From Bifidobacterium psychraerophilum (lineage in GTDB: Bacteria > Actinomycetota > Actinomycetes > Actinomycetales > Bifidobacteriaceae), in NCBI RefSeq assembly GCF_000741705.1, contig NZ_JGZI01000008.1:186001-250000 (forward strand): a stretch of DNA of 64,000 nucleotides, in the 5' to 3' direction. A program made the translations under genes and the position numbers. Under the pieces are notes generated by a model. That model did no database searches. It was not told the DNA's origin and saw nothing but the letters and a program-made list of their open reading frames with translations. Of this stretch, positions 1-64,000 are shown one piece after another; position 1 is the first letter of the stretch, and every line of letters starts with the position of its first letter.

Positions 1-350
1 TGGAAATCGCCCTTGCTGAGATTCAGGTCTTCCTCGAAAATGACCACGACCGGTCCGACGAAAGCGTAATGCTGGCTTTCGGCGTACTTGGTGAGGTTGT
101 CGGCCAGTTCATTGGCGAGGGCCTCCGAGCCCCACTGCTCAATGCGGTCGAAGTCGGGAGTGGACAGCTTGAAGCGGTATTCGTTAGGCGCGACCGTACG
201 GTCACGTCCCATAGGCATCGCCTGCGCGTCGATTTCACGCTCCAAAGCGCTGGACAAATCGACGGGCTGAAGATCCTTTGAGCCGAACTTTGAGAACACG
301 CCGTTTACGGCACTTTCAACGCTTTTCTCAAAACGGTCGAGAACGCTCAT
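1..350 (-). CDS. fhaA: FhaA-type protein, N-terminal part (DUF3662 domain), truncated by window edge
   Basis: The frame starts at an ATG whose first base is 350 and stays open to the left edge, so about 116 residues are visible. They begin MSVLDRFEKSVESAVNGVF and continue through SALEREIDAQ and NEYRFKLSTPDFDRIEQWG, the pattern of the FhaA N-terminal domain (DUF3662). In actinobacteria this domain precedes a long linker and a C-terminal FHA domain that reads phosphothreonine on cell-wall and division proteins. The FHA domain, if present, lies outside the window. The family normally sits at the head of a cluster with a phosphatase, RodA, PbpA and Ser/Thr kinases; that would lie to the left and cannot be seen. 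It is divergent from the S9 peptidase. Identification is by motif recognition. Confidence 0.85.
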   Translation of the reverse strand, partial: MSVLDRFEKSVESAVNGVFSKFGSKDLQPVDLSSALEREIDAQAMPMGRDRTVAPNEYRFKLSTPDFDRIEQWGSEALANELADNLTKYAESQHYAFVGPVVVIFEEDLNLSKGDF

Positions 351-485
351 AGTCATCCCTTTCTGTATACCCACATTATCCTACGCAGTGCGGGCAGCAG
401 GAGGGCTTTGCAGGGGCAATACTTGCAAAGTCTTCAAGCCGTGCCGTTCTCTGACCGCGTCGCACCTGGTGCTAGCGTGAGTTGC

Positions 486-2780
486 ATGGGCGAATCCAAG
501 CATACAGTCAGTGACGGTGTGATATCCGATTTTCCGCGAAAGCGGGCCAGAACATTACGTTTCAGCCTCGGGGCGCCACGTTCGGCACAGGTGGTGGGAG
601 ACGGCAGCAGGGCACTGTTCCTGCGCTCCGACGGGCCGGAGGATCTGGTCACGAGCCTGTGGCTCAGCGTTTTCGACCGGGATGGCGGCCACGCTGAGCG
701 TCTTCTGGCCGATCCCCGCGTGCTGCTCGCCGATGCGGGTGAAGAGGAGGTTCCTGCACAGGAACGGGCCCGCAGGGAACGTGCACGTGAGGGTGCGCAG
801 GGCATTGTGACCTTCAGCGTCGATGCGGCTGGAAAGTACGCGGTGTTTGCGCTCGGTGGACGGTTGTGGATCACCAGCATCACCGCCGAAGGCGAGGAAG
901 CGGAGACCCGCGAAATAGGGATGCGGGATGCGGGCTCGCAACAGGGGCAGCTCCCAGGGCCGGTCATCAACCCGCGGATAAGCCCGGATGCCTCTCTTAT
1001 CGCGTACTCGACAGGGACCCGAATCATCATTGTTCCCACCGATGGCAGGGGCGCTGCGACGACCGTGCTCGGTGTCGGTCCGGATGAGGGGACGGACGTC
1101 ACCCTCGGCCTCGCGGAATTCGTGGCGGGAGAGGAAATGGACCGCTACGAAGGATTCTGGTGGTCGCCCGATTCCAGGGCCTTGGTGGTGGAACGGGCTG
1201 ATGAATCCAAAGAGACGATGTGGTACATCAGCGATCCGGCGAATCCCGGACGGCCCGCCGAAGGTCGGAGATACCCGCGTGCGCTCACCCGGAATGCGGA
1301 GGTCAGCCTTATCGCGCTACGGTTCACACACGGCGATACGCAGGGTGGGAATGGCGGAATCGTGGTGCGGGCCGTGGCCGATATCCGCTGGGATCATGAG
1401 CATTACGAGTATCTGGCAGCCTTGCGCTGGGAAGCGGGTCAGGATCCTGTGGCGCTGGTGCAGAACCGTTTGCAGAACAAGGACCAGGTGGTGCTTGTCC
1501 CGCTCTCCAGGAGTGCCGCATACAGGCAGGATGCCGAGCAGGATGATGCCGCTTCGGCTCCCCGTCCGGTCGTGCAGGTTGAGGTCGTGGAGGAGCACAG
1601 CAGCGATACCTGGCTGGATCTTTTCCCCGGGTGCCCGTGCAGAACACCCGACGGTCATCTCCTGTCCGCCGTCGCCGACGGGACATGCGACAGCAATCGC
1701 TTGGCTCTTGACGGCAGGGCCTTCACCCCTGCCGGCTGGCAGTTGCGCGAAGTGATCGATGTGGATGACAGCGGCGTGCTTGCGGTCGCATCACGCGATC
1801 CGAGAAGTTTCGACGTGGTGGCCTTCGGATTCGACGGCTCGGTGCAAACCCTCAACGAGGAGCCCGGTGTGTGGGGCGCCTCGCGCGCGGGCGCGGGATT
1901 GGTACTGAACGGCAGGGGCATGGCATCGGCGCAGAGTCATATGACCCATACCTGGGCGTCGGATGGCAAGGTCTATCAGGCGAATATAGAGAACCACTCC
2001 GCCGAGCCGGGCTTCGCCCCACGTGTGGAATTCGCGCAGCTTGGCGCGCACCGCTTGCAGGCGGCCATCATCCGGCCATCGCAGAACAGCCCGTATGCGG
2101 ATGCGGACAGTCTGCCGGTGCTGCTGAAGCCGTATGGCGGACCGGGATTCCAGCAGGCCGTGTTCAACCAGGCGATGTATTGGGAAGCCCAGTGGTGGGC
2201 CGATCAGGGCTTCATCGTGCTCACCGCCGATGGGCATGGCACGACCGGGCGAGGACCCGCATGGGACCGTGCGATTTTCAAGAACATGGCACAGGTGACC
2301 CTCGATGATCAGATCGAGGCCCTCCAAGCCTTGCCGGAATATGCGCCGGAAGCCGATCTGCACCATGTGGCGATGATCGGATGGTCATACGGCGGTTTCC
2401 TTTCGGCCCTCGCCGTGTTGAGGGCCCCCGACGCGGTTCACGCCGCATGCGCGGGTGCCCCGCCCACCGATTGGACCTTGTACGACACCCATTACACCGA
2501 GCGCTATCTCGGACTCGACCCTGATGTGTATCGCAGCAACAGCCTGCTCGACGATGCCAAGGGACTCCGCCGTCCTCTGTTGCTGATTCACGGTTTCGCG
2601 GACGATAACGTTTCGGTCGCCAACACACTGCGGCTCTCGCAGGCCCTGTTGGCGGAGGGGAAGGATCATGCGGTGCTGCCACTGAATGGCATCACCCATA
2701 TGACCAACGATGAAACCGTCGCCGAGAACCTGCTGATCGCTCAGCGTGATTTCCTGTACCAGGCCCTGGGTCTGCGGTGA
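486..2780 (+). CDS. S9 family (prolyl oligopeptidase / dipeptidyl peptidase IV-like) serine peptidase
   Basis: A protein of about 764 residues with the two-part build of S9 peptidases. An N-terminal beta-propeller region of roughly 450 residues carries the DPPIV_N-like repeats (for example YEGFWWSPDSRALVV). A C-terminal alpha/beta hydrolase domain follows. The nucleophile motif GWSYGG places Ser at residue 634, the acid is Asp in FADDNV (about 706-707), and the base is His738 in NGITHMTND. No signal peptide or membrane segment is seen, so it is probably cytosolic and trims proline-containing peptides. An upstream in-frame ATG at 408 exists, but ATG 486 fits the start of the family better; no strong ribosome binding site supports either. 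It is divergent from fhaA. Confidence 0.88.
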   Translation: MGESKHTVSDGVISDFPRKRARTLRFSLGAPRSAQVVGDGSRALFLRSDGPEDLVTSLWLSVFDRDGGHAERLLADPRVLLADAGEEEVPAQERARRERAREGAQGIVTFSVDAAGKYAVFALGGRLWITSITAEGEEAETREIGMRDAGSQQGQLPGPVINPRISPDASLIAYSTGTRIIIVPTDGRGAATTVLGVGPDEGTDVTLGLAEFVAGEEMDRYEGFWWSPDSRALVVERADESKETMWYISDPANPGRPAEGRRYPRALTRNAEVSLIALRFTHGDTQGGNGGIVVRAVADIRWDHEHYEYLAALRWEAGQDPVALVQNRLQNKDQVVLVPLSRSAAYRQDAEQDDAASAPRPVVQVEVVEEHSSDTWLDLFPGCPCRTPDGHLLSAVADGTCDSNRLALDGRAFTPAGWQLREVIDVDDSGVLAVASRDPRSFDVVAFGFDGSVQTLNEEPGVWGASRAGAGLVLNGRGMASAQSHMTHTWASDGKVYQANIENHSAEPGFAPRVEFAQLGAHRLQAAIIRPSQNSPYADADSLPVLLKPYGGPGFQQAVFNQAMYWEAQWWADQGFIVLTADGHGTTGRGPAWDRAIFKNMAQVTLDDQIEALQALPEYAPEADLHHVAMIGWSYGGFLSALAVLRAPDAVHAACAGAPPTDWTLYDTHYTERYLGLDPDVYRSNSLLDDAKGLRRPLLLIHGFADDNVSVANTLRLSQALLAEGKDHAVLPLNGITHMTNDETVAENLLIAQRDFLYQALGLR

Positions 2781-2859
2781 AGTTCGCCGTCAGCGGCGGC
2801 GGGGTATGACGGGCGGATATACTCTTTCGTGAAGAATCTGCCGATGAGGAGGCAAACGA

Positions 2860-5511
2860 GTGAGGACTGTTCTGCGTATCTTCATCCGTGACGCCATCCG
2901 TCTGCTCCGCAATCCCGTGGCGATTGTGATCACGCTCGGCGTGGCCATCATCCCCTCGCTCTATGCGTGGTTCAATATCGTCGCGAATTGGGATCCGTAC
3001 TCGAACACCGGCAATATCAAGGTCGCGGTGGCGAATGCCGATGAGGGATACGACTCGGATCTTGCGGGCCATCTTGACGCCGGCGGGCAGGTCGTCAAGA
3101 ATCTCAAGAAGAACGACGACCTCGGGTGGACCTTCGTGAATCGCACCGCGGCCATCGAAGGGGTTCGATCGGGTGAATACTACGCGGCGATCGTCATCCC
3201 CAAAGATTTCAGCCGCAGCCTGATCACTTCAATCGACGGCACATCGAAGCGCGCCTCCCTCGATTATTACGTGAACGAGAAGAAGAACGCGATCGCGCCC
3301 AAGGTGACCGACACCGGGGCCAGCACGATAGAAGAGCAGATCGATTCCACGTTCATCTCCACGGTCAGCGATGTGGTGGTCAAGAAGATCACGGATACGG
3401 CGGGCGGGATCGATTCCTCCACCGAAAGGGCGAAGGCATCCGTCGCAGCCGATCTCAACACCACCATCAGCAACATCAATCATGTGCGATCCACCCTCGA
3501 CGGTGTTTCGAACACCATGCAGCAGGCGCGGCAGAACATCGTCGCCTCCCAACAGGAATCCGACACGCTCGCCGCTCAGATCACGGCCGCGCAGCGCTCT
3601 CTCGGGAACACCCAGAGCGCTCTGAAACAGGCCAGAAGCAGCTCGCTGACCTTCTCCAACAGCCTGCTCACAGGGCTCAACGGCGGTGCCTCGGGGCTTG
3701 CGGGCATAGCCGTGGACGCGAACTCGCTCTCCGGCAATGTCATCACCTCCTTCAATGAGGCGGGGCGGACGGTCGATCAGGTCACCAGCAGCATCGGCGG
3801 CGTCGTCGATGCCAATGCGCAAGCCATCACCAAGCTGCAGACGGCTTTGGACGAATCAGGCCTGGATAAGGATGATCCCGCATACCAGGCCATCGAGGAG
3901 CGGATACAGGATCTCCAACAGGCGAACAAGACCCAGCAGCAGCAACTCTCCGATTTCAAAAGCTCCTCCTCCACGATCATCGATTCGGGCAAATCGACGG
4001 CGACCAGCCTTTCCAAGGCGGTTTCGGATTCCACCAACAGCGGCATAGCGGCATTCAACGATGCCAGTTCAACGCTTTCGGGCACCATCGTTCCCGGACT
4101 GCTCAACAGCATGGATGGTTTTTCGGCCATGACGGGCACCCTTTCCGGCACCCTTACGGGGCTGTCCTCAACGGTGGCGCAGTCGAAAAGCCTGATGGGC
4201 CAGCTGATCGGCACCATCGATGAGACCCGATCGACGATGGCTTCGACCAGCGCAGCGCTCTCCTCCGTGAACACCGGCCTGATTTCCGTCCGCGATGATG
4301 TCGCCGCGCTCGGCAGCTCCGCGCTGATGCAGAAAATCTCCAAGGCGCTGGACCTCGACAGCCAGGGCATCGGGGCATTCATGGCCTCACCGGTGAATCT
4401 GAGCACCAGAACCGTGTACCCCATCAAGAACTATGGTTCGGCGGTGACCCCCTTCTATACGAATCTCGCCCTGTGGGTCGGCGGTTTCGTCATCATCGCC
4501 ATTTACAAGCTTGAGGTCGACCGCGAGGGGCTCAAGCGCATGCATACCATCCAGGCCTATCTGGGCAGGGGGCTGCTGCTGAGCGTCATCGGCATCATGC
4601 AGGCGCTGATCGTGACGATAGGCGATCTGGTCATAGGCGTGCAGAACGAACATCCTGCACTGTTCGTGCTCGCAGGGGTGTTCATCTCGCTGGTATACGT
4701 CAACATCATCTACGCCTTGGCGACATCCATGAGACATATCGGCAAGGCCATCGCGGTCATCGTGCTGATCCTGCAGATCCCTGGATCATCGGGTATGTAT
4801 CCGATCGAGCTGATGCCCCAGTTCTTCCGTAATCTCAGTCCGTGGCTGCCGTTCACCTACGGCATCAACGCGATGAGGGAGACCATAGGCGGCATGTATC
4901 ACAGCCATTACTGGGGGAATATGCTCGCCCTGTTCTGGTATCTGCCGCTCGCCCTGTTCATCGGCATCGTCGGGCGCAGGGTGCTGACCAACCTCAATGC
5001 GATGTTCGACCGTCGTCTTGCCGCCACCGATCTGCTGATCACCGAACAGAGCCAGGGCAGCCATGACCTGATCGGCGTGAACTCGCTCATCCGGGCCGCC
5101 GCGAGCACCCAGGAGTACCGCAAGCGGATCACGCAGCGCGCCCATCGTTTCCTGGCTATGTATCCGGGTCTGGTGCGCACGGGTCTGGTGATGGTCGTCG
5201 TGCTGCCGATCATATTCCTTGTGCTGCTGTTCAGCGTCGAAGCGAAGATCGTCATGCTCATCCTGTGGATCGTGTCGATCATCCTCATCGATTTCTACCT
5301 GATCGTCATCGAATACCTGCGTGACAGTTTCGTCAGACAGCTCGGATACAGCGGCTCGGGTGTGGAGGGCATCACCGCCGAAGCCGAAGTCGGCATCGCC
5401 GAACACGTCCAGGATGAACACGTCCAGCATGAACACGTCCAGCATGAACACAGTGCAGACGGGCATGGGGAGCCCCCTGCGTCATCGACGAAGCAGGGTG
5501 GTCAAGGATGA
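2860..5511 (+). CDS. YhgE/Pip domain membrane protein (ABC-2-like), first of a tandem pair
   Basis: A GTG start at 2860 sits about 9 bases after a clear AGGAGG. The 883-residue product has one membrane segment near residues 20-40, then a large extracellular region of about 480 residues rich in Ser, Thr, Gln and Ala with coiled-coil character. A cluster of five to six membrane segments follows (about residues 525-720), and two more near 770-815. This is the YhgE/Pip architecture, related to the ABC-2 permease fold. Family members include the Lactococcus phage infection protein; the transported substrate is generally unknown. The C-terminal tail is unusual: a His- and Glu-rich repeat (see 5401-5460). 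The stop overlaps the next gene as ATGA, so the two paralogues are co-translated and may form a complex. Confidence 0.9.
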   Translation: MRTVLRIFIRDAIRLLRNPVAIVITLGVAIIPSLYAWFNIVANWDPYSNTGNIKVAVANADEGYDSDLAGHLDAGGQVVKNLKKNDDLGWTFVNRTAAIEGVRSGEYYAAIVIPKDFSRSLITSIDGTSKRASLDYYVNEKKNAIAPKVTDTGASTIEEQIDSTFISTVSDVVVKKITDTAGGIDSSTERAKASVAADLNTTISNINHVRSTLDGVSNTMQQARQNIVASQQESDTLAAQITAAQRSLGNTQSALKQARSSSLTFSNSLLTGLNGGASGLAGIAVDANSLSGNVITSFNEAGRTVDQVTSSIGGVVDANAQAITKLQTALDESGLDKDDPAYQAIEERIQDLQQANKTQQQQLSDFKSSSSTIIDSGKSTATSLSKAVSDSTNSGIAAFNDASSTLSGTIVPGLLNSMDGFSAMTGTLSGTLTGLSSTVAQSKSLMGQLIGTIDETRSTMASTSAALSSVNTGLISVRDDVAALGSSALMQKISKALDLDSQGIGAFMASPVNLSTRTVYPIKNYGSAVTPFYTNLALWVGGFVIIAIYKLEVDREGLKRMHTIQAYLGRGLLLSVIGIMQALIVTIGDLVIGVQNEHPALFVLAGVFISLVYVNIIYALATSMRHIGKAIAVIVLILQIPGSSGMYPIELMPQFFRNLSPWLPFTYGINAMRETIGGMYHSHYWGNMLALFWYLPLALFIGIVGRRVLTNLNAMFDRRLAATDLLITEQSQGSHDLIGVNSLIRAAASTQEYRKRITQRAHRFLAMYPGLVRTGLVMVVVLPIIFLVLLFSVEAKIVMLILWIVSIILIDFYLIVIEYLRDSFVRQLGYSGSGVEGITAEAEVGIAEHVQDEHVQHEHVQHEHSADGHGEPPASSTKQGGQG
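5401..5460 (+). repeat. 15-bp in-frame tandem repeat encoding a His-rich tail
   Basis: Four consecutive 15-bp units: GAACACGTCCAGGAT, GAACACGTCCAGCAT twice, then a diverged copy GAACACAGTGCAGAC. Each full unit encodes EHVQ followed by D or H, giving a histidine-dense tail on the first YhgE/Pip protein. The unit length keeps the frame, so copy number can vary without frameshift. Confidence 0.9.
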
Positions 5512-7754
5512 GGAACATCTGGAGGATATACACCCACGATCTGCGCAATCTGACGCGGAATGTGATCGGTGTCATCGTGCTGATCGGCCTTATCGTGGTG
5601 CCTGCCCTGTATGCGTGGTTCAACATCGCCGCCAGTTGGAACCCATATGGGAACACCAAGGCGCTCAAAGTCGCCGTCGCCAACGAGGACAAGGGCTATC
5701 AATCGGATCTGATGCCGATCAAGATCAACGTGGGGGAGACGGTGGTCAATAAGCTGCGGGCCGACGACCAATTGGACTGGCAGTTCACCAGCAGTGCCGA
5801 CGCGATGGATGGCGTGTCCTCCGGTGAATACTATGCCGCCATCATCATCCCCAAGCAATTCAGCACCGACATGATGACCCTCTTCTCCTCCGAGGTCAAG
5901 CATGCGAAGCTGGAGTACGTCATCAACGAGAAGACGAATGCCATCGCCCCGCATATCACCGGCAAGGGTGCGGATACCTTGGCGACCACAATCGACCAGA
6001 GCTTTGCCAGAACCATCGGTACCGTCGGGCTCGATATCGCCTCAAGTCTGCTGAAATACGCCAAAAGCCCCGAAATGCAGCAGTATGTGACAACCGCCAC
6101 CGGCCATGTGGGCGATCTGGCCGATCAGCTGCATACCGCCAGCGAGCAGGTGCGTGCATATTCCAAGCTTTTGGGCGCTTCCGAGTCCATCATCGCTTCG
6201 ACGAACACGCTGCTGGGCCAGAGCGCCACAGCCGCCACAGGTGCGAAAACAGCGCTGAAACAGGGCTCCGACGGCATGGGAGCATTCGAGAGCACACTCA
6301 ATGCCAGCGGCAACGCCCTGACCGCGGCGCTGGCACAGGCCGATAAGGCCTACACCCAGGTATCCTCCGAGGTCGATACCGCGCTTTCCGGCACCGGAAA
6401 GCAGTCGACGGCCCTTGCCTCGCAGATGACGTCCTTGCAGCACGCGGTCACCACGGGAGCGTCGGGCTTCGGCGGTCTGGCGGACGATCTGGACGAACAG
6501 GCCGAGTCCGCCACCCAGGAGGATGTGAAGAAAGCGCTTCAGGATGCCTCAAAGCGGGCCCGTGACACGCAATCCGCCCTGAATGACGTTGCACGGAGTC
6601 TGGGGTCGGCGGCTGCCAATGTGAGCCAGGGCCAGAGCGATATGGCCGCAAGCCAGAAGCAGATCACAGAGCGTATTGCCACCGCAAAGGCATCCATCGA
6701 CGGACTGTCTGACGATTATCAGAGCAATCTCAAACCCAAGTTGCAGTCTCTGAACGCTTCGGTCAGCGATCTGGTCTCCCAGACGGATGCGGTGATCGAT
6801 GGACTGGGCAGCACTGTCGGCGGTGTGCAACAGATGTCGGGGTCTTTGCTCAGCAGTGTGGGGTCCATACGCAAGGATCTGGACGGCGCCGCCGACTCCT
6901 TGGACGATGCCTCGGGGAAACTCACGGATTTCGGCAACAGGCTGACGGCCGCATACAACAACGGCAACCCTGAGGATCTGGATCAGCTCAGCTCCTCCGA
7001 TCCCGATGCGCTCGCGGCGCTGCTGTCATCCCCGGTCTCCCTGAACCGCACGGCGGTCTATCCGATAGCGAATTACGGCTCAGCCATGACGCCCTTCTAC
7101 ACGGTGTTGTCCATCTGGGTCGGCAGCGTGATCCTCGTTGCCATGGTCAAGGTCAGTATCTCTGAGAAACAGCGCAGGGCGGTGCTGGGCCTTGATCCGA
7201 TTCCGGATGACGTGCATGCGCGCGCAGGAACCAAGGGACGGGTCCCGGTGCTGATGTTGCACCAGCAGTATTTCGGCAGATATCTGGTCTTCCTGTCGAT
7301 CGCGCTGTGCCAGGCCGGGCTCGTTGCTCTGGGCGACCTGTTCTATCTTCGGGTTCAGGCGAACCATGCCTTCAGGTTCATGCTGGTGGCGTGGCTGTGC
7401 GCGCTGGTGTTCTCCAGCATCATGTATACCCTGACGCTGTCGTTCGGCGATGTGGGGAAGGCCTTGTGTGTCGTCCTGCTGGTGATGCAGGTCGCGGGAT
7501 CGGGAGGCACCTTCCCTATCGAGATGCTGCCGGGATTCTTCAGGGCCGTGTATCCATTCCTCCCATTCCCGCATGCGATCGACGCGATGCATGCCGCGAT
7601 GACCGATTCCTACGGAATGGAATACTGGAATGCCATGGGTGCCCTGGCCTTGTTCCTGGTGCCGGTCCTGCTGTTGGGTCTGGTGCTGCGTCGGCCGATG
7701 ATCCGCTTCAACGCCTGGGTCGTGCGTTCGCTCGAAAGCACGAAACTGATGTGA
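5508..7754 (+). CDS. YhgE/Pip domain membrane protein, second of a tandem pair
   Basis: A 748-residue paralogue of the preceding gene; the N termini align closely (ALYAWFNI, NWDPY/SWNPYGNT, VAVANEDKGY, VINEKTNAIAP). It has one N-terminal membrane segment, a long helical, Ala/Ser-rich extracytoplasmic region (about residues 40-500), and a C-terminal block of roughly six membrane segments. It lacks the His-rich tail. The ATG overlaps the stop of the upstream gene (ATGA), which implies translational coupling. By architecture it belongs with ABC-2-type membrane proteins; a role in export or secretion of an unknown substrate is inference. A terminator was not evident after the gene. Confidence 0.9.
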   Translation: MRNIWRIYTHDLRNLTRNVIGVIVLIGLIVVPALYAWFNIAASWNPYGNTKALKVAVANEDKGYQSDLMPIKINVGETVVNKLRADDQLDWQFTSSADAMDGVSSGEYYAAIIIPKQFSTDMMTLFSSEVKHAKLEYVINEKTNAIAPHITGKGADTLATTIDQSFARTIGTVGLDIASSLLKYAKSPEMQQYVTTATGHVGDLADQLHTASEQVRAYSKLLGASESIIASTNTLLGQSATAATGAKTALKQGSDGMGAFESTLNASGNALTAALAQADKAYTQVSSEVDTALSGTGKQSTALASQMTSLQHAVTTGASGFGGLADDLDEQAESATQEDVKKALQDASKRARDTQSALNDVARSLGSAAANVSQGQSDMAASQKQITERIATAKASIDGLSDDYQSNLKPKLQSLNASVSDLVSQTDAVIDGLGSTVGGVQQMSGSLLSSVGSIRKDLDGAADSLDDASGKLTDFGNRLTAAYNNGNPEDLDQLSSSDPDALAALLSSPVSLNRTAVYPIANYGSAMTPFYTVLSIWVGSVILVAMVKVSISEKQRRAVLGLDPIPDDVHARAGTKGRVPVLMLHQQYFGRYLVFLSIALCQAGLVALGDLFYLRVQANHAFRFMLVAWLCALVFSSIMYTLTLSFGDVGKALCVVLLVMQVAGSGGTFPIEMLPGFFRAVYPFLPFPHAIDAMHAAMTDSYGMEYWNAMGALALFLVPVLLLGLVLRRPMIRFNAWVVRSLESTKLM

Positions 7755-7869
7755 TGCGGGGTGCATGAGATGCTGCTGAGGTTCCTGATGAAGAGGCTCG
7801 CCCGCGGTATATGCAAGCGTCGCCCAGATGTTCGTTTGTACGGTTGCGGGATTGTTGTAGCGTGGACTT

Positions 7870-8976
7870 ATGCCGTTCGATCTGCTTGATGAGCACCACT
7901 ATGCCGAATCCATGCACAACATCGTGCTGCCCGCGTTGCGGTCATGCCGTGACGAAGGATGGATGGAGGCATCAGCGCCCGCCGGGGGCAAGGCACATGG
8001 CCGCAACGCGGCCGGTGGTGGCATTTCGGGAAATCAGCAGAGTGAGACCGCCGGGAAATTGCACTATGTGTGTTATGACGCTGAGCGATTCGATGGACTG
8101 CACCTCAACGAGGCCTCCGCGCGTTTCCGCGGTGCGATCGTGATCGCCCATGGATTCACGGAATTCGCGGAGAAATACGATGAGATGGTTTGGTATTTCC
8201 TGCTTGCCGGATACTCGGTATGCATACTCGAGCACCGGGGGCATGGCCTGTCGGCCAGGGATATCTCCGATCCGAGCCTGGTGTGGATCGACGACTGGCA
8301 TCGGTATGTCGAGGACCTGTCGCACTTCTGCACCGATGTGGCACAGGAATACGCCGGAGGCTCGCCGGTGTTCCTGTTCGGGCATTCGATGGGAGGCGCC
8401 ATCGGAGCGGCCGTGCTTGAACAGTATCCTACGATTTTCGATAAAGCCGTGCTGTCGTCGCCGATGATCGCACCCCGCACGGGTCTGCCGTTGTGGCTCG
8501 CCCCGATGATCATAGGAGGGGCCTGCAAAGTCGGTATGTCGCGGCGCATCGTTCCCGGGCACGCTCCCTTCGCGCCGCAGATCGCGGAACGCGACTATCA
8601 GAGGGCCAGTGCACCGCGTATCGAATGGTTCCAATCCTTGCGCAAACGACATGTCGAATATCAGACCAGCGCAGCCACGTTCTCCTGGGTGAACCAGGCT
8701 CTGCGGATGTCCCGTAGTCTGCTGCGGCAGTCGATGTGCGATCGTGTGGAGACGCCGATGATGGTGTTCCAGGCCACGAACGACGATTACGTATTGGAGA
8801 AGCCGGAAAGCCAATTCGTGCAGCAGGTGCAGGCGGGCGGCTGCTATGCCGAACTGGTACGTGTTGAAGACAGCCGGCATGAGCTCTTTGGCATGCCGAA
8901 TGAGGCCATGGCCCCCTATGTGAAGAGTGTCATCGACTTTTTCGATGCCACCGTCCACATCAGCGTGAACGACTAG
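7870..8976 (+). CDS. Alpha/beta hydrolase, monoacylglycerol lipase / lysophospholipase-like
   Basis: A 368-residue serine hydrolase. The oxyanion-side motif is AHGFTEFAEKYDEM, and the nucleophile elbow GHSMGG has Ser173. The likely acid is the Asp in TNDDYV (about residue 305), and the base is His337 in SRHELFGM. The sequence around YSVCILEHRGHGLS is characteristic of the Hydrolase_4 / monoglyceride lipase group. No signal sequence or membrane segment is present, so it is probably cytosolic, acting on lysophospholipids or short acyl glycerides. Substrate preference cannot be read from sequence. It appears monocistronic, with a hairpin just downstream. Confidence 0.85.
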   Translation: MPFDLLDEHHYAESMHNIVLPALRSCRDEGWMEASAPAGGKAHGRNAAGGGISGNQQSETAGKLHYVCYDAERFDGLHLNEASARFRGAIVIAHGFTEFAEKYDEMVWYFLLAGYSVCILEHRGHGLSARDISDPSLVWIDDWHRYVEDLSHFCTDVAQEYAGGSPVFLFGHSMGGAIGAAVLEQYPTIFDKAVLSSPMIAPRTGLPLWLAPMIIGGACKVGMSRRIVPGHAPFAPQIAERDYQRASAPRIEWFQSLRKRHVEYQTSAATFSWVNQALRMSRSLLRQSMCDRVETPMMVFQATNDDYVLEKPESQFVQQVQAGGCYAELVRVEDSRHELFGMPNEAMAPYVKSVIDFFDATVHISVND

Positions 8977-8997
8977 ACGATCGGCCGATGGATGACG

Positions 8998-9060
8998 ACC
9001 GCCCCGGCCGTATCGATTATCTGCGTGATGCAAAGCAGCTATCGGTAGGACCGGGGCGGT
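8998..9060 (+). terminator. Long stem-loop after the alpha/beta hydrolase gene
   Basis: ACCGCCCCGG at 8998-9007 is exactly complementary to 9051-9060. Inside the loop, CGAT...TCTGC pairs imperfectly with GCAGCTATCG, extending the structure. No U-tract follows, so termination efficiency is uncertain. It sits between convergent genes and could serve either strand. Confidence 0.5.
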
Positions 9061-9083
9061 TGCCGGATGATATGCGAAGAATC

Positions 9084-9245
9084 TCAGTTCTTCTTGGAGA
9101 ACAGACCCTTTACGAAGCCCCAGACCGCTGTGATGATGAACAGCACCAGCGAAACGAAGAACAGCCAGATCAGGCCCTTGACGGCCAGGCCCGCGATGCC
9201 GCCGATGATCCACAGCAGCATAAGAATGATGAATAGTGCCAACAT
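9084..9245 (-). CDS. Small hydrophobic membrane protein (53 aa)
   Basis: This short frame is preceded on its strand by AAGGGGGAAT, a strong ribosome binding site about 4-9 bases before the ATG. The product begins MLALFIILMLLWIIGGIAGL and ends FVKGLFSKKN, with two hydrophobic segments separated by a short turn and a basic tail. It resembles small actinobacterial/Listeria hydrophobic proteins of unknown function (the type often named lmo0937-like); this is a loose resemblance. No catalytic motif. It may be a stress-linked membrane peptide, as with the GlsB-type gene at 23348. Confidence 0.7.
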   Translation of the reverse strand: MLALFIILMLLWIIGGIAGLAVKGLIWLFFVSLVLFIITAVWGFVKGLFSKKN

Positions 9246-9435
9246 GATATTCCCCCTTGATAGTGCTCTCTTTGCGGCTACAGCTTAGCAGCGTAGGGAC
9301 TGTTGATCGCGAATATGGAGCCCAGGGCTTCGAAGACGCACATCTTCTTAATACGACCTGAACAAATCCATGCCGGTGCGGATGAAGAACGCTCCGGTGA
9401 AAACCACGTCGTCAGGAACCGGGAAGGTCGCCGAA

Positions 9436-10716
9436 TCAGCGTGCCTCACCGGAAGGAGCAGCATCCCGTGAACGGGTGAGTCCGGGCAGGATCGTCGCGA
9501 TAAGAAGGATTACGGCGAAAACAGTCCCGGCGAGAAGACCCGCACGCAGATTGTCGTCCTGCATGGCGGATACCGTGCCCACCAGCGCGGGGCCCACCGC
9601 ACATCCGATGTCCCCCGCGACGGCGAAGAGCGCGAACATCAGAGTGCCGCCTCCCGGCATGTTCTCAACGGCCAGGGAGAATGTGCCGGGCCACATGATG
9701 CCTACCGACAAACCGGTGAGGGCGCAAGCGATCAGCCCCAACACCGGGGATGGTGCCAGCCCGGCCACCAGATAGGTGATGATGCATAGTCCGGCGCTCG
9801 ACGCTATGAAGAACCTGAGGTTGATGCGATGGCCGAGAACACCGTATATGGTGCGGCTGACGCCCATCATTACAGCGAATGCAGCGGGCCCGGCAAGGTC
9901 GCCGATCACCTTGGTCACGCCCAGACCCGTTTCGGCGAAGGCGCTCGCCCACTGAGCCATGCCCTGTTCCGCGGCTCCTGCGCAGAGCATCATGATGAAG
10001 AAGACGATGAAGGCGGGACGACGCAGCAGTTGCCTGAAGTCGAAGCGTTCGCTGCCTTCGGGGATGATCGCCGGTATCGGTGCGCCAAGGAACAGCAGCA
10101 CTCCGGCAATCGGAACCAGCGCCCACAGACAAGCCAGGGCAGGCCATGTGCCGATGCCGAAGACCCAGAGCGCCAAGGTCGAAAGCGCGACCGTCGCCAC
10201 TTGGCCCCAGCAGTAGAAGGAATGCAGCAGGCTCATCATCTTCGCCTTGTGGGCGGTGGGGCAGCCTTGCACGATCGGTGAGACCAGCACTTCGATAAGG
10301 CCGCCGCCAAGGGCATACAGCACGATGGCCAACACCAGGAAGGGGTATGGCTCCGTGACCTGAGGGGGTACGATGCCCAGCACCAGAAGACCTGCGGCTG
10401 CGAAGACATGTGCTGCGATGATGCAGGGTTTGTACCCGATACGGTCCACGTACTTGCCCGCAAGCACATCCACGATAAGCTGCGTCACGAAGTTCAACGT
10501 GATCAGCGAGGCCAGCTTGCCCAGTCCGATCCCCAAGGTCGTTGAGAAGGTGACGAAGAGCAGGGGCATGAAATTGTTGATGACCGCCTGGGTGACGTAC
10601 CCATTGAAACAGGCGACGATGGTACGCGTGTACCCCTGGCCGCCCCGGTCCGATCGGGTGCTCCGGCCGCCGAGTGAGGCATGTGCCGGATTCGGGTGCT
10701 GTTGTGTCGCCTTCAT
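9436..10716 (-). CDS. Major facilitator superfamily permease
   Basis: About 426 residues with twelve predicted membrane segments. The first begins in TRTIVACFNGYVTQAV, and the signature loop between TM2 and TM3 reads GKYVDRIGYKPCI. Start ATG 10716 is chosen because AAGGCG lies 4-9 bases upstream and because the frame further upstream (to 10878) is rich in Arg and Pro with no membrane character. The mid-protein segment GGGLIEVLVSPIVQ resembles fucose/glucose-type MFS permeases, so a sugar is a reasonable substrate guess; nothing in the sequence fixes it. It is alone on its strand, separated from the ABC operon upstream by a strong terminator. Confidence 0.82.
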   Translation of the reverse strand: MKATQQHPNPAHASLGGRSTRSDRGGQGYTRTIVACFNGYVTQAVINNFMPLLFVTFSTTLGIGLGKLASLITLNFVTQLIVDVLAGKYVDRIGYKPCIIAAHVFAAAGLLVLGIVPPQVTEPYPFLVLAIVLYALGGGLIEVLVSPIVQGCPTAHKAKMMSLLHSFYCWGQVATVALSTLALWVFGIGTWPALACLWALVPIAGVLLFLGAPIPAIIPEGSERFDFRQLLRRPAFIVFFIMMLCAGAAEQGMAQWASAFAETGLGVTKVIGDLAGPAAFAVMMGVSRTIYGVLGHRINLRFFIASSAGLCIITYLVAGLAPSPVLGLIACALTGLSVGIMWPGTFSLAVENMPGGGTLMFALFAVAGDIGCAVGPALVGTVSAMQDDNLRAGLLAGTVFAVILLIATILPGLTRSRDAAPSGEAR

Positions 10717-10916
10717 GTGTCGCCTTGTTCTGTCCGGTACCGCAAACAGCGGAGGAGTCGGGATGTCTGCCCGTCCCCGTGGGCGAGTGACCGGATCATC
10801 GATTGACGACGGTGCCAATTGACGATCCTGGCGATACGCTGTGGTGGGATATCGCCGAAGTGGTCTATCGTTGAGCAAACACAGGCGAATCTACCAGTTC
10901 CAGGAGCAGCACGCCA

Positions 10917-10968
10917 ACTGCCCCGCCGGTTTTCAACACACGGTGCTGTTGAAAGCCGGCGGGGCAGT
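10917..10968 (-). terminator. Strong stem-loop terminator downstream of the first ABC exporter operon
   Basis: Bases 10917-10938 pair with 10947-10968: a 22-bp stem with a single G-U pair and an 8-base loop. It lies 54 bases past the stop of the ABC gene at 11023 and before the MFS gene, so it isolates the two transcription units. Confidence 0.85.
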
Positions 10969-11022
10969 CGGGATGTGCCTGCCGCGGAATCGGGATCCGC
11001 AATGAGATGGACGGCGATGCCG

Positions 11023-13077
11023 TTATTCGAGTTCCACAGCCCCCGTGTACAGCTGGTAGTACTGGCCGTGTTGGGCGATCAGCTCGTTATGCGTTCCGCG
11101 TTCGATGATTCTTCCATGATCGAGAACCATGATGACATCCGCGTTGCGTACCGTCGACAGACGGTGTGCGATGACGAAGACCGTGCGGTTCTTCATCAGC
11201 GCGTCCATACCTGCCTGCACCACGGACTCGGTTCGCGTATCTATTGAGGAGGTCGCCTCGTCCAGAATCATCGCCGGTGGGTCGGCGACGGCGGCCCGGG
11301 CGATGGAGATCAGCTGCCGTTGGCCTTGTGACAGGCCGCTGCCGTCACCTTCGAGAACGGTTTGGTATCCGTCGGGTAGCATCCGGATGAAGCTGTCGGC
11401 ATTGGTCAGTCGGGCCGCGTCAATGCATTCCTCGTCACTGGCGTTCAGACGGCCGTAACGGATATTGTCCATCACCGTCCCGGTGAAGAGGTTTACATCC
11501 TGAAGGACTATGCCGAGGGAATGCCTGAGATCGGGTTTGCGGATATGGCTGACATCGATGCCGTCATAGAGAATCTGCCCCTGCTGAATGTCGTAGAAAC
11601 GGTTGATCAGGTTGGTGACCGTCGTTTTGCCCGCGCCGGTGGCTCCGACCAGAGCTATCTTCTGCCCGGGTTTGGCGAACCAGGTGATGTCGTGCAGAAC
11701 GGGTTTGTCGGGGTCGTAGCCGAAGGTCACATCGGTGAAACGGACATCGCCGCGAAGCAGCGTCAGACGTCCGTCAGCCGAGGTGACGGCGCTCTGTTTG
11801 GCTTTGAGCGCCACTTCGGCCGCCTGTCCGCTGAGGTTTCCCGCTGCCTGCAGCGAGCGGGAGCCATCGTCGCCCGCTTCGCGCTTCCATGCCCAATGCT
11901 GGGTGGCTTCCGCGGACTCGCGTACGGTACCGTCCGCGTCGATGCTGGCATTCACCAGGACCACGGTGCCGTTGTCCTGCTCCACGGGTTCATCCATCAG
12001 GGAGAATATCCGAGAAGCACCGGCAAGGGCCATCATCACCATGTTGAACTGCATCGAGACCTGCCCGATGGGGTTGATGAAGGCTCTGGACAGCGTAAGC
12101 AGGGAGACGATGGTGCCGAGGGTGAGCGTACCCGCACCGGAGAGACCCACATTGCCCCAGCCCGCGATACCCGCGATACCACCCAGGATCGCGAGCAGCA
12201 CATAGAGCAGATAGCCCATATTGCCCACCACGGGCATCGTGACATTGCCGTAGATATTCGCCTGGGTGCTCGCGTCGAAGAGCTTCTCGTTCTTCTCGGC
12301 GAAGGTGTCCGCCGTGGCTGCTTCGTGGTTGAAGATCTTGATGACCTTCTGCCCATTCACCGCCTCCTCGACGAAGCCGTTGACATCGCCGAGCGACTGC
12401 TGTTGGCGTACGAAGAACATGCCGCTGCGGGTCACCAGCACGCGGACCACGACGATCAGTACGGCCGTGAACAGCAGCGTGAAGGCGGTGAAGGGTATCG
12501 ACAGCCAGAGCATCGCGATCAGGGCCGCCAGCGCGGAGACGGCCGAGGAGAACATCTGGGGGAATGACTGGCTGATCGCCTGGCGCAGGGTGTCGGTGTC
12601 ATTCGTGTATCGGCTCATCACATCGCCGTGCTCATGGGTGTCGAAGTAGCGGATCGGCAGCTCCTGCTGATGGGCGAACATCTGGTCGCGGATCTGTTTC
12701 AGGGTGCCTTGTTCGATTCCGACGAGCAGCCAGTTGTACAGCCAGGTGCACAGCGTCCCCACCGCATACAGGCAGCCCATCAGTGTGAGGGCCTCGACCA
12801 GAGGCATCCAATCGGCATTGCTGGCTCCTACCAGAGGCAGGATATAGGTGTCGATAAGCGTCTGCAGGAAGAGTGCCGATCCTGCCTGTGCCGCGGCGGA
12901 AACCACGATGCAGAGCAGAATCACCGCCACCCGCCATCTGTAAGCGAAGATGTATCCGAATATGCGTTTGGTGGTTCCGGGCTGTGCTTTCTGGGGGCCA
13001 CGGGGTTTGCGATTCCCGAAACCGCTGTCCTTGCGGTCTTTGCCGGTCGTGGTTCCCGATGCTGTTGCCGTGCTCAT
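11023..13077 (-). CDS. ABC exporter half-transporter, consensus-site subunit
   Basis: 684 residues: a basic Gly/Lys-rich N-terminal extension, six membrane segments (about residues 45-350), then an ATPase domain. Walker A is GATGAGKTT, the signature is LSQGQRQL and Walker B is MILDEATSSID, with the catalytic Glu intact. An insert of about 80 residues separates the membrane and ATPase domains. The partner gene overlaps by four bases (ATGA) and carries a degenerate site, which is the arrangement of heterodimeric multidrug exporters such as LmrCD or BmrCD. A MarR gene heads the operon, suggesting drug- or bile-inducible efflux. The substrate is inference. Confidence 0.92.
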   Translation of the reverse strand: MSTATASGTTTGKDRKDSGFGNRKPRGPQKAQPGTTKRIFGYIFAYRWRVAVILLCIVVSAAAQAGSALFLQTLIDTYILPLVGASNADWMPLVEALTLMGCLYAVGTLCTWLYNWLLVGIEQGTLKQIRDQMFAHQQELPIRYFDTHEHGDVMSRYTNDTDTLRQAISQSFPQMFSSAVSALAALIAMLWLSIPFTAFTLLFTAVLIVVVRVLVTRSGMFFVRQQQSLGDVNGFVEEAVNGQKVIKIFNHEAATADTFAEKNEKLFDASTQANIYGNVTMPVVGNMGYLLYVLLAILGGIAGIAGWGNVGLSGAGTLTLGTIVSLLTLSRAFINPIGQVSMQFNMVMMALAGASRIFSLMDEPVEQDNGTVVLVNASIDADGTVRESAEATQHWAWKREAGDDGSRSLQAAGNLSGQAAEVALKAKQSAVTSADGRLTLLRGDVRFTDVTFGYDPDKPVLHDITWFAKPGQKIALVGATGAGKTTVTNLINRFYDIQQGQILYDGIDVSHIRKPDLRHSLGIVLQDVNLFTGTVMDNIRYGRLNASDEECIDAARLTNADSFIRMLPDGYQTVLEGDGSGLSQGQRQLISIARAAVADPPAMILDEATSSIDTRTESVVQAGMDALMKNRTVFVIAHRLSTVRNADVIMVLDHGRIIERGTHNELIAQHGQYYQLYTGAVELE

Positions 13078-14927
13078 ACTCTTGCCCTCCTTTGCGTCTC
13101 TTCCTCCATGCCAATCGGGGCATCATCCCCAGGGGCCCGGGTCTGCGACTCGTAGATTTCCCGGTATTCCTCGCAGTGCAGCAACAGTTCCTGATGCGTG
13201 CCCTGGTCGAGTATCCGCCCCTCGTGCATCACGATGATGTTGTCCGATTCCTGCACCGAGGCGACGCGCTGCGCGATGATGATCTTCGTGGTGTCCGGGA
13301 TCTCGTTGCGGAAGGCATCGCGTATCAGCTGATCGGTTTTGGTGTCCACGGCGCTCGTGGAATCATCGAGTATCAGGATGCGTGGGCGTTTCAGCAGGGC
13401 TCGTGCGATGCACAGTCGTTGGCGTTGGCCGCCCGAGACATTGCTGCCGCCCTGCTCGATGTGGGTGTCGTAGCCATCCGGGAATTCACGGATGAAGTCG
13501 TCGGCCTGGGCGAGTTGGCAGGCGTGCCTGAGCTCGTCATCGCTGGCCTGCGGGTTGCCCCAACGAAGGTTCTCCTTGATCGTTCCGCTGAACAGCACGT
13601 TCTTCTGCAACACCATCGCGACCTGATCGCGCAGCGTCTCGAGATCATATTCACGCACATCGTGTCCCCCCACCCTCAGTGAGCCGGAGGCGACATCGTA
13701 GAGGCGCGGGATCAGTTGCACCAGACTGGATTTCGAAGAGCCTGTGCCTCCGACGATGCCGATTGTCTGGCCGGATTCGATATTCAGATCGATTGAATCC
13801 AGAACCGGTTTTTCCGAACTGTCCGCATAACGGAAGGTGACGTTTTCGAAGGTGACCGAGCCATCTGGAACGTCGACGACCGGTTCCGAAGGGTTGCTCA
13901 AGGTGCTGACCTCGGTGAGGACCTGGCGTATGCGCTCGGCTGAGGCCCTCGAGATGATGACCATGACGAAGATCATCGAGAGCATCATCATGCTCATCAG
14001 GATCTGCATCGCGTAGGTGACCAGGGCGGTCAGATCGCCCGTGCTGAGACCCAGGGCGCTGTTGTTGCCGGACGCGACGATCTGCTTGGCGCCGAGCCAG
14101 GCGATGACGATCATCGAGACATACATGCACAGCTGCATCAGCGGCATGTTGAAGCTCATCGTTTTCTCCGCCTTGACGAAGTACTTGTAGATGCGTTCCG
14201 AGATGCCGGCGAATTTGCCCACCTCGTGGTTTTCGCGATTATAGGATTTCACCACGCGGATGCCCTGCAGATTCTCATCCACGACGTTATTCAGTTCGTC
14301 ATAGGTGTGGAAGACCTTCTCGAACACCGGATGGACGATAACCGCCAAGGCGCACAATCCGATTCCGAGTATGGGAATGGTCGCCACGAACACCATGGAG
14401 ATCGATGGGCTGATGCGGAAGGCGAATATCCAGGAGATGATCACCATGATCGGCGCCCGCACACCCAGGCGAATCAGCATCTGGAAGGCGTTCTGAAGAT
14501 TCGTGATATCCGTGGTCAGACGTGTGATGATCGAACCCGTCGAGAAGCGATCGATATTCGTGAAGCTGAAGGACTGCACCTTATCGAAGAGGTCATGCCG
14601 CAGGTTCTTGGCGATGCCTGAGGAAGCGATGGCGGCATACCTGCCTGCGAGGAAACCGCAGCTCAGCGAAACCGCGGAGCATGCGATAAGCATCAGTCCG
14701 AAACGCCAGATATTCGGCATGCTGCGTCCGGAGATGCCGCGGTCGATCAGCAGCGCCATCACCGTGGGGATGATGATCTCCAGTACGCTTTCGACTGCGA
14801 CGAAGGCCGGTGCAAGAAGACTGGCCCTGCGGTATTCGCGCAGGCTCTTCAGCAGGATCCTCACTGTGGAGATGCCCCCGCTTGACTGGTGCCGCGTAGC
14901 CTTGGCACCCGTGGTGGTTGTTGTCAT
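13074..14927 (-). CDS. ABC exporter half-transporter, degenerate-site subunit
   Basis: 617 residues with six membrane segments followed by an ATPase domain. Walker A reads GGTGSSKSS, with Ser where Gly is usual before the Lys. The signature is VSGGQRQR. Walker B reads LILDDSTSAVD, where the catalytic Glu is replaced by Asp. This is the hallmark of the noncanonical subunit of a heterodimeric exporter. The start codon overlaps the MarR stop (TAATG) and the stop overlaps the next ABC gene, so all three genes are translationally coupled. Confidence 0.92.
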   Translation of the reverse strand: MTTTTTGAKATRHQSSGGISTVRILLKSLREYRRASLLAPAFVAVESVLEIIIPTVMALLIDRGISGRSMPNIWRFGLMLIACSAVSLSCGFLAGRYAAIASSGIAKNLRHDLFDKVQSFSFTNIDRFSTGSIITRLTTDITNLQNAFQMLIRLGVRAPIMVIISWIFAFRISPSISMVFVATIPILGIGLCALAVIVHPVFEKVFHTYDELNNVVDENLQGIRVVKSYNRENHEVGKFAGISERIYKYFVKAEKTMSFNMPLMQLCMYVSMIVIAWLGAKQIVASGNNSALGLSTGDLTALVTYAMQILMSMMMLSMIFVMVIISRASAERIRQVLTEVSTLSNPSEPVVDVPDGSVTFENVTFRYADSSEKPVLDSIDLNIESGQTIGIVGGTGSSKSSLVQLIPRLYDVASGSLRVGGHDVREYDLETLRDQVAMVLQKNVLFSGTIKENLRWGNPQASDDELRHACQLAQADDFIREFPDGYDTHIEQGGSNVSGGQRQRLCIARALLKRPRILILDDSTSAVDTKTDQLIRDAFRNEIPDTTKIIIAQRVASVQESDNIIVMHEGRILDQGTHQELLLHCEEYREIYESQTRAPGDDAPIGMEEETQRRARV

Positions 14928-15562
14928 TACCTGTTTGTCCCTTTCTTCTCATCCTCCGACTCACCGCTGTCCCCGGTGGTCCCTTGTGTGTCCCTGCTCT
15001 CCGGGTTCGGGGCTCCGGGACAATTGCTGCCCACCAGTCCCGTGCTCAGGAGATTGCTTCTCATGCGTGCAAAATAGCGGGAGAGGTTATCTCTGTCCTC
15101 CTGTTGGAAACCTTCGAAGAGCATGTCCTCCATACGCATCGCGTTTGCTCTGAGTGAGTCGGCGATGTCCAAAGCCGCTTTGGTAAGCACGATTTTGCGC
15201 AAACGGGCATCCCTCTCGACGGCATGACGTTCGATGAGCCCCTTTTTCTCCATCAGGCTGAGCACACGCGATGCCGTGGATCGGGTTATCGAGAAGCGTT
15301 CCTCGATGTCGTACTGGAATATGTTGCGAGTCTGGTTCTTGGCCAGGAACATGATGATGCGCGCATTGCCACCCGTTGCGTTACGGGCGTCCTCGGGCAT
15401 GGTCACACCGAGATAGCGGTTGATCATATTGCTCAATGAACGGATCTCGATGCCGAGATGGGCCGGTCGCCCCTCGCTCTCGGTCCCGATTTCCTTCCCG
15501 TTCCCGGCGCCTTCGGCATCCGGGTCGTATGCCGGTGCTGTCCGTGTAGATGTACCTGTCAC
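14927..15562 (-). CDS. MarR family transcriptional regulator of the first ABC exporter operon
   Basis: 211 residues from the GTG at 15562. That start is chosen because AAAGAGG ends 7 bases before it, whereas ATG codons further upstream (15580, 15637) have no ribosome binding site. The winged-helix core contains FSITRSTASRVLSLMEKKGLIERH and the wing VERDARLRKIVLT, typical of MarR. The C-terminal tail is Ser/Glu/Gly rich. The gene heads an operon with two ABC exporter genes and lies 48 bases from a perfect palindrome, so autorepression relieved by an exporter substrate is likely. Confidence 0.9.
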   Translation of the reverse strand: MTGTSTRTAPAYDPDAEGAGNGKEIGTESEGRPAHLGIEIRSLSNMINRYLGVTMPEDARNATGGNARIIMFLAKNQTRNIFQYDIEERFSITRSTASRVLSLMEKKGLIERHAVERDARLRKIVLTKAALDIADSLRANAMRMEDMLFEGFQQEDRDNLSRYFARMRSNLLSTGLVGSNCPGAPNPESRDTQGTTGDSGESEDEKKGTNR

Positions 15563-15609
15563 CCAAGAGCCTCTTTCCATCGCTGAGAAACACACGGATA
15601 CTCTAATAT

Positions 15610-15638
15610 GTTGCATATACAACTGTTGTATATGCAAC
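15610..15638. promoter_or_regulatory. Perfect 29-bp palindromic operator for the MarR-ABC operon
   Basis: GTTGCATATACAAC (15610-15623) and GTTGTATATGCAAC (15625-15638) are exact inverted repeats around a single T. Size and position, just upstream of the MarR start with a TATTAG-like -10 adjacent on the minus strand, fit a MarR dimer site. Assignment to this regulator is inference. Confidence 0.8.
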
Positions 15639-15790
15639 TGTTTCGCGCCTGGGCGCTGGTGTGCCGCGAACGGTGGGGATGCTTGCCCGGCCGCGGATAC
15701 GTGGGTGCTGATGCGGGATTGGGGTTCAGCCGCCGGTGAACGAGGTGCGCGCGTGTTGTTTCCGCACGTTACGCATCCGTTGATCGGTGT

Positions 15791-16816
15791 TTATACGTCG
15801 GGAAATGCCGGGCCGAGACTGGACCGGGCGATGAAGGTGGTGCGGCTGTATGAATATGCTTCGGCCAGCTGTCTGCCGTTGAGTATGTCCAGCAGCTTCG
15901 AGGCCGCAAGGCGCGCGTCGTCGAGTGCATCCTGATGGAAGGTTGCCAGGCCCACCAGTTCGGAGGCCGCATTATCATCGAATCCGATGACCGAGATGTC
16001 CCGCGGCACCTGGATGCCGCGTTGTTGCAGTGCCGCGATCAGTGTGATGGCGAAGTCGTCGGTCTCTACGAAGAGCACGGTGGGCCGGGTCTGGGCGGAC
16101 AGTATCTGTGCGCACAAAGAGGCGACGCCCTGGGCATCGGCGCGGTTGTTCTCGCTGCGGAAACGCTGAACGTTCCGCGGATCGTAGCCTGCGGCGCCCA
16201 ACGCCAGTTCGAAGGTGGGGATGCGTTCGGTAAAGCTGTATCGCCTGAATGACCCTGGTTGGGGGAATTCGACGAGGCCGACCTGCGGGTGCCCGAGATC
16301 GCGTATGTGCTCGGCGGCGTCCCGCATGGATGCGGTGTTATCGAGGAGCACCGCGGCGTCGTAGCCTTCGGTGTCCTGCGAGTCAAGGCCGACGATGGGG
16401 ATGTTGGCATCCGCCAACTGGGAGGATTGCTCGGGGCTGAGCAGAATCGAGGCGATGATGATGCCGTCGGTGTTCTTGTTCTCTGAGATGCTGCGGAAAT
16501 AGCTGTCCATCTGTTCCGGGGTGTGCAAGACGATGGGAAAGAGATCGTATCCGCTTCCTGCGATGGTCGTATACAGACCTTCAAATGACGTGGAGGTGAA
16601 CCAGGTGTTGAAGCGGTCGACGAAGAGCGCACTGATACGGAAGGATTTGCGGGAAGCCAGCGCGGAAGCGCTTTTCGACAGCACGAAATGCTCACGTTCG
16701 GCTATGGCCTGGATGCGTAGCCGGGTGGCCTCGCTGATGCGTTCATCGTTGTGCAGGGCGCGGGAAACCGTCGAAAGTGATACGGAAGCCATTTCGGCTA
16801 TATCCTTCAACAACAT
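15791..16816 (-). CDS. LacI family transcriptional regulator
   Basis: 341 residues from ATG 16816, where the helix-turn-helix begins (MLLKDIAEMASVSLSTVSRALHNDE). A longer frame to 16876 exists but would add 20 residues before the DNA-binding domain, unusual for the family. The effector domain is of the periplasmic-binding-protein type (ISVIGFDDNAASELVGL near the C terminus). The gene is divergent from a GH13 glucosidase and a sugar MFS gene, and two LacI-type operators lie between. It probably represses its own gene and the glucosidase operon until an oligosaccharide or its product binds. Confidence 0.9.
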   Translation of the reverse strand: MLLKDIAEMASVSLSTVSRALHNDERISEATRLRIQAIAEREHFVLSKSASALASRKSFRISALFVDRFNTWFTSTSFEGLYTTIAGSGYDLFPIVLHTPEQMDSYFRSISENKNTDGIIIASILLSPEQSSQLADANIPIVGLDSQDTEGYDAAVLLDNTASMRDAAEHIRDLGHPQVGLVEFPQPGSFRRYSFTERIPTFELALGAAGYDPRNVQRFRSENNRADAQGVASLCAQILSAQTRPTVLFVETDDFAITLIAALQQRGIQVPRDISVIGFDDNAASELVGLATFHQDALDDARLAASKLLDILNGRQLAEAYSYSRTTFIARSSLGPAFPDV

Positions 16817-16933
16817 TCTTCTCTGTCCCGCCTGGAATCTCCTGCTTACTGCTGCAATTGTACTGTGAAGGGCCATCGGCCGCCCGCTATCCCATCGGCG
16901 GGACGTGGGGAGCGAAGTTCAGTGACTATTTAT

Positions 16934-16971
16934 TGCTAGCGCTTGCATAAATGTTGTGCAAGCGCTAGCAT
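16934..16971 (+). promoter_or_regulatory. Twin LacI-type operators overlapping the GH13 promoter
   Basis: TGCTAGCGCTTGCA (16934-16947) and its exact reverse complement TGCAAGCGCTAGCA (16957-16970) flank a 9-base spacer. Each half is itself a near-palindrome centred on CG, the usual LacI operator form, so this looks like two operators 23 bp apart centre to centre. A promoter fits inside: -35 TTGCAT at 16943-16948, a 17-bp spacer, and -10 TAGCAT at 16966-16971. On the minus strand TTGCAC, 17 bp, TAGCAA can be read, so lacI may be driven from the same palindrome. Confidence 0.85.
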
Positions 16972-17027
16972 AACGATTGTTGTTCCAGAAACTATCAATG
17001 ACGATTGGAAGAAAGTCAGAGCTGACT

Positions 17028-18878
17028 ATGAGTGCAGATTCATTGAACCTCAAAGTATCCCAGGATGACACAACGGCCGTGAGTGGCGTATTCGAACCCG
17101 ATGCGCAGGAATCCGACGCGCTGAAGGACGCGCTCTGGTGGAAACAGGCTTCGGTCTATCAGATCTACCCGAGGTCATTCAGCGACAGCACCGGATCGGG
17201 TTTGGGTGATATCAAGGGCATCACCTCAAGAATGGACTATCTGAGCGATCTGGGCATCGACGCAATCTGGCTCAGCCCTTTCTACCCCTCCCATCTGCTC
17301 GATGGCGGATACGATGTGGACGATTACCGGAATGTGGACAGCCGTCTGGGCACGATGGATGATTTCAGTGAGATGGTCGAGGCCGCGCACTCCCGCGATA
17401 TCAAGGTCGTGGTGGACATCGTGCCGAACCATACCTCCAGCCATCATCCGTGGTTCCAGCAGGCCCTTAATTCGGAACCGGGTTCCGCGGCGAGAGAACG
17501 GTATATCTTCCGCGAGGGGCGGGGCGAGCATGGCGAGTTGCCGCCGACGAACTGGATCGCCAACTTCGGCGGTCCCGCCTGGAAGCGTGTGGCCGACGGC
17601 CAATGGTATCTGCATCTCTTCACGCCCGATCAGCCCGATCTCAACTGGGATAACAGGGAGGTGCGTGATGACTTCCTCAAGACGCTGCGGTTCTGGTGTG
17701 ACCGTGGTGTGGACGGTTTCCGCGTGGATGTCGCACACGGTTTGGCCAAGGACCTGGACCGGGACGACCTTGACCAGTGGGATGTTGACGTATTCAAGCC
17801 CATTCCCTCCGATGGCTCGCACCCGACCTATGACCGCGATGAGGTGCATGAGATCTACCGTGAATGGAGGAAGCTGTTCAACCAGTACAATCCTCCGCGT
17901 TTCGCGGTTGCGGAGGCCTGGGTGAACCCTGACAGGCAGCATCTGTACGCCAGCCCCAAAGAGCTCGGACAGGTATTCAACTTCGAATTCGCGAAGAAGA
18001 ACTGGATCCGCGACGAGATGCACGAGGCCATTGCCGAAGGCATCGCATCGGCGAAGCAGTCCGGCTCGACCTCGACATGGGTGATGAGTAACCACGATGT
18101 GCCGCGCAATGCCAGCAGATACGCCTTGCCCCAGGTTTCCGTACCGGGGCATCAGCATCAGCTCGCTTTGGATTGGCTGCTGCGTGATGGCAAGACCTAT
18201 GTCGAGGATCGCGCGCTCGGCACCAAACGTGCCAGGGCCGCCATTCTGCTGGAACTTGCACTCCCCGGTTCCGCATACATCTATCAGGGTGAGGAGCTGG
18301 GCCTGTTCGAAGTGGCCGATATCCCCTGGGACCGGCTCGAAGACCCGACTGCCTTGCGCACCGCCCGTTCCGGTATGAGCAAAGGCCGTGATGGGTGCCG
18401 TGTGCCCCTGCCTTGGGTCGCGGCGGATGCCGGTGTTCGTGATGGTGGGAGTGCTTTCGCACAGACGGGGTCCTTCGGTTTTTCGCCTGAACGTGCGCAG
18501 GACGGGAAGACCCCGGCCCGGCCGCATCTCCCTCAGCCCTTGTGGTTCCGTGATTTCGCCGTTGACCGAGAGCGGGCGGACCGTAACTCGATGCTCAACC
18601 TGTATTGTCAGGCGCTCGCCTTACGCCATGAGTTGAAGCTGTATGACACCGAGCTCGAATGGTTGGAGCAGGATGCGGAATCCGGAAGCAAAGACGGAGC
18701 GGACGGCAATGCGGGCGGTGTGATCGCCTATCGTCGCAGCAACGGCTGGGCGAATCTGACGAACTTCGGTGCCACGCCAGCCGCCCTGCCTGAGGGCGAT
18801 GTGCTGCTGTGCTCGGGAGAGCTGACTGCGGACGGCATGCTGCCGCAGGACACCAGCGTGTGGATGCGTTTGCGGTAA
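17028..18878 (+). CDS. GH13 alpha-glucosidase (oligo-1,6-glucosidase type)
   Basis: About 617 residues. The TIM barrel opens with WWKQASVYQIYPRSFSD. The catalytic triad is visible as nucleophile Asp234 (GFRVDVAHG), acid/base Glu296 (VAEAWV) and Asp357 (SNHDVPR), with VDIVPNHTSS as conserved region I. No signal peptide is seen, so it hydrolyses imported alpha-glucosides in the cytosol; this group includes bifidobacterial AglB-type enzymes on isomaltose, sucrose or related sugars. Start choice: the predicted promoter puts the transcript start near 16978, so the upstream TTG 16977 is excluded. ATG 17028 and ATG 16998 remain possible. Followed 21 bases later by an MFS permease. Confidence 0.9.
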   Translation: MSADSLNLKVSQDDTTAVSGVFEPDAQESDALKDALWWKQASVYQIYPRSFSDSTGSGLGDIKGITSRMDYLSDLGIDAIWLSPFYPSHLLDGGYDVDDYRNVDSRLGTMDDFSEMVEAAHSRDIKVVVDIVPNHTSSHHPWFQQALNSEPGSAARERYIFREGRGEHGELPPTNWIANFGGPAWKRVADGQWYLHLFTPDQPDLNWDNREVRDDFLKTLRFWCDRGVDGFRVDVAHGLAKDLDRDDLDQWDVDVFKPIPSDGSHPTYDRDEVHEIYREWRKLFNQYNPPRFAVAEAWVNPDRQHLYASPKELGQVFNFEFAKKNWIRDEMHEAIAEGIASAKQSGSTSTWVMSNHDVPRNASRYALPQVSVPGHQHQLALDWLLRDGKTYVEDRALGTKRARAAILLELALPGSAYIYQGEELGLFEVADIPWDRLEDPTALRTARSGMSKGRDGCRVPLPWVAADAGVRDGGSAFAQTGSFGFSPERAQDGKTPARPHLPQPLWFRDFAVDRERADRNSMLNLYCQALALRHELKLYDTELEWLEQDAESGSKDGADGNAGGVIAYRRSNGWANLTNFGATPAALPEGDVLLCSGELTADGMLPQDTSVWMRLR

Positions 18879-18899
18879 CGGGCGGTGAGGAACATCACC

Positions 18900-20168
18900 A
18901 TGAGTACACAGGTCAGGACCGCGGCGTCGAAACGCCCCACATCCCTCAGCACAAGTGCCTTCTGGCGCTTCATGATTGGTTTCTTCGTCTTCAATACCTT
19001 GATCTATGCGGGTTTCACGATGGTGACCGGCATATTGATGCCTCAGAAGCTCAAGGATCTCGGTATTGCGGATTACAGTTCAGCCCTCGGCACCATCAGT
19101 GCGGTCGGGGCCGTGCTCTCCATGTTCATCAACGTATTCCTGGGTGCCCTTTCCGACCGGACGCGAACCCGATTCGGCAAACGTTCCCCCTGGATAGTCG
19201 TCGGTGCTCTGCTGACGGGTCTAGGTTTCTTCATCATCAGCCTGCCTGCGACCTGGGTGGGCGTCGGTATTGCCTACTGTGTGTCTCTGATAGGCCTCAA
19301 TATGATGGTGGCCCCTATCACTGCGGTGCTTTCCGATCGCATCCCGGAATCCCGTCGCGCCACGATTTCCGCGGCCTTCGGTGGCGGAGCCGTGGTCGGG
19401 CAGGCCATCGGCAATCTGGTTGCCGCGGCTTTCATCATGCATGTGCTTCTCGGTTTCGGCGTGGCATCCGTGCTGCTGATCCTTTCCGGCATACTGGCGG
19501 TTACCGTATTCCCGCGTGAGGGAAGCAACCGTGACGATCCTCGTGAACAGGGAAGCCTGTGGCAGGTCCTTCGTTGGTCCTTCACCCCGCCCATACGGGG
19601 TGCCGGTGATTTCTGGAAGGCCTTCGTATGCAGGACCGGTCTGATCATCGCCTATCAGATGGTGACCTCCTACCAGCTGTACATCCTTCAGGATTACATC
19701 GGTGAATCCCGTCAGACATCGGCGACCGCGATTTCGGTGATGTCGATTATCACGATGATCGTCTCCCTGGTAGCGACCTTCTCATCAGGGCCTGTTACGG
19801 ATAAAATCGGCCGGCGCAAGCCTTCGATCTTCATCGCAGGGGTGCTGTATGCGGTCGGTATCGCGATGCCGTGGCTGATGCCATCCCGGATGGGCATGTT
19901 CCTCTTCGCGGGTATCTCGGGTTTCGGTTACGGCATGTACATGGCGGTCGATCAGGCCATCAACGTTGATGTGCTCCCGGATGAGAAAACAGCGGGCAAG
20001 GATCTGGGCTTCCTGAACATCGCCACATGCGCCGGGCAGGCCATCGGATCTTCGGTGACTTCAAGCGTCGTCGCGGTGACGGGTGGTTATTTCTGGGTGT
20101 TCCCGGTGGCGATACTGATGACTGTTGTTTCGGTGGTATCCGCACTGTCGATCCGGCGCATGCGCTGA
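18900..20168 (+). CDS. MFS sugar permease partnered with the GH13 glucosidase
   Basis: 422 residues and about twelve membrane segments. Start ATG 18900 has GAGG nine bases upstream; the earlier GTG at 18885 overlaps that site. Loop motifs include GALSDRTRTRFGKRSPWI after TM2 and the late segment FGYGMYMAVDQAINVDVLPD, which recur in disaccharide or glycoside MFS carriers of actinobacteria (SLC45/GPH-like). It directly follows the glucosidase on the LacI-controlled transcript, so it most likely imports the alpha-glucoside that enzyme cleaves. Confidence 0.85.
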   Translation: MSTQVRTAASKRPTSLSTSAFWRFMIGFFVFNTLIYAGFTMVTGILMPQKLKDLGIADYSSALGTISAVGAVLSMFINVFLGALSDRTRTRFGKRSPWIVVGALLTGLGFFIISLPATWVGVGIAYCVSLIGLNMMVAPITAVLSDRIPESRRATISAAFGGGAVVGQAIGNLVAAAFIMHVLLGFGVASVLLILSGILAVTVFPREGSNRDDPREQGSLWQVLRWSFTPPIRGAGDFWKAFVCRTGLIIAYQMVTSYQLYILQDYIGESRQTSATAISVMSIITMIVSLVATFSSGPVTDKIGRRKPSIFIAGVLYAVGIAMPWLMPSRMGMFLFAGISGFGYGMYMAVDQAINVDVLPDEKTAGKDLGFLNIATCAGQAIGSSVTSSVVAVTGGYFWVFPVAILMTVVSVVSALSIRRMR

Positions 20169-20187
20169 TAGGGGTCCGGATATGCAA

Positions 20188-20216
20188 TCAGGCCGGCGTA
20201 GGGGGCGCCGGCCTGA
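20188..20216 (+). terminator. Stem-loop terminator after the GH13-MFS operon
   Basis: TCAGGCCGGCG (20188-20198) pairs exactly with CGCCGGCCTGA (20206-20216) around a 7-base loop. No U-run follows, as is common in high-GC genomes. Confidence 0.8.
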
Positions 20217-20249
20217 ACTGTTGAGGAAGAGAGAAGAAGGATTCAATTA

Positions 20250-20300
20250 TGGTTATCGGGAAGTCTGCAGAAGGGGAATCTGCTTCCTGGCCTCGGTAGC
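20250..20300 (+). other. Possible 16-codon ORF or remnant gene start
   Basis: A good ribosome binding site (AGAAGGA) precedes ATG 20250, which opens a frame MVIGKSAEGESASWPR and stops at 20300. The rest of the gap to the ClC gene (20301-20380) shows no coding signal. It may be a leader peptide or the start of a decayed gene; support is weak. Confidence 0.2.
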
Positions 20301-20380
20301 TGGCGGGCTGACCATCGGTGATATGCAAGTACGTCTGGTCGGACCGTCAACTGCTTTCGACACTGTTTAGTAAAGCCGCC

Positions 20381-21715
20381 CTATCTGAGGGAGTCGTTGG
20401 ATTTGGATAAAAACGGTGCAGGAGTTCGCTGGGAGTCTCCTGTGAGAGGGGAGGCCAACACCAGTCGTGAGGCCACCACGCCAAGACAGGTGGCCAATCC
20501 AAGCGGTCCGAGTGCGGTGATGGGAAGATGGCTGATTTCCATCAGCATCATCAAGGCCATAAGCGGTGCCTGCTGCGAGGCGGAGAGCATGGCGACCGCG
20601 CCGACAATCGCACACTGCCAGATGGGGATACCGGGAAGCATCAGACTCCATAGTGCGCCGAGTGCAGCGCCCACGCTGGCGCCGACGGCGATGGACGGGG
20701 TCAGGGTCCCGCCGGATGCGCCGGCTCGTATGGTGAGTATGGTGAGCACGGCTTTGGCGAGGCCGAAAGCCAGAAGGAAAAGGATGGCAGGGGTGATCGG
20801 GGAGTCCATCGAGACCTGGGCCAGTGCCCTGCCGTTGCCCATCACCTGAGGTGCCCAGATCGCCACGAGACCTGTGGCACCGGCGATCAGGGGCAGCTGC
20901 CAGAGGATATGGATTGTGGTGCTTTTTCGTCGTTCCGCCCATGAGGTCGCTTTGGCGAACAGGCCTCCGATGATCCCCGTGATGGGTGCCGCCACGACCG
21001 CGAATGCCAGGAGTTTCGGAGTGAAGCCCTCGGTGCCGACGGCATAATATGGATCGGTGCCTCGGATCAGACCGCCGAGCGTCGCGGCGATTACGGACAT
21101 CGAGAAGCTCACGGCCACGGTCGTCGCATTGATGCGTTTGAGCAGTATCTCCAGGCAGAACAGCGCGCCGGTGAGCGGGGAGAGATAGATCCCGGCGAAT
21201 CCCGCTCCCGCGGCGGCGGCGACCAGCAGTTGGCGATCCTCCGTGCTGACGCGGGCGTATCTGCTGATCCGGAGCCAGACCCCCGCAAGCATCGCGCCCG
21301 CCTCGCGCGGCGCGACCTCCCTGCCGATTGACCCGCCGGTGCCGACGAAGAATATCTGCGTGCACACGTGGACGATGGTCTGCCAGACCGGCATGCTCTC
21401 GCCTTTGACCGCTTTGCCGACTGTGGGAACTTTGGCGGTCCGGTTGCGCAGCAGCCACCAGATCACCGCGGCGATGCAGCCTCCGATCAGGACGGATAAC
21501 GCCCGTCGAATCCAAGGGGTGTCAAAAGGTCCGGGAAGCAGGGGGCTCTCATTGAAATCGAGGAACAGGGATTCCACCGCCTCGAGCAGCAATGCCAGCA
21601 ATCCGGAGGAGAATCCTGCGGCAAGGCCGAGGATAACCGTCGATACCAGCAGGAATGCGGGCCGGCGCCATCGGGACGGTACCCGTTCCTGAACCCCTGA
21701 CGTTTCTGGATGCAC
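20381..21715 (-). CDS. ClC-type chloride channel/transporter
   Basis: 444 residues and more than ten hydrophobic segments. The selectivity motif corresponding to GxEGP reads GSIGREVAP with the gating Glu at residue 133; the usual EGP becomes EVAP, as in a subset of actinobacterial ClC proteins. GAGASGG near TM N and the preceding GAGAGFAGIYLSPLTG are also family-like. The fold exchanges or conducts chloride or fluoride; which cannot be decided here. The start ATG 21715 has GAGGGCG about 6 bases upstream. The N-terminal 20 residues are basic. It is divergent from the MarR-CDF pair. Confidence 0.88.
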   Translation of the reverse strand: MHPETSGVQERVPSRWRRPAFLLVSTVILGLAAGFSSGLLALLLEAVESLFLDFNESPLLPGPFDTPWIRRALSVLIGGCIAAVIWWLLRNRTAKVPTVGKAVKGESMPVWQTIVHVCTQIFFVGTGGSIGREVAPREAGAMLAGVWLRISRYARVSTEDRQLLVAAAAGAGFAGIYLSPLTGALFCLEILLKRINATTVAVSFSMSVIAATLGGLIRGTDPYYAVGTEGFTPKLLAFAVVAAPITGIIGGLFAKATSWAERRKSTTIHILWQLPLIAGATGLVAIWAPQVMGNGRALAQVSMDSPITPAILFLLAFGLAKAVLTILTIRAGASGGTLTPSIAVGASVGAALGALWSLMLPGIPIWQCAIVGAVAMLSASQQAPLMALMMLMEISHLPITALGPLGLATCLGVVASRLVLASPLTGDSQRTPAPFLSKSNDSLR

Positions 21716-21879
21716 GCCCTCAATCTAGCCGATGGTGTGCACACCGTGAAGACCACTTGCGTGGATCCGGGCCTTGTGTTCTGATAATGGTTAGGCAAAT
21801 AGAACTAATTGTCATGACGGGATTCCCGTGGCGAGCCGATGCGTCAGCAATCATCGAAGAAGAATACGAAGGAGCGGAT

Positions 21880-22341
21880 ATGGACCTCATCGCATGCGTG
21901 GAGCAGGTGTATTTCAGCATGGTGACCAACGAGCTGCAACGCATGAGAAGCAACGGTTTGTACCGAGGAGTCTCATATAACGGGCTGCTCTATATGGATC
22001 TGATCCGGCATATGCCGGATGCGACCGTCAGCAGCATCGCGCAGACTCTGGGCGTGGCAAAGTCCTCGGTGTCCCAGCGAATCAGCGAGTTGGAGAGCAA
22101 AGGGCTGGTGGTCAGGCATAAGGATGAGCATGACGCGCGCATCAGCCATGTCGGGATTGCACCCGATGCGATCGATGATGTCAGCGCGATCGACACTTCG
22201 ATCCGCGAGGCCGTGCAGAGCCTCAGCAAGGAATACAACGAGAAGGAGATCCTTATCGGATGCGCGATGCTGAGCAGCGTCGCCAAGGCGCTCGACGCGC
22301 AGACAACATCCCTCGGGCAGAAGCAGGGAGGTCGGGTATGA
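21880..22341 (+). CDS. MarR family regulator coupled to a cation efflux gene
   Basis: 153 residues from ATG 21880, chosen because AAGGAG lies 7 bases upstream; the open frame extends back to 21655 but overlaps the ClC gene and has no site. The winged helix reads DATVSSIAQTLGVAKSSVSQRISELESKGLVVRHKDEHDAR. The stop overlaps the next gene's start (ATGA), so the regulator is co-translated with a CDF transporter. A metal-responsive role is plausible from that linkage, though no cysteine/histidine metal cluster is obvious. Confidence 0.87.
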   Translation: MDLIACVEQVYFSMVTNELQRMRSNGLYRGVSYNGLLYMDLIRHMPDATVSSIAQTLGVAKSSVSQRISELESKGLVVRHKDEHDARISHVGIAPDAIDDVSAIDTSIREAVQSLSKEYNEKEILIGCAMLSSVAKALDAQTTSLGQKQGGRV

Positions 22342-23264
22342 TCGCCGGCACCAGGACGCGTAACCCGGAATCGAATGCCCTGCTGCTGGGCACCTTCGTC
22401 AACGCGGGCATGGGGTTGGCGGGGCTCGCGGTATATCTGATCACCGATATCCAGGCGCTGCTGCTGGACGCCGCCTTCACGATCATCTCGGTGGTGTCGG
22501 GAATCGTCTCGATCCTGGTGTCCAGAACCAGTTCGCGACGCAGCGCAAGGTACCCTTACGGCAGATTCGCCCTTGAATCCTTGTATATGCTTGCCAAATC
22601 GGCTTTGATCATTGCCCTGATGGGACTCACCCTGTGGAAGGTCAGTGTCAAGGCCTATGCGTACCTGCGTTCCGGCACCGGAGAGGCGATGAACGTCGGT
22701 CCGGTCATCATCTATGAAATCGTGATGGTCAGCTGCGGCTTCTGCCTGTACGCCTTCTTCCGCTTCCGCAACCGTCAGATGAACAACACCAGTTCACTGC
22801 TTCGGGTGGAGTCGACCAATGCGCGCATCGACGCATTGATGTCAGGTGGCATCGGTGTGGCCGCAATCGTGGTTTCGCAGATACCTCACGACTCACCGTT
22901 CTCCTTCCTGCTCTACACGGGCGACTTCTTCATCACCGCGATCCTGACGGTGTTCACCATCAAGGATCCCGTGGTGATGTGCGTGCAGGCATGGTCTGAG
23001 CTGTCCAACGGAACACTGAAATCAGGCAATACCAGCCAGAGGATTCGTGAGATCGTGCAGAAGCTGTCCCCCGAAGGTGCCATCGGAAATGAATGCATGG
23101 TATTCCGGCAGGGCAAAGGGCTCAGGGTGGCGATTCCGGTTGAGGAGCATGCCACGGTGCATGCGGCTCATTGGGCGCAGGCGGCGACCTCGATCAGCAA
23201 AGCCCTGAACAGGCGTTACGGGCACGCTCAGGTTGAATATGTGATCGCCGGTCAAGCCGAATAG
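22338..23264 (+). CDS. Cation diffusion facilitator (CDF) family transporter
   Basis: 308 residues from ATG 22338, with GGGAGG just upstream and overlap with the MarR stop. The opening membrane segments contain QALLLDAAFTIISVVSG, the CDF TM2 metal site region in which Asp is retained. YPYGRFALESL is the conserved cytoplasmic-side motif. About five or six membrane segments are followed by a soluble C-terminal domain of around 90 residues. Members export Zn, Fe, Mn or Co in exchange for protons. The canonical His/Asp pair in TM5 is replaced by RIDALMSGG, so metal identity cannot be assigned. Confidence 0.82.
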   Translation: MIAGTRTRNPESNALLLGTFVNAGMGLAGLAVYLITDIQALLLDAAFTIISVVSGIVSILVSRTSSRRSARYPYGRFALESLYMLAKSALIIALMGLTLWKVSVKAYAYLRSGTGEAMNVGPVIIYEIVMVSCGFCLYAFFRFRNRQMNNTSSLLRVESTNARIDALMSGGIGVAAIVVSQIPHDSPFSFLLYTGDFFITAILTVFTIKDPVVMCVQAWSELSNGTLKSGNTSQRIREIVQKLSPEGAIGNECMVFRQGKGLRVAIPVEEHATVHAAHWAQAATSISKALNRRYGHAQVEYVIAGQAE

Positions 23265-23279
23265 GGCCGCAACACGGGT

Positions 23280-23333
23280 GCATATAGAGCACTGCGGCCC
23301 CCGGAGAACCGGGGGCCGCAGTGCTCTATATGC
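23280..23333. terminator. Very long perfect bidirectional terminator hairpin
   Basis: Bases 23280-23304 and 23309-23333 are perfectly complementary: a 25-bp stem closed by the tetraloop AGAA. It separates the convergent CDF gene and the GlsB-type gene and probably terminates both. Confidence 0.9.
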
Positions 23334-23347
23334 TGTCGTCAGCGCGT

Positions 23348-23596
23348 TCAGTTATTCGATTTGCTGACGAAGAAGGAGACTACGGCCACGACGATGACCG
23401 CACCGATGATCGAAGGGATCAGTGCCATTCCCGCAAGCTGGGGTCCCCAGGATCCGAACAGCGCCTGACCCACGGCCGATCCGACCAGGCCTGCGATGAT
23501 ATTGCTGATCCAGCCCATCGACTTGCCCTTGCTGGTGATGGCTCCGGCGATGATGCCGATGATCGCGCCGACGATAAGCGTCCATATCCAATACAT
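23348..23596 (-). CDS. GlsB/YeaQ/YmgE family stress-response membrane protein
   Basis: 82 residues with three hydrophobic segments and the family pattern GAIIGIIAGAIT ... MGWISNIIAGLVGSAVG ... LIPSIIGAVIVV. The full family length is present. The ATG at 23596 is preceded by GGAAGGGGA. Proteins of this family (sometimes called transglycosylase-associated) are induced by general stress; biochemical activity is unknown. Single gene ending against a strong hairpin. Confidence 0.93.
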   Translation of the reverse strand: MYWIWTLIVGAIIGIIAGAITSKGKSMGWISNIIAGLVGSAVGQALFGSWGPQLAGMALIPSIIGAVIVVAVVSFFVSKSNN

Positions 23597-23703
23597 GATG
23601 ATTCCCCTTCCAACGGTTTCACTCTTCGCTTCCCGATGATAGAGAGAAAAGCCGCGGAGGGAGTCCGGTTCCTCTTCTAGCGTGTGGCCGCATGCTGCCC
23701 GGG

Positions 23704-24237
23704 CTATGCGTGGATGAGCCCCTTCAATTCAGGGTGCTCGGCGTAAATTTCCTGTAGTTCGGATGCGCTTGGTCGAACAGGGTGGTCCCTGTCCTCCTTG
23801 ACGATGCAGATGAATCCCAAGGGTCCGTCATCCGTGGCGATGAACTGATGCCATTCGTTCGAGTCCACGAACACCAGATCCCCCTCGCTCACATGCTGGC
23901 TGCGGTATCCCACCACCGCCGTGCCGCTTCCCCTGTAGATGATGACCTGATGGGTGTGACGATGATGCTCGAATGTGCTCCATCCGCCAGAGGCCACCTC
24001 GAAGTATCGAACCTGGTTGTTCTGCCCCGCATTGGAATCGAAGAGGATTCTCCGCGTGATCGACTTGAACGCCGAACCGTAACCCGATTCCTTGTATATC
24101 AGTTGGTCCACATCCTGCCAGGCCCCGGGTTGCGTACGCTTGCGAAATGGGGTCAGCTCCTTCACCACGTGGCTCGGTGTGTGATAGCTGTCCTGTGTCT
24201 GTTCCTGAGTTTCGGCTGCCTGTGTCATACCCCACAT
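23704..24237 (-). CDS. Cupin protein, candidate methylthioxylulose-5-phosphate methylsulfurylase (CupA-like)
   Basis: About 177 residues. A single cupin barrel occupies residues 60-150: the first motif region reads GGWSTFEHHRHTHQVIIYRGSG, with three candidate metal-binding His in HHRHTH and Gln where the classical cupin Glu would be. The second reads VDSNEWHQF with another His. The N-terminal half contains a basic segment and YFEVASGG. In Rhodospirillum rubrum a cupin of this style cleaves 1-methylthioxylulose-5-P to methanethiol and deoxyxylulose-5-P beside a RuBisCO-like protein. Here it is divergent from metY, the methanethiol-consuming enzyme, which supports the same role; that role is inference. 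Start: ATG 24237 has GAGG 8 bases upstream (24240 and 24228 are alternatives). Confidence 0.75.
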   Translation of the reverse strand: MWGMTQAAETQEQTQDSYHTPSHVVKELTPFRKRTQPGAWQDVDQLIYKESGYGSAFKSITRRILFDSNAGQNNQVRYFEVASGGWSTFEHHRHTHQVIIYRGSGTAVVGYRSQHVSEGDLVFVDSNEWHQFIATDDGPLGFICIVKEDRDHPVRPSASELQEIYAEHPELKGLIHA

Positions 24238-24282
24238 CATGCATACCTCGGCGATGGGATACAACGCGGAAGGCCGCATGTC

Positions 24283-24368
24283 GTTATACCAATAATCTAT
24301 CGGCGGTCATAAATCCCCATTCCCCCAATACGGGCCCTGCGCCGTTCATCTGACCGGATGCCTATAGT
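24283..24368. promoter_or_regulatory. Divergent promoter region between cupin gene and metY
   Basis: On the minus strand TATAAC at 24288-24283 is a good -10 about 46 bases before the cupin start. On the plus strand TATAGT at 24363-24368 is a good -10 about 85 bases before metY. Neither has a convincing -35, so activator control is possible. I saw no recognisable SAM riboswitch in either leader. Confidence 0.4.
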
Positions 24369-24452
24369 CAACGGCAACATACGGGTACTTCGGCCCTCAT
24401 CCCGACAGCACGGTGTGCGTGGTTCTGAAGTCAGAGAAGAATTGGGGAGAGA

Positions 24453-25772
24453 TTGGATAAGCAAACATTCGATTTTGCGACTCGTGCCGTCCACGCAGGG
24501 CTGATCCCGGACAAGGCCACTGGTGCGCGCGCGCTGCCGATCTATGAATCGGCGGCCTATGTCTTCGACAACTCCGATGATGCCGCAGCCCGCTTCGCCT
24601 TGAGGAAATACGGCGAAATCTATTCAAGGATCGTGAATCCGACGGTGGCGGCCCTGGAGGAACGTGTGGCGAGTCTGGAAGGCGGGCTCGGGGCGGTGGC
24701 AACCGCCAGTGGACTCTCGGCGCAGTTCATCACCTTCATCGCGCTGGCCTCGCAGGGGGACGAGGTGCTTGCATCCTCCGAGCTCTATGGTGGTTCGATC
24801 ACTCAGCTGGACATCACCCTGCGCAGACTGGGCATCGACACCAAGTTCATCGACAGCGACGACCCGCAGGACTACGCGGCGGCGATCACCGAGAGAACAC
24901 GATTCATATTCGTCGAAGCCGTGGCCAACCCATCTGGTCATATCGCCGATATCGAGGGTCTGGCCGCGGTCGCGCATGCGGCGGGAATACCGCTGGTGGT
25001 CGATTCGACCGTGGCGACACCCTACCTGCTGCGCCCCATCGAGCACGGTGCTGACATCGTTGTGCATTCGGCCACGAAGTTCCTCTCAGGGTCGGGAACC
25101 GTGCTTGGTGGTGTGGTGGTCGATTCGGGCACCTTCCACTGGGGTCAGGAGCGTTTTCCGGAGTTCTTCAAGCCCGTGGCGGCCTACAACAATCTCACAT
25201 GGTCGGGCAATTTCAATGAATACTCCTTCCTGACGCGTCTGCGTGCCGAACAGCTGCGGGACGTCGGGCCCGCGCTGTCGGCGCATTCGGCTTTTCTGAT
25301 CGCCCAGGGTATAGAAACCCTGCCGCTGCGTGTGCAAAGGCAGGTGGAGAACACCCGTGAGATCGCCGAGTGGCTGGAGCAACACCCCCAGGTCGAATCG
25401 GTGAACTGGGCCGGGCTGGAAACGCATGCACAGCATGATCGCGCCCTGAAATACTTCCCGAACGCAAATTCGGGTTCGGTCTTCTCCTTCACCATCAAAG
25501 GCGGGCGCGCCGCCGGGAAAATCTTCATCGATTCCCTCAATCTGCTGAGCCATGTCGCCAACATCGGTGATGTGAAGAGCCTGGCGATTCATCCGGCATC
25601 GACCACCCATGCCCAGTTGAGCGCTGAGCAGCTGCGCGAGGCCGGGATAGAAGAGGGCACGATACGTCTGAGCATAGGGATTGAAAGCGCGAAGGATCTG
25701 ATCGCCGATATCGCCCAGGCGCTTGAAACGAGTACGCAGGGGGATGCCCCGCACTCCGTCGAACAACGATAG
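24453..25772 (+). CDS. metY: O-acetylhomoserine sulfhydrylase (methanethiol-using) MetY
   Basis: 439 residues, a Cys/Met metabolism PLP enzyme. The PLP lysine is Lys209 in VHSATKFLSGSG. YGEIYSRIVNPT, ASGLSAQF and SLNLLSHVANIGDVKSL are hallmark segments of O-acetylhomoserine sulfhydrylases. The start is TTG 24453, supported by GGGGAGA a few bases upstream and by the family start FATRAVHAG. The enzyme condenses O-acetylhomoserine with sulfide or methanethiol to homocysteine or methionine. Its place beside a cupin and upstream of methylthioribose genes favours methanethiol as physiological donor, as in the MTA-isoprenoid shunt. Confidence 0.92.
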   Translation: MDKQTFDFATRAVHAGLIPDKATGARALPIYESAAYVFDNSDDAAARFALRKYGEIYSRIVNPTVAALEERVASLEGGLGAVATASGLSAQFITFIALASQGDEVLASSELYGGSITQLDITLRRLGIDTKFIDSDDPQDYAAAITERTRFIFVEAVANPSGHIADIEGLAAVAHAAGIPLVVDSTVATPYLLRPIEHGADIVVHSATKFLSGSGTVLGGVVVDSGTFHWGQERFPEFFKPVAAYNNLTWSGNFNEYSFLTRLRAEQLRDVGPALSAHSAFLIAQGIETLPLRVQRQVENTREIAEWLEQHPQVESVNWAGLETHAQHDRALKYFPNANSGSVFSFTIKGGRAAGKIFIDSLNLLSHVANIGDVKSLAIHPASTTHAQLSAEQLREAGIEEGTIRLSIGIESAKDLIADIAQALETSTQGDAPHSVEQR

Positions 25773-25790
25773 GGAAGGGATGGAAAGACC

Positions 25791-26372
25791 ATGACCGAAC
25801 AATCATTGCCTCTGGCCGCAGCAACACGGCAGATCTCGTTGAACGGGGCCTCCGGGCCCTCGGGGGTGGCCTGTACCGTCGCCACACCGGAATCGGAGCG
25901 ACGCTGGCAGGGGCCGGATGCCGCCGAGCGTAACGGCATCCTGGAAAAGGCCCGCTCGATCGCGATTGTCGGAGCCTCCGCCAATCCCTCCAGAGCCAGC
26001 TATTTCGTGGCCACATATCTGCTCCAAAGCACCAATTACACGGTGTATTTCATCAATCCCAAGGAAAGCGAAATACTCGGTCACCCGGTGTACAAGGATC
26101 TCGCATCCCTGCCGGAAGTGCCGGATATCGTCGATGTGTTCCGCCGGAGCTCGGCCATCAAGTCGGTCGCCGATGACGCCGCGGCGGTCGGTGCGCCGGT
26201 GTTGTGGATCCAACTGGGGATCTGGGATGACGATGTGGCCGAGTACTCGGAATCGCTGGGTCTGGAAGTCGTTATGGACCGATGCATAAAAATCGAGCAT
26301 GCACGTTTCCACCAGGGCCTGCATCTCTTCGGATTCAACACGGGTGTCATCTCCTCCAGAAGGGCGCGATAG
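25791..26372 (+). CDS. CoA-binding domain protein (YccU-like)
   Basis: 193 residues. Residues 45-175 form a Rossmann-type CoA-binding domain: SIAIVGASANPSRASYFVA, YTVYFINPKESEILGHPVY, VDVFRRSS, and the closing VVMDRCIKIEHAR. The N-terminal 45 residues look unstructured. It starts 18 bases after metY with AAGGGA upstream, so it is co-transcribed with metY. YccU-type proteins have no established reaction. The close link to sulfur salvage genes suggests a helper or regulatory function; it could also simply be a bystander. Confidence 0.85.
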   Translation: MTEQSLPLAAATRQISLNGASGPSGVACTVATPESERRWQGPDAAERNGILEKARSIAIVGASANPSRASYFVATYLLQSTNYTVYFINPKESEILGHPVYKDLASLPEVPDIVDVFRRSSAIKSVADDAAAVGAPVLWIQLGIWDDDVAEYSESLGLEVVMDRCIKIEHARFHQGLHLFGFNTGVISSRRAR

Positions 26373-26388
26373 ACGGCACTAGGGGACG

Positions 26389-26530
26389 ATAGCACGCTAT
26401 AAAAGACTCATATATCAGGCGGCTTGTCACTCCTCCCGCAACTTCTTACAGTGAAGAAACGCTGAACCCGAATACAACGGGAACTTGATTTTCCATACAT
26501 CCGTCGGAGCAGCGCATGAGGTTCGGATGT
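26389..26530 (+). promoter_or_regulatory. Structured leader region of the ABC importer / mtnK-mtnA / RLP operon
   Basis: The 209-base gap before the binding-protein gene holds a small palindrome ATAGC-AC-GCTAT (26389-26400), an AT-rich stretch with TATAAA and TATATC that could serve as -10, and a hairpin in which ACATCCG (26497-26503) pairs with CGGATGT (26524-26530). It is a likely promoter and regulatory leader. It does not match a riboswitch class I can name. Confidence 0.4.
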
Positions 26531-26581
26531 TCGATACAGCGATTTCTTGAGAGAGCTTGAAACAGGTTGGGGGAGACAGAC

Positions 26582-27721
26582 ATGACGGATTCATCGACGC
26601 CTACGGTTAACGGGGTCCCGGGCGGTCCACAGGGTGTGGGGCAGCCAGATGGGAAGCAACCCGGTGGGAAGAAGGGCGCAGGCCGCGTTATCGCCACGGT
26701 GGTGGCGGTGCTGGTGGTGCTGGCGATTGTGGCAGGAGTGGGCTGGTTCGTGAAGAACCGTCAATCCACCGCATCGGCCGAAGGCACGACCGGGGCGGCC
26801 AAACCCGTGATCGCGGTTTCGGCCAGAACCACCGACTCCGATTATTACGTGCAATGGCTCAACGGGGTGAAAAAGGAAGCCGCGAGAATCGGCGCGACCT
26901 TGAAGATCTATGATGCCAACGGCGACGACAGTCAGCAGATCCTCGACATCGAATCCGCGACGGCACTTAAACCGGCGGCGATCCTGGTCGATCACGGTCT
27001 GGAGGGAATCGAGCCGAATGTGAAGAAGGCTCTTGATGCGGGAATCCCGGTTGTGGGCTTCGATTCGGTCATCAGCGACAGTAGGGCGATCTCCGTATCC
27101 CAGTCGGACGAGAAGCTGTCGAAATTGGCCACCGATCGTCTGGTCAAGGACACCGACGGCAAGGCGACGGTCATCTACGCCTATGTGGCGGGCTTCGCAC
27201 CACTGGATGCGCGTAACAAGGTGTGGGAGAGCGTCAAGAAGGCGAATCCCGGCATCAAACAGGTCGCGCAGGTAGGCGTCGTCAATGATTCCACGGCGCA
27301 GCAGACCGCGGAGCAGGTCAAGGCCTCCTTGCAGGCCCACCCGGATACGACGGTGGTGTTCGCCCCCTATGACGAATTCGCGAAGGGTGCCACGCAGGCG
27401 GTCGAGGAACTTGGACTCACCGGCAAGGTCAAGGTGTATGGCGTGGATATCTCCGATGCCGATATAGCGGTGCTGGGTAAGACCGATAGCCCGTGGGTGC
27501 TGACCGCGACGACCGATCCGTCCAATGTGGGGGCCGTCGCCATTCGCACGGCATTCCGGGCGGGTGAAGGCAAGCAGACCACCAAGGATGTGTTGGTGCC
27601 TCCCGCCTTGGTAACAGCCGAAGAGATCCGTAAGAACAAGATCAGCAGTGTGTCCCAGTTGGTGAAGTACTTCCCGAGTCTGGTGACGGACGATATCTCT
27701 CCCGTCGCCGAAGCGAAGTAA
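26582..27721 (+). CDS. Sugar-type ABC transporter substrate-binding protein, membrane-anchored; candidate methylthioribose binder
   Basis: 379 residues from ATG 26582 with GGGGGAG upstream. A Gly/Pro-rich cytoplasmic N terminus of about 35 residues is followed by one membrane segment (ATVVAVLVVLAIVAGVGWFV). The extracellular domain is of the periplasmic-binding type I fold used for ribose or xylose (VSARTTDSDYYVQWLNGV, ILVDHGLEGIEPNVKKALDAGIPVVGFDS). There is no lipobox Cys, so it is held by an uncleaved anchor instead of a lipid. It heads an operon with ATPase, permease, methylthioribose kinase-isomerase and a RuBisCO-like protein; binding of methylthioribose is inferred from that. Confidence 0.85.
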   Translation: MTDSSTPTVNGVPGGPQGVGQPDGKQPGGKKGAGRVIATVVAVLVVLAIVAGVGWFVKNRQSTASAEGTTGAAKPVIAVSARTTDSDYYVQWLNGVKKEAARIGATLKIYDANGDDSQQILDIESATALKPAAILVDHGLEGIEPNVKKALDAGIPVVGFDSVISDSRAISVSQSDEKLSKLATDRLVKDTDGKATVIYAYVAGFAPLDARNKVWESVKKANPGIKQVAQVGVVNDSTAQQTAEQVKASLQAHPDTTVVFAPYDEFAKGATQAVEELGLTGKVKVYGVDISDADIAVLGKTDSPWVLTATTDPSNVGAVAIRTAFRAGEGKQTTKDVLVPPALVTAEEIRKNKISSVSQLVKYFPSLVTDDISPVAEAK

Positions 27722-27739
27722 GGACGGCGCATACAGCAT

Positions 27740-29344
27740 ATGTCGGATGCATTGCATGGGGGGACGGGCGTCGGAAGCGTCCGGAAGGTGGAGACTCCCG
27801 CTCCGGACGGCACACCCGGCACCGGGCATGAGGTGCTGAGAGTCGAAGGCATCGTGAAGCATTTCGGTGCCACGAAGGCGCTTCGCGGCGTTGATTTCAC
27901 GCTGAACAGCGGTGAGATCCTGGCGCTCGTGGGTGCCAATGGCGCGGGGAAGTCGACGCTGACCTCGATACTCTCGGGAATCGTCGAAGCCAGCGAAGGG
28001 CGCCTCGTCGTCGAAGGCAGGGAGGTCAGGCTCACCTCGATTCTCGATGCCTCGCAGGCCGGTATCGAAACGATCGTCCAATCCTTCGATGAGGCGCTGT
28101 TCCCGGGGCAGACCGTGGGCGACAATCTTGCGTTCCCCATGTTGGTGCAGCACAAGCTCGGTGCCTTCCCCGGTCCCCAGGCCATCAGACGGGCGGCGGC
28201 CGAAGTCGCCAAAGGGGTGATCGACATCCCGCTCAATACGGCGATGAGGGAACTCGATGCCTCCGAAAGGCAGCGGGTGCTTATCGCGCGTGCGCTGTTC
28301 ACGCGCCCGAAAATACTCATACTCGATGAGCCCACGGCCTCCTTGGATATCGGGGAGAGCAGAAGGCTGCATGAGCGTATCCGGGCACTCGCCGATTCGG
28401 GCACCGCGATCATCTACATCTCCCATCACATGAAGGAAGTGGCGGATATCTGCGACAGGGCCGTGGTCCTGCGGGATGGCGCGAAGGTGGGGGAATACCG
28501 TGCGCCCCTGGACATCGCCCAGATCATCCGGGCGATGCTGGGCAAAAGCGTCGAGGTGACCCAGGACGGCACACATGGTCCCGCGGCGCAGGATGGCGGA
28601 CGGGCCCAGGGCCAGCCCGAAGCGGATGGAGACATCGTGCTGAAGCTGAGGGACTTCCGCATATTCACGGACGGCGAATCGGTCAACCTCGATCTGCGTG
28701 AGGGGGAGACCCTGGGAATCACGGGCTTGATCGGCGCCGGGAAGACCGAACTGCTCTCGCAGATCGTCGGAGCTTCGCCCCTGATCGGCGGGACGATCAC
28801 ATGGCGGAATGAATCCTTCAATCCACGCGATACCGGCGAGGCGATCGCCGCGGGAATCGGATATGTACCCGAAAACCGCCAGAGTGACGCGGAGATACCC
28901 CTGTGGTCGGTCGAGGACAATCTGGTGTTTCCGGATCTGAAACGCTACCGTTCCCGTTCCGGCTTCATCAATCCTTCGGCGATACGTCGGAGCAGTGAAG
29001 CCATCATCGCGCGGATGGGTATCGTGGGCTCCTCGGATGCCCGTATCGAATCGCTCTCAGGCGGCAATCGCCAGAAGGTCATGATCGGGAGGTGGTTCGC
29101 CGCCGGGTCGAAGCTTCTGGTCATGGATGAGCCCTTCAGAGGCGTCGATATCGGTGCCAGATCAGACATAGCGACGCAACTGCGGGCTGCGGGGACGGCG
29201 ATCGTCGCATCCAGCGACCCCGATGAAATCCTCCAGGTGGCCGACCGCATCATCGTGCTGTCACATGGAGCGATCGTTGCCGAAACCAGCGCCGTCGGCA
29301 TGACGAGTGGTGAACTTTCCGAACTTATAGCGACAGGAGCTTGA
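27740..29344 (+). CDS. Sugar ABC transporter ATPase with two nucleotide-binding domains (RbsA-like)
   Basis: 534 residues. The first ATPase domain has Walker A GANGAGKST and Walker B LILDEPTASLD, but its signature is LDASERQR in place of LSGGQ. The second has GLIGAGKTE, LSGGNRQK and LVMDEPFRGVD. Duplicated ATPases of this kind serve ribose-class importers, with asymmetry between halves being common. The gene starts 18 bases after the binding-protein gene and ends 6 bases before the permease. By operon context it powers uptake of methylthioribose or a related pentose. Confidence 0.9.
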   Translation: MSDALHGGTGVGSVRKVETPAPDGTPGTGHEVLRVEGIVKHFGATKALRGVDFTLNSGEILALVGANGAGKSTLTSILSGIVEASEGRLVVEGREVRLTSILDASQAGIETIVQSFDEALFPGQTVGDNLAFPMLVQHKLGAFPGPQAIRRAAAEVAKGVIDIPLNTAMRELDASERQRVLIARALFTRPKILILDEPTASLDIGESRRLHERIRALADSGTAIIYISHHMKEVADICDRAVVLRDGAKVGEYRAPLDIAQIIRAMLGKSVEVTQDGTHGPAAQDGGRAQGQPEADGDIVLKLRDFRIFTDGESVNLDLREGETLGITGLIGAGKTELLSQIVGASPLIGGTITWRNESFNPRDTGEAIAAGIGYVPENRQSDAEIPLWSVEDNLVFPDLKRYRSRSGFINPSAIRRSSEAIIARMGIVGSSDARIESLSGGNRQKVMIGRWFAAGSKLLVMDEPFRGVDIGARSDIATQLRAAGTAIVASSDPDEILQVADRIIVLSHGAIVAETSAVGMTSGELSELIATGA

Positions 29345-29350
29345 AGCACC

Positions 29351-30340
29351 ATGGCAGATATCAGAACCGTCATCTATAAATATGGTCTTCTGGCTTTATT
29401 CGCGTTGATCATCGTGTTCTTCTTCACGGCCTTGCCGGCGTTCGGCACATTGCAGAATCTGTATGTGATTCTCCAATCGGTCGCCGTCACTGCGATCGTT
29501 GCCCTTGGAGTCACGGTCTCGATGACCGTCGGTGGTTTCGACCTGGCTGTCGGCTCCACGGTTTCGCTCTCGGTCATGGTCGTTGCGGCCGCGCAGATCT
29601 ATCACGGCCTCGGCATCGTCTGGGCTGTGGTGCTCGGCCTCGCCGCCGGGCTTTTGGTCGGATTCACCAGCGGGGCGCTTATCGTCTATGCAAGGATCCC
29701 CGACATGCTGGCCACCTTGGGGTCGATGTTCGTGTATTCGGGATTGTCGCTGATCCTGACGGCAGGAAAATCGGTTTCCACCGGGAACGGATACAACGGT
29801 CAGGCCGCCAAGGGAAACTGGGATCCCAAGTTGCTGTGGATCGGCACCGGAACGGTTTTCAGCATCCCCTTCTCCATCATCCTGGCCGTTGTGGCCACAA
29901 TCGTCGTGGTGCTCTTCCTCGGCAGGACGCGCACGGGTCGCATTCTCGAAGCGGTCGGCAACAACCCGAGGGCCGCGCGTCTGGCCGGCGTGCGTACCGG
30001 GCGATACCGGATTCTGGCCTACATGATCTCAGGCCTGCTCTCAGCACTGGGGGGCATCGTTCTGGTGGCGCGCGTCGGCAGGGGTGACATCAACGTGGGC
30101 AGCAGCTATCTGCTTGAGGCGGTCGCCGCGACGCTGATCGGATACGCGGTCCTTGGCGCCAACCGTCCGAATCCGCTCGGCACTGCTGTCGGCGCCTTAT
30201 TCGTGGGTGTGGTGGTCAATGGCCTGACGATGTTCAACGTGCCGTATTTCACGCAGGATTTCATCAAAGGCGCTCTGCTGGTGGTGGCGCTGATAGTCAG
30301 TTTCTCGAAGATATTCAATACGAGACAGCAGGAGGATTAG
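29351..30340 (+). CDS. Ribose-type ABC transporter permease
   Basis: 329 residues with about nine or ten membrane segments; the cytoplasmic coupling segment EAVGNNPRAARLAGVRTGRYRILAYMISGLLSALGG is the RbsC-family signature. A single permease gene implies a homodimer. AGGAG precedes the ATG. The next gene starts three bases after its stop, so transport and kinase genes are tightly coupled. Confidence 0.92.
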   Translation: MADIRTVIYKYGLLALFALIIVFFFTALPAFGTLQNLYVILQSVAVTAIVALGVTVSMTVGGFDLAVGSTVSLSVMVVAAAQIYHGLGIVWAVVLGLAAGLLVGFTSGALIVYARIPDMLATLGSMFVYSGLSLILTAGKSVSTGNGYNGQAAKGNWDPKLLWIGTGTVFSIPFSIILAVVATIVVVLFLGRTRTGRILEAVGNNPRAARLAGVRTGRYRILAYMISGLLSALGGIVLVARVGRGDINVGSSYLLEAVAATLIGYAVLGANRPNPLGTAVGALFVGVVVNGLTMFNVPYFTQDFIKGALLVVALIVSFSKIFNTRQQED

Positions 30341-30343
30341 ACG

Positions 30344-32695
30344 ATGTCGACGCAGTTGCTGAATGAAGAAACGGTTCTTGATTACATATCCGGGCGTGAC
30401 GATCTGAATGCGGTTGTCGATGTGCGCAAGGCCACGGTCCGTGAAGTCGGTGACGGCAACCTCAATCTGCTCTTCCTCGTGCAGGACGGCACGCATGGTC
30501 TGGCGATCAAACAGACCCTGCCCTATGTGCGTTCCGACCATTCATGGAAGGTGACGGAGGACAGCATCTTCGCGGAGGCGCGCGGACTGGATGCGGCATC
30601 ACGCTACGCCGGCGCCTACGCGCCTGAATACTACGGCCTCGATGCCGAGCGGCGTCTGATCGTGGAGGAGGATCTGTCGGATTGGCAGGTCTGGCGACCG
30701 GCTCTCAGCGCGGGGAAGATCACGCCTCTGGCGGCCCGTGACACCGGCCGTTTCGTGGCCGAGCTGGCGTATCACACCTCATACTTCGGCCAAAGCGAGC
30801 AGGATGTGCAGCGGGCCGCTGCCCAGGCGGCCAATCCTGAATTGGAGCAGATCACCGAAGACCTGATCTTCACCGAGCCCTACTACGAGCATGTGCATAA
30901 CTCCTGGGACGCCAACGTCGACGACGCGGTATCCGCCTTGCGTAACGACGAGGTGAGAACACAGGTCGCAAAATTGAAATATGAATTCCTGACCAATGGC
31001 GAAGCGCTGATCCACGGTGATCTGCATACCAATTCCATATTCGTAAGAGATGATGGGCGGGATGCTGCGCAGACCCCCGATGAAGGCGCGCATGTCAAAA
31101 TATTCGACTACGAATTCGGTTTCTATGGCCCGGTCGCATTCGATATCGGCATCCTGTGGGGGAATTTCCTGATCGCCCAGGCACGTGAATTCGCCACGCT
31201 ACCAGCCGATCGTCGGCATGCGGGAGCGGAGGGCGAGTTTCTCGAATGGCTGTTGTCCTTATACGAGGAGTCATGGAGGGGCTTCGAGGGCGAGTTCCGA
31301 CGTCTGGCAACGCACACCAGCAACAGGATCTTCACCGAGGATTTCGTCAATCAGTGGATTGCCCGCACCCTGCGTCATGCCGTGGGCTTCGCCGGAGCTG
31401 AGGGCGTGCGTCGCACCATCGGCTGGGCGAAGGTGAGTGATATCGAGACCCTCGAAGGTGAGGAGAAGGACAGGGCCGTGCGCATCGTGCTGGCCGCCTC
31501 GCGAAGGCTTCTTGAAGGCTTCGAACACATCGTGTCCTCATCGGATGTCGCCGCCATCGTGCGGGAAACGGCTGCGAGTATCCAGGTGCGAAGCAGCGAT
31601 GGAGCGCTGTCTGACGGCCCGGGCATTCCCGGAAGCGGCAAGAGTCCGCAAGCACGCCCTTCGGAAGCATTGAGGTCGCTGCGCTGGGTCGATACCGATC
31701 AAGGCGGTGCATTGCGCATCATCGATCAGCGGCGTCTGCCCGCATCGCTTGAGTACAGGAATCTGACCACGGTTGATGAGGTCATAGAATCCATCCGCAC
31801 CCTGGCTGTTCGCGGTGCGAATTCGATAGGCGCCGCGGGTGCCTTCGCATACGGTTTCGCGGTGCGCGACGGCATAGCCGCGGATGAGGCCTTCGACAAG
31901 GTGGTGGGCGCTCGCCCCACGGCCGTGACACTCAGACATGGCGTGCAATTGGCTGCTGAGCGTTATGAGAAGAATGGGGATTGGCGTGATGCCTTACGGG
32001 CCGGAGACGATATCATCGCCGCCGATGCCGATGAATGCAGACGCATCGGCGAAATCGGATCCCGTGAGCTCGCCGATGCCACCAATATCCTCACACATTG
32101 CAATACGGGCATCCTGGCGACTGCAGGTATCGGCACGGCACTCGGGGTGATCTACACCAAACATGCCAAAGGGCAGAAGGTGCACGCGTATTCGACCGAA
32201 ACGCGTCCCCTCCGTCAGGGTCTGCGATTGACGGCCTGGGAGTTGGGCCGCAACGGTGTGGCCGTGACCGCTCTGGTGGACGGGGCCGGTCCTGCCGCAC
32301 TGCACCAGGGGATTATCGATGCCGTCATCGTCGGTGCCGACCGGATAGCGGTCAATGGCGATACCGCCAATAAAATCGGCACATACAGCCTGGCGGTGGC
32401 CGCCAAGGAGAATGGAATCCCGTTCTACATCGCGGCGCCATTGTCCGCGATCGACCGAAACGCCGCTTCCGCAGAGGACATCCCGGTTGAGTTTCGTTCG
32501 GGCGAAGAGGTGCTTGATGCGCCCGGTGTGAATCAGAACCTGGACACATGGAATCCCGCCTTCGACGTCACCCCGGCGAAGCTGATCTCCGGAATCATCA
32601 CGCCCGAAGGTGTGCTCCGACCGCCTTTCGTGGATTCAATCGCCAAGGTCCTGGCGCCCGGGACGGCGCGTTCGGGCGATGGCGATCGCGCTTAG
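30344..32695 (+). CDS. mtnK/mtnA: Fused 5-methylthioribose kinase / 5-methylthioribose-1-phosphate isomerase
   Basis: 783 residues encoding two complete enzymes. Residues 1 to about 415 are MtnK (aminoglycoside-phosphotransferase fold): EVGDGNLNLLFLV, IKQTLPYVR, catalytic Asp226 in HGDLHTNSIF and metal-binding Asp255 in FDYEFGFYGPVAFDIG. A variable linker of about 30 residues follows. Residues from about 445 on are MtnA: RGANSIGAAGAFAYG, catalytic Cys586 in THCNTGILAT and Asp666 in VGADRIAVNGDTANKIGTY. The first half phosphorylates methylthioribose; the second converts the product to methylthioribulose-1-phosphate. AGGAGG precedes the ATG, three bases after the permease. Each enzyme is usually a separate protein, so the fusion is notable. 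Confidence 0.92.
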   Translation: MSTQLLNEETVLDYISGRDDLNAVVDVRKATVREVGDGNLNLLFLVQDGTHGLAIKQTLPYVRSDHSWKVTEDSIFAEARGLDAASRYAGAYAPEYYGLDAERRLIVEEDLSDWQVWRPALSAGKITPLAARDTGRFVAELAYHTSYFGQSEQDVQRAAAQAANPELEQITEDLIFTEPYYEHVHNSWDANVDDAVSALRNDEVRTQVAKLKYEFLTNGEALIHGDLHTNSIFVRDDGRDAAQTPDEGAHVKIFDYEFGFYGPVAFDIGILWGNFLIAQAREFATLPADRRHAGAEGEFLEWLLSLYEESWRGFEGEFRRLATHTSNRIFTEDFVNQWIARTLRHAVGFAGAEGVRRTIGWAKVSDIETLEGEEKDRAVRIVLAASRRLLEGFEHIVSSSDVAAIVRETAASIQVRSSDGALSDGPGIPGSGKSPQARPSEALRSLRWVDTDQGGALRIIDQRRLPASLEYRNLTTVDEVIESIRTLAVRGANSIGAAGAFAYGFAVRDGIAADEAFDKVVGARPTAVTLRHGVQLAAERYEKNGDWRDALRAGDDIIAADADECRRIGEIGSRELADATNILTHCNTGILATAGIGTALGVIYTKHAKGQKVHAYSTETRPLRQGLRLTAWELGRNGVAVTALVDGAGPAALHQGIIDAVIVGADRIAVNGDTANKIGTYSLAVAAKENGIPFYIAAPLSAIDRNAASAEDIPVEFRSGEEVLDAPGVNQNLDTWNPAFDVTPAKLISGIITPEGVLRPPFVDSIAKVLAPGTARSGDGDRA

Positions 32696-32731
32696 CGGCG
32701 CATCGCACAGTGATGTATGTGGATAGTCGTG

Positions 32732-32754
32732 TTCCTGTCTGCAGTGGACAGGAA
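32732..32754 (+). promoter_or_regulatory. Hairpin just upstream of the RuBisCO-like gene
   Basis: TTCCTGTC (32732-32739) pairs exactly with GACAGGAA (32747-32754) around a 7-base loop, ending a few bases before the ribosome binding site of the next gene. It may tune mRNA processing or translation between mtnK/mtnA and the RuBisCO-like gene. Confidence 0.45.
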
Positions 32755-32768
32755 GGAAAGGTGAAGGG

Positions 32769-33890
32769 ATGATGTCATCATCAGCAAGCATCGAGGTCGA
32801 ATACGAGATCCTCGGTGATGTCCGGGAGGCGCGGCAGCGAGCCGAATCGATCGCTGTTGAGCAGAGTCATGAGTTTCCCCGGGAATACGCACCCGCGAAA
32901 GCGGATCGTTCGCTTGGACGCCTCAGCAGTCTGGAGAATATCGATGACAACCGCGCCAGGGCGGTTATCTCATATCCGGAGGATCTCACCGCATTCGAAT
33001 TCCCCCAGCTGCTGGTGGTGCTGCTGGGCAATGCCTCGCTGCTGCCAGGTGTGCGCCTGACGGATATCCGCATCAGCGATGCCTTCGCGCAGGGGATCGG
33101 GGGAGGGCCGAAACTGGGTATCGATGGAATCAGAAGAGTCCTCGGGGTGCCGAGCAGGCCGTTATTGGCGACGGCGCTCAAGCCGGTGGGTCTCGATACC
33201 GAGGACATCGCCAAGGATGCCTATGATTGCGCATTCGGTGGTGTGGATGTCATCAAGGACGATCAGGGACTCGGCAACCAACGATGGTCGCCCTTCGCGC
33301 AACGGGTCCCGGCCGTGTCGCAGGCCATACGCGAGGCCAATGAACGCAGCGGGGGGCATAGTGTGTACCTGCCCTGCTTCAACCCGCCGATCGGTCATAT
33401 CCAGGAGCATGTGGATATCCTGCTGCGCAACCATGTGGGTGGATGTCTCGCGGTTCCTGGGATCACCGGATTCGATGTCATCGGATACCTTCGCGACAAT
33501 ACGCCTGAGGATTTCATCATCTACGCGCATCCCGCCTTCCTCGGCGGGTGGACGGCTTCGCCGGACCATGGCATTCGTGAAGACCTGCTTTTCGGCCATC
33601 TCCTGCGCCTGGCCGGTGCGGACTCCGTGATCTTCCCGAGCTTCGGAGGCCGTTTCACTTTCAGCAAGGAACAGTGCGGTCTGATCGCGCGCAAGGCACG
33701 GGACACTTTCGCCGGTCTCAACCGGTCCCTGCCTTCGCCTGGCGGCGGCATGTCCGTGGAGCGTATCCCGGAGCTTGTCGATTTCTATGGCAATGACACG
33801 ATGTTCCTCATCGGCGGTGCGCTTCATGCATCCGGGAGTCTGGCAGAGGGGGCCAGGAAGTTCCGCGAAGCGGCTGAACGCTTCTCATGA
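32769..33890 (+). CDS. RuBisCO-like protein (form IV), candidate methylthioribulose-1-phosphate isomerase
   Basis: 373 residues, shorter than true RuBisCO large subunits. LLATALKPVGL contains Lys138, matching the first active-site Lys. GGVDVIKDDQG contains Lys163 (the carbamylated Lys position), Asp164 and Asp165, but Gln166 where RuBisCO has the metal ligand Glu. HPAFLGGW and the phosphate-binding SPGGGMS are present; the loop 6 Lys is not visible. Form IV proteins do not fix CO2. Members act either as the MtnW enolase of aerobic methionine salvage or as the isomerase of the MTA-isoprenoid shunt. No MtnX, MtnB or MtnD is nearby, whereas a cupin and MetY are, so the isomerase role is favoured. 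Confidence 0.88.
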   Translation: MMSSSASIEVEYEILGDVREARQRAESIAVEQSHEFPREYAPAKADRSLGRLSSLENIDDNRARAVISYPEDLTAFEFPQLLVVLLGNASLLPGVRLTDIRISDAFAQGIGGGPKLGIDGIRRVLGVPSRPLLATALKPVGLDTEDIAKDAYDCAFGGVDVIKDDQGLGNQRWSPFAQRVPAVSQAIREANERSGGHSVYLPCFNPPIGHIQEHVDILLRNHVGGCLAVPGITGFDVIGYLRDNTPEDFIIYAHPAFLGGWTASPDHGIREDLLFGHLLRLAGADSVIFPSFGGRFTFSKEQCGLIARKARDTFAGLNRSLPSPGGGMSVERIPELVDFYGNDTMFLIGGALHASGSLAEGARKFREAAERFS

Positions 33891-33895
33891 TGAAA

Positions 33896-33938
33896 GGCTC
33901 GGCTTGGGATTCATACCTGCCGAATCCCAAGCCGAGCC
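33896..33938. terminator. Bidirectional terminator after the RuBisCO-like gene
   Basis: Bases 33896-33912 pair perfectly with 33922-33938 (17-bp stem, 9-base loop) between convergent genes. It ends the importer/mtnK-mtnA/RLP operon and the second ABC exporter operon on the other strand. Confidence 0.9.
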
Positions 33939-33963
33939 ATCCGATTGCCTGATGCGGTGCTTC

Positions 33964-35874
33964 TCAGGCCGCGAGCCCGTTATTCGCGAACTGGCTGTTA
34001 TAGAGGTCTGCGTAGAAGCCGCCCTTACCGAGCAAGGCCGTATGCGTACCGCGTTCGACGATGTCCCCGTCCCGCATCACCAGAATCATATCCGCATTCT
34101 TGATGGTGGAAAGACGGTGCGCGATCACGAAGCTGGTGCGGCCCACGGTCAGGGCGTCCATCGCCTGCTGGATCAGCTCCTCGGTTCGGGTGTCCACAGA
34201 GCTGGTGGCTTCATCGAGTATCAGAATGGGGGCATCCTTGACCATCGCCCGTGCGATGGTGACCAACTGCCGCTGACCTTGTGAAAGCGTGGTCTTGTCG
34301 TCAAGCATCGTGTCATAGCCCTTGGGGAGGGTGCGGATGAAATGGTCCAGACCCACCGCCTTGCAGGCTTCGATGACCTGTTCGTCACTCACCCCCGTTC
34401 TGGCGTAGGCGATGTTCTCACGTATCGTTCCACGGAAGATCCAGGTGTCCTGAAGGACCATCGAGAACTGGTCATGAACATTCCACCGGGGGACGCTCGT
34501 CGTGGATATCCCGTCGATGCGGATATCCCCTGAAGTGACGTCATAGAAACGCATGAGCAGGTTCACCATCGTGGTCTTGCCCGCACCTGTCGGTCCGACG
34601 ATGGCTATCTTCTGGCCGGCGCTGACCTTGGCGCTGAAATCGTGGATGATGGCTTTCTCAGGGGAATACCCGAAGCTGACATGGTCGAATTCGACATCGC
34701 CGTTGAGCTGCTTACTGGTGCCGTCCGCATGCTCCCCGAGCAGGGCCTGCTTCTCGCTTTCGTCGGGCATCTCCTCCTCGTCAAGGAAGTCGAACACTCG
34801 TTCCGAAGCGGCGGCTGTGCGCTGCAGGTTCTGGAAGGCCTGCGCGAATTGGCTCAAGGGTTGGGTGAACAGTCGCACGTACATCATGAAAGCCACGATC
34901 ACGCCGAAGGTGATGGAACCGTTGATGACCAGGGCCGCACCGACCACACAGACCACGACGTAGCCAAGATTGCCGACGAAGTTCATCAGAGGCATCATCA
35001 GCCCGGAAAGGAATTGCGACTTCCATCCCGATTCGTAGAGGTCCTGGTTGTACTCCTCGAATTGCCTGATGGAGGATTCCTCGCCGTTGTAGGACTTGAC
35101 GATGACGTGACCGGCATACTTCTCCTCGACATGCCCGTTCACATCGCCAAGGGCCACCTGTTGGCGGACGAAGTAGCTCTGCGAATACTTCATCACCACA
35201 AGCATGAGCACGATGCCGATGAGGCTCGACCCTATTGCCGAGAGCGTCATGATGACGTTGTTCGCGAACATCATGATCAATGAGCCCACGAAAAGCGTGA
35301 TCGAGGTGATCAATGCGCCGATGCTTTGTCCGAGTGTCTGACCGATGGTGTCGACATCGTTGGTGATGCGGCTGAGCACATCGCCATAGCTCACGCGATC
35401 GAAATACCGCAGAGGCAGCTTGTTGATTTTCTTGGAGATGGCATCACGCATCTTCCTGGCGGTTTCCTGCGTGATGTTCGCCATGATCCAGCTTTGCAGG
35501 TATGTGAGTACCGCATAACCGACGTAGAGGGCCACCAGGGTGAAGGCGATGCGTTCCACCTGGGTGAAATCAATCGATCCGGCGACCGGCTTGCCCTTCA
35601 CCAAGGCAGGCAGGCCTTTCATGACGAGATTGGTGATGTCCTTGAGTTTGTCCGGTCCGATGATCTGGAAAATCGTGCCGACGGCACCCAGCACCAGTGC
35701 GATGACGACCGCAGGGATGTAGCTGCGGGTGAAATGAAGCAGTTTACCCAATACATCCTTGAAATTCTGAGGCTTCTCCACAGGTCCGCCCGCACCCGGT
35801 CCGCGGCCGGGGCCATGCCCGCCCTGACGTGGCATGCGGCTTCGTGACTGCGCATTCGCGTTCGTATCAGTCAT
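33964..35874 (-). CDS. ABC exporter half-transporter, consensus-site subunit (second system)
   Basis: 636 residues: a Gly/Arg-rich N terminus, six membrane segments, then an ATPase domain with Walker A GPTGAGKTT, signature LSQGQRQL and Walker B LILDEATSSVD with the Glu intact. GGAGG precedes the ATG. It is the last gene of a MarR-ABC-ABC operon whose other subunit has a degenerate site, matching heterodimeric multidrug exporters. It is closely parallel in design to the gene at 11023. Confidence 0.92.
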   Translation of the reverse strand: MTDTNANAQSRSRMPRQGGHGPGRGPGAGGPVEKPQNFKDVLGKLLHFTRSYIPAVVIALVLGAVGTIFQIIGPDKLKDITNLVMKGLPALVKGKPVAGSIDFTQVERIAFTLVALYVGYAVLTYLQSWIMANITQETARKMRDAISKKINKLPLRYFDRVSYGDVLSRITNDVDTIGQTLGQSIGALITSITLFVGSLIMMFANNVIMTLSAIGSSLIGIVLMLVVMKYSQSYFVRQQVALGDVNGHVEEKYAGHVIVKSYNGEESSIRQFEEYNQDLYESGWKSQFLSGLMMPLMNFVGNLGYVVVCVVGAALVINGSITFGVIVAFMMYVRLFTQPLSQFAQAFQNLQRTAAASERVFDFLDEEEMPDESEKQALLGEHADGTSKQLNGDVEFDHVSFGYSPEKAIIHDFSAKVSAGQKIAIVGPTGAGKTTMVNLLMRFYDVTSGDIRIDGISTTSVPRWNVHDQFSMVLQDTWIFRGTIRENIAYARTGVSDEQVIEACKAVGLDHFIRTLPKGYDTMLDDKTTLSQGQRQLVTIARAMVKDAPILILDEATSSVDTRTEELIQQAMDALTVGRTSFVIAHRLSTIKNADMILVMRDGDIVERGTHTALLGKGGFYADLYNSQFANNGLAA

Positions 35875-35958
35875 CGATCCTCCGATCCTCTTGTTGGCAT
35901 GCTGTATGCCATATGTGCTCCCTTAAGCCGTGTTCGTACACCGTGTGCGATCGCATCC

Positions 35959-37731
35959 TCATGCAGTCAGCTCCTTCTCGCTCAGCTGGCTCTCCGCGAT
36001 CTGCCTATACACTTCGCAGCTTTTCAGCAGTTCCTGATGGGTGCCGAGTCCAACGACCTTCCCTTCATCGAGCACCATGATCTGGTCCGCATTCATGATG
36101 GTGCCGATGCGTTGGGCCACGATCAGCATCGTGCTTCCCGCGGTCTCCTTCGCCAGCGCATCGCGTACCTCCCGGTCGGTTTTGAAATCCAGTGCCGAGA
36201 AGGAGTCGTCGAAGACCAGGATCTCCGGTTTGCTCCAGACCGCTCGTGCGATCGAGAGACGCTGCTTCTGCCCGCCCGAAAGGTTTGAGCCGCCTTGTGC
36301 GATCGGCGCATCGTATGACTCGGGCAGGCCTTCGATGAATTCCGTGGCCTGGGCGACGGATGACGCATGCTTGACGTCCTCGAGTGTCTGCTCGGTGGAT
36401 GCCGCATTGATGGCTTTGTCCCCATACGCCACATTCGATGTCACGGTTCCTCTGAACATCACCGACTGCTGAGGGACGTAGCCGATCTTGCCACGCAGCG
36501 ATTTGAGCCGGTAGTCACGGATGTTCACGCCGTCGACCAGAATCTCGCCGGAACTCGGGTCGTAGAAGCGCATCAGCAGATTCACCAGTGTGGTTTTACC
36601 CGATCCGGTTGAACCGATGAAGGCCATGGTCTGCCCTTTGGATACGGTGAAATTGACGTTCTCCAACACCTTGTCCTGAGCGTCGGGGTAGGCGAAGCTC
36701 ACATCGCGGAACTCCACGAGACCGCTTTGCCCATCCAATCCTTCGCTGCGTGTGCCATCGATGATGCTCGGCTTGGTGTCCAGCACTTCAAGGATGCGCT
36801 GGGCGGACACATCGGCGCGCGGCAGCAGCACGAAGACCATGCTCATCAGCAGGAAGGCCATGATGACCTGCACGGAATAGCTGGAGAAGACCACCATATT
36901 GGAGAAGACGGTGAGTTTGTCCCCCATGGCCGCCGATTCGATCAGGTAGGCGCCTATCCAATAGACGGCAAGCATCAGCCCGTTCATCACGGTGTTCATC
37001 AGCGGCATGAGCAGGGCCATCGAGCGTGTGGTGAAGAGTTGGGTGTCGGTCAGGTCGTCGTTCGCCTGTTCGAATTTGCGCTCCTGATAGTCCTCGGCGT
37101 TGTAGGCGCGCACCACCCGAACCCCGACGAGGTTCTCGCGTGCGACGAGGTTGATGTTGTCGGTCAGCTTCTGCATGCTGCGGAATTTGGGGATGACCAG
37201 CACCATCAGTACGCCGATGGTGACCATCAGCACGGCGACCGCGACACCGGTGGCCAGAGTCCACTCGAAACCTTTGCCCGCGATTTTCAGTACCGCCCAC
37301 ACGGCCATGATCGGCGCCCTGACGAGCATCATCAGACCCATCGTGATGAACATCTGGATCTGTGTGATGTCATTGGTCGAACGTGTGATCAGGCTCGGCG
37401 TGGAGAACTTGTTGAGTTCGGCGGTCGAGAAGGATTCCACCTTCGCGAATTGCATGGAGCGGATTCGTTGGGTGAAGGATGCCGCCACCCGGGCGACGAT
37501 GAAACCGGTGATGACGGTGCAGACCACCGAGCCGAGGGACACCATGAGCATTTTGCCGCCGGCGCTCCAGACGGATGAGATCTGCGTGCCGGGCTGCTCC
37601 ACCATCTGGGTGATGTCCGACATATAGTCGGGAAGCTTCAGGTCAAACCAGACCTGAGCAACGATGAATACCAGCGCGAGAACGAGCTGGCCTATCTCTG
37701 ACTTGGAGAGATATTTACATATACGGATCAC
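35959..37731 (-). CDS. ABC exporter half-transporter, degenerate-site subunit (second system)
   Basis: 590 residues from a GTG start with AAAGGA upstream. Six membrane segments precede an ATPase domain with Walker A GSTGSGKTT, signature LSGGQKQR and Walker B LVFDDSFSALD, in which Asp replaces the catalytic Glu. It pairs with the downstream subunit at 33964. An 84-base gap separates them, unlike the overlapping genes of the first system. The 177-base gap upstream to the MarR gene shows no further gene. Confidence 0.92.
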   Translation of the reverse strand: MIRICKYLSKSEIGQLVLALVFIVAQVWFDLKLPDYMSDITQMVEQPGTQISSVWSAGGKMLMVSLGSVVCTVITGFIVARVAASFTQRIRSMQFAKVESFSTAELNKFSTPSLITRSTNDITQIQMFITMGLMMLVRAPIMAVWAVLKIAGKGFEWTLATGVAVAVLMVTIGVLMVLVIPKFRSMQKLTDNINLVARENLVGVRVVRAYNAEDYQERKFEQANDDLTDTQLFTTRSMALLMPLMNTVMNGLMLAVYWIGAYLIESAAMGDKLTVFSNMVVFSSYSVQVIMAFLLMSMVFVLLPRADVSAQRILEVLDTKPSIIDGTRSEGLDGQSGLVEFRDVSFAYPDAQDKVLENVNFTVSKGQTMAFIGSTGSGKTTLVNLLMRFYDPSSGEILVDGVNIRDYRLKSLRGKIGYVPQQSVMFRGTVTSNVAYGDKAINAASTEQTLEDVKHASSVAQATEFIEGLPESYDAPIAQGGSNLSGGQKQRLSIARAVWSKPEILVFDDSFSALDFKTDREVRDALAKETAGSTMLIVAQRIGTIMNADQIMVLDEGKVVGLGTHQELLKSCEVYRQIAESQLSEKELTA

Positions 37732-37908
37732 GGATTGTTCCTTTCAATGGGATGTGAACCCATATGACGCATGGTGCGCCGAAGCCGATGACGTTGCCCG
37801 TCTCGGCTCGGTGGTGTGCGATTCCTTGGGGATGGCCACCGACAGTGCATGCCTGCGCTCGCAGCCCGATGCTGCGTGGATGGGGCATGCCTCGGTGGGG
37901 CCTTGACG

Positions 37909-38412
37909 TTATGAGGGCTGTGATGGCGCGCTGGAGGCATTCGCCTCTAGGGCTTCAGCGACCTCTTCGGGGGTCGGGCGCGGCTTGCCTGGTTCGCATA
38001 TCGTGGTGTAAGCGGCGAATTCCTTGAGCAATGTGATGAACTGACGGGTTTTGTCTTCTCCCATCTGCTCGAATACCCAGCAGATGGCCGAGTGCATTTC
38101 CTCGTGCCGTTTCTGGCCTTGGGCGCGTCCCTCCTCGGTAAGCGAGACCAGGATGTTGCGTCGATCATTGTGATCGATGTCGCGGGTGATATACCCTTTC
38201 TTCTCAAGTGAGGCAAGCACTGCGCTGATCCGCGCAGAGCTGCTTTTCGTCGAGTCGGCCAGCTCCGAGGGGGTCATCGTGCCGTGATGCCCGAGCTGGG
38301 CGAGAACAAAAGGTTCCCCCTTCATATCCCTGCTCATACGCTTCGTCATCTCGGAGCGTTTCTCGGCGGCGGCATGCATGAGCTCCTGATACGCCTCGTC
38401 TGCGAATGTCAT
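37909..38412 (-). CDS. MarR family regulator of the second ABC exporter operon
   Basis: 167 residues from ATG 38412, with AAGGAGG six bases upstream. The winged helix is TMTPSELADSTKSSSARISAVLASLEKKGYITRDIDHNDRR. It is the promoter-proximal gene of a MarR-ABC-ABC operon and has an inverted repeat in its promoter, so it probably represses its own operon and is released by a substrate of the exporter. Confidence 0.9.
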   Translation of the reverse strand: MTFADEAYQELMHAAAEKRSEMTKRMSRDMKGEPFVLAQLGHHGTMTPSELADSTKSSSARISAVLASLEKKGYITRDIDHNDRRNILVSLTEEGRAQGQKRHEEMHSAICWVFEQMGEDKTRQFITLLKEFAAYTTICEPGKPRPTPEEVAEALEANASSAPSQPS

Positions 38413-38451
38413 CGCTCCTCCTTTCGCACATGCCACATGTTATCTCACAGT

Positions 38452-38482
38452 GTTAACTATTTATGATGTATATTATTAACAA
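38452..38482 (-). promoter_or_regulatory. Promoter and inverted-repeat operator of the second MarR-ABC operon
   Basis: On the minus strand a -35 TTGTTA (38482-38477), 17-bp spacer and -10 TAGTTA (38459-38454) lie about 42 bases before the MarR start. GTTAACTAT at 38452 and ATTATTAAC ending at 38480 form an imperfect inverted repeat (7 of 9 positions) spanning 29 bp, the same span as the operator of the first system. Confidence 0.65.
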
Positions 38483-38586
38483 CGTTCGAAGGTTCTGTGA
38501 AGATTGTGATGCTGCTCCGGGGCGTCGGTGCCGTGCCGATGGTCCGTCGCGGGGCCGCTATGCTGCCTCCGAGGGGCCAGAGAACG

Positions 38587-39219
38587 TCACTGCCAGGGCT
38601 TCTGTACCTCATCCGATTCCGCTCGCGTGCTGGCCCTGCCCGTCCGGCGGCCGGATGACGGCTTGGAGATATAGGAGACGGAAGAGTCGGAAGGCACATA
38701 GCTTTGTGCAGGGGATTGCCGGGATCGCCCAGCTTTCGGGGCCTTCTCGGATAGTTCGGGATGCGCGTCCGCCCAGGCCTCGAAACGCGCCGTCAGCTCC
38801 TTGTCGGTGTTACGGATTTTCCGCAGCGGTTTGAATGCGACGTATACCATCAGCAGCACGATGACGATTATCGCCAGGACGATGCCAAGGCGCACCCAGA
38901 CGGGGTTCGGCGCGAAGACGGCGAACAGCAGCGCGATGCCGACGATGCCCAGGTACAGGGCTCTTTTCACCAGTGTGCCGTATGCCCTGCGGCATTTCGT
39001 TATCACGTCGATGACCTCAAGTACGGCCGAAGCCTCTTCTTCGCTGACCGCATGTTCGGAGAAGAGATCCTCTCCCTGCCTTCTCTTGCTGAGATTGCGC
39101 TTGGCCAGGGTCAGGGAATGGTCCTTGGGCCGGTGGTAAATCGCCCAGCTGACGATGAACAACACGGCGAAGATCATCAGTCCGAAGTAAAAAACTACAA
39201 GAGCTATGGTTTCTGTCAT
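38587..39219 (-). CDS. Hypothetical membrane protein, three membrane segments
   Basis: 210 residues from ATG 39219, which has GGAGG nine bases upstream; the nearby ATG 39228 is too close to that site. The first membrane segment is near residues 4-28, and a central pair near 90-130 reads ALYLGIVGIALLFAVFA and LGIVLAIIVIVLLMVYVAF. A cytoplasmic loop of about 60 residues lies between them, and a Ser/Arg-rich C-terminal tail of about 60 residues follows. I do not recognise the family. It is not obviously linked to the neighbouring operons. Confidence 0.75.
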   Translation of the reverse strand: MTETIALVVFYFGLMIFAVLFIVSWAIYHRPKDHSLTLAKRNLSKRRQGEDLFSEHAVSEEEASAVLEVIDVITKCRRAYGTLVKRALYLGIVGIALLFAVFAPNPVWVRLGIVLAIIVIVLLMVYVAFKPLRKIRNTDKELTARFEAWADAHPELSEKAPKAGRSRQSPAQSYVPSDSSVSYISKPSSGRRTGRASTRAESDEVQKPWQ

Positions 39220-39254
39220 ATCTGCCATCCTCCATGAAGTCAGGGACTAGTGCG

Positions 39255-39269
39255 CCCCGCTGTGCGGGG
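39255..39269 (-). terminator. Short stem-loop after the hypothetical gene at 39272
   Basis: CCCCGC (39255-39260) pairs with GCGGGG (39264-39269) around TGT, starting three bases past the stop codon on the minus strand. Confidence 0.5.
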
Positions 39270-39271
39270 TA

Positions 39272-39736
39272 TCAGCCGTTGCCGCCACCGATTAAGTGCC
39301 AGGTGCCGCCATCCGGGTCCAAGGAGTACTGGTTGTTTCTCGCGCTGTCGTCGATCTGGGCGCCGGGCAGGCAAGCGTAGGTGATGGAGGTGATTGCGAG
39401 ATGCCGTTTGTCCGTCTTTCCGTCCCTCACCAGAGAGGCCAGGGTCGAACCGTGGGAGACCGGCGTATCGCTCTTTATCTCCGTGGCGATGTAATTGTCG
39501 GAGAAGCCTTCATCGTAGGAAAGCTGCTGGGTCCAGCACGAGGCGAAGAGATGCGTCCTTCGCTCGGCATTGACAAGGGCATCAAGTTGAGCGGCACTGA
39601 ATTTCTTCGAGGAGGACACGGTCACCTGCGCGAAGGCTGCCACAACCCAGGTCAATGGCCGTCTTGCGTCACCCGGCCGGCCGGAGATGCCGGTGGCCTG
39701 CTTCGGCCCTGTTGGCTCTGTTCTCCGGCTCCCCAT
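39272..39736 (-). CDS. Hypothetical protein, probably expressed from a leaderless transcript
   Basis: 154 residues from ATG 39736. The frame is open upstream to 39940 but would run through the tRNA-Leu gene, so a later start is required. TATACT lies six bases before ATG 39736 and no ribosome binding site is present, which fits a leaderless mRNA. The N terminus is basic and Pro/Gly rich with a modest hydrophobic stretch (LTWVVAAFAQVTV). The rest contains two Cys and a C-terminal DGGTWHLIGGGNG. Function is not recognised. Composition is less typical of a conserved enzyme, so it could be lineage-specific. Confidence 0.5.
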   Translation of the reverse strand: MGSRRTEPTGPKQATGISGRPGDARRPLTWVVAAFAQVTVSSSKKFSAAQLDALVNAERRTHLFASCWTQQLSYDEGFSDNYIATEIKSDTPVSHGSTLASLVRDGKTDKRHLAITSITYACLPGAQIDDSARNNQYSLDPDGGTWHLIGGGNG

Positions 39737-39847
39737 AAAGCCAGTATAAAGGCTTTCGGATGTTCTCCGCCGATGGACGGTCACGGTATTCAAGGCACAT
39801 TCCCGGATGCGCCGCCGGTGCGCCGGGCGATGTGTACGGGCAAAGAA

Positions 39848-39886
39848 AAACCCTCGGACCGTTGCTTCACAACAGTTCGAGGGTTT
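39848..39886 (-). terminator. Rho-independent terminator of tRNA-Leu
   Basis: On the minus strand AAACCCTCG and CGAGGGTTT pair, followed by a T-run just past the 3' end of the tRNA gene. Confidence 0.85.
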
Positions 39887-39893
39887 CACTCCG

Positions 39894-39976
39894 TGCGCGC
39901 GGGGGGAGTTGAACCCCCACGACCTTGCGATCACTGGCACCTGAAGCCAGCGCGTCTACCATTCCGCCACGCGCGC
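39894..39976 (-). tRNA. tRNA-Leu (anticodon CAG)
   Basis: 83 bases on the minus strand without an encoded CCA. The acceptor stem is GCGCGCG with CGCGCGC. The anticodon arm CTGGC-TTCAGGT-GCCAG gives anticodon CAG. A long variable arm, as expected for leucine, precedes the T arm GGGGG-TTCAACT-CCCCC. A terminator follows. Confidence 0.95.
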
Positions 39977-40087
39977 AGACAAACGTCAAAAATAGCACCT
40001 CTTAGGCATGCAGCGCAACTCCGCGTGTTCGGTACTGTGGCCAGGCACATCCCGCTGTGCCTGGCCACCTTGCGGCTAGCGGTGCTT

Positions 40088-41386
40088 TCAGCCGCGTGAA
40101 CCGTGGGCGTAGAAGCGTGCCAGCGTCTCCCGTTTGAACTCATCGAAGTATCCTGCGTCGATCGCGGCTCGAATGTCATCAAGCAGTTTGACGAAGAAAT
40201 GCTCGTTATGGATGGTGGCCAGCGTGAAGCCGTTGAATTCCCGTGCCCTGAGCAGATGATCGACATAGGCGCGCGAGTAGTTGCGGCAGGTGTAGCAGTC
40301 GCAGTCCTCCTCAAGAGGTCTGAAATCATGCTTGAACTCGGCGCGTTTGACGTTCCATCGTCCGTCACGTGTGAATATGGCGCCATTACGGCCGTTGCGC
40401 GCCGGTGCGACGCAGTCGAAAGTATCCCCACCGTTCTCCACCGCGTCGAAGATGTCGTTGACGGCGGCGATGCCCAGCACATGCCTTGGTCTTGATTCGG
40501 GCATCTCATCGCAGATCCAGGCGCAGGTCTGTCCGAGCAGCTGCTTCTCTATGGCCCCGCCGATGCCCACACCGTCGAAGTCCAGGGACGCGATCTGTGA
40601 GGCGGCAAGGCGCCGCAGATCCTCATAATTGGCGCCTTGAACGACGCCGAACAGGGCCTGGTAGGGCTTCCCGAGCCTCGTCTGGGTGAGCTGCTGGTGC
40701 TCCGCGACGCAACGTTTGGCCCAGCGGAAAGTGCGTTCGACCGATTGCTCCTGGTACGAGCGGGTGTTCATCAGCGTGGTCAGCTCGTCGAAGGCGAACA
40801 TGATATCGGCGCCCAGTTTGTGTTGGATCCTCATCGAGATTTCCGCGGAGAAGCGGTGCAGGGAGCCGTTCAGCGGTGACTTGAAGGTGACGCCATCTTC
40901 ATCGACGAAGGCCATGCGCTCCTTGCCATCGGCGATCACGTCATCGGATTTCATCCCTTGCACATCCATGGCCAGCGTTTTCTTGAATCCCGCCCCGAGC
41001 GAGAGCACCTGGAACCCGCCGGAATCGGTGTAGGTGGGCCCGTCCCAGTTCATGAACTGGGCCAGTCCGCCGGCCTCGTCAAGCACATCCTCGCCTGGGC
41101 GTTCGAAGAGGTGGAAGGCGTTGGAGAGCAGGCACTGCGCTCCGAGATCCTTCATCTGTTCGGGCAGAACCGCCTTCATGGCGCTCTGGGTGGCGACCGG
41201 GACGAAGGCCGGTGTGCGGATATCCCCATGCGGGGTATGGATGATGCCCGTTCGCCCGTAGCGTTTCCCTCCTCGGCCCAGGCCGGCCGCCGAATCCGGT
41301 AGACGTGTGGTGGTCTCGAAGCTGAATGCGCTCCGATCCGCGGGCTTGCCCTCTTCGCATCCGAGGGGATTCAAGGTCAATGTCAT
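40088..41386 (-). CDS. tgt: tRNA-guanine transglycosylase
   Basis: 432 residues. TDSGGFQVLSLG holds the general acid/base Asp region, and FDGVGIGGAIEKQ is the substrate-recognition loop. DTFDCVAPARNGRNG contains the Asp nucleophile of the family; the usual PTR is PAR here. The zinc-binding CDCYTCRNYSRAY motif is complete. The enzyme exchanges guanine 34 for queuine or a precursor in tRNAs with GUN anticodons. An N-terminal extension of about 25 residues precedes the core. On the minus strand TAGAGT lies seven bases before the ATG and there is little ribosome binding site, so the mRNA may be leaderless. Confidence 0.95.
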   Translation of the reverse strand: MTLTLNPLGCEEGKPADRSAFSFETTTRLPDSAAGLGRGGKRYGRTGIIHTPHGDIRTPAFVPVATQSAMKAVLPEQMKDLGAQCLLSNAFHLFERPGEDVLDEAGGLAQFMNWDGPTYTDSGGFQVLSLGAGFKKTLAMDVQGMKSDDVIADGKERMAFVDEDGVTFKSPLNGSLHRFSAEISMRIQHKLGADIMFAFDELTTLMNTRSYQEQSVERTFRWAKRCVAEHQQLTQTRLGKPYQALFGVVQGANYEDLRRLAASQIASLDFDGVGIGGAIEKQLLGQTCAWICDEMPESRPRHVLGIAAVNDIFDAVENGGDTFDCVAPARNGRNGAIFTRDGRWNVKRAEFKHDFRPLEEDCDCYTCRNYSRAYVDHLLRAREFNGFTLATIHNEHFFVKLLDDIRAAIDAGYFDEFKRETLARFYAHGSRG

Positions 41387-41768
41387 GAGCCTAACTCTAG
41401 CTGTCGGTGTCTGACTTCCCGGCTGCGGACATCACGCGGTCCGCACTCGGATGACTAGGACGCCTCTGCCGGAACATGCTTGGTGGATGGTGCATGAATG
41501 TCGGGTGCCTGCTGGGTCCAAGCTGTCAGCCAAGAGCGCAACGAAGGTGAAAGAGGTGCTTCGAGCAGTGAAATGTGTGGATAATGCAGCTATCCTAAGG
41601 GGTTCAGTGGAGAATTCGCCCACTTCTTACAACAAACACTCAGAAAACTTCCAGTACCGCTATCTTTACTTCTATATAGCAGTTGAATGAAGGCGGCACG
41701 AAGCGGCTCCGGGTGGAGTCGCTGCGGTGCGGCTGGTATGCGTACCGCAGGAAGTGTAAGGAGCAGCA
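41387..41768. other. Intergenic region between tgt and the HtrA-like gene
   Basis: 382 bases between divergent genes. An AT-rich block with TATATA at 41673-41678 is a candidate promoter for the HtrA-like gene, and TAGAGT at 41399-41394 (minus) for tgt. A 79-codon frame at 41451-41690 has no ribosome binding site or recognisable content, so I do not call it a gene. Confidence 0.5.
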
Positions 41769-43853
41769 ATGGCAGAAGAACACAATGTGCATCCCTGGGA
41801 GGGGCAGGGCGATGACTCGTCATGGCAGCCCAGCCACATCGACAAGGATGCCGGATCCGACAAGGATGCGACGGATTCACAGAACGACACCTCTGCTGAG
41901 ACCCAGCAGATTTCAGGCTCGCAGGAGACGCAGGCCACCACTCCGATTCCTACGGTTCATGGGAACGGCGGAGCCGAGGATCACGATGAGGCCTCTCAGC
42001 AGACCCAGATCATTCCTCCTGCCGACAACCAGGACACCTTCTCCTTCGGTGACCTGAACACCGACACACAACAGTATGGGTCCTTCGTCGAGCCACGTTC
42101 CTCAAGTGAGGAACTCTCACAGCCGGCTCAGCAGGAGCAGACGGCTGACGATTCGGCTAATGCCGATACCGCTGCCTATGGCCAAACCTCATCCGACTCC
42201 GGTACCGGCTCTGATCAGTACGCTAAGCATACGGGCGATGCTTATCCGCAAACGCCGATGGGCGTGCAGGAGGGCCAGCCATCCGTGCCTCTGTATCGTC
42301 CCGCACCGCAGTATGGTGCGTATGCTCCGGAAGGCGGCGATGGACAGCAGGGCGCCGGGCAGAATCCGGTGGATGCGGCGCAGAACGGACAAAGCGCGGC
42401 CCCGCAGTATGGCGCATATGATCCGCAACAGAATCAGACGCAAGGCGATGATGCGAACCGTCCTCAGTACGATCCACAGCAGCAGGGGCAATACAATCCC
42501 TTCGCAGGCGGATACGGCAATGAGCATTCGAGTCAGCAGGGCTTCGGCGGATCGCAGCTGCCTCCACAGGGTCCGGGAACTCCCGGCCAGGGCGGAGCGC
42601 AGCAAGGCGGTCAAGGTCAGGGCAAAGGCAAGAGCAAATCACTCAACATGATTTTGGTCGCCGTGATCGCAGCTGTGCTCAGTGCCGCGTTGATGCTCGG
42701 CCTCGGATGGGCCGCCATCTCCAATGGTTTGATTTCGACCCCTACGACCTCCTCGCTTTCAAGCATCAATTCGAATTCCTCCGGGTCGGGCAGCGCGACG
42801 GCCAAGTCCGGCGAGGCGGCTGACTGGGAGTCCGTGAGCAAGAGCGTCTCCAACTCGGTTGTGGCTATTGACACCGTGGTTTCCGGTGGAACGGCCAAGG
42901 GTTCCGGCGCGATTCTCGATACCTCCGGTGACGTGGTCACCAACAATCATGTCGTCGAAGGCGCCACGAAGATTCAGGTGACGCTGTCCAGCGGGCAGAT
43001 CTACTCGGCGAAGGTCGTCGGCACCGACACCACGACCGATCTGGCCGTGATCAAGATCGAGAATCCCCCGAGCGATCTGAAACCTGTGACTTTCGCGGAT
43101 TCCGACAGTCTGGCCGTCGGTGAGAGCGTGATGGCCATCGGCAATCCTCTGGGATACGACAACACCGCCACCACGGGCATCGTCTCCGCACTGAACAGGC
43201 CCGTTTCGGTAATGGATGACACCAACACCACGATCGTGACCAATGCGGTGCAGATCGATGCGGCCATCAACCCCGGTAACTCCGGTGGGCCTACCTTCAA
43301 CGCCGCCGGGCAGGTGATCGGCATCAATTCCTCGATCGCATCGACGGCGACCACGAGCTCAAGCGCAGGATCGATCGGCATCGGATTCGCCATCCCCTCC
43401 AACCTGGTCAAACGCGTCTCCAACGAGATCATCAAGAACGGTTCGGTGCAGCATGTGGTCCTCGGCATCACCATCCAGAGTGCGACCGCTGAAGCCGATG
43501 GTGTGACCCGTGCGGGTGCACAGGTGACCAAGGTGACTTCCGGAAGCGCCGCGGCGAATGGCGGGGTGAAGGCGGGAGACACGATTGTCGCCTTCAACGG
43601 CAACGCGGTGAACAGCAATTACGCACTCCTCGGATATGTACGCGCATCGGCGTTGGGAGACAAGGTGACGCTGACGGTCGTACGTAACGGGAAGACCTTG
43701 GATCTAAGCGTGACCTTGGATCAGAAGGAGGCGGCTGTTTCAGGCTCGTCGAAGTCGGATTCCGATGACAGCGGCAACTCCGATGGATCGGGTTCCAGCG
43801 GCGGTTCGGATGATGGTGGCCTGACCGATCCTTACGGATTGTTCGGCAACTAG
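41769..43853 (+). CDS. Membrane-anchored HtrA/DegP-like serine protease (S1C) with PDZ domain
   Basis: 694 residues. About 290 N-terminal residues are disordered and rich in Gln, Gly, Pro, Tyr and Asp, and are cytoplasmic. One membrane segment follows (LNMILVAVIAAVLSAALMLGLGW). The trypsin-like domain has its catalytic triad at about His394 (TNNHVVEG), Asp424 (TTDLAVIKI) and Ser503 (NPGNSGGPTF). One PDZ domain lies near residues 550-645, and a Ser/Gly/Asp-rich tail closes the protein. AAGGAG precedes the ATG. Such proteins degrade misfolded or secreted proteins outside the membrane under stress. The long low-complexity N terminus is typical of actinobacterial members. Confidence 0.93.
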   Translation: MAEEHNVHPWEGQGDDSSWQPSHIDKDAGSDKDATDSQNDTSAETQQISGSQETQATTPIPTVHGNGGAEDHDEASQQTQIIPPADNQDTFSFGDLNTDTQQYGSFVEPRSSSEELSQPAQQEQTADDSANADTAAYGQTSSDSGTGSDQYAKHTGDAYPQTPMGVQEGQPSVPLYRPAPQYGAYAPEGGDGQQGAGQNPVDAAQNGQSAAPQYGAYDPQQNQTQGDDANRPQYDPQQQGQYNPFAGGYGNEHSSQQGFGGSQLPPQGPGTPGQGGAQQGGQGQGKGKSKSLNMILVAVIAAVLSAALMLGLGWAAISNGLISTPTTSSLSSINSNSSGSGSATAKSGEAADWESVSKSVSNSVVAIDTVVSGGTAKGSGAILDTSGDVVTNNHVVEGATKIQVTLSSGQIYSAKVVGTDTTTDLAVIKIENPPSDLKPVTFADSDSLAVGESVMAIGNPLGYDNTATTGIVSALNRPVSVMDDTNTTIVTNAVQIDAAINPGNSGGPTFNAAGQVIGINSSIASTATTSSSAGSIGIGFAIPSNLVKRVSNEIIKNGSVQHVVLGITIQSATAEADGVTRAGAQVTKVTSGSAAANGGVKAGDTIVAFNGNAVNSNYALLGYVRASALGDKVTLTVVRNGKTLDLSVTLDQKEAAVSGSSKSDSDDSGNSDGSGSSGGSDDGGLTDPYGLFGN

Positions 43854-43877
43854 ATTCAAACACCGTCATTGCGCTTC

Positions 43878-43917
43878 AAGGCCGTGGCACAGGGGGCATC
43901 CCCTGTGCCACGGCCTT
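43878..43917 (+). terminator. Strong terminator after the HtrA-like gene
   Basis: Bases 43878-43895 pair perfectly with 43900-43917: an 18-bp stem with loop GCAT, ending in TTT. Confidence 0.92.
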
Positions 43918-44097
43918 TGCGTCGTTCGGGGGACTGCTGCACGTCAGCAGGAGGGTGCCTGTTGGATGCGGAGACGGGAAACTCCGTCTGGGGCATGGCG
44001 GCCGCGGAAGGTATCCGCTGTGCACGGACCGCATGATGCGCTTCGCTGTCGGGTGGGGCTCTGTTGCCGTCGGTATGGATGAGATACCCTATTACTC

Positions 44098-45654
44098 GTG
44101 AATGAAACAATGCGATCCGGTGATGCAAACCCTGCCAAGACTGTTGCCCAGAAGCCCACTGAAACCCCTGCCGGGGAATCCATCGGAGCCTTGCCGACCC
44201 ATACGGGCGAGCCTCTGCGGATCGCAGTGATCGGTGCGGGGCCTGCCGGTGTGTATGCCTCCGATATCTTCCTCAGGCAGCTCGGACAGCTTGGTGATGA
44301 ACGCGGTCTGGGAACGCAGGCGCGCATTGACATATTCGAGAAGCTCCCGGTTCCCTTCGGTCTGGTCAGGTACGGCGTTGCGCCCGATCATCCGAGCATC
44401 AAATTCATTGCCGGGGCTTTGCAGAAAACACTCGACAATCCGGACATCCATCTCTACGCCGATGTTGAGTTCGGCAAGGATGTGACGCTTGACGACCTGC
44501 GTAGGCACTACGATGCGGTGCTTTTCGCCACCGGTGCGACTGACGATCGCCTGCTTGATATTCCCGGCCATCAATTCGAAGGTGTGCATGGGGCGGCGAG
44601 ATTCGTGGAGTGGTACGACGGCTACCCGACAGGTGTTGAGGTCTGGCCTTTGGAGGCCGAGGAAGTGGCGGTCATAGGCGGCGGCAATGTCGCGATGGAT
44701 GTGGCCAGGATTCTGATGCGCAACGCTGACGATCTGCTGGGCACCGATATCCCGGCGAATGTGTACGAAGGACTCCAGCGCAACAGGACGCGTGACCTTC
44801 ATCTCTTCATTCGCAGAGGTCCGGCACAGGCTAAATTCTCGGTGCAGGAGCTGCGTGAGATGGAGAAGCTCCCCGGCGTTCAGCTCATCATCGATGAGGA
44901 TGACTTCGAGCTGGACGATGAGACGCTGCAGAAGGCGAGTGAGAACAAACTGACACGCCAGATGCTCGAGGAGCTGTACACCATCCGTGAGATGGCGGAG
45001 GACATGGAAGATGACGGGGACGCCGATTTCGAGGGGAATCCGGCGCAGCGCCGCTATCACATCCATTTCTTCTCATCGCCGACCGAAATCCTCGGTGAGG
45101 ATGGCAAGGTCATCGCCATCCGTGTTGAACGTACCGAAGTCGATGCGGAGGGACACCTTTCAGGAACGGGTGAGAGCATTGACTACCCTGTTCAGGCCGT
45201 CTACCACGCCATCGGGTACCGTCCGGCCCAGGTTCCAGGCATTCCCTACGATCAGAGCCGTTTCACCCTCGCCAATGCGGGGGGAAGGGTGTTCACCGCC
45301 CCGCAAAGCGAAGGTGGCGAAGTCATACCTAGCCTGTACGCCACAGGCTGGGCGAAGCGCGGTCCGGTGGGGCTGATCGGCTCCACCAAATCCGATGCCC
45401 TGGAGACCGTGAGCAATATGATCGAGGACCTGGCGGAGACACCGCAGCACGGACGTTTGGCCGAAGTGCGATCGGAATCCGCGATCGACGAACTGTTGGA
45501 GAGCAGGGGCGTGCATCCCATCGATTTCGAAGGCTGGATGAAAATCGATGCCTTCGAACGTTCCGAGGGTGCGAAGGCAGGCCGTGAGCATATCAAGGTG
45601 ACCGATTCCGACGAGATGCGCCGTATCGCCCACTCCGAGTCTCCTATTGCCTGA
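44098..45654 (+). CDS. Ferredoxin/flavodoxin-NADP+ reductase, FprA type
   Basis: 518 residues. The FAD-binding Rossmann motif is GAGPAGVYASD near residue 45, VPFGLVRYGVAPDHPSIK is family-specific, and the NADP-binding motif is GGGNVAMDVARIL. The C-terminal GLIGSTKSDALETV contributes to FAD binding. This is the adrenodoxin-reductase-like group, moving electrons between NADPH and ferredoxin. The start is GTG 44098, with TACCCT seven bases upstream and no ribosome binding site, suggesting a leaderless mRNA; ATG 44110 is an alternative. The 180 bases upstream of it hold nothing else recognisable. Confidence 0.93.
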   Translation: MNETMRSGDANPAKTVAQKPTETPAGESIGALPTHTGEPLRIAVIGAGPAGVYASDIFLRQLGQLGDERGLGTQARIDIFEKLPVPFGLVRYGVAPDHPSIKFIAGALQKTLDNPDIHLYADVEFGKDVTLDDLRRHYDAVLFATGATDDRLLDIPGHQFEGVHGAARFVEWYDGYPTGVEVWPLEAEEVAVIGGGNVAMDVARILMRNADDLLGTDIPANVYEGLQRNRTRDLHLFIRRGPAQAKFSVQELREMEKLPGVQLIIDEDDFELDDETLQKASENKLTRQMLEELYTIREMAEDMEDDGDADFEGNPAQRRYHIHFFSSPTEILGEDGKVIAIRVERTEVDAEGHLSGTGESIDYPVQAVYHAIGYRPAQVPGIPYDQSRFTLANAGGRVFTAPQSEGGEVIPSLYATGWAKRGPVGLIGSTKSDALETVSNMIEDLAETPQHGRLAEVRSESAIDELLESRGVHPIDFEGWMKIDAFERSEGAKAGREHIKVTDSDEMRRIAHSESPIA

Positions 45655-45717
45655 TGGCAAGAGAGTGTCCAGCGTGTATTCAGAAAAAAACCAGCGAATT
45701 TCGTTATTCTATGAGTC

Positions 45718-46656
45718 ATGGCAGGCACAATGAAGGTTCACGGGCACTTTAACGGTCTTAAAACGACCCTGCTCTTTGGCTTGATGTGGGCGATCATCAT
45801 GGCGATCTGGTGGTTCACAGGGGGCACCCAAGGTACCTTGGGGATTTTCATCTGCATTGGCCTGGCTACGACCTTCATGTCCTATTGGTTCTCCGACAAG
45901 CTGGCCATCGCCTCGATGAGGGCCAAACACGTCAGTGAGCAGGAGGCGCCTGAACTCTATCGCATCGTTCGTGAGCTCTCGATGAAGGCCGGCAAGCCGA
46001 TGCCGAAGATATACATCGCCCCGACGAGCTCTCCGAATGCCTTCGCCACCGGGCGCAACGAGCGGCATGCGGCGGTGTGCTGCACCCAGGGGATCCTTCA
46101 GATACTCAACGAGCGTGAGATACGCGGGGTGCTGGGGCACGAGCTGATGCATGTCTACAATCACGACATCCTGACCTCCGCAGTGGCATCGGCCATGGCC
46201 ACGGTGATCACCTACCTTGGTTACTCGCTGATGTACATGGGTGGGGGACGGGACCGCAACGGCAGGGATTCCGGCGGTATCGGCATGATCGGGGTGCTGC
46301 TGAGCATGGTTCTGGCACCGATCGGAGCCTCGCTGATCCAAATGGCCATTTCGCGTACCAGGGAATACGATGCCGATGAGGATGGAAGTCGTCTGACAGG
46401 TGACCCGGAAGCTTTGGCATCCGCACTCAACAGGATAGAGTCGGGCGTCCAGCAGGAGCCGCTCGCGCAAACCGCGGGAACGCAGAGCGTGTCATCGATG
46501 ATGATCGCCAACCCCTTCAGCGCCAAAGGCATGAGTCGCCTCTTCTCGACCCATCCGCCGACAAGCGATCGCATCGCCCGCCTGATGAAGATGAGTGAGG
46601 AAATGGGCGGGGAGACCCTGGAGCCCGGATATCAGCAGCGCTCGGAGATCAGGTAG
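45718..46656 (+). CDS. htpX: HtpX-type membrane zinc metalloprotease
   Basis: 312 residues (M48B). Two N-terminal membrane segments lie near residues 15-55. The zinc motif is H141-E142-L-M-H145 in VLGHELMHVYNHD, and two further membrane segments sit near 160-210. The later zinc ligand Glu lies in the TREYDADE segment, as in HtpX. It degrades damaged membrane proteins from the cytoplasmic face. TATTCT lies seven bases before the ATG with no ribosome binding site, so the transcript may be leaderless. Confidence 0.93.
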   Translation: MAGTMKVHGHFNGLKTTLLFGLMWAIIMAIWWFTGGTQGTLGIFICIGLATTFMSYWFSDKLAIASMRAKHVSEQEAPELYRIVRELSMKAGKPMPKIYIAPTSSPNAFATGRNERHAAVCCTQGILQILNEREIRGVLGHELMHVYNHDILTSAVASAMATVITYLGYSLMYMGGGRDRNGRDSGGIGMIGVLLSMVLAPIGASLIQMAISRTREYDADEDGSRLTGDPEALASALNRIESGVQQEPLAQTAGTQSVSSMMIANPFSAKGMSRLFSTHPPTSDRIARLMKMSEEMGGETLEPGYQQRSEIR

Positions 46657-46985
46657 TCGTCTTCACATCCGTCGGGTCGTTCCGACGGCGTCCTCTTGCG
46701 ACGCGCGACGAAGCGTGCCGCGGCAGTGTCATGGAGCGTTGCCGCAGGTTATGCCAAGGAAATGACAGGTTGGGAAGAGCGCCAGCGGGGGCGGCGTCTT
46801 CCCTGTTGAATGGAGTTATCGACACGGGGAAGTGCCGAACGTGATCCGGAGACGGTGAACGATGGATATATCCGACGAACGGCCCAGGACGATGCAGTTC
46901 TCAACGTAGGTGTCGTTGCCGGTTGGGGGAACCACATCTGTTGTCGCGCCGTTGTTCGTGACGATAACAAGGAGGAGACAGAACC
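46657..46985. other. Intergenic region before the first GH3 gene
   Basis: 329 bases. A short hairpin CCGTCGG/CCGACGG (46669-46688) may end htpX transcription. AAGGAGGAG just before 46986 is the GH3 ribosome binding site. The remainder probably contains the GH3 promoter, but I see no clear hexamers, and overlapping short frames look spurious. Confidence 0.5.
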
Positions 46986-49898
46986 ATGCTGCAGATCAAC
47001 ATGGCCGACGTCGTCGCCGTACTGAATTCGCTGTTGCCGTATCTTATTGTGGCGGGCGTGCTTCTTGTGCTGGCGATTATCATCACTTTCGCCGTCAACA
47101 AGAGAACGGTGAAAGGCGTTGGGGCAAGAAAACTCATTCATTCGCAATCATGGATTGTGGCCGTGGTGGGTATCGTCATCGCGATATCCATGATGCTGAC
47201 CGGTCCTATGGCGACGCTGCTGAACAATGCCACAATCACCAAATACACACTCGCCGACAGCACGGTGTCCCAGGCGAACGAGCTGGCGAAGGACGTGCAG
47301 TCCGAGGCGATCACCCTGCTGCAGAACAAGGACAACAGCCTTCCACTGAGCGACACGAAGATCAACGTATTCGGATGGGGCTCGACCAATCCGGTGTATG
47401 GCGGAACGGGTTCGGGATCCATGTCCGACCAGTATCCGACGGTGTCATTACTGGACGGTCTTAAGGAAAGCGGTCTGCAGACCAATGCGAGTCTGACCAA
47501 GTTGTATACCGATTATCGCGAGGACCGTCCCGAGGTCGGCATGTTCGCACAGGATTGGACCCTCCCCGAGGTGCCTGCCGCCCAGTACAGCGACAGCCTC
47601 ATCCAGGAGGCGAAGGACTATTCCGACCGGGCCGTCGTGGTCATCACACGAGTTGGCGGCGAGGGGGCCGATCTGCCGACCAATATGAAGGCGGAGGGAA
47701 TCACCTATACCAATAACTCAAAGGACTACGAGGACTTCCAGGACGGTGAGCACTTCCTGCAGCTCAGCAAGACCGAAAAGGACATGATCGACCTCGTCAG
47801 CAAGAACTTCGACGATGTCACCCTGGTATACAACGGTGCGAACACCTTCCAATTCGATTTCCTCAGCTCATATCCGCAAATCAAGTCGGTGCTCTGGTGC
47901 CCGCCAGCCGGACAGACCGGTTTCAGCGCGCTCGGTGGCGTGCTTACGGGTGACGTCAACCCATCGGGCAAGACTTCAGACACCTTCATCAAGGATCTGA
48001 AGAAGTCCAACACCTATAACAACTCGGGTTCATTCGCGTACGACAATGTCGATGAGTTCGCGCAGAGCGTCACCGGCTTCACCGGCGAGACCAGCGATGT
48101 GACACCCACCTTCGTCAACTACAGCGAAGGCATCTACGTGGGGTACAAGTTCTACGAGACGGCCGCAGCCGAAGGCCTGATCAATTACGATGAACAGGTG
48201 CTCTACCCATTCGGTTACGGCCTGAGCTACACCTCATTCACGCAGAGCATGGGGAATATCAGTCACCAGGACGGCAAGGTGTCATTCGATGTGACGGTGA
48301 CCAACACCGGTGACGTCGCAGGCAAGGACGTCGTCGAAACATATTACGATCCGCCGTACACCAATGGCGGCATCGAGAAGGCATCCACCAATCTCATCGC
48401 ATTCGAGAAGACCAAGGAGCTGCAACCGGGCTCATCGGAAACCGTCACCATCGAATTCGATGAGGACGACATGGCCTCATACGATTCGCACAATGCCAAG
48501 GCCTACGTGCTGGAGAAGGGCGACTACGGCATCTCGATCCAGTCGGATTCGCATACCGTCATCGATGAGAAGACGATCTCTCTGGACAACACGGTGACCT
48601 ACGATTCCGAGGATGAGACCCATGATGGCGACCAGCAGGTGGCCACCAACCAGTTCGATAATGCGGCAGGGGACGTCGAATACCTCTCACGCGCGAACAA
48701 ATTCGCCAATTATGATGCGGCCACGGCTGCGCCGACGAATTTCTCGATGAGTGATGAGGTGAAGGCCGAATTCTTCAACAACGGCAATTACGATCCCGCA
48801 GACCATAATAACGATGCCGATGAGATGCCGACCACAGGGGCGGATAACGATCTGCGTCTGGCCGATCTTCGTGGAAAGGATTACACGGATGAGGAGTGGG
48901 ACAAACTCCTCGACCAACTGACCTTCAGCGAGATGGACAATCTCACGGCGATGGCGGGGTACGGTACACAGGCCATTTCATCGATCGGCAAGATCCAGCT
49001 GACCGATGCGGACGGCCCGGCGTCACTGAACAATAACTTCACGGGGGTCGGATCAATCGGATTCCCGGCTTCGACGGCATTCGCATGCACGTGGAACAAG
49101 GATCTGGCCACGAAGTTCGGCGAGATGATCGGCACCATGGCGCACGACATGCATGTGGCCGGATGGTATGCGCCGGCCATGAACATCCACCGCAATGCGT
49201 TCTCCGGCCGCACCTTCGAGTATTTCTCCGAGGATTCGCTGCTGTCCGGCGCAATGGCCTCGAATCAGGTCGCTGGAGCCAAGGAGAAGGGCGTTTACTC
49301 CTTCATGAAGCACTTCGCGCTCAACGACCAGGAAAGCAATCGTCTGAATATGCTGTGCACCTGGGCGAACGAGCAGTCGATTCGTGAAACCTACCTCAAA
49401 CCCTTCGAGATGAGCGTGAAAGAAGGGGGAGCGCAGGCCGCGATGAGCGCGTTCAACTACATCGGACCGGTCTACGCAGGGGCGAACCCGGCTTTGCTGA
49501 ACACCATCCTCCGTGATGAGTGGGGTTTCAGGGGCTTCGTACTGACCGATTACTTCGGGGGCTACGGATACCAGAACGCCGATCAGGAGATCCGCAATGG
49601 CAATGACGCGATGCTGGCGACGACAAGCATCACCAACCACGTGACGGATAAGTCCGCCACCTCGGTGAAGGCGCTTCGTCAGGCGACCAAGAACATCCTG
49701 TACACGACTGTGAACGGTTGGCAATACGAGGATGGTGAACCGGAGGTCTCGACACCTATCTGGCGCACCGCCCTCTATGTGACCTGGGGTGTTGTCGCGT
49801 TGCTGGTGATCGGCCTGGAGATTCTGGCCATCAAGCGTTACCTTGACCGCAGAAAAGCCGTCAAGCTCGCCGTGGTCGCCAAGACTCCGGAGGAGTAG
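46986..49898 (+). CDS. GH3 beta-glycosidase with permuted domains, anchored in the membrane at both ends
   Basis: 970 residues. Two N-terminal membrane segments (about 18-38 and 53-75) flank a basic loop. Next comes the alpha/beta-sandwich domain that is normally C-terminal in GH3 (SEAITLLQNKDNSLPLS through FGYGLSYTSF), then an FnIII-like domain (residues 420-530). Last is the TIM-barrel domain (from about 640), with SDADGPASL-like LTDADGPASLNN, KHFALNDQESNR and nucleophile Asp855 in FVLTDYFGGYG. A third membrane segment (about 925-948) and a basic tail close the protein. Positive charges place the catalytic part outside. It likely cleaves beta-glucosides at the cell surface. The reversed domain order is known for some GH3 enzymes. 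Confidence 0.88.
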   Translation: MLQINMADVVAVLNSLLPYLIVAGVLLVLAIIITFAVNKRTVKGVGARKLIHSQSWIVAVVGIVIAISMMLTGPMATLLNNATITKYTLADSTVSQANELAKDVQSEAITLLQNKDNSLPLSDTKINVFGWGSTNPVYGGTGSGSMSDQYPTVSLLDGLKESGLQTNASLTKLYTDYREDRPEVGMFAQDWTLPEVPAAQYSDSLIQEAKDYSDRAVVVITRVGGEGADLPTNMKAEGITYTNNSKDYEDFQDGEHFLQLSKTEKDMIDLVSKNFDDVTLVYNGANTFQFDFLSSYPQIKSVLWCPPAGQTGFSALGGVLTGDVNPSGKTSDTFIKDLKKSNTYNNSGSFAYDNVDEFAQSVTGFTGETSDVTPTFVNYSEGIYVGYKFYETAAAEGLINYDEQVLYPFGYGLSYTSFTQSMGNISHQDGKVSFDVTVTNTGDVAGKDVVETYYDPPYTNGGIEKASTNLIAFEKTKELQPGSSETVTIEFDEDDMASYDSHNAKAYVLEKGDYGISIQSDSHTVIDEKTISLDNTVTYDSEDETHDGDQQVATNQFDNAAGDVEYLSRANKFANYDAATAAPTNFSMSDEVKAEFFNNGNYDPADHNNDADEMPTTGADNDLRLADLRGKDYTDEEWDKLLDQLTFSEMDNLTAMAGYGTQAISSIGKIQLTDADGPASLNNNFTGVGSIGFPASTAFACTWNKDLATKFGEMIGTMAHDMHVAGWYAPAMNIHRNAFSGRTFEYFSEDSLLSGAMASNQVAGAKEKGVYSFMKHFALNDQESNRLNMLCTWANEQSIRETYLKPFEMSVKEGGAQAAMSAFNYIGPVYAGANPALLNTILRDEWGFRGFVLTDYFGGYGYQNADQEIRNGNDAMLATTSITNHVTDKSATSVKALRQATKNILYTTVNGWQYEDGEPEVSTPIWRTALYVTWGVVALLVIGLEILAIKRYLDRRKAVKLAVVAKTPEE

Positions 49899-50176
49899 AA
49901 GCAAGGCGGCTGAGCCCACCTGCACGCGATGTTCGTCCGGATGCGCTCGCTGCTCTATTCGGGCGGTGCCGGGATGCGATTGCCCGGTGCCGCCCTTCCA
50001 CACCAGGAAGCGCAGCGGAACAACACCAAGTATGCGAGCAATCCGACAGCTTACGCGAAAGTGGCGCATGGGTTTCCGTCTCCTGATTGAATCGAAGCAG
50101 CGACAGCGATGTGCGATGGAGCATAGGCGAAGACATGCATTGCCCGGTCAGTGAATGAAGAGTGCGAGGAAGAACA

Positions 50177-52618
50177 ATGGAACTTGAGAATCTATCGGTT
50201 TTGGAAGAGGCGTCACTGCTCTCCGGGGCCTCGGAATGGGATTCGCGGGGCATCGCGAAAGCGGGGATACCCAGTTTCGTGATGAGCGACGGCCCTCATG
50301 GCGTGCGCCGGCAGCTGGGTTCCGGCGATCACCTTGGCATCGGTGAGTCCAAGCCGGCCACGTGTTTCCCGACGGCAAGCGCCCTGGCGAATTCATGGGA
50401 CCCCGATCTTGCGGAAGAGATGGGGAAGGCCCTGGGTGAAGAGGCCAGAAAGCTTGATGTGAATGTGTTGCTGGGGCCGGGCCTCAACATCAAACGCAAT
50501 CCCCTGTGCGGACGCAACTTCGAGTACTACTCGGAAGACCCGATCCTTGCGGGCCGGATGGCGGCCGGTCTGATCAGAGGGATTCAGGAGAATGGTGTTT
50601 CGGCCTGTCCCAAGCATTTCGCGGTCAACAGCCAGGAATTGCGCAGGCAGGCGTCGAATTCCGTGATCGATGAGCGGACGATGCGTGAAGTGTACCTGAC
50701 CGCCTTCGAGATCGCCGTGCGTGAGGCGAAACCCTGGAGCATCATGACCTCCTACAATCAGATCAACGGGGTCTACGCGCATGAGAACCATCACCTGTTG
50801 CAGGATATCCTCCGTGACGAATGGGGTTTCGACGGCATGGTGGTATCCGATTGGGGAGGATCCAATTCGGCCGTGGATGCGGTGAAGGCCGGTGGCTCCT
50901 TGGAGATGCCCTCCCCGGGGTACACCTCCGTGAAGGAGATTGTCGATGCCGTGGCGGCAGGGCGGCTCTCCAAAAGCGATATCGACCGCAGGGCCGCCGA
51001 GGTCGCGCGGATCGCCTCCCGAACCCGGACGACGGGTGTGCAGCGTGACGCACTGCTGGATGCGGCGAGCATCGATGCCCACCACCAGTTGGCCCGTCGA
51101 GTCGCGGAATCGTGTCAGGTGTTGCTGAAGAATGACGTCGTCGCGGGCCGGACCGTTCTTCCGCTGGCACCGCAAAGCAGGGTCGCCGTGATCGGTGACA
51201 TGGCGAAGACCCCACGCTTCCAGGGAACCGGCTCTTCCAAGGTCAATTCGACAAGGGAGGAGAGTCTGCTGGATGAATTCATGCATTCGGCGGATGTCAC
51301 GGTCGCGGGATACCGCCAGGGATATGAACGTCAGGGCGATGCCAATCCGGCGCTGATCGAGGATGCCGTCGCCTTGGCATCCGGGGACGGCACCGAGGTC
51401 GTGGTTGCGGTGCTCGGGCTCGATGAACGAAGCGAATCGGAGGGCCTTGATCGCGAGCATATGAAGCTGCCTGCCGTCCAGAATGATCTGATGAAAGCCC
51501 TGAAGGCCGTTGGCAAACCGATCGTCGTCGTGCTGATCGCCGGGTCGCCGGTTGAACTGCCTTGGATCGATGATGTGGATGCCTTGCTGTACGTCGGGCT
51601 TGCAGGGCAGGCGGGCGCCTCGGCTTCGCTGCGCGTCCTGACCGGAGCGGTGAACCCCTCGGGCCACCTTGCTGAAAGCTGGCCGGTCTCGTATGACGAC
51701 TGTCCGAATTCGCAGTGCTTCCCGGTCGCGGAGCGTGATGCGGTCTATCGTGAGGGACCTTTCGTCGGTTACCGCTATTACGAGACGGCGGATGTACCCG
51801 TGCGATTCCCCTTCGGATACGGATTGACGTATTCGAGATTCAGCTATTCGGATCTGCATGTGGATGAGCAGGGCATCGCGTTCAGCGTCAGCAACACGTC
51901 GGATGTCGCAGGTGAAAGCGTCGTGCAGCTGTATGTGCGAGGGCCGGCGAATGGCGTGCTTCGTCCTGACCGCGAGCTCAAGGCCTTCGTCAAGGTCGCC
52001 TTGCGGGGGCATGAGAGCAGCAGGGTCCGCATCGACTTTGATCGCTATACATTCAGGCATTTCGATCAGACAAGCCAGTCATGGAAGGTCGAAACGGGTC
52101 GCTGGACCGTGATGGTCGCAGAGCACTGCGAAAGCGTCATGTTGCAGGCCGAGCATGAGGTGGTCGGTGATATGGAGCCGGTACCCGCCGACCCCGAACT
52201 CGGCGCCTATCTGAAAGGACGGGTGAAGGAAGCGGGGGATGCGGAACTCGCCGTGTTGTTCGGTCGGCCCGTACCGGCACCGAAGAAAGCTGCGGTGTTC
52301 GGCGCGAACGATCCGATTCTCGCCTGGCAGGATTCACCGGGGTTCCTCGCCCGGACGATGGTCAGGATACTGCTGCGGCACGAGCGCAAAACGCGTGAGA
52401 AAACCGGTTCCCCGGATCTCAATGCTCTGTTCGTGCTCAATATGCCGCCGCGTGTGATGTGCAAGATGACCCGGGGGCAGATCAATGCCGACATGGTGGA
52501 TGCGGTGGTTGCCATCGCGAACGGTCATGCCTGCCGGGGCATGGGATCATTCATCGCGGCTTATATCCGAAACAGGAAAGCCAATAGGAACATTGCGAAG
52601 GAGCTTCAACATGGCTGA
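50177..52618 (+). CDS. GH3 beta-glucosidase, canonical order, cytosolic
   Basis: 813 residues from ATG 50177, which has GAGGAAG upstream. The TIM barrel comes first: SDGPHGVRRQ, KHFAVNSQE and the nucleophile Asp225 in MVVSDWGGSN. It is followed by the alpha/beta domain (residues about 300-550), an FnIII-like domain (about 575-660) and a C-terminal extension (NALFVLNMPPRVMCKMT). No signal peptide is present. Members hydrolyse gluco-oligosaccharides and glycosides such as gentiobiose or cellobiose. The pairing with a surface GH3 suggests outside trimming followed by intracellular hydrolysis. GtrA overlaps the end by eight bases. Confidence 0.92.
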   Translation: MELENLSVLEEASLLSGASEWDSRGIAKAGIPSFVMSDGPHGVRRQLGSGDHLGIGESKPATCFPTASALANSWDPDLAEEMGKALGEEARKLDVNVLLGPGLNIKRNPLCGRNFEYYSEDPILAGRMAAGLIRGIQENGVSACPKHFAVNSQELRRQASNSVIDERTMREVYLTAFEIAVREAKPWSIMTSYNQINGVYAHENHHLLQDILRDEWGFDGMVVSDWGGSNSAVDAVKAGGSLEMPSPGYTSVKEIVDAVAAGRLSKSDIDRRAAEVARIASRTRTTGVQRDALLDAASIDAHHQLARRVAESCQVLLKNDVVAGRTVLPLAPQSRVAVIGDMAKTPRFQGTGSSKVNSTREESLLDEFMHSADVTVAGYRQGYERQGDANPALIEDAVALASGDGTEVVVAVLGLDERSESEGLDREHMKLPAVQNDLMKALKAVGKPIVVVLIAGSPVELPWIDDVDALLYVGLAGQAGASASLRVLTGAVNPSGHLAESWPVSYDDCPNSQCFPVAERDAVYREGPFVGYRYYETADVPVRFPFGYGLTYSRFSYSDLHVDEQGIAFSVSNTSDVAGESVVQLYVRGPANGVLRPDRELKAFVKVALRGHESSRVRIDFDRYTFRHFDQTSQSWKVETGRWTVMVAEHCESVMLQAEHEVVGDMEPVPADPELGAYLKGRVKEAGDAELAVLFGRPVPAPKKAAVFGANDPILAWQDSPGFLARTMVRILLRHERKTREKTGSPDLNALFVLNMPPRVMCKMTRGQINADMVDAVVAIANGHACRGMGSFIAAYIRNRKANRNIAKELQHG

Positions 52619-53198
52619 TGACAAGAGGAGCGATACGTCTCGCAATGCGCGTGATGACGGCGGTCGGGAATCGATGGGCGTGGTGCGCAAGTGGATCTCG
52701 GACCATCCGAATGTGTGGGAGTTCATCCTGTTCAACGTGCTTTCGAATATCTCGACCATCACGAGATTCGTCGTCGCATGGATCGGGACCGCTGTTTTCG
52801 TCTCGGCCCTGGGGCTTACCGAACCCTTCAGCTTCCTGCTGTTCAATTACACATCTGAAGGCTCGAACGGTATCGGTGGTTTCCTGACATTTCTTGCGGC
52901 CGAAGTGCTGGCACAGATAGTGAATTTTGTGGTACAGATGAAGTGGGTGTTCAAATCCGATTCCGCCTTCGCCGATGCAGCCTGGAAATATGCGATTCTC
53001 GCAGTGCTCATCGTCGTGGTCAATCTGGTGCTCCCGGGATATGTGACCGCTCTGTGCGTCTCCTGGGGTATGAATTCAGGGATCGCCGCCACGGTGGCAT
53101 CGGTGGTGAACACGTTGCTTGCGGTGGTGGTCAGCTATCCCCTGCTCAAGTTCTGGATCATGCCGAAACATGATGCACGATCCGGAGATGAGGGCTGA
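52611..53198 (+). CDS. GtrA-like membrane protein
   Basis: 195 residues from ATG 52611 with AAGGAG eight bases upstream, inside the end of the GH3 gene. After a charged N-terminal 35 residues come four membrane segments (starting EFILFNVLSNISTITRFVV and ending LLAVVVSYPLLKFWIMP), the GtrA topology. Family members help move lipid-linked sugars across the membrane for cell-surface glycosylation. Coupling to a GH3 glucosidase is uncommon to my knowledge. The GT2 gene at 55430 could be a functional partner. Confidence 0.85.
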   Translation: MADDKRSDTSRNARDDGGRESMGVVRKWISDHPNVWEFILFNVLSNISTITRFVVAWIGTAVFVSALGLTEPFSFLLFNYTSEGSNGIGGFLTFLAAEVLAQIVNFVVQMKWVFKSDSAFADAAWKYAILAVLIVVVNLVLPGYVTALCVSWGMNSGIAATVASVVNTLLAVVVSYPLLKFWIMPKHDARSGDEG

Positions 53199-53224
53199 GG
53201 GTCTCAGCTGTGCCAGCGTTGTTC

Positions 53225-53261
53225 GGTGCGGGCGGTCCTTGTGCGCAGGGCCGTCCGCACC
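53225..53261 (+). terminator. Terminator after the GH3-GtrA operon
   Basis: Bases 53225-53238 pair with 53248-53261 (14-bp stem with two G-U pairs, 9-base loop), separating GtrA from the two-component genes. Confidence 0.8.
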
Positions 53262-53336
53262 AGGCTCGTTGACAGGTGCTGGTCGCCGCGGTGAGGGGGA
53301 AGGAAGCGCAATCCGTATATGGAAGTAGGCCACGGC

Positions 53337-54056
53337 ATGGAGAATATTCGTATTGGCGTCGTCGAGGATGATCCGCTGGCGAGACGATCGGTTCTCGATT
53401 ATGTCGAGCGTTTCGCCAAGGAGAGCGGTGAGCGTTTTACCATCTCGGTCTTCGAGGATGGTGCCCAGATCGTGGAGCGTTATACGCCGGTGTATGACAT
53501 CCTCCTGCTTGATATCGAAATGGCCAATATGGACGGCATGGAGGCCGCGCGGCGTATCAGGGAACGCGATGAAAGCGTCGTCATCGTGTTCATCACGGCG
53601 GCGCCACAGTACGCGATAAGCGGGTACGAGGTCCAGGCGCTTTCCTACCTGCTCAAACCCGTACCGTGGTTTGCGTTCAAGCAGGAGCTGAAACGCTCCA
53701 TCGATATGGTCCGGCGGCGGGCGGGCGAGTCCATGCTGGTCGAAACACGGTCGCAGCAGTTGCGGTTGGAGCTGTCCCACGTCGTCTACATCGAGTCGAT
53801 TCGTCATACCATCATCATTCACACCTTGAGTGGGAAGCTATCGATATCCAGCACTCTCAAGGAGCTGGAGGAGGAATTGAAAAGCCATGATTTCTTCAGG
53901 TCGAACGCCTGTTATCTGGTGAATCTCGGCCACGTCACGGCTGTGGAGGACCAGGATTGCCTGATGTCGAATGACGAGCGTCTGCGGATCAGCCGACCAA
54001 GGAAAAAGGCCTTCCTCGCCGCATTGGCCGATTACCTCGGAGCCATGCCGCGATGA
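53337..54056 (+). CDS. LytTR-family response regulator
   Basis: 239 residues from ATG 53337. The receiver domain occupies residues 1-120 with phospho-acceptor Asp59 (ILLLDIEM), acidic pair EDD and Lys in LLKPV. The LytTR DNA-binding domain covers residues about 140-235 (VVYIESIRHTIIIHTLSG, FFRSNACYLVNLGHV). The gene overlaps the histidine kinase start by ATGA. Regulators of this class control surface and peptide-signalled functions (AgrA, ComE). TTGACA at 53269-53274 is a candidate -35. Confidence 0.92.
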   Translation: MENIRIGVVEDDPLARRSVLDYVERFAKESGERFTISVFEDGAQIVERYTPVYDILLLDIEMANMDGMEAARRIRERDESVVIVFITAAPQYAISGYEVQALSYLLKPVPWFAFKQELKRSIDMVRRRAGESMLVETRSQQLRLELSHVVYIESIRHTIIIHTLSGKLSISSTLKELEEELKSHDFFRSNACYLVNLGHVTAVEDQDCLMSNDERLRISRPRKKAFLAALADYLGAMPR

Positions 54057-55375
54057 ACGCCACCATCATGAATGCCCTGCCGGATATCCCCAGGCTGTAC
54101 ACGGCGCTGTGCGAGTGGCTTGCATGTCTGGTGTATCTGGCCGTCGTCTATCGTCGCGCCAAGAGGATATGGAGCGTGGCGGTCGTAACACTGGGATTGC
54201 CGATGATGATCGCCCTGCAGTATCTGGGCGGGATCATGCCGAAGAAACTGTGGACCTTGGGTATGCTGCTCGCCTTCTCGGGCATGTATCTGATCATCAT
54301 ATTGGCCGGCAAGCTCGGTAAGCGGGAGGCCCTGTATCTTACGGCCAGGGCTTTTGTGCTGGCTGAGCTGGTGGCCTCCCTTCACTGGCAGCTGGTCACA
54401 TTCCTGAATATCGGATGGCAGGGTGAGGGAAACAGATTGCTGTCCGTCGGCATGCTGGTGGTGACCTATGCGGCGTGCTTCTCGCTCGCATGGTTGGTGG
54501 AACGCAATAATTTCAGTCAGAGCGCGCCGACCGTTCCCAGCAGGTCGACCACGGTCGGCACGGTGGGCATCACCATCGTGACCTTCGCCATGAGCAATCT
54601 GAGTTTCGTCTCGACGAACACACCCTTTTCCGGCACGGTCGGGCAGGAGGTGTTCTACATTCGCACACTGGTCGATTTCTGTGGTTTCGTCATACTCTTT
54701 GCCCAGCAGGAGCAGTCCCGCAGGCTCGCCATGAACGCGGAGCTCGCATCAATCGATGCGCAGTTGCAGAGCCAGCATCAGGAGTATCTGCAGTCGAAGG
54801 CCAATCTTGAATCATTGGGAAGGCTCGCGCATGATCTCAAGCATCAGATCTCGGCCCTACGGGTGGAAGTCGATCCTTCGCATCTGGCACAGGGTTTCGA
54901 ACAGCTGGAAGCCTCGGTGCAGCAGTACAGCGCCCAACAGCATTCCGGGAACCCTGTGCTGGACGTCATCCTAACCAGTAAGACACGCACATGCATGGAT
55001 CGTGGGATCACACTCACCGCTGTCGCCGATGGCAAACTGCTGGGCACGATGTCTTCCATGGATATAGCCACCCTCTTCGGCAATGCCTTGGATAACGCGA
55101 TCGAGGCGACATCCAAACTCGCCGATCCCGAGTCAAGACTGATCCGTCTCGCCCTCTACTCCCAGAACCGCTTCGTGGTCATCCGTGTGGAGAACTACTT
55201 TGCATCCAGTCTGCAGACCGATACGGCGGGGAACCTCAGGACCACGAAACGCGATAAGGGCAATCACGGTTACGGCATGAAATCCATCAGGCATGTTGCG
55301 CAACAGTATGGTGGCGAGATCTCGGTCAGGACGAAGGATCACTGGTTCATACTCGCGATTCTGCTTCCGGAATGA
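54053..55375 (+). CDS. GHKL-type sensor histidine kinase (AgrC/ComD-like)
   Basis: 440 residues. The N-terminal 225 residues hold about six or seven membrane segments with no extracellular domain. Residues 225-290 form the dimerisation helix with phospho-His260 in GRLAHDLKHQISAL. The ATPase domain has the N box NALDNAIEATSK and G box NHGYGMKSI, characteristic of HATPase_c_5. The build matches peptide-sensing kinases paired with LytTR regulators. No AgrB-like protease or signal-peptide gene is adjacent, so the stimulus is unknown. Confidence 0.92.
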   Translation: MNATIMNALPDIPRLYTALCEWLACLVYLAVVYRRAKRIWSVAVVTLGLPMMIALQYLGGIMPKKLWTLGMLLAFSGMYLIIILAGKLGKREALYLTARAFVLAELVASLHWQLVTFLNIGWQGEGNRLLSVGMLVVTYAACFSLAWLVERNNFSQSAPTVPSRSTTVGTVGITIVTFAMSNLSFVSTNTPFSGTVGQEVFYIRTLVDFCGFVILFAQQEQSRRLAMNAELASIDAQLQSQHQEYLQSKANLESLGRLAHDLKHQISALRVEVDPSHLAQGFEQLEASVQQYSAQQHSGNPVLDVILTSKTRTCMDRGITLTAVADGKLLGTMSSMDIATLFGNALDNAIEATSKLADPESRLIRLALYSQNRFVVIRVENYFASSLQTDTAGNLRTTKRDKGNHGYGMKSIRHVAQQYGGEISVRTKDHWFILAILLPE

Positions 55376-55429
55376 GATTGGCGCCTCGATCTGGATGCCG
55401 TTGTGTGACAGGGCTTTCGTCGGCGGTAT

Positions 55430-56485
55430 CTAGTTGAATCCGATTGCCGCTTCGGCTATGCGATATCCAAAGCGAACCACCAGACGCCCGGTCTGCCCCG
55501 GTATGTTGATGAGTCTGCACAGTGTGGCAGACCGCACATCCTCGGCGATGATGGATGACCTGTTCTCCAGCTGCTGCCATAGATGCTGCTTCATCTGGTA
55601 GTTCTCCTGTTTCTTGGAAAGAATCAGGAAGGTGGAAGTGATGACGCAATTGATCGACAGATAGTGGATCATATAGCGGTAGAGGCCCGTGGGCACGGAG
55701 TCCGGCTCGGGAGTCAGCTGCGTCATGATCCGGTTCACCAGCATGAGTTGGCTGACCCGCGACACCATGGTTTTGGTTTCCACCGATTGGCCCTGTCTGC
55801 CTGTGAAGTAGCGGTAGAAATTCGTGTCGACGTAAAGCAGTGTCGAGGTGTGGGGCAGCGGCTGATATGAGAAAATGAAATCCACATAGAACATGTGGTC
55901 GGGTAGCTGCATATGCGATTGGCGGAGCACCGAGGCCTTGAAAATCAGCGAATGCATGATCAGATACTGATTCGTTCTGAATGTCCCGATATCGTCCCAG
56001 GACAGCGTTCTGCCCGTCGGCATCACATTGTCGTAACGGACCACATGCTTGAAATGCTTGTTCTGCTTCTCATACACATAGTTGGTGACCACGAGGTCCA
56101 CGGCCGAGCTTTGGCGGAGCTGCTCCCGCAGCGTTGTCAGCACGGTGATGAGGGAGGAGGGGTCAACCCAGTCGTCGGCATCGATGACTTTGATGTATGC
56201 GCCGCCCGCATGGGCCATGCCGGTATTGATGGCGCCCCCATGACCCCGATTCGATTGATGGATGACCTTCAGCAGACCGGGGTTCGCGAGCGCATACTCA
56301 TCGGCGATAAGCCCGGTCTCGTCCGTGGAACCGTCGTTGACGACGATGATCTCGACGTCCGGGGCCTGGGAGGAGAGCAGTGAGGAGATGCAGCGTCCGA
56401 CGTACTCGGCGACATTGTATGCCGGGACGATAAAGGAAAGCGTTATCGGTGCATGGGTGACGTAGTGGTCTACCGTTTCTGTCAT
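55430..56485 (-). CDS. GT2 family glycosyltransferase
   Basis: 351 residues from the ATG at 56485. The GT-A domain begins LSFIVPAYNVAEYVGRCISSLL and contains IIVVNDGSTDETG and the metal-binding DADDWVD. The C-terminal half has no membrane segment and looks globular. It transfers a sugar from a nucleotide donor to a surface glycan or lipid; acceptor unknown. It converges on the kinase gene and stands alone on its strand. TTGATA with TACCAC 17 bp downstream (minus strand, near 56570-56545) is a possible promoter. Confidence 0.88.
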   Translation of the reverse strand: MTETVDHYVTHAPITLSFIVPAYNVAEYVGRCISSLLSSQAPDVEIIVVNDGSTDETGLIADEYALANPGLLKVIHQSNRGHGGAINTGMAHAGGAYIKVIDADDWVDPSSLITVLTTLREQLRQSSAVDLVVTNYVYEKQNKHFKHVVRYDNVMPTGRTLSWDDIGTFRTNQYLIMHSLIFKASVLRQSHMQLPDHMFYVDFIFSYQPLPHTSTLLYVDTNFYRYFTGRQGQSVETKTMVSRVSQLMLVNRIMTQLTPEPDSVPTGLYRYMIHYLSINCVITSTFLILSKKQENYQMKQHLWQQLENRSSIIAEDVRSATLCRLINIPGQTGRLVVRFGYRIAEAAIGFN

Positions 56486-57045
56486 AACAGCGCCCTGCCT
56501 GTTCATCGTCGACCGCCGCATGCTGCGCTCATTGGCGTCATGTGCGTGGTATGTCTCTTCGAGAAGCCTATCAACGTCGGAAGGGAGAAAACTGTGAATC
56601 GGCAGACCGCTTCTTGTGAATTCCCCTGTCGCATATGACGGTTAATGCTCAGCACCATGACGACCTCGCTTCTCCTTCGAACGGTATGCAGCGCTTCCTC
56701 TTCCGGGCATCAGCGGTATCGGGCGGATGATGCGCCGATGTCACAGTGCATTGCGATGTCACTGTGCATTGCGATGTCACCGTGTCCCTCGATGTCACCA
56801 TGTACCGGAAGCCGTTCGCGCTGCTGTTACGGGTACTGCTGTGTACGGGTCTCTCCACCATTGCATCATGGTGGTGGACCGCGATCGCGCGGATACTCCC
56901 AATCTGCCGCTTTGACCGCATAAACGGTGTCGCCGGAGTGTGCCTGGGTGTGTGCCTGGGAGTGTCGGGTGAAGGTGCGTTGCGTTGGAAAGATCAGATG
57001 CTAAACTGAGTGCTCGTGCGTGTATCCGAGTTCTCGGAGCGTCAT
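56486..57045. other. Gene-free stretch upstream of tRNA-Gly
   Basis: 560 bases without a convincing gene. It contains the GT2 promoter region, an 18-bp tandem repeat (56737-56808) and the promoter region of tRNA-Gly. Frames on both strands across the repeat lack ribosome binding sites and give repetitive, Cys/Trp-rich products, so they are not called. Confidence 0.55.
56737..56808 (+). repeat. Four tandem imperfect 18-bp repeats
   Basis: Units start at 56737, 56755, 56773 and 56791, each beginning GATGTCAC. The first two are GATGTCACAGTGCATTGC and GATGTCACTGTGCATTGC; the third and fourth diverge after the first eight or nine bases. The spacing is not that of CRISPR. Confidence 0.9.
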
Positions 57046-57119
57046 GCGGGCGTAGTTCATCGGTAGAATGGAAGCTTCCCAAGCTTCAGAGGCGGGTTCG
57101 ATTCCCGTCGCCCGCTCCA
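57046..57119 (+). tRNA. tRNA-Gly (anticodon CCC)
   Basis: 71 bases plus an encoded CCA. The acceptor stem is GCGGGCG with CGCCCGC, the anticodon arm GAAGC-TTCCCAA-GCTTC gives CCC, and the T arm is GCGGG-TTCGATT-CCCGT. All three arms fold. Confidence 0.95.
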
Positions 57120-57290
57120 CTGGGGTTCGGACTCCTTCCCATTTGTTGGAAGTGGTATGAACCTGTTGTGTGCGGTGTATGCGGTACGCTTCGCGGCACC
57201 ATGTGCCCTATCCCTTATGTATTCCAGTCTGTTTCGGTGCCCGCCGTTGCCGTGGGAGATGCCTTCGAATCCGAGCCGGATTGTTGATAC

Positions 57291-57307
57291 GACCTCTCAG
57301 AGAGGTC
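57291..57307 (+). promoter_or_regulatory. Inverted repeat upstream of the DUF2316 gene
   Basis: GACCTCT and AGAGGTC flank CAG, 36 bases before the start codon. It could be an operator for a dimeric regulator or a short mRNA hairpin. Confidence 0.4.
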
Positions 57308-57342
57308 CCGGTGAAGACCGCCTGCGAAGAGAAGGAGAGACG

Positions 57343-57645
57343 ATGTCTTTGAATGGTGCACAGCGGAACGCGACCCGAGCCGAGTTCAGAAGGAATTTCC
57401 AGTTGCTGGACCTTGCGCCCGGCGATGCCGCGAGGGCGCTGGGGGTTGACGATGCGCGCATTGAGGGGATTATGAGCTTGGAGCTTGTGCGGCATCTCGA
57501 AGACGCGTGGGTGTTGCGGGCTTTCCTGATCGACCGGGCGGAGGAGTCGGGTGTGCAGTTGGTGCCGTTTACGGCGCTGCGCGGTGACCCCGAAGACTAC
57601 CCTTTCCTCGATGCGGAACGAGTCCACGCCCAGTTGCTGGACTAG
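57343..57645 (+). CDS. DUF2316 family protein
   Basis: 100 residues from ATG 57343, with AAGGAGA upstream. MSLNGAQRNATRAEFRRNFQ, then a helix-turn-helix-like LAPGDAARALGVDDARIEGIM, then EDAWVLRAFLIDRAEESG and VPFTALRGDPEDYPFLD match the small DUF2316 family over its full length. The helical core suggests nucleic acid binding, but no function is established. Single gene after tRNA-Gly. Confidence 0.88.
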   Translation: MSLNGAQRNATRAEFRRNFQLLDLAPGDAARALGVDDARIEGIMSLELVRHLEDAWVLRAFLIDRAEESGVQLVPFTALRGDPEDYPFLDAERVHAQLLD

Positions 57646-57681
57646 GTGCCCGTCCCGCCGCGGTTGCGCCGCTGAAAGCCG

Positions 57682-58770
57682 TCAGTTCCGGATCTCATGG
57701 GCGTGTTTGCCGAAATACATGAGTTCCCACAGTGCCGGTTCCGTTATCTCCTCAATGACCTCACCCCGCTCCTTATGGCTGAGGGTGACCGTACCGTCGA
57801 AGCGCAGATAGCAGCCGTCAAAACCCATGAGACGTGCCAGAAGTTTTTTGAAACCGGGAACACTGTCGATGAAATAGTTGCGCAGTATGGTGTGCTCGCG
57901 ATGGTAGGCGATGGTGTATTCGCTGTCTCCGTCACGATAGGTGTAGCTGTGAATATCGGCAACCGGCTTGTGCGTTTGCTCATCAATATGGATGCCGGAT
58001 TTGCTGAAGCTGACTTTGCGGTCATCGTCCGCAAGGACTTTGCCATCCTTGGCGATCATGAAAGGATTGGTCTCGCTGTACCCGTATCGCTTCTCTGAGG
58101 TGATGTGGGAGGTGATGAAGGTGTATGGCCCCGCGGAACCGCGGCCCCAGTACCAGTTGTTGACGACTGAGGGCATGGACACATTGCCCCAGTTGTGGTC
58201 ATGGTAGCCATGGCCCTCCGCGCTTGTGGATTCGCCGTTCACGCTGTATGTCGCCATGACCTTGCCCTTCGGCACCGCGGGCAGCCATGCGAAATACCGT
58301 TCTTCTTCGCGTCCGTAATAGATGTATCCGGTACCGGGGCGCCAGGATTCGACCTCCCCGGTGAGCGTCACGTCGACGGTGAGTTCCTCGATGGTGGCCG
58401 TGATGTGGTTGCTATGCAGATCGCCTCTGAAAGCGTTGCTTCCTATGCGCACGTCGCAGGATTCCTTGGAGGCTGAGAACAGGTCGGGGGAGAAGAGCAT
58501 GGACTTGTTGATGCTTCTTCCATCGGGCAGGTCGAGATCCATCGCGATTTGAGGCGCGAGGCCTCCCTTGGGTGACGCCGCATCCTTGGTGAAAAAGGTG
58601 ATGACCAGTTTGCTGCCGTTGTCCAGATGGCTGTCGAAATACCACCATTCGTAGCTGCCGCTTTCGTTGGGATCGGTATGCAAGCCATCCTCGAACTGCC
58701 GGATGTCGTGCGTGAGTCCCAGTTTTTGGAAAAACCTGGGGGATGACGCCAGTACTGCGGGTTCCTGCAT
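57682..58770 (-). CDS. CrtC/AttH-like lipocalin-fold protein
   Basis: 362 residues. SGSYEWWYFDSHLDNGSKLVI and GHGYHDHNWGN are the signature segments of the hydroxyneurosporene synthase (CrtC) / AttH-like superfamily, which is built from two lipocalin-type barrels. No signal peptide is evident. Some relatives hydrate carotenoid or terpene double bonds; most bacterial members have no known substrate, and no carotenoid genes are nearby. The gene lies 49 bases downstream of a TetR gene on the same strand, so it is probably the regulated target, perhaps acting on a lipophilic compound. Confidence 0.8.
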   Translation of the reverse strand: MQEPAVLASSPRFFQKLGLTHDIRQFEDGLHTDPNESGSYEWWYFDSHLDNGSKLVITFFTKDAASPKGGLAPQIAMDLDLPDGRSINKSMLFSPDLFSASKESCDVRIGSNAFRGDLHSNHITATIEELTVDVTLTGEVESWRPGTGYIYYGREEERYFAWLPAVPKGKVMATYSVNGESTSAEGHGYHDHNWGNVSMPSVVNNWYWGRGSAGPYTFITSHITSEKRYGYSETNPFMIAKDGKVLADDDRKVSFSKSGIHIDEQTHKPVADIHSYTYRDGDSEYTIAYHREHTILRNYFIDSVPGFKKLLARLMGFDGCYLRFDGTVTLSHKERGEVIEEITEPALWELMYFGKHAHEIRN

Positions 58771-58819
58771 GGGTGAATGCTCCTGAGATGTTGATGGAAG
58801 GTACCTGATGATGATTGGG

Positions 58820-59383
58820 TTATGGCTCGGGATGTGTGTAGCGCCTGATGAGCGTGTGAACGGTTTCTCTTGCCCACTCGGCCTGCCCGTCCTCCCGGGA
58901 GAGCGCCCTGAGCATCACCCCTTGCATCGCGGCGACGACTGCCGGTGCGCTGGCTGTTCCGACCGCCGCCTCCACGATCGCCTCCGCTCGGTTATTGAGC
59001 CTTTCGGAAACGGGACGAAGTTGTGGATCCGATTGCGCGGCTATCAGGAGTTGCAGCAGCATCAGCACCAGTTCCCTATGGTTCTGGCACAGCTCGTAGG
59101 CGAGAGCTCCCGCGGTGCCTTCGGGGGAACGGTGTTCTTCGTCCCCATGGCGGACGGCGTTCTCCATGACCGAGATGACCTGGTCGCCGATCCATTCGAA
59201 CATCGCATCCCTCAACGCGGCGATTGTCGGGTAATGGTAGGTTACCGACGCCAGGGAGACGCTTGAGGAGAGTGCCACGGCCCTGTGGGTCACCGCGCTG
59301 ACACCCTTCTGCGCGGCCAGGTCGGTTGCGGCGGACATCAGCGCGTTGCGGCGAAGCGCGCCACGTTCCTTTCTTCCGTCCAT
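58820..59383 (-). CDS. TetR family transcriptional regulator
   Basis: 187 residues. The N-terminal helix-turn-helix reads NALMSAATDLAAQKGVSAVTHRAVALSSSVSLASVTYHYPT, with a variable all-helical ligand domain after it. AGGGG lies upstream of the ATG. A palindrome sits 32 bases before the start, so autorepression is likely. It is first in an operon with the CrtC/AttH-like gene. Confidence 0.9.
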   Translation of the reverse strand: MDGRKERGALRRNALMSAATDLAAQKGVSAVTHRAVALSSSVSLASVTYHYPTIAALRDAMFEWIGDQVISVMENAVRHGDEEHRSPEGTAGALAYELCQNHRELVLMLLQLLIAAQSDPQLRPVSERLNNRAEAIVEAAVGTASAPAVVAAMQGVMLRALSREDGQAEWARETVHTLIRRYTHPEP

Positions 59384-59414
59384 ACAGAACCCCTGACATG
59401 CTCGAAAACAATTA

Positions 59415-59428
59415 AGTACAAATGTACT
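59415..59428. promoter_or_regulatory. Probable TetR operator
   Basis: AGTACA-AA-TGTACT is a 14-bp inverted repeat in the promoter region of the TetR gene, with AT-rich -10-like sequence overlapping it on the minus strand. Confidence 0.65.
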
Positions 59429-59677
59429 GACAGTTTACATGCGTGATGAGACCGATGCAAGCGGAGCTCCGGGCAGAGGGCGGGGAGTGCGGGCTGTCGT
59501 GATCGGCCATTTCGATGCGACCGGCTGCATGGCTATGCGGCCATCCCAGCCCGTGAGCATCGGGCCTTTCGTTGTGAGCGTAGGAGCATTGACTCACATT
59601 TTATTAGTTGCTTCACTGTTGATAGTTAATGATCTGAAAAACGCTCGCGCCTGCGGGAAGAATGGAGAGGATTGACA

Positions 59678-60100
59678 GTGACCGGTCTGAGGGGAAGCGC
59701 CACCGCCGAAACCGCATCTCTGGGTGCGGTCCGGAATCAGGCTCCGAAGGAGGATGCCTCTGTTGGGAACGCACATACCCCCGTGGAGGCGTGCCCGTCC
59801 TTCGTGAGGGCCATGGCCATTATCGGGAGGCGTTGGAGCGGGTTGATCATCCAGGCGATGGCAAAAGGATGCACATCCTTCACCGAGATTTCAACATTCG
59901 CCGAAAAACTCAGTGACGCGTCTTTGTCCCGTCGGCTCAAGGAGCTCGAAGATGATGGCCTGATCATTCGTTCCGTGCTGGACGAGCGTCCGGTGAAAGT
60001 CCGATACAGCCTCACCGAAGCCGGTGTCGCGCTCGCTCCGGTGCTGGATATGCTCACCAGCTGGGGAGAGCAGTATGCCACTGCGCCCGAGGAGGGATAA
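59678..60100 (+). CDS. HxlR family transcriptional regulator
   Basis: 140 residues from GTG 59678, with GGAGAGG seven bases upstream (TTG 59672 is too close to it). The winged helix begins CPSFVRAMAIIGRRWSGLIIQAMAKG, with the Cys typical of HxlR proteins, and continues LSDASLSRRLKELEDDGLIIRSV. Some relatives sense electrophiles or oxidants through that Cys. It precedes a flavin monooxygenase and FMN reductase by 93 bases and probably controls them. Confidence 0.9.
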   Translation: MTGLRGSATAETASLGAVRNQAPKEDASVGNAHTPVEACPSFVRAMAIIGRRWSGLIIQAMAKGCTSFTEISTFAEKLSDASLSRRLKELEDDGLIIRSVLDERPVKVRYSLTEAGVALAPVLDMLTSWGEQYATAPEEG

Positions 60101-60193
60101 AGACCTCATCGGGCAAGGAAAGGCTGGCGAAAAGCCTGCATTCGAACGCATCCGAGGCTTGACGGGCCACGGGGCACACGGGAAAGAAGAAGC

Positions 60194-61258
60194 ATGACCA
60201 TGGAAATAGGTGCGCTCACCTTCGGTGAGGTGACCACGGATCCCCGAACGGGGCGAAGCCCTTCGGCGAACCGTCGTTTGCATGACACGATAGAGCAGAT
60301 CACATTGGCTGATGAGGTGGGGCTGGATGTCTTCGGAGTGGGGGAGCATCACCGCAGCGATTTCGTCGCCTCGGCCCCTTCGATGATTCTGGCGGCCGCG
60401 GCTTCCGTCACCCGAAACATCACACTGACCAGTGCGGTGACGGTGCTGTCCAGCGATGACCCGGTGCGTGTGTATGAGCAGTACGCAACATTGGATCTGC
60501 TCTCCGATGGACGCGCCGAGATCATGGCAGGTAGGGGGTCCTATACGGAGTCCTTCCCTCTGTTCGGCTATGATCTCCGGGATTATGCGGATCTCTTCGA
60601 TGAGAAGCTGGATCTGTTGTTGCGCATACGAGACCACAACCCGGTGGACTGGTCAGGGCGCTTCCGCGCCGCACTGAAGCATGCGGACATAGCCCCGAGG
60701 GCCCAGTCGGAGCTTCCCATCTGGCAGGCGGTCGGTGGCACGCCGTCTTCGGCGGTTCATGCAGGGCATCTCGGCCTGCCGATGATGATCGCCTTTCTGG
60801 CGGGGCCGATCGGCGCACATGTGCATATGGTCGATTACTACCGCAGCGCCGCCGCACAATCGGATGTCTCACCCCAGTCGGTGCGTGTGGGCGCCAGTGT
60901 TCATGGATTCGTCGGCACAAGCAGCCAATCGGCGCGAGACACCATGTTTCCTTACTTCTCCAAGGGGATGAAGGAGAACAATCATCAGCGGGGCGCGGGC
61001 TTTGAGATTCCGAGGCCTGCTTTCGACGCCCAGGCGACGCCCGGAGGGATGCCTGTGGTGGGCAGCCCCCAGGAGGTCATCGACAAGATCATGACCTACA
61101 GGGAGCTGTATGGGATCGACAGGATCATGATGCAGATGGGGTTTGGCGGTGTTCCCCAGAAGGAGCATCTGCAGGCCATCGAGCTGCTGGGGACGCAGGT
61201 GGCTCCCGTGCTTCGCAGGGAGACCAGGATGGATGCCGGAATCGAGGAGGAACAGTGA
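60194..61258 (+). CDS. Luciferase-like (LLM class) FMN-dependent monooxygenase
   Basis: 354 residues, a TIM-barrel flavoprotein. FGVGEHHRSDFVASAP, ITLTSAVTVLSSDDPVRVYEQYATLD and AGRGSYTESFPLFGYDL are signature segments of the subgroup that, as I recall, is named for Corynebacterium CE1758. It oxidises an unknown substrate with reduced FMN and O2. The stop overlaps the start of an FMN reductase (GTGA), so the two form a two-component oxygenase. Confidence 0.9.
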   Translation: MTMEIGALTFGEVTTDPRTGRSPSANRRLHDTIEQITLADEVGLDVFGVGEHHRSDFVASAPSMILAAAASVTRNITLTSAVTVLSSDDPVRVYEQYATLDLLSDGRAEIMAGRGSYTESFPLFGYDLRDYADLFDEKLDLLLRIRDHNPVDWSGRFRAALKHADIAPRAQSELPIWQAVGGTPSSAVHAGHLGLPMMIAFLAGPIGAHVHMVDYYRSAAAQSDVSPQSVRVGASVHGFVGTSSQSARDTMFPYFSKGMKENNHQRGAGFEIPRPAFDAQATPGGMPVVGSPQEVIDKIMTYRELYGIDRIMMQMGFGGVPQKEHLQAIELLGTQVAPVLRRETRMDAGIEEEQ

Positions 61259-61869
61259 ATTCGCCACTTGGAGCTTCACCACTCAAGGTCGTCGTATTGG
61301 AAGCGAGCCCGAACGCCGAGTCGAAGACTGCGTCCTTGGCCGGCATCGCCGTGTCCATCATCGAGGAACGGTATTCGATATCGCTGAGTACGGTGAACGT
61401 CTACGGTATCGGGACCGGCCTTACTTCGGCGATTATGCGCTCGGATGTCGATGAACGGGCCGAGGAGGCGCTGCAAACCGTCGAGGGGGCTGATCTGCTG
61501 CTTGTGGCGGTGCCCGTCTACCGGGGTTCGTATCCGGGTATGTTCAAGCATTTCATGGATCTGATCGATCAGTATGCCTTGGCGACGACCCCTGTGATGC
61601 TTATGGCCACAGGAGGCGGCGAGAAACACGCGTTGGTCATCGACCATGCCCTGCGTCCGCTCTTCGCCTTTTTCCATGCGTTTGTGGCTCCGGTCGGAGT
61701 ATATGCATGTTCGGCTGACTTCGATAAAACGGTGCTGCTCAATCCCGGCATCTACACCAGGATCCAGCTGGCCGTTGACGATATGTCGGTGCTGCTGAAG
61801 GGCCATGAGATGACGTCCGGGCCGACGGCCGCATCGGCGAATCGTGATGGGCACCCCTCCGTCGTCTGA
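61255..61869 (+). CDS. NAD(P)H-dependent FMN reductase partner
   Basis: 204 residues from GTG 61255, overlapping the monooxygenase by four bases. A flavodoxin-like fold is indicated: VVVLEASPNAESKT at the phosphate loop and VAVPVYRGSYPGMFKHFMDLID as the SsuE/MsuE-type flavin-binding segment. It supplies reduced FMN to the monooxygenase (CE1759-like by recollection). The tail after about residue 185 looks disordered. Confidence 0.9.
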   Translation: MNSPLGASPLKVVVLEASPNAESKTASLAGIAVSIIEERYSISLSTVNVYGIGTGLTSAIMRSDVDERAEEALQTVEGADLLLVAVPVYRGSYPGMFKHFMDLIDQYALATTPVMLMATGGGEKHALVIDHALRPLFAFFHAFVAPVGVYACSADFDKTVLLNPGIYTRIQLAVDDMSVLLKGHEMTSGPTAASANRDGHPSVV

Positions 61870-61878
61870 CGGGTCGGA

Positions 61879-61921
61879 GGCCGTGCGATGGCCGGATCGT
61901 GGATCGGGCCATCGCACGGCC
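61879..61921. terminator. Bidirectional terminator between FMN reductase and polysaccharide deacetylase genes
   Basis: GGCCGTGCGATGGCC (61879-61893) pairs perfectly with 61907-61921: a 15-bp stem with a 13-base loop between convergent genes. Confidence 0.88.
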
Positions 61922-61950
61922 TGCGGTATTGTGCCGTTCGGGCGTTGGCG

Positions 61951-63240
61951 CTATTTGCTTTCGGGCGCGATCTGATTGTTGAGGACCCAGTCGGGGAAGC
62001 GGCCATCCATCTTCATCAGCTCGTTGATCGTGACGAACTGGTAGCCCTGCTGGTGCAGGGCATCGATGATGCTCGGCAGCACCTTGACGTCCTCGGTGCG
62101 GTCCCCTCCGCCGTCATGCATCAGCACGATGGCTCCCGAATAGGCGTGGTCGAGCACCTGTTGCTTGATCTCCTGTTCGCCCGGGCGCTTCCAGTCCAGG
62201 GTGTCGATGGTCCACAGGAGGTTGGAGCTGACCATATCGGAGCAGTCAATCCAATTCTGTTTGCTGAACGCGCCGTAAGGGGCCCTCAGCATGCGTGACT
62301 GGGTGTCCGATGCCGAGCTGATGGCGCTGAATCCCGCACTGAGTTCCGCGCGCAATGCGTCTCGTCCGAGCGTCGACAGGTCGGGATGCGTGTTGCTGTG
62401 ACTGGCCACCTGGTTGCCGTCGGCTATCATCTGCCGCTCCATCTGGGGAAGTTCGGCGGATTGCTTGCCGATGTCGAAGAAGGTCGCTTTGGCTCCCTTG
62501 TCCTTGAGGATCTGAAGGATGGGTGCGCTGAAGCTGCTGGGGCCATCATCGAAGGTCAGCGCTATGACCTTCTTGTCGGCTGGCACCTTGGGACTGATGG
62601 AATCAATCTTCAATTCGCTTGCCGGCCTGATGACCTTCTTATCGACCTTTTCCCCGGATGTGACGCCGACCCAGTATTCCTGTCTCCCCACCCGCCCCTG
62701 CTGCGCGACGAATTGGATCGCCCCTCCGGTGGTTATGGATGCGTCGAAGGGAATGTCCTTCTCGTGGACCGTGTGCGATTCGGTGGTGTCCTTGCCGTTT
62801 TCGACCGTGATCGTGTCGCCCTGCCGCAGGTGTGTGGTGTCCAGTCCCGCATCGCTGATCGCCACATCGTTCTGACGGACCGATATTGCGGATCCTCCTG
62901 TGCTCTCAAGCGTCTTTCCGCTGAAGGATAAGAGCTTCCCCGGTTTTTTCCCGAAATTCCCATGCTCGCCGAGTACGTCCCGTAGGGTCTGCCTTCCTGT
63001 CGTCTGTATGGCGGAATGGTTCACCTCGACCGTGAAATGACGATAGTTGTTCCACCAATACCAGCCGGCGAAGGCTCCCGCGATGATGATGAGCGCCAGC
63101 GCCAGCATCGCGATCGCGGTTCTTCTGCGGTTTTTGGGTGTTTTGGATATGGAGAGGACCTCCACGTCGGCTTCGTTTTCGATCGATGCCTGCATGCTGC
63201 TGTCAGTGCTGTCAGTGCTGTCAGTGCTGTCACCCTTCAT
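61951..63240 (-). CDS. Membrane-anchored polysaccharide deacetylase (NodB domain)
   Basis: 429 residues from ATG 63240, which has GGGAAGGGAAG upstream. The cytoplasmic N terminus of about 40 residues carries a DST repeat and acidic residues. One membrane segment follows (TAIAMLALALIIIAGAFAGWYWW). A beta-rich region of about 130 residues comes next, possibly a wall- or glycan-binding domain I cannot name. The CE4 domain from about residue 220 has Asp231-Asp232 in LTFDDGPS, the metal His pair in SHSNTHPDL, RAPYGAF and VLMHDGG. It removes acetyl groups from peptidoglycan or another surface glycan outside the cell, often giving lysozyme resistance. Confidence 0.9.
   Translation of the reverse strand: MKGDSTDSTDSTDSSMQASIENEADVEVLSISKTPKNRRRTAIAMLALALIIIAGAFAGWYWWNNYRHFTVEVNHSAIQTTGRQTLRDVLGEHGNFGKKPGKLLSFSGKTLESTGGSAISVRQNDVAISDAGLDTTHLRQGDTITVENGKDTTESHTVHEKDIPFDASITTGGAIQFVAQQGRVGRQEYWVGVTSGEKVDKKVIRPASELKIDSISPKVPADKKVIALTFDDGPSSFSAPILQILKDKGAKATFFDIGKQSAELPQMERQMIADGNQVASHSNTHPDLSTLGRDALRAELSAGFSAISSASDTQSRMLRAPYGAFSKQNWIDCSDMVSSNLLWTIDTLDWKRPGEQEIKQQVLDHAYSGAIVLMHDGGGDRTEDVKVLPSIIDALHQQGYQFVTINELMKMDGRFPDWVLNNQIAPESK
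63198..63233 (-). repeat. Four 9-bp in-frame tandem repeats
   Basis: Three exact copies of TGCTGTCAG and one variant (TGCTGTCAC) encode the DST repeat at the N terminus of the polysaccharide deacetylase. The unit preserves frame. Confidence 0.9.
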
Positions 63241-63306
63241 GTTCTTCCCTTCCCGTCTCGCTCCCCCGGCCATTGTAGGGCTGCGGATGAGAGTGGATTG
63301 TAAAGA

Positions 63307-63335
63307 TTGACGCAAAGTAGTTTGCGTTATAAACT
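63307..63335 (+). promoter_or_regulatory. Promoter with an operator in its spacer, upstream of the last gene
   Basis: -35 TTGACG (63307-63312), 17-bp spacer, -10 TAAACT (63330-63335). Within and next to the spacer ACGCAAA and TTTGCGT form an inverted repeat around GTAG (63310-63327), well placed for a dimeric repressor. Confidence 0.65.
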
Positions 63336-63379
63336 AAAGACAAGCAATGGACGGAAGCTGAAAGAAGGGGATGGTTGCG

Positions 63380-64000
63380 ATGGGGAAGAACAACAGGGAA
63401 TATGACATCTCAGGGAATCGGGCGACCCAGTCTCCGGACGGGGAAGCCGGGCAGGAGGAGGTCATCATGGAAGCTCGCGTGGCCGCAGGTCTGATCGAGC
63501 GCCAGTCGCAACGCGTTGATCGCATGTTCAACGTCTTCAGCTGGAGCTTCTGCCTGATCTGGGGCGTGGCTTGGCTGATCGGGTATCTGGTGCTCGGGCT
63601 GGCGACTTCGGCGAATGCCGGGGTCACGCCCATATGGGCCTGGATCTGCGGGGCGGGGATGCTGCTGTGTGCGGTCGTGCTATCGATCGTGGTTGCTTTC
63701 AGAGGGCTGTCTGGCTACAGGGCTTCCTCGGAGCGTAGCCGCAGGGAGAGCAGTCAGGGGGTCATCTATGGGTGGACCTGGTTCCTTGCCTTCAGCCTGG
63801 GAATGAGCGCGCTGGGTATGATCTCCCAGCGATACGAATTGAACGCCAATGCCACGGCGTCCTTGTATTGCGTCGTCACGGCCCTGCTCGTCGGTGCCCT
63901 CTACATGATCGGCGGGGCTCTCTGGGGTGATAAGTCCCAGTTCGTCGTAGGCGTCTGGATGCTGATGCTTACACTGGTGCTTCCGATGTTCGAGGGATCG
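63380..64000 (+). CDS. Hypothetical membrane protein, truncated by window edge
   Basis: Open from ATG 63380 to the right edge (207 residues seen); AAGGGG lies nine bases upstream. The first 50 residues are hydrophilic (GKNNREYDISGNRATQSP, then EARVAAGLIERQSQRVDRM). Then come about five membrane segments, among them FSWSFCLIWGVAWLIGYLVLG, WIWAWICGAGMLLCAVVL-like, and TWFLAFSLGMSALGM. The family is not recognised with certainty. Proteins like this often sit beside a PadR- or TetR-type regulator, which would lie past the edge; the operator in the promoter fits that. Confidence 0.75.
   Translation, partial: MGKNNREYDISGNRATQSPDGEAGQEEVIMEARVAAGLIERQSQRVDRMFNVFSWSFCLIWGVAWLIGYLVLGLATSANAGVTPIWAWICGAGMLLCAVVLSIVVAFRGLSGYRASSERSRRESSQGVIYGWTWFLAFSLGMSALGMISQRYELNANATASLYCVVTALLVGALYMIGGALWGDKSQFVVGVWMLMLTLVLPMFEGS

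Follow-up and report, generated by a model that had tools for sequence, protein, structure and literature searches.

Can a fermentative bifidobacterium recycle methylthioribose (MTR) without oxygen? This question is raised by a gene cluster of Bifidobacterium psychraerophilum. The window analyzed, i.e. the whole stretch of 64,000 nucleotides (positions 186,001 to 250,000 of contig NZ_JGZI01000008.1), carries at 23704-33890 genes for a cupin, MetY, a CoA-binding protein, a ribose-type ABC importer, an MtnK-MtnA fusion and a RuBisCO-like protein (RLP) (Table 1). We consider it likely that this locus serves O2-independent MTR uptake and salvage, of the sulfur to methionine and of the carbon to the isoprenoid precursor DXP, similar to the MTA-isoprenoid shunt. 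A preliminary description had placed the cupin, MetY, importer, fusion and RLP within 10 kb; all were found as open frames at the coordinates it gave, with agreeing profile scores. The gene of the CoA-binding protein, between MetY and the importer, had been overlooked.

Table 1. Features of the candidate MTR salvage locus (coordinates refer to the window).
Feature	Coordinates	Strand	Evidence
Cupin, candidate 1-methylthio-xylulose-5-P methylsulfurylase	23704..24279	-	PF07883 42.6 bits; solved match 3jzv
Divergent intergenic region, cupin/MetY	24280..24452	.	Sits between both start codons
MetY, O-acetylhomoserine sulfhydrylase, locus-specific copy	24453..25772	+	TIGR01326 569.8, cut-off 495.1
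CoA-binding protein (CoA_binding_2)	25791..26372	+	PF13380 136.8 bits
Sugar-type ABC substrate-binding protein (SBP)	26567..27721	+	PF13407 126.3 bits
ABC ATPase, sugar type, double domain	27740..29344	+	PF00005, two stretches
ABC permease, ribose type	29351..30340	+	PF02653 146.4 bits
Methylthioribose kinase and methylthioribose-1-P isomerase, fused	30344..32695	+	TIGR01767 and TIGR00512 above cut-offs
RLP, candidate methylthioribulose-1-P 1,3-isomerase	32769..33890	+	PF00016 83 bits; solved match 3qfw

Within the genus, the RLP was detected in 2 of 27 genomes, and the cupin, MtnK-MtnA and locus-type MetY in 2 of 25, the same two as for the RLP. In the congener G015 (locus L034), the same genes were found in the window order and orientation with 72-90% identity, while Bifidobacterium myosotis (L044) and B. 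miconisargentati (L046) have the window order with one inserted gene, the cupin frames of both running off the end of the compared stretch. The conserved order in these loci shows that the grouping is not due to chance. In Amnibacterium (L045), the order is importer-MtnK-MtnA-RLP-cupin. Altogether, the cluster occurs in at least four bifidobacteria, the grouping of MetY with cupin and RLP being preserved in four species. The generic ribose type of the importer would also suit a pentose catabolic operon for another deoxy- or thio-sugar, with the RLP as an apionate-type sugar-acid enzyme and MetY as a chance neighbour. This is very improbable, however, given the conserved association of MetY, cupin and RLP in the four species and the assignment of MtnK and MtnA as equivalogs above cut-off. 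Also, the OiaX model gave only 82 bits with the RLP against a cut-off of 700, by which an apionate-type RLP was rejected.

Both parts of the fusion exceed their cut-offs (TIGR01767, MTRK: 321.8 against 275, residues 5-406; TIGR00512, mtnA: 339.6 against 279, residues 454-759), and the motifs HGDLH, DYEF, THCN and GADRI were all found. The reported fusion is thus present in the window, but MtnK and MtnA are separate frames in four relatives (L034, L044, L046 and Amnibacterium L045), so that it is either lineage-specific or an assembly frameshift.

The best solved match of the RLP was 3qfw (E=5e-69), and the family residues K138, K163, D165, H254 and R295 are kept. At the metal-ligand position 166 it has Gln, with His in 78 of 84 aligned rows. 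In the tree, the window RLP was placed within a 99/92 set of transketolase-linked actinobacterial and chloroflexal RLPs, apart from 3qfw; we therefore infer its product at a distance. Two mtnW models were the top NCBIfam models (194.7 and 149 bits), as if the locus were a remnant or variant of classical aerobic salvage with the RLP as MtnW enolase. The curated cut-offs of these models are, however, far higher (409 and 513.6), and with neither an ARD family match nor an MtnB over cut-off in the genome, this explanation is extremely improbable.

MtnD, MtnB and the DHAP-shunt aldolase, which the preliminary description had proposed to look for beyond the window, were not detected in the genome. 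For the acireductone dioxygenase MtnD, a PF03079 profile search gave no match; as a control, this profile had matches in 5 of 14 genomes, two of them over the cut-off. The three Aldolase_II genes of the genome reached 71-75 bits with the mtnB model TIGR03328, none passing the cut-off of 137, and all three exceeded the cut-off of the L-ribulose-5-P 4-epimerase subfamily PRK06557 (AraD-type). Ald2/DrdA was likewise absent among these three class II aldolases, as judged by the PRK06557 assignment rather than by an Ald2-specific model. Both the classical pathway and the DHAP shunt were rejected on these cut-offs.

The best match of the cupin among solved proteins was Rru_A2000 (3jzv; E=1.3e-30, 44% identity), described in PMC4334135 as the MTXu-5-P methylsulfurylase of R. 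rubrum. In all 11 cupins compared, His occupies the positions corresponding to H106, H108, H110 and H144. Judged by homology, the cupin would take the place of the methylsulfurylase in an MTA-isoprenoid shunt, and MetY that of the enzyme capturing methanethiol. The locus-type MetY has 89% identity in G015, while other MetY copies of congeners reach 46% at most.

The CoA-binding protein, whose top solved relative is annotated as a putative CoA-binding protein, probably serves the methylthio transfer and methanethiol capture steps and perhaps presents CoA as the thiol. In one actinomycete (L102), a CoA-binding domain is fused to a cupin, which hints at CoA in this role. No further fusion of this kind was found among 11 matches (10 of 396 Actinomycetota genomes, E up to 1e-25); a long open frame (L155) was rejected as a candidate. 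MetY and CoA-binding genes also adjoin in all four checked genomes from other families of the same order, where the surrounding stretch contained no RLP, cupin or MtnK. The pair is therefore not pathway-specific, and the idea of the CoA-binding protein as a partner of the cupin only is weakened.

MtnN (score 113.8, cut-off 73.8) and Dxr (388.7, cut-off 315.7), for which a genome check had likewise been suggested, are both encoded elsewhere in the genome. DXP could accordingly be consumed via the MEP pathway through Dxr; Dxs is also there (711.6, cut-off 395). Because Dxr and MtnN lie outside the cluster, the term "self-contained" used for it earlier is too strong. Of the two PF01048 matches in the genome, one is MtnN, and the other gave AMP-nucleosidase, DeoD and uridine-phosphorylase scores, all below cut-off; neither qualifies as the phosphorylase MtnP of R. 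rubrum. Entry from MTR via MtnK instead of a phosphorylase, as proposed before, agrees with this result, but the cell's own MTA may also enter through MtnN.

As for the importer, the top NCBIfam model of the permease was ribose permease (157 bits, below the cut-off of 398), and the SBP reached the cut-off of none of the 11 NCBIfam models listed. MTR as the imported substrate is thus a guess, and 5-deoxyribose is a possible imported sugar. A nucleoside hydrolase gene lies within the operon of B. myosotis and B. miconisargentati, which fits a sugar derived from a nucleoside. The locus might mainly be a 5-deoxyribose pathway, in which MtnK and MtnA use this sugar, derived from radical-SAM by-products, and 1,3-isomerisation of 5-deoxyribulose-1-P by the RLP yields DXP directly, methylthio chemistry being secondary or absent. 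Such a step would be conceivable on chemical grounds; furthermore, MtnK and MtnA of the DHAP shunt are described as dual-purpose for MTR and 5-deoxyribose (PMC10986504), and kinase-isomerase-aldolase clusters as salvaging 5-deoxyribose (PMC6079011). Since it leaves the methylsulfurylase-like cupin and the locus-specific MetY unexplained, however, we regard this pathway as unlikely. Parallel use of both sugars is conceivable.

For MTR salvage, the preferred reading, we infer the following route, including all substrates, the uptake step, the chemistry from the RLP onwards and the role of CoA. The ABC importer would take up MTR, for instance that excreted by other bacteria; MTR is reported as a waste product of some bacteria including E. 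coli (PMC6302742). Alternatively, MTR could arise from the cell's own MTA via MtnN. MtnK would form MTR-1-P and MtnA, fused to it here, MTRu-1-P. By shifting the carbonyl, the RLP would generate 1-methylthio-xylulose-5-P, from which the cupin would transfer the methylthio group to a thiol, thereby freeing DXP for the MEP pathway via Dxr. The mixed disulfide would release methanethiol, which the locus-specific MetY would combine with O-acetylhomoserine to give methionine. A point against this route is that bifidobacteria are not known to contain glutathione. According to PMC4334135, glutathione is the thiol of the known shunt, and PMC6302742 raises the question of which thiol replaces it in other bacteria.

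The closest proven pathway is that of purple bacteria, and the bifidobacterial locus is best explained as a previously undescribed version of the MTA-isoprenoid shunt. As described for R. rubrum and Rhodopseudomonas palustris (PMC5893883, PMC4334135), the shunt shares with it MtnA, an RLP assigned by homology to the isomerase-like family, a cupin methylsulfurylase homologue, MetY, the passage of DXP to the MEP pathway and the independence of O2. In contrast to R. rubrum, which enters by MtnP, the locus enters by MtnK (and MtnN), adds an importer and a CoA-binding protein, and is confined to 10 kb, whereas R. rubrum locus tags imply separate loci. Where PMC5893883 names the distinguishing enzymes of the shunt, these are the RLP and the cupin, and not MtnP. 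The earlier assumption of the same chemistry as in R. rubrum is partly supported, namely by the cupin, which is closest to methylsulfurylase among solved proteins, by the presence of MtnN, Dxs and Dxr, and by the lack of a match for MtnD and, among the class II aldolases, for MtnB; the RLP, with its different branch and Gln 166, is a candidate for the isomerase. The DHAP shunt of pathogenic E. coli and Bacillus thuringiensis (PMC10986504, PMC6079011) is alike in that MtnN, MtnK and MtnA feed 5-deoxypentulose-1-P and that some clusters have sugar transporter genes, but it uses Ald2/DrdA in place of AraD-type aldolases. The MtnW salvage of Bacillus subtilis shares MtnN, MtnK, MtnA and an RLP, and differs in the mtnW, MtnB and MtnD results given above. 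The view that the locus is new for bifidobacteria agrees with a search of open-licence papers. If the reading is true, a fermentative bifidobacterium importing MTR would provide an O2-free route for the cross-feeding of sulfur, would act as a source or a sink of methanethiol, and would have its DXP supply partly controlled by a waste sugar.

The neighbourhoods of the best 80 RLP loci were also surveyed. In 49 of them, the RLP adjoins a transketolase that is split and whose donor-site motifs are altered, in 9 a cupin, and in none both together. MtnK lies within 10 kb in 11 of the 49 transketolase-linked loci and in 2 of 22 others (cupin not detected there), MtnA in 15 of the 49, and some have an ABC importer. 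That such loci combine MtnK, MtnA and RLP without a detected cupin counts against the preferred reading. These clusters, of which no description was found in the literature searched, belong to the same wider RLP family, with the split transketolase in place of the bifidobacterial cupin. The wider family, as far as sampled, may mostly serve an undescribed O2-independent thiamine-diphosphate route, a tentative and rather doubtful proposal. Here, cleavage of 1-methylthio-xylulose-5-P (or of DXP, where 5-deoxyribose is the source) by the split transketolase would yield glyceraldehyde-3-P plus a two-carbon unit, perhaps with loss of methanethiol. The bifidobacterial locus would be a derivative in which the transketolase was replaced by a cupin that uses CoA rather than glutathione, with the CoA-binding protein encoded nearby presenting this CoA. 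For the 12 cupin-linked RLPs, a tree that included distant rows rejected a single origin (p-AU 0.002), and a quick tree from which 6 distant rows had been dropped did not (p-AU 0.068); an independent-pairs test of cupin against transketolase had 3 pairs on starred branches and was hence powerless.

With uptake and the RLP step unchanged, the RLP product could in B. psychraerophilum itself go mainly to a thiamine-diphosphate enzyme, the cupin having another role, as the frequent split transketolases and the grouping of the window RLP with such rows might suggest. The dxs model, sensitive enough to give 160 bits with the split transketolase C-half of L057, however, had no other matches in the genome than Dxs and a single transketolase frame of 703 aa that keeps ordinary donor-site motifs, and we consider this variant quite improbable. 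The compared loci suggest that related pathways form a family as yet uncharted, and they make testable both the thiol that replaces glutathione and the role of the RLPs that adjoin a transketolase and have no cupin (49 of the best 80).

With regard to regulation, an Rfam search of 17000-40000 (E up to 1) gave one tRNA and two sub-threshold matches, and thus no riboswitch or other RNA control. In the cupin/MetY intergenic region, a block of CAATAA followed by TAT is common to all four aligned bifidobacterial loci.

The preliminary description had proposed an oxygen-independent methionine salvage cluster at positions 23704-33890 of the window, and open frames together with profile scores confirmed that the genes listed there are real and match their description. 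From MetY to the RuBisCO-like protein (RLP), seven frames follow one another on the + strand with intergenic gaps of at most 195 bases, and the cupin gene is divergent from this run. Both halves of the fusion of MtnK and MtnA score above their own curated equivalog cut-offs. Since the G+C content of the locus (60.1%) is near that of the window (59.3%), it is not marked as foreign by composition. Sequence comparison supports the locus as a conserved, co-inherited gene set that holds the parts of an oxygen-independent methylthioribose (MTR) salvage route. We file it as a variant working like the MTA-isoprenoid shunt, with the enzyme activities, the transported sugar and the thiol all putative, and with membership in the shunt itself provisional on the RLP step. 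No earlier report of a bifidobacterial pathway of this type was found in the available portions of the literature searched on bifidobacteria; in the accessible part of PMC4384745, methionine-salvage RLPs of infant gut samples are placed in a tree, and none is tied to Bifidobacterium.

Two of 27 genus genomes, the window's own included, had an RLP match, and MtnK-MtnA, the cupin and the locus-type MetY were found in the same two (2 of 25 genus genomes searched). Outside these carriers, the searches yielded a partial MtnA and a weak cupin match (E=1.2e-4), each from a different genome of the order. Gene set and order are identical in the congener genome G015 (locus copy L034), except that MtnK and MtnA are unfused. 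The nearest named RLP carriers, Bifidobacterium myosotis (L044) and B. miconisargentati (L046), have the same order, with the cupin cut at the stretch end and a nucleoside hydrolase between the CoA-binding gene and the gene for the substrate-binding protein of the importer. This hydrolase may serve to free methylthioribose from methylthioadenosine; the window, L034 and the Amnibacterium locus L045 gave no homologue. Amnibacterium kyonggiense has the importer, MtnK, MtnA, RLP and a divergent cupin, and MetY gave no match within the stretch examined around its RLP locus. Because MtnK and MtnA occupy separate frames in L034, L044, L046 and L045, the window assembly is the only one of the five loci compared to show the fusion, with a frameshift as a possible alternative. 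The locus MetY was probably acquired together with the locus, since it resembles its top matches from other families of the order (58-60%) more than it does other bifidobacterial copies (at most 46% identity in congeners).

Coordinates of features in the window and in related loci
Feature	Coordinates	Strand	Remark
CoA-binding protein	25791-26372 (window)		absent from the preliminary gene list
Cupin-MetY intergenic gap	24280-24452 (window)		short block conserved in four bifidobacteria (same gap in L034, L044, L046); possibly an operator or promoter
Nucleoside hydrolase (PF01156)	L044:2445-3491; L046:2402-3445		operon member in B. myosotis and B. miconisargentati
Second nucleoside hydrolase	L044:12490-13665		downstream, B. 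myosotis
CoA-binding/cupin fusion	L102:1068-1967	-	divergent from the L102 RLP gene
MtnA-RLP pair	L082:8062-11276		Gln at the metal-ligand position; cupin and transketolase undetected
Frame in L082	10074-11276		by eye resembles a PatB/MalY-type C-S lyase
Split transketolase beside isomerase-like RLP	L057:7990-11110; L054:7970-11125; L077:6145-9277		examples among L047-L119

The best solved relative of the window RLP is 3qfw, presumably the structure of an R. palustris RLP. Across an 84-RLP alignment, the 83 tabulated rows share six residues with the window RLP (Lys 138, Lys 163, Asp 164, Asp 165, His 254 and Arg 295). Position 166, presumably equivalent to Glu 204, a metal ligand in RuBisCO, holds His in 78 of the 84 rows. 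The six rows with Gln are those of the window, G015, the two named bifidobacteria (B. myosotis and B. miconisargentati), Amnibacterium and an actinomycete MAG in which no cupin was detected. For the window cupin the best solved relative is Rru_A2000, and its His 106, 108, 110 and 144 are His in all 11 aligned sequences. In the available parts of the respective papers, Rru_A2000 is described as the 1-methylthio-xylulose-5-P methylsulfurylase, with an Rru_A2000-dependent glutathione-methylthiol adduct, and Rru_A1998 as the R. rubrum RLP (PMC4334135); for R. palustris, RLP1 is reported to act as the isomerase, with RLP and cupin as the distinguishing enzymes of the MTA-isoprenoid shunt (PMC5893883).

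In an actinomycete MAG (L102), a single 299-residue frame with CoA_binding_2 followed by a cupin adjoins the RLP gene; no further fusion of this kind was present among 11 matches from the 396 Actinomycetota genomes searched. MetY is followed by a CoA-binding gene in four genomes from other families of the same order (L145, L146, L147 and L148), with RLP and cupin absent from the stretches examined. As the simplest reading, we infer that the common thread of the CoA-binding gene with MetY and with the cupin would be methylthio-group handling via the CoA thiol. The thiol is expected to vary among organisms (PMC6302742, section 12).

The own genome was searched for several of the enzymes that the preliminary description had asked to be checked, and for these the outcome agreed with it. 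MtnN is present (TIGR01704, 113.8 > 73.8), with a score slightly below the cut-off on a second model (NF004079, 164.5; cut-off 169), as are Dxr and Dxs (NF003933, 711.6 > 395; TIGR00204 under its cut-off). The acireductone dioxygenase family (MtnD) had no match in this genome, the control matching in 5 of 14 genomes, and the class II aldolase-family matches relevant to mtnB and the DHAP-shunt aldolase were three AraD-type epimerases and nothing further. The two PF01048 genes are MtnN and one with weak, sub-cut-off scores only, so no MtnP was seen among them.

In a tree of 90 RLP rows, rooted by midpoint only, the RLPs of the window, the other three bifidobacteria and Amnibacterium form a clade (100/100), nested in a 99/92 set that they share with the cupin-linked L102 and with actinobacterial and chloroflexal rows whose partner is transketolase. 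A separate set (99/99) holds 3qfw, cupin-linked Meiothermus, Gemmatimonadetes, Ectothiorhodospiraceae and Nitrospirae, two partnerless rows and four distant rows. Forcing the 12 cupin-linked rows into a single clade was rejected with the distant rows (p-AU 0.002) and not rejected minus six distant rows (p-AU 0.068). A partner switch from transketolase to cupin in the window's RLP lineage is thus at most suggested.

A genome-collection scan for RLP matched at least 596 stretches, among which 583 were confirmed and the best 80 of these analysed. Neighbours of RLP were called with tblastn, using a single query for each gene and a distance limit of 2.5 kb for a split transketolase half and 10 kb for a cupin; divergent cupins may escape this scoring. 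Among these best 80 of at least 583 loci, 49 have a split transketolase half near RLP, nine a cupin, none both, and 22 neither, partly through nearby contig ends. The zero overlap has a chance of 8.7e-5 assuming independent loci, which are in fact related, and a tree-based pairwise test had too few pairs. Of the 49 transketolase-linked loci, 15 have MtnA and 11 have MtnK at a distance of up to 10 kb, and both occur in three of the nine cupin loci, all Bifidobacterium or Amnibacterium. Some transketolase-linked loci also have MtnK, MtnA and an importer together.

The N-half carries IGA(E/D)HSPG in 46/46 aligned sequences, against GHPDMKKVPG in the solved split transketolase 6yak, and the C-half GF(L/V)PG...GGx(T/S)HQ in 50/50, against THAG...GEDGASHQ in 6yaj; the changed sites are presumably donor-contact His and Asp positions. 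The 49 loci supplied 44 of these N-halves and 48 of the C-halves; L097 and L115, whose transketolase is more distant, supplied two of each, and L083 has no half in the alignment. GHPE, THD and GEDGPTH are retained in the ordinary transketolase that the window's genome encodes. Loci pairing RLP with split transketolase are possibly an undescribed methylthioribose or 5-deoxyribose route, and no description of the pairing was found in the available portions of the literature on DeepYkr and on transketolase with RLP or methylthioribose (including PMC7895386, PMC8102628, PMC10173188 and PMC5893883). A link of transketolase to 5-deoxyribose is not in itself new, since the accessible part of PMC8102628 has an ordinary promiscuous transketolase converting 5-deoxyribose to 7-deoxysedoheptulose, and refers to earlier work proposing a transketolase-like step for M. 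jannaschii. Two Lachnospiraceae loci (L105, L115) combine an ABC importer, MtnK, MtnA, a class II aldolase and RLP with no transketolase adjoining RLP; in L115 one lies 8-10 kb from it. Their gene set possibly serves two routes from one sugar.
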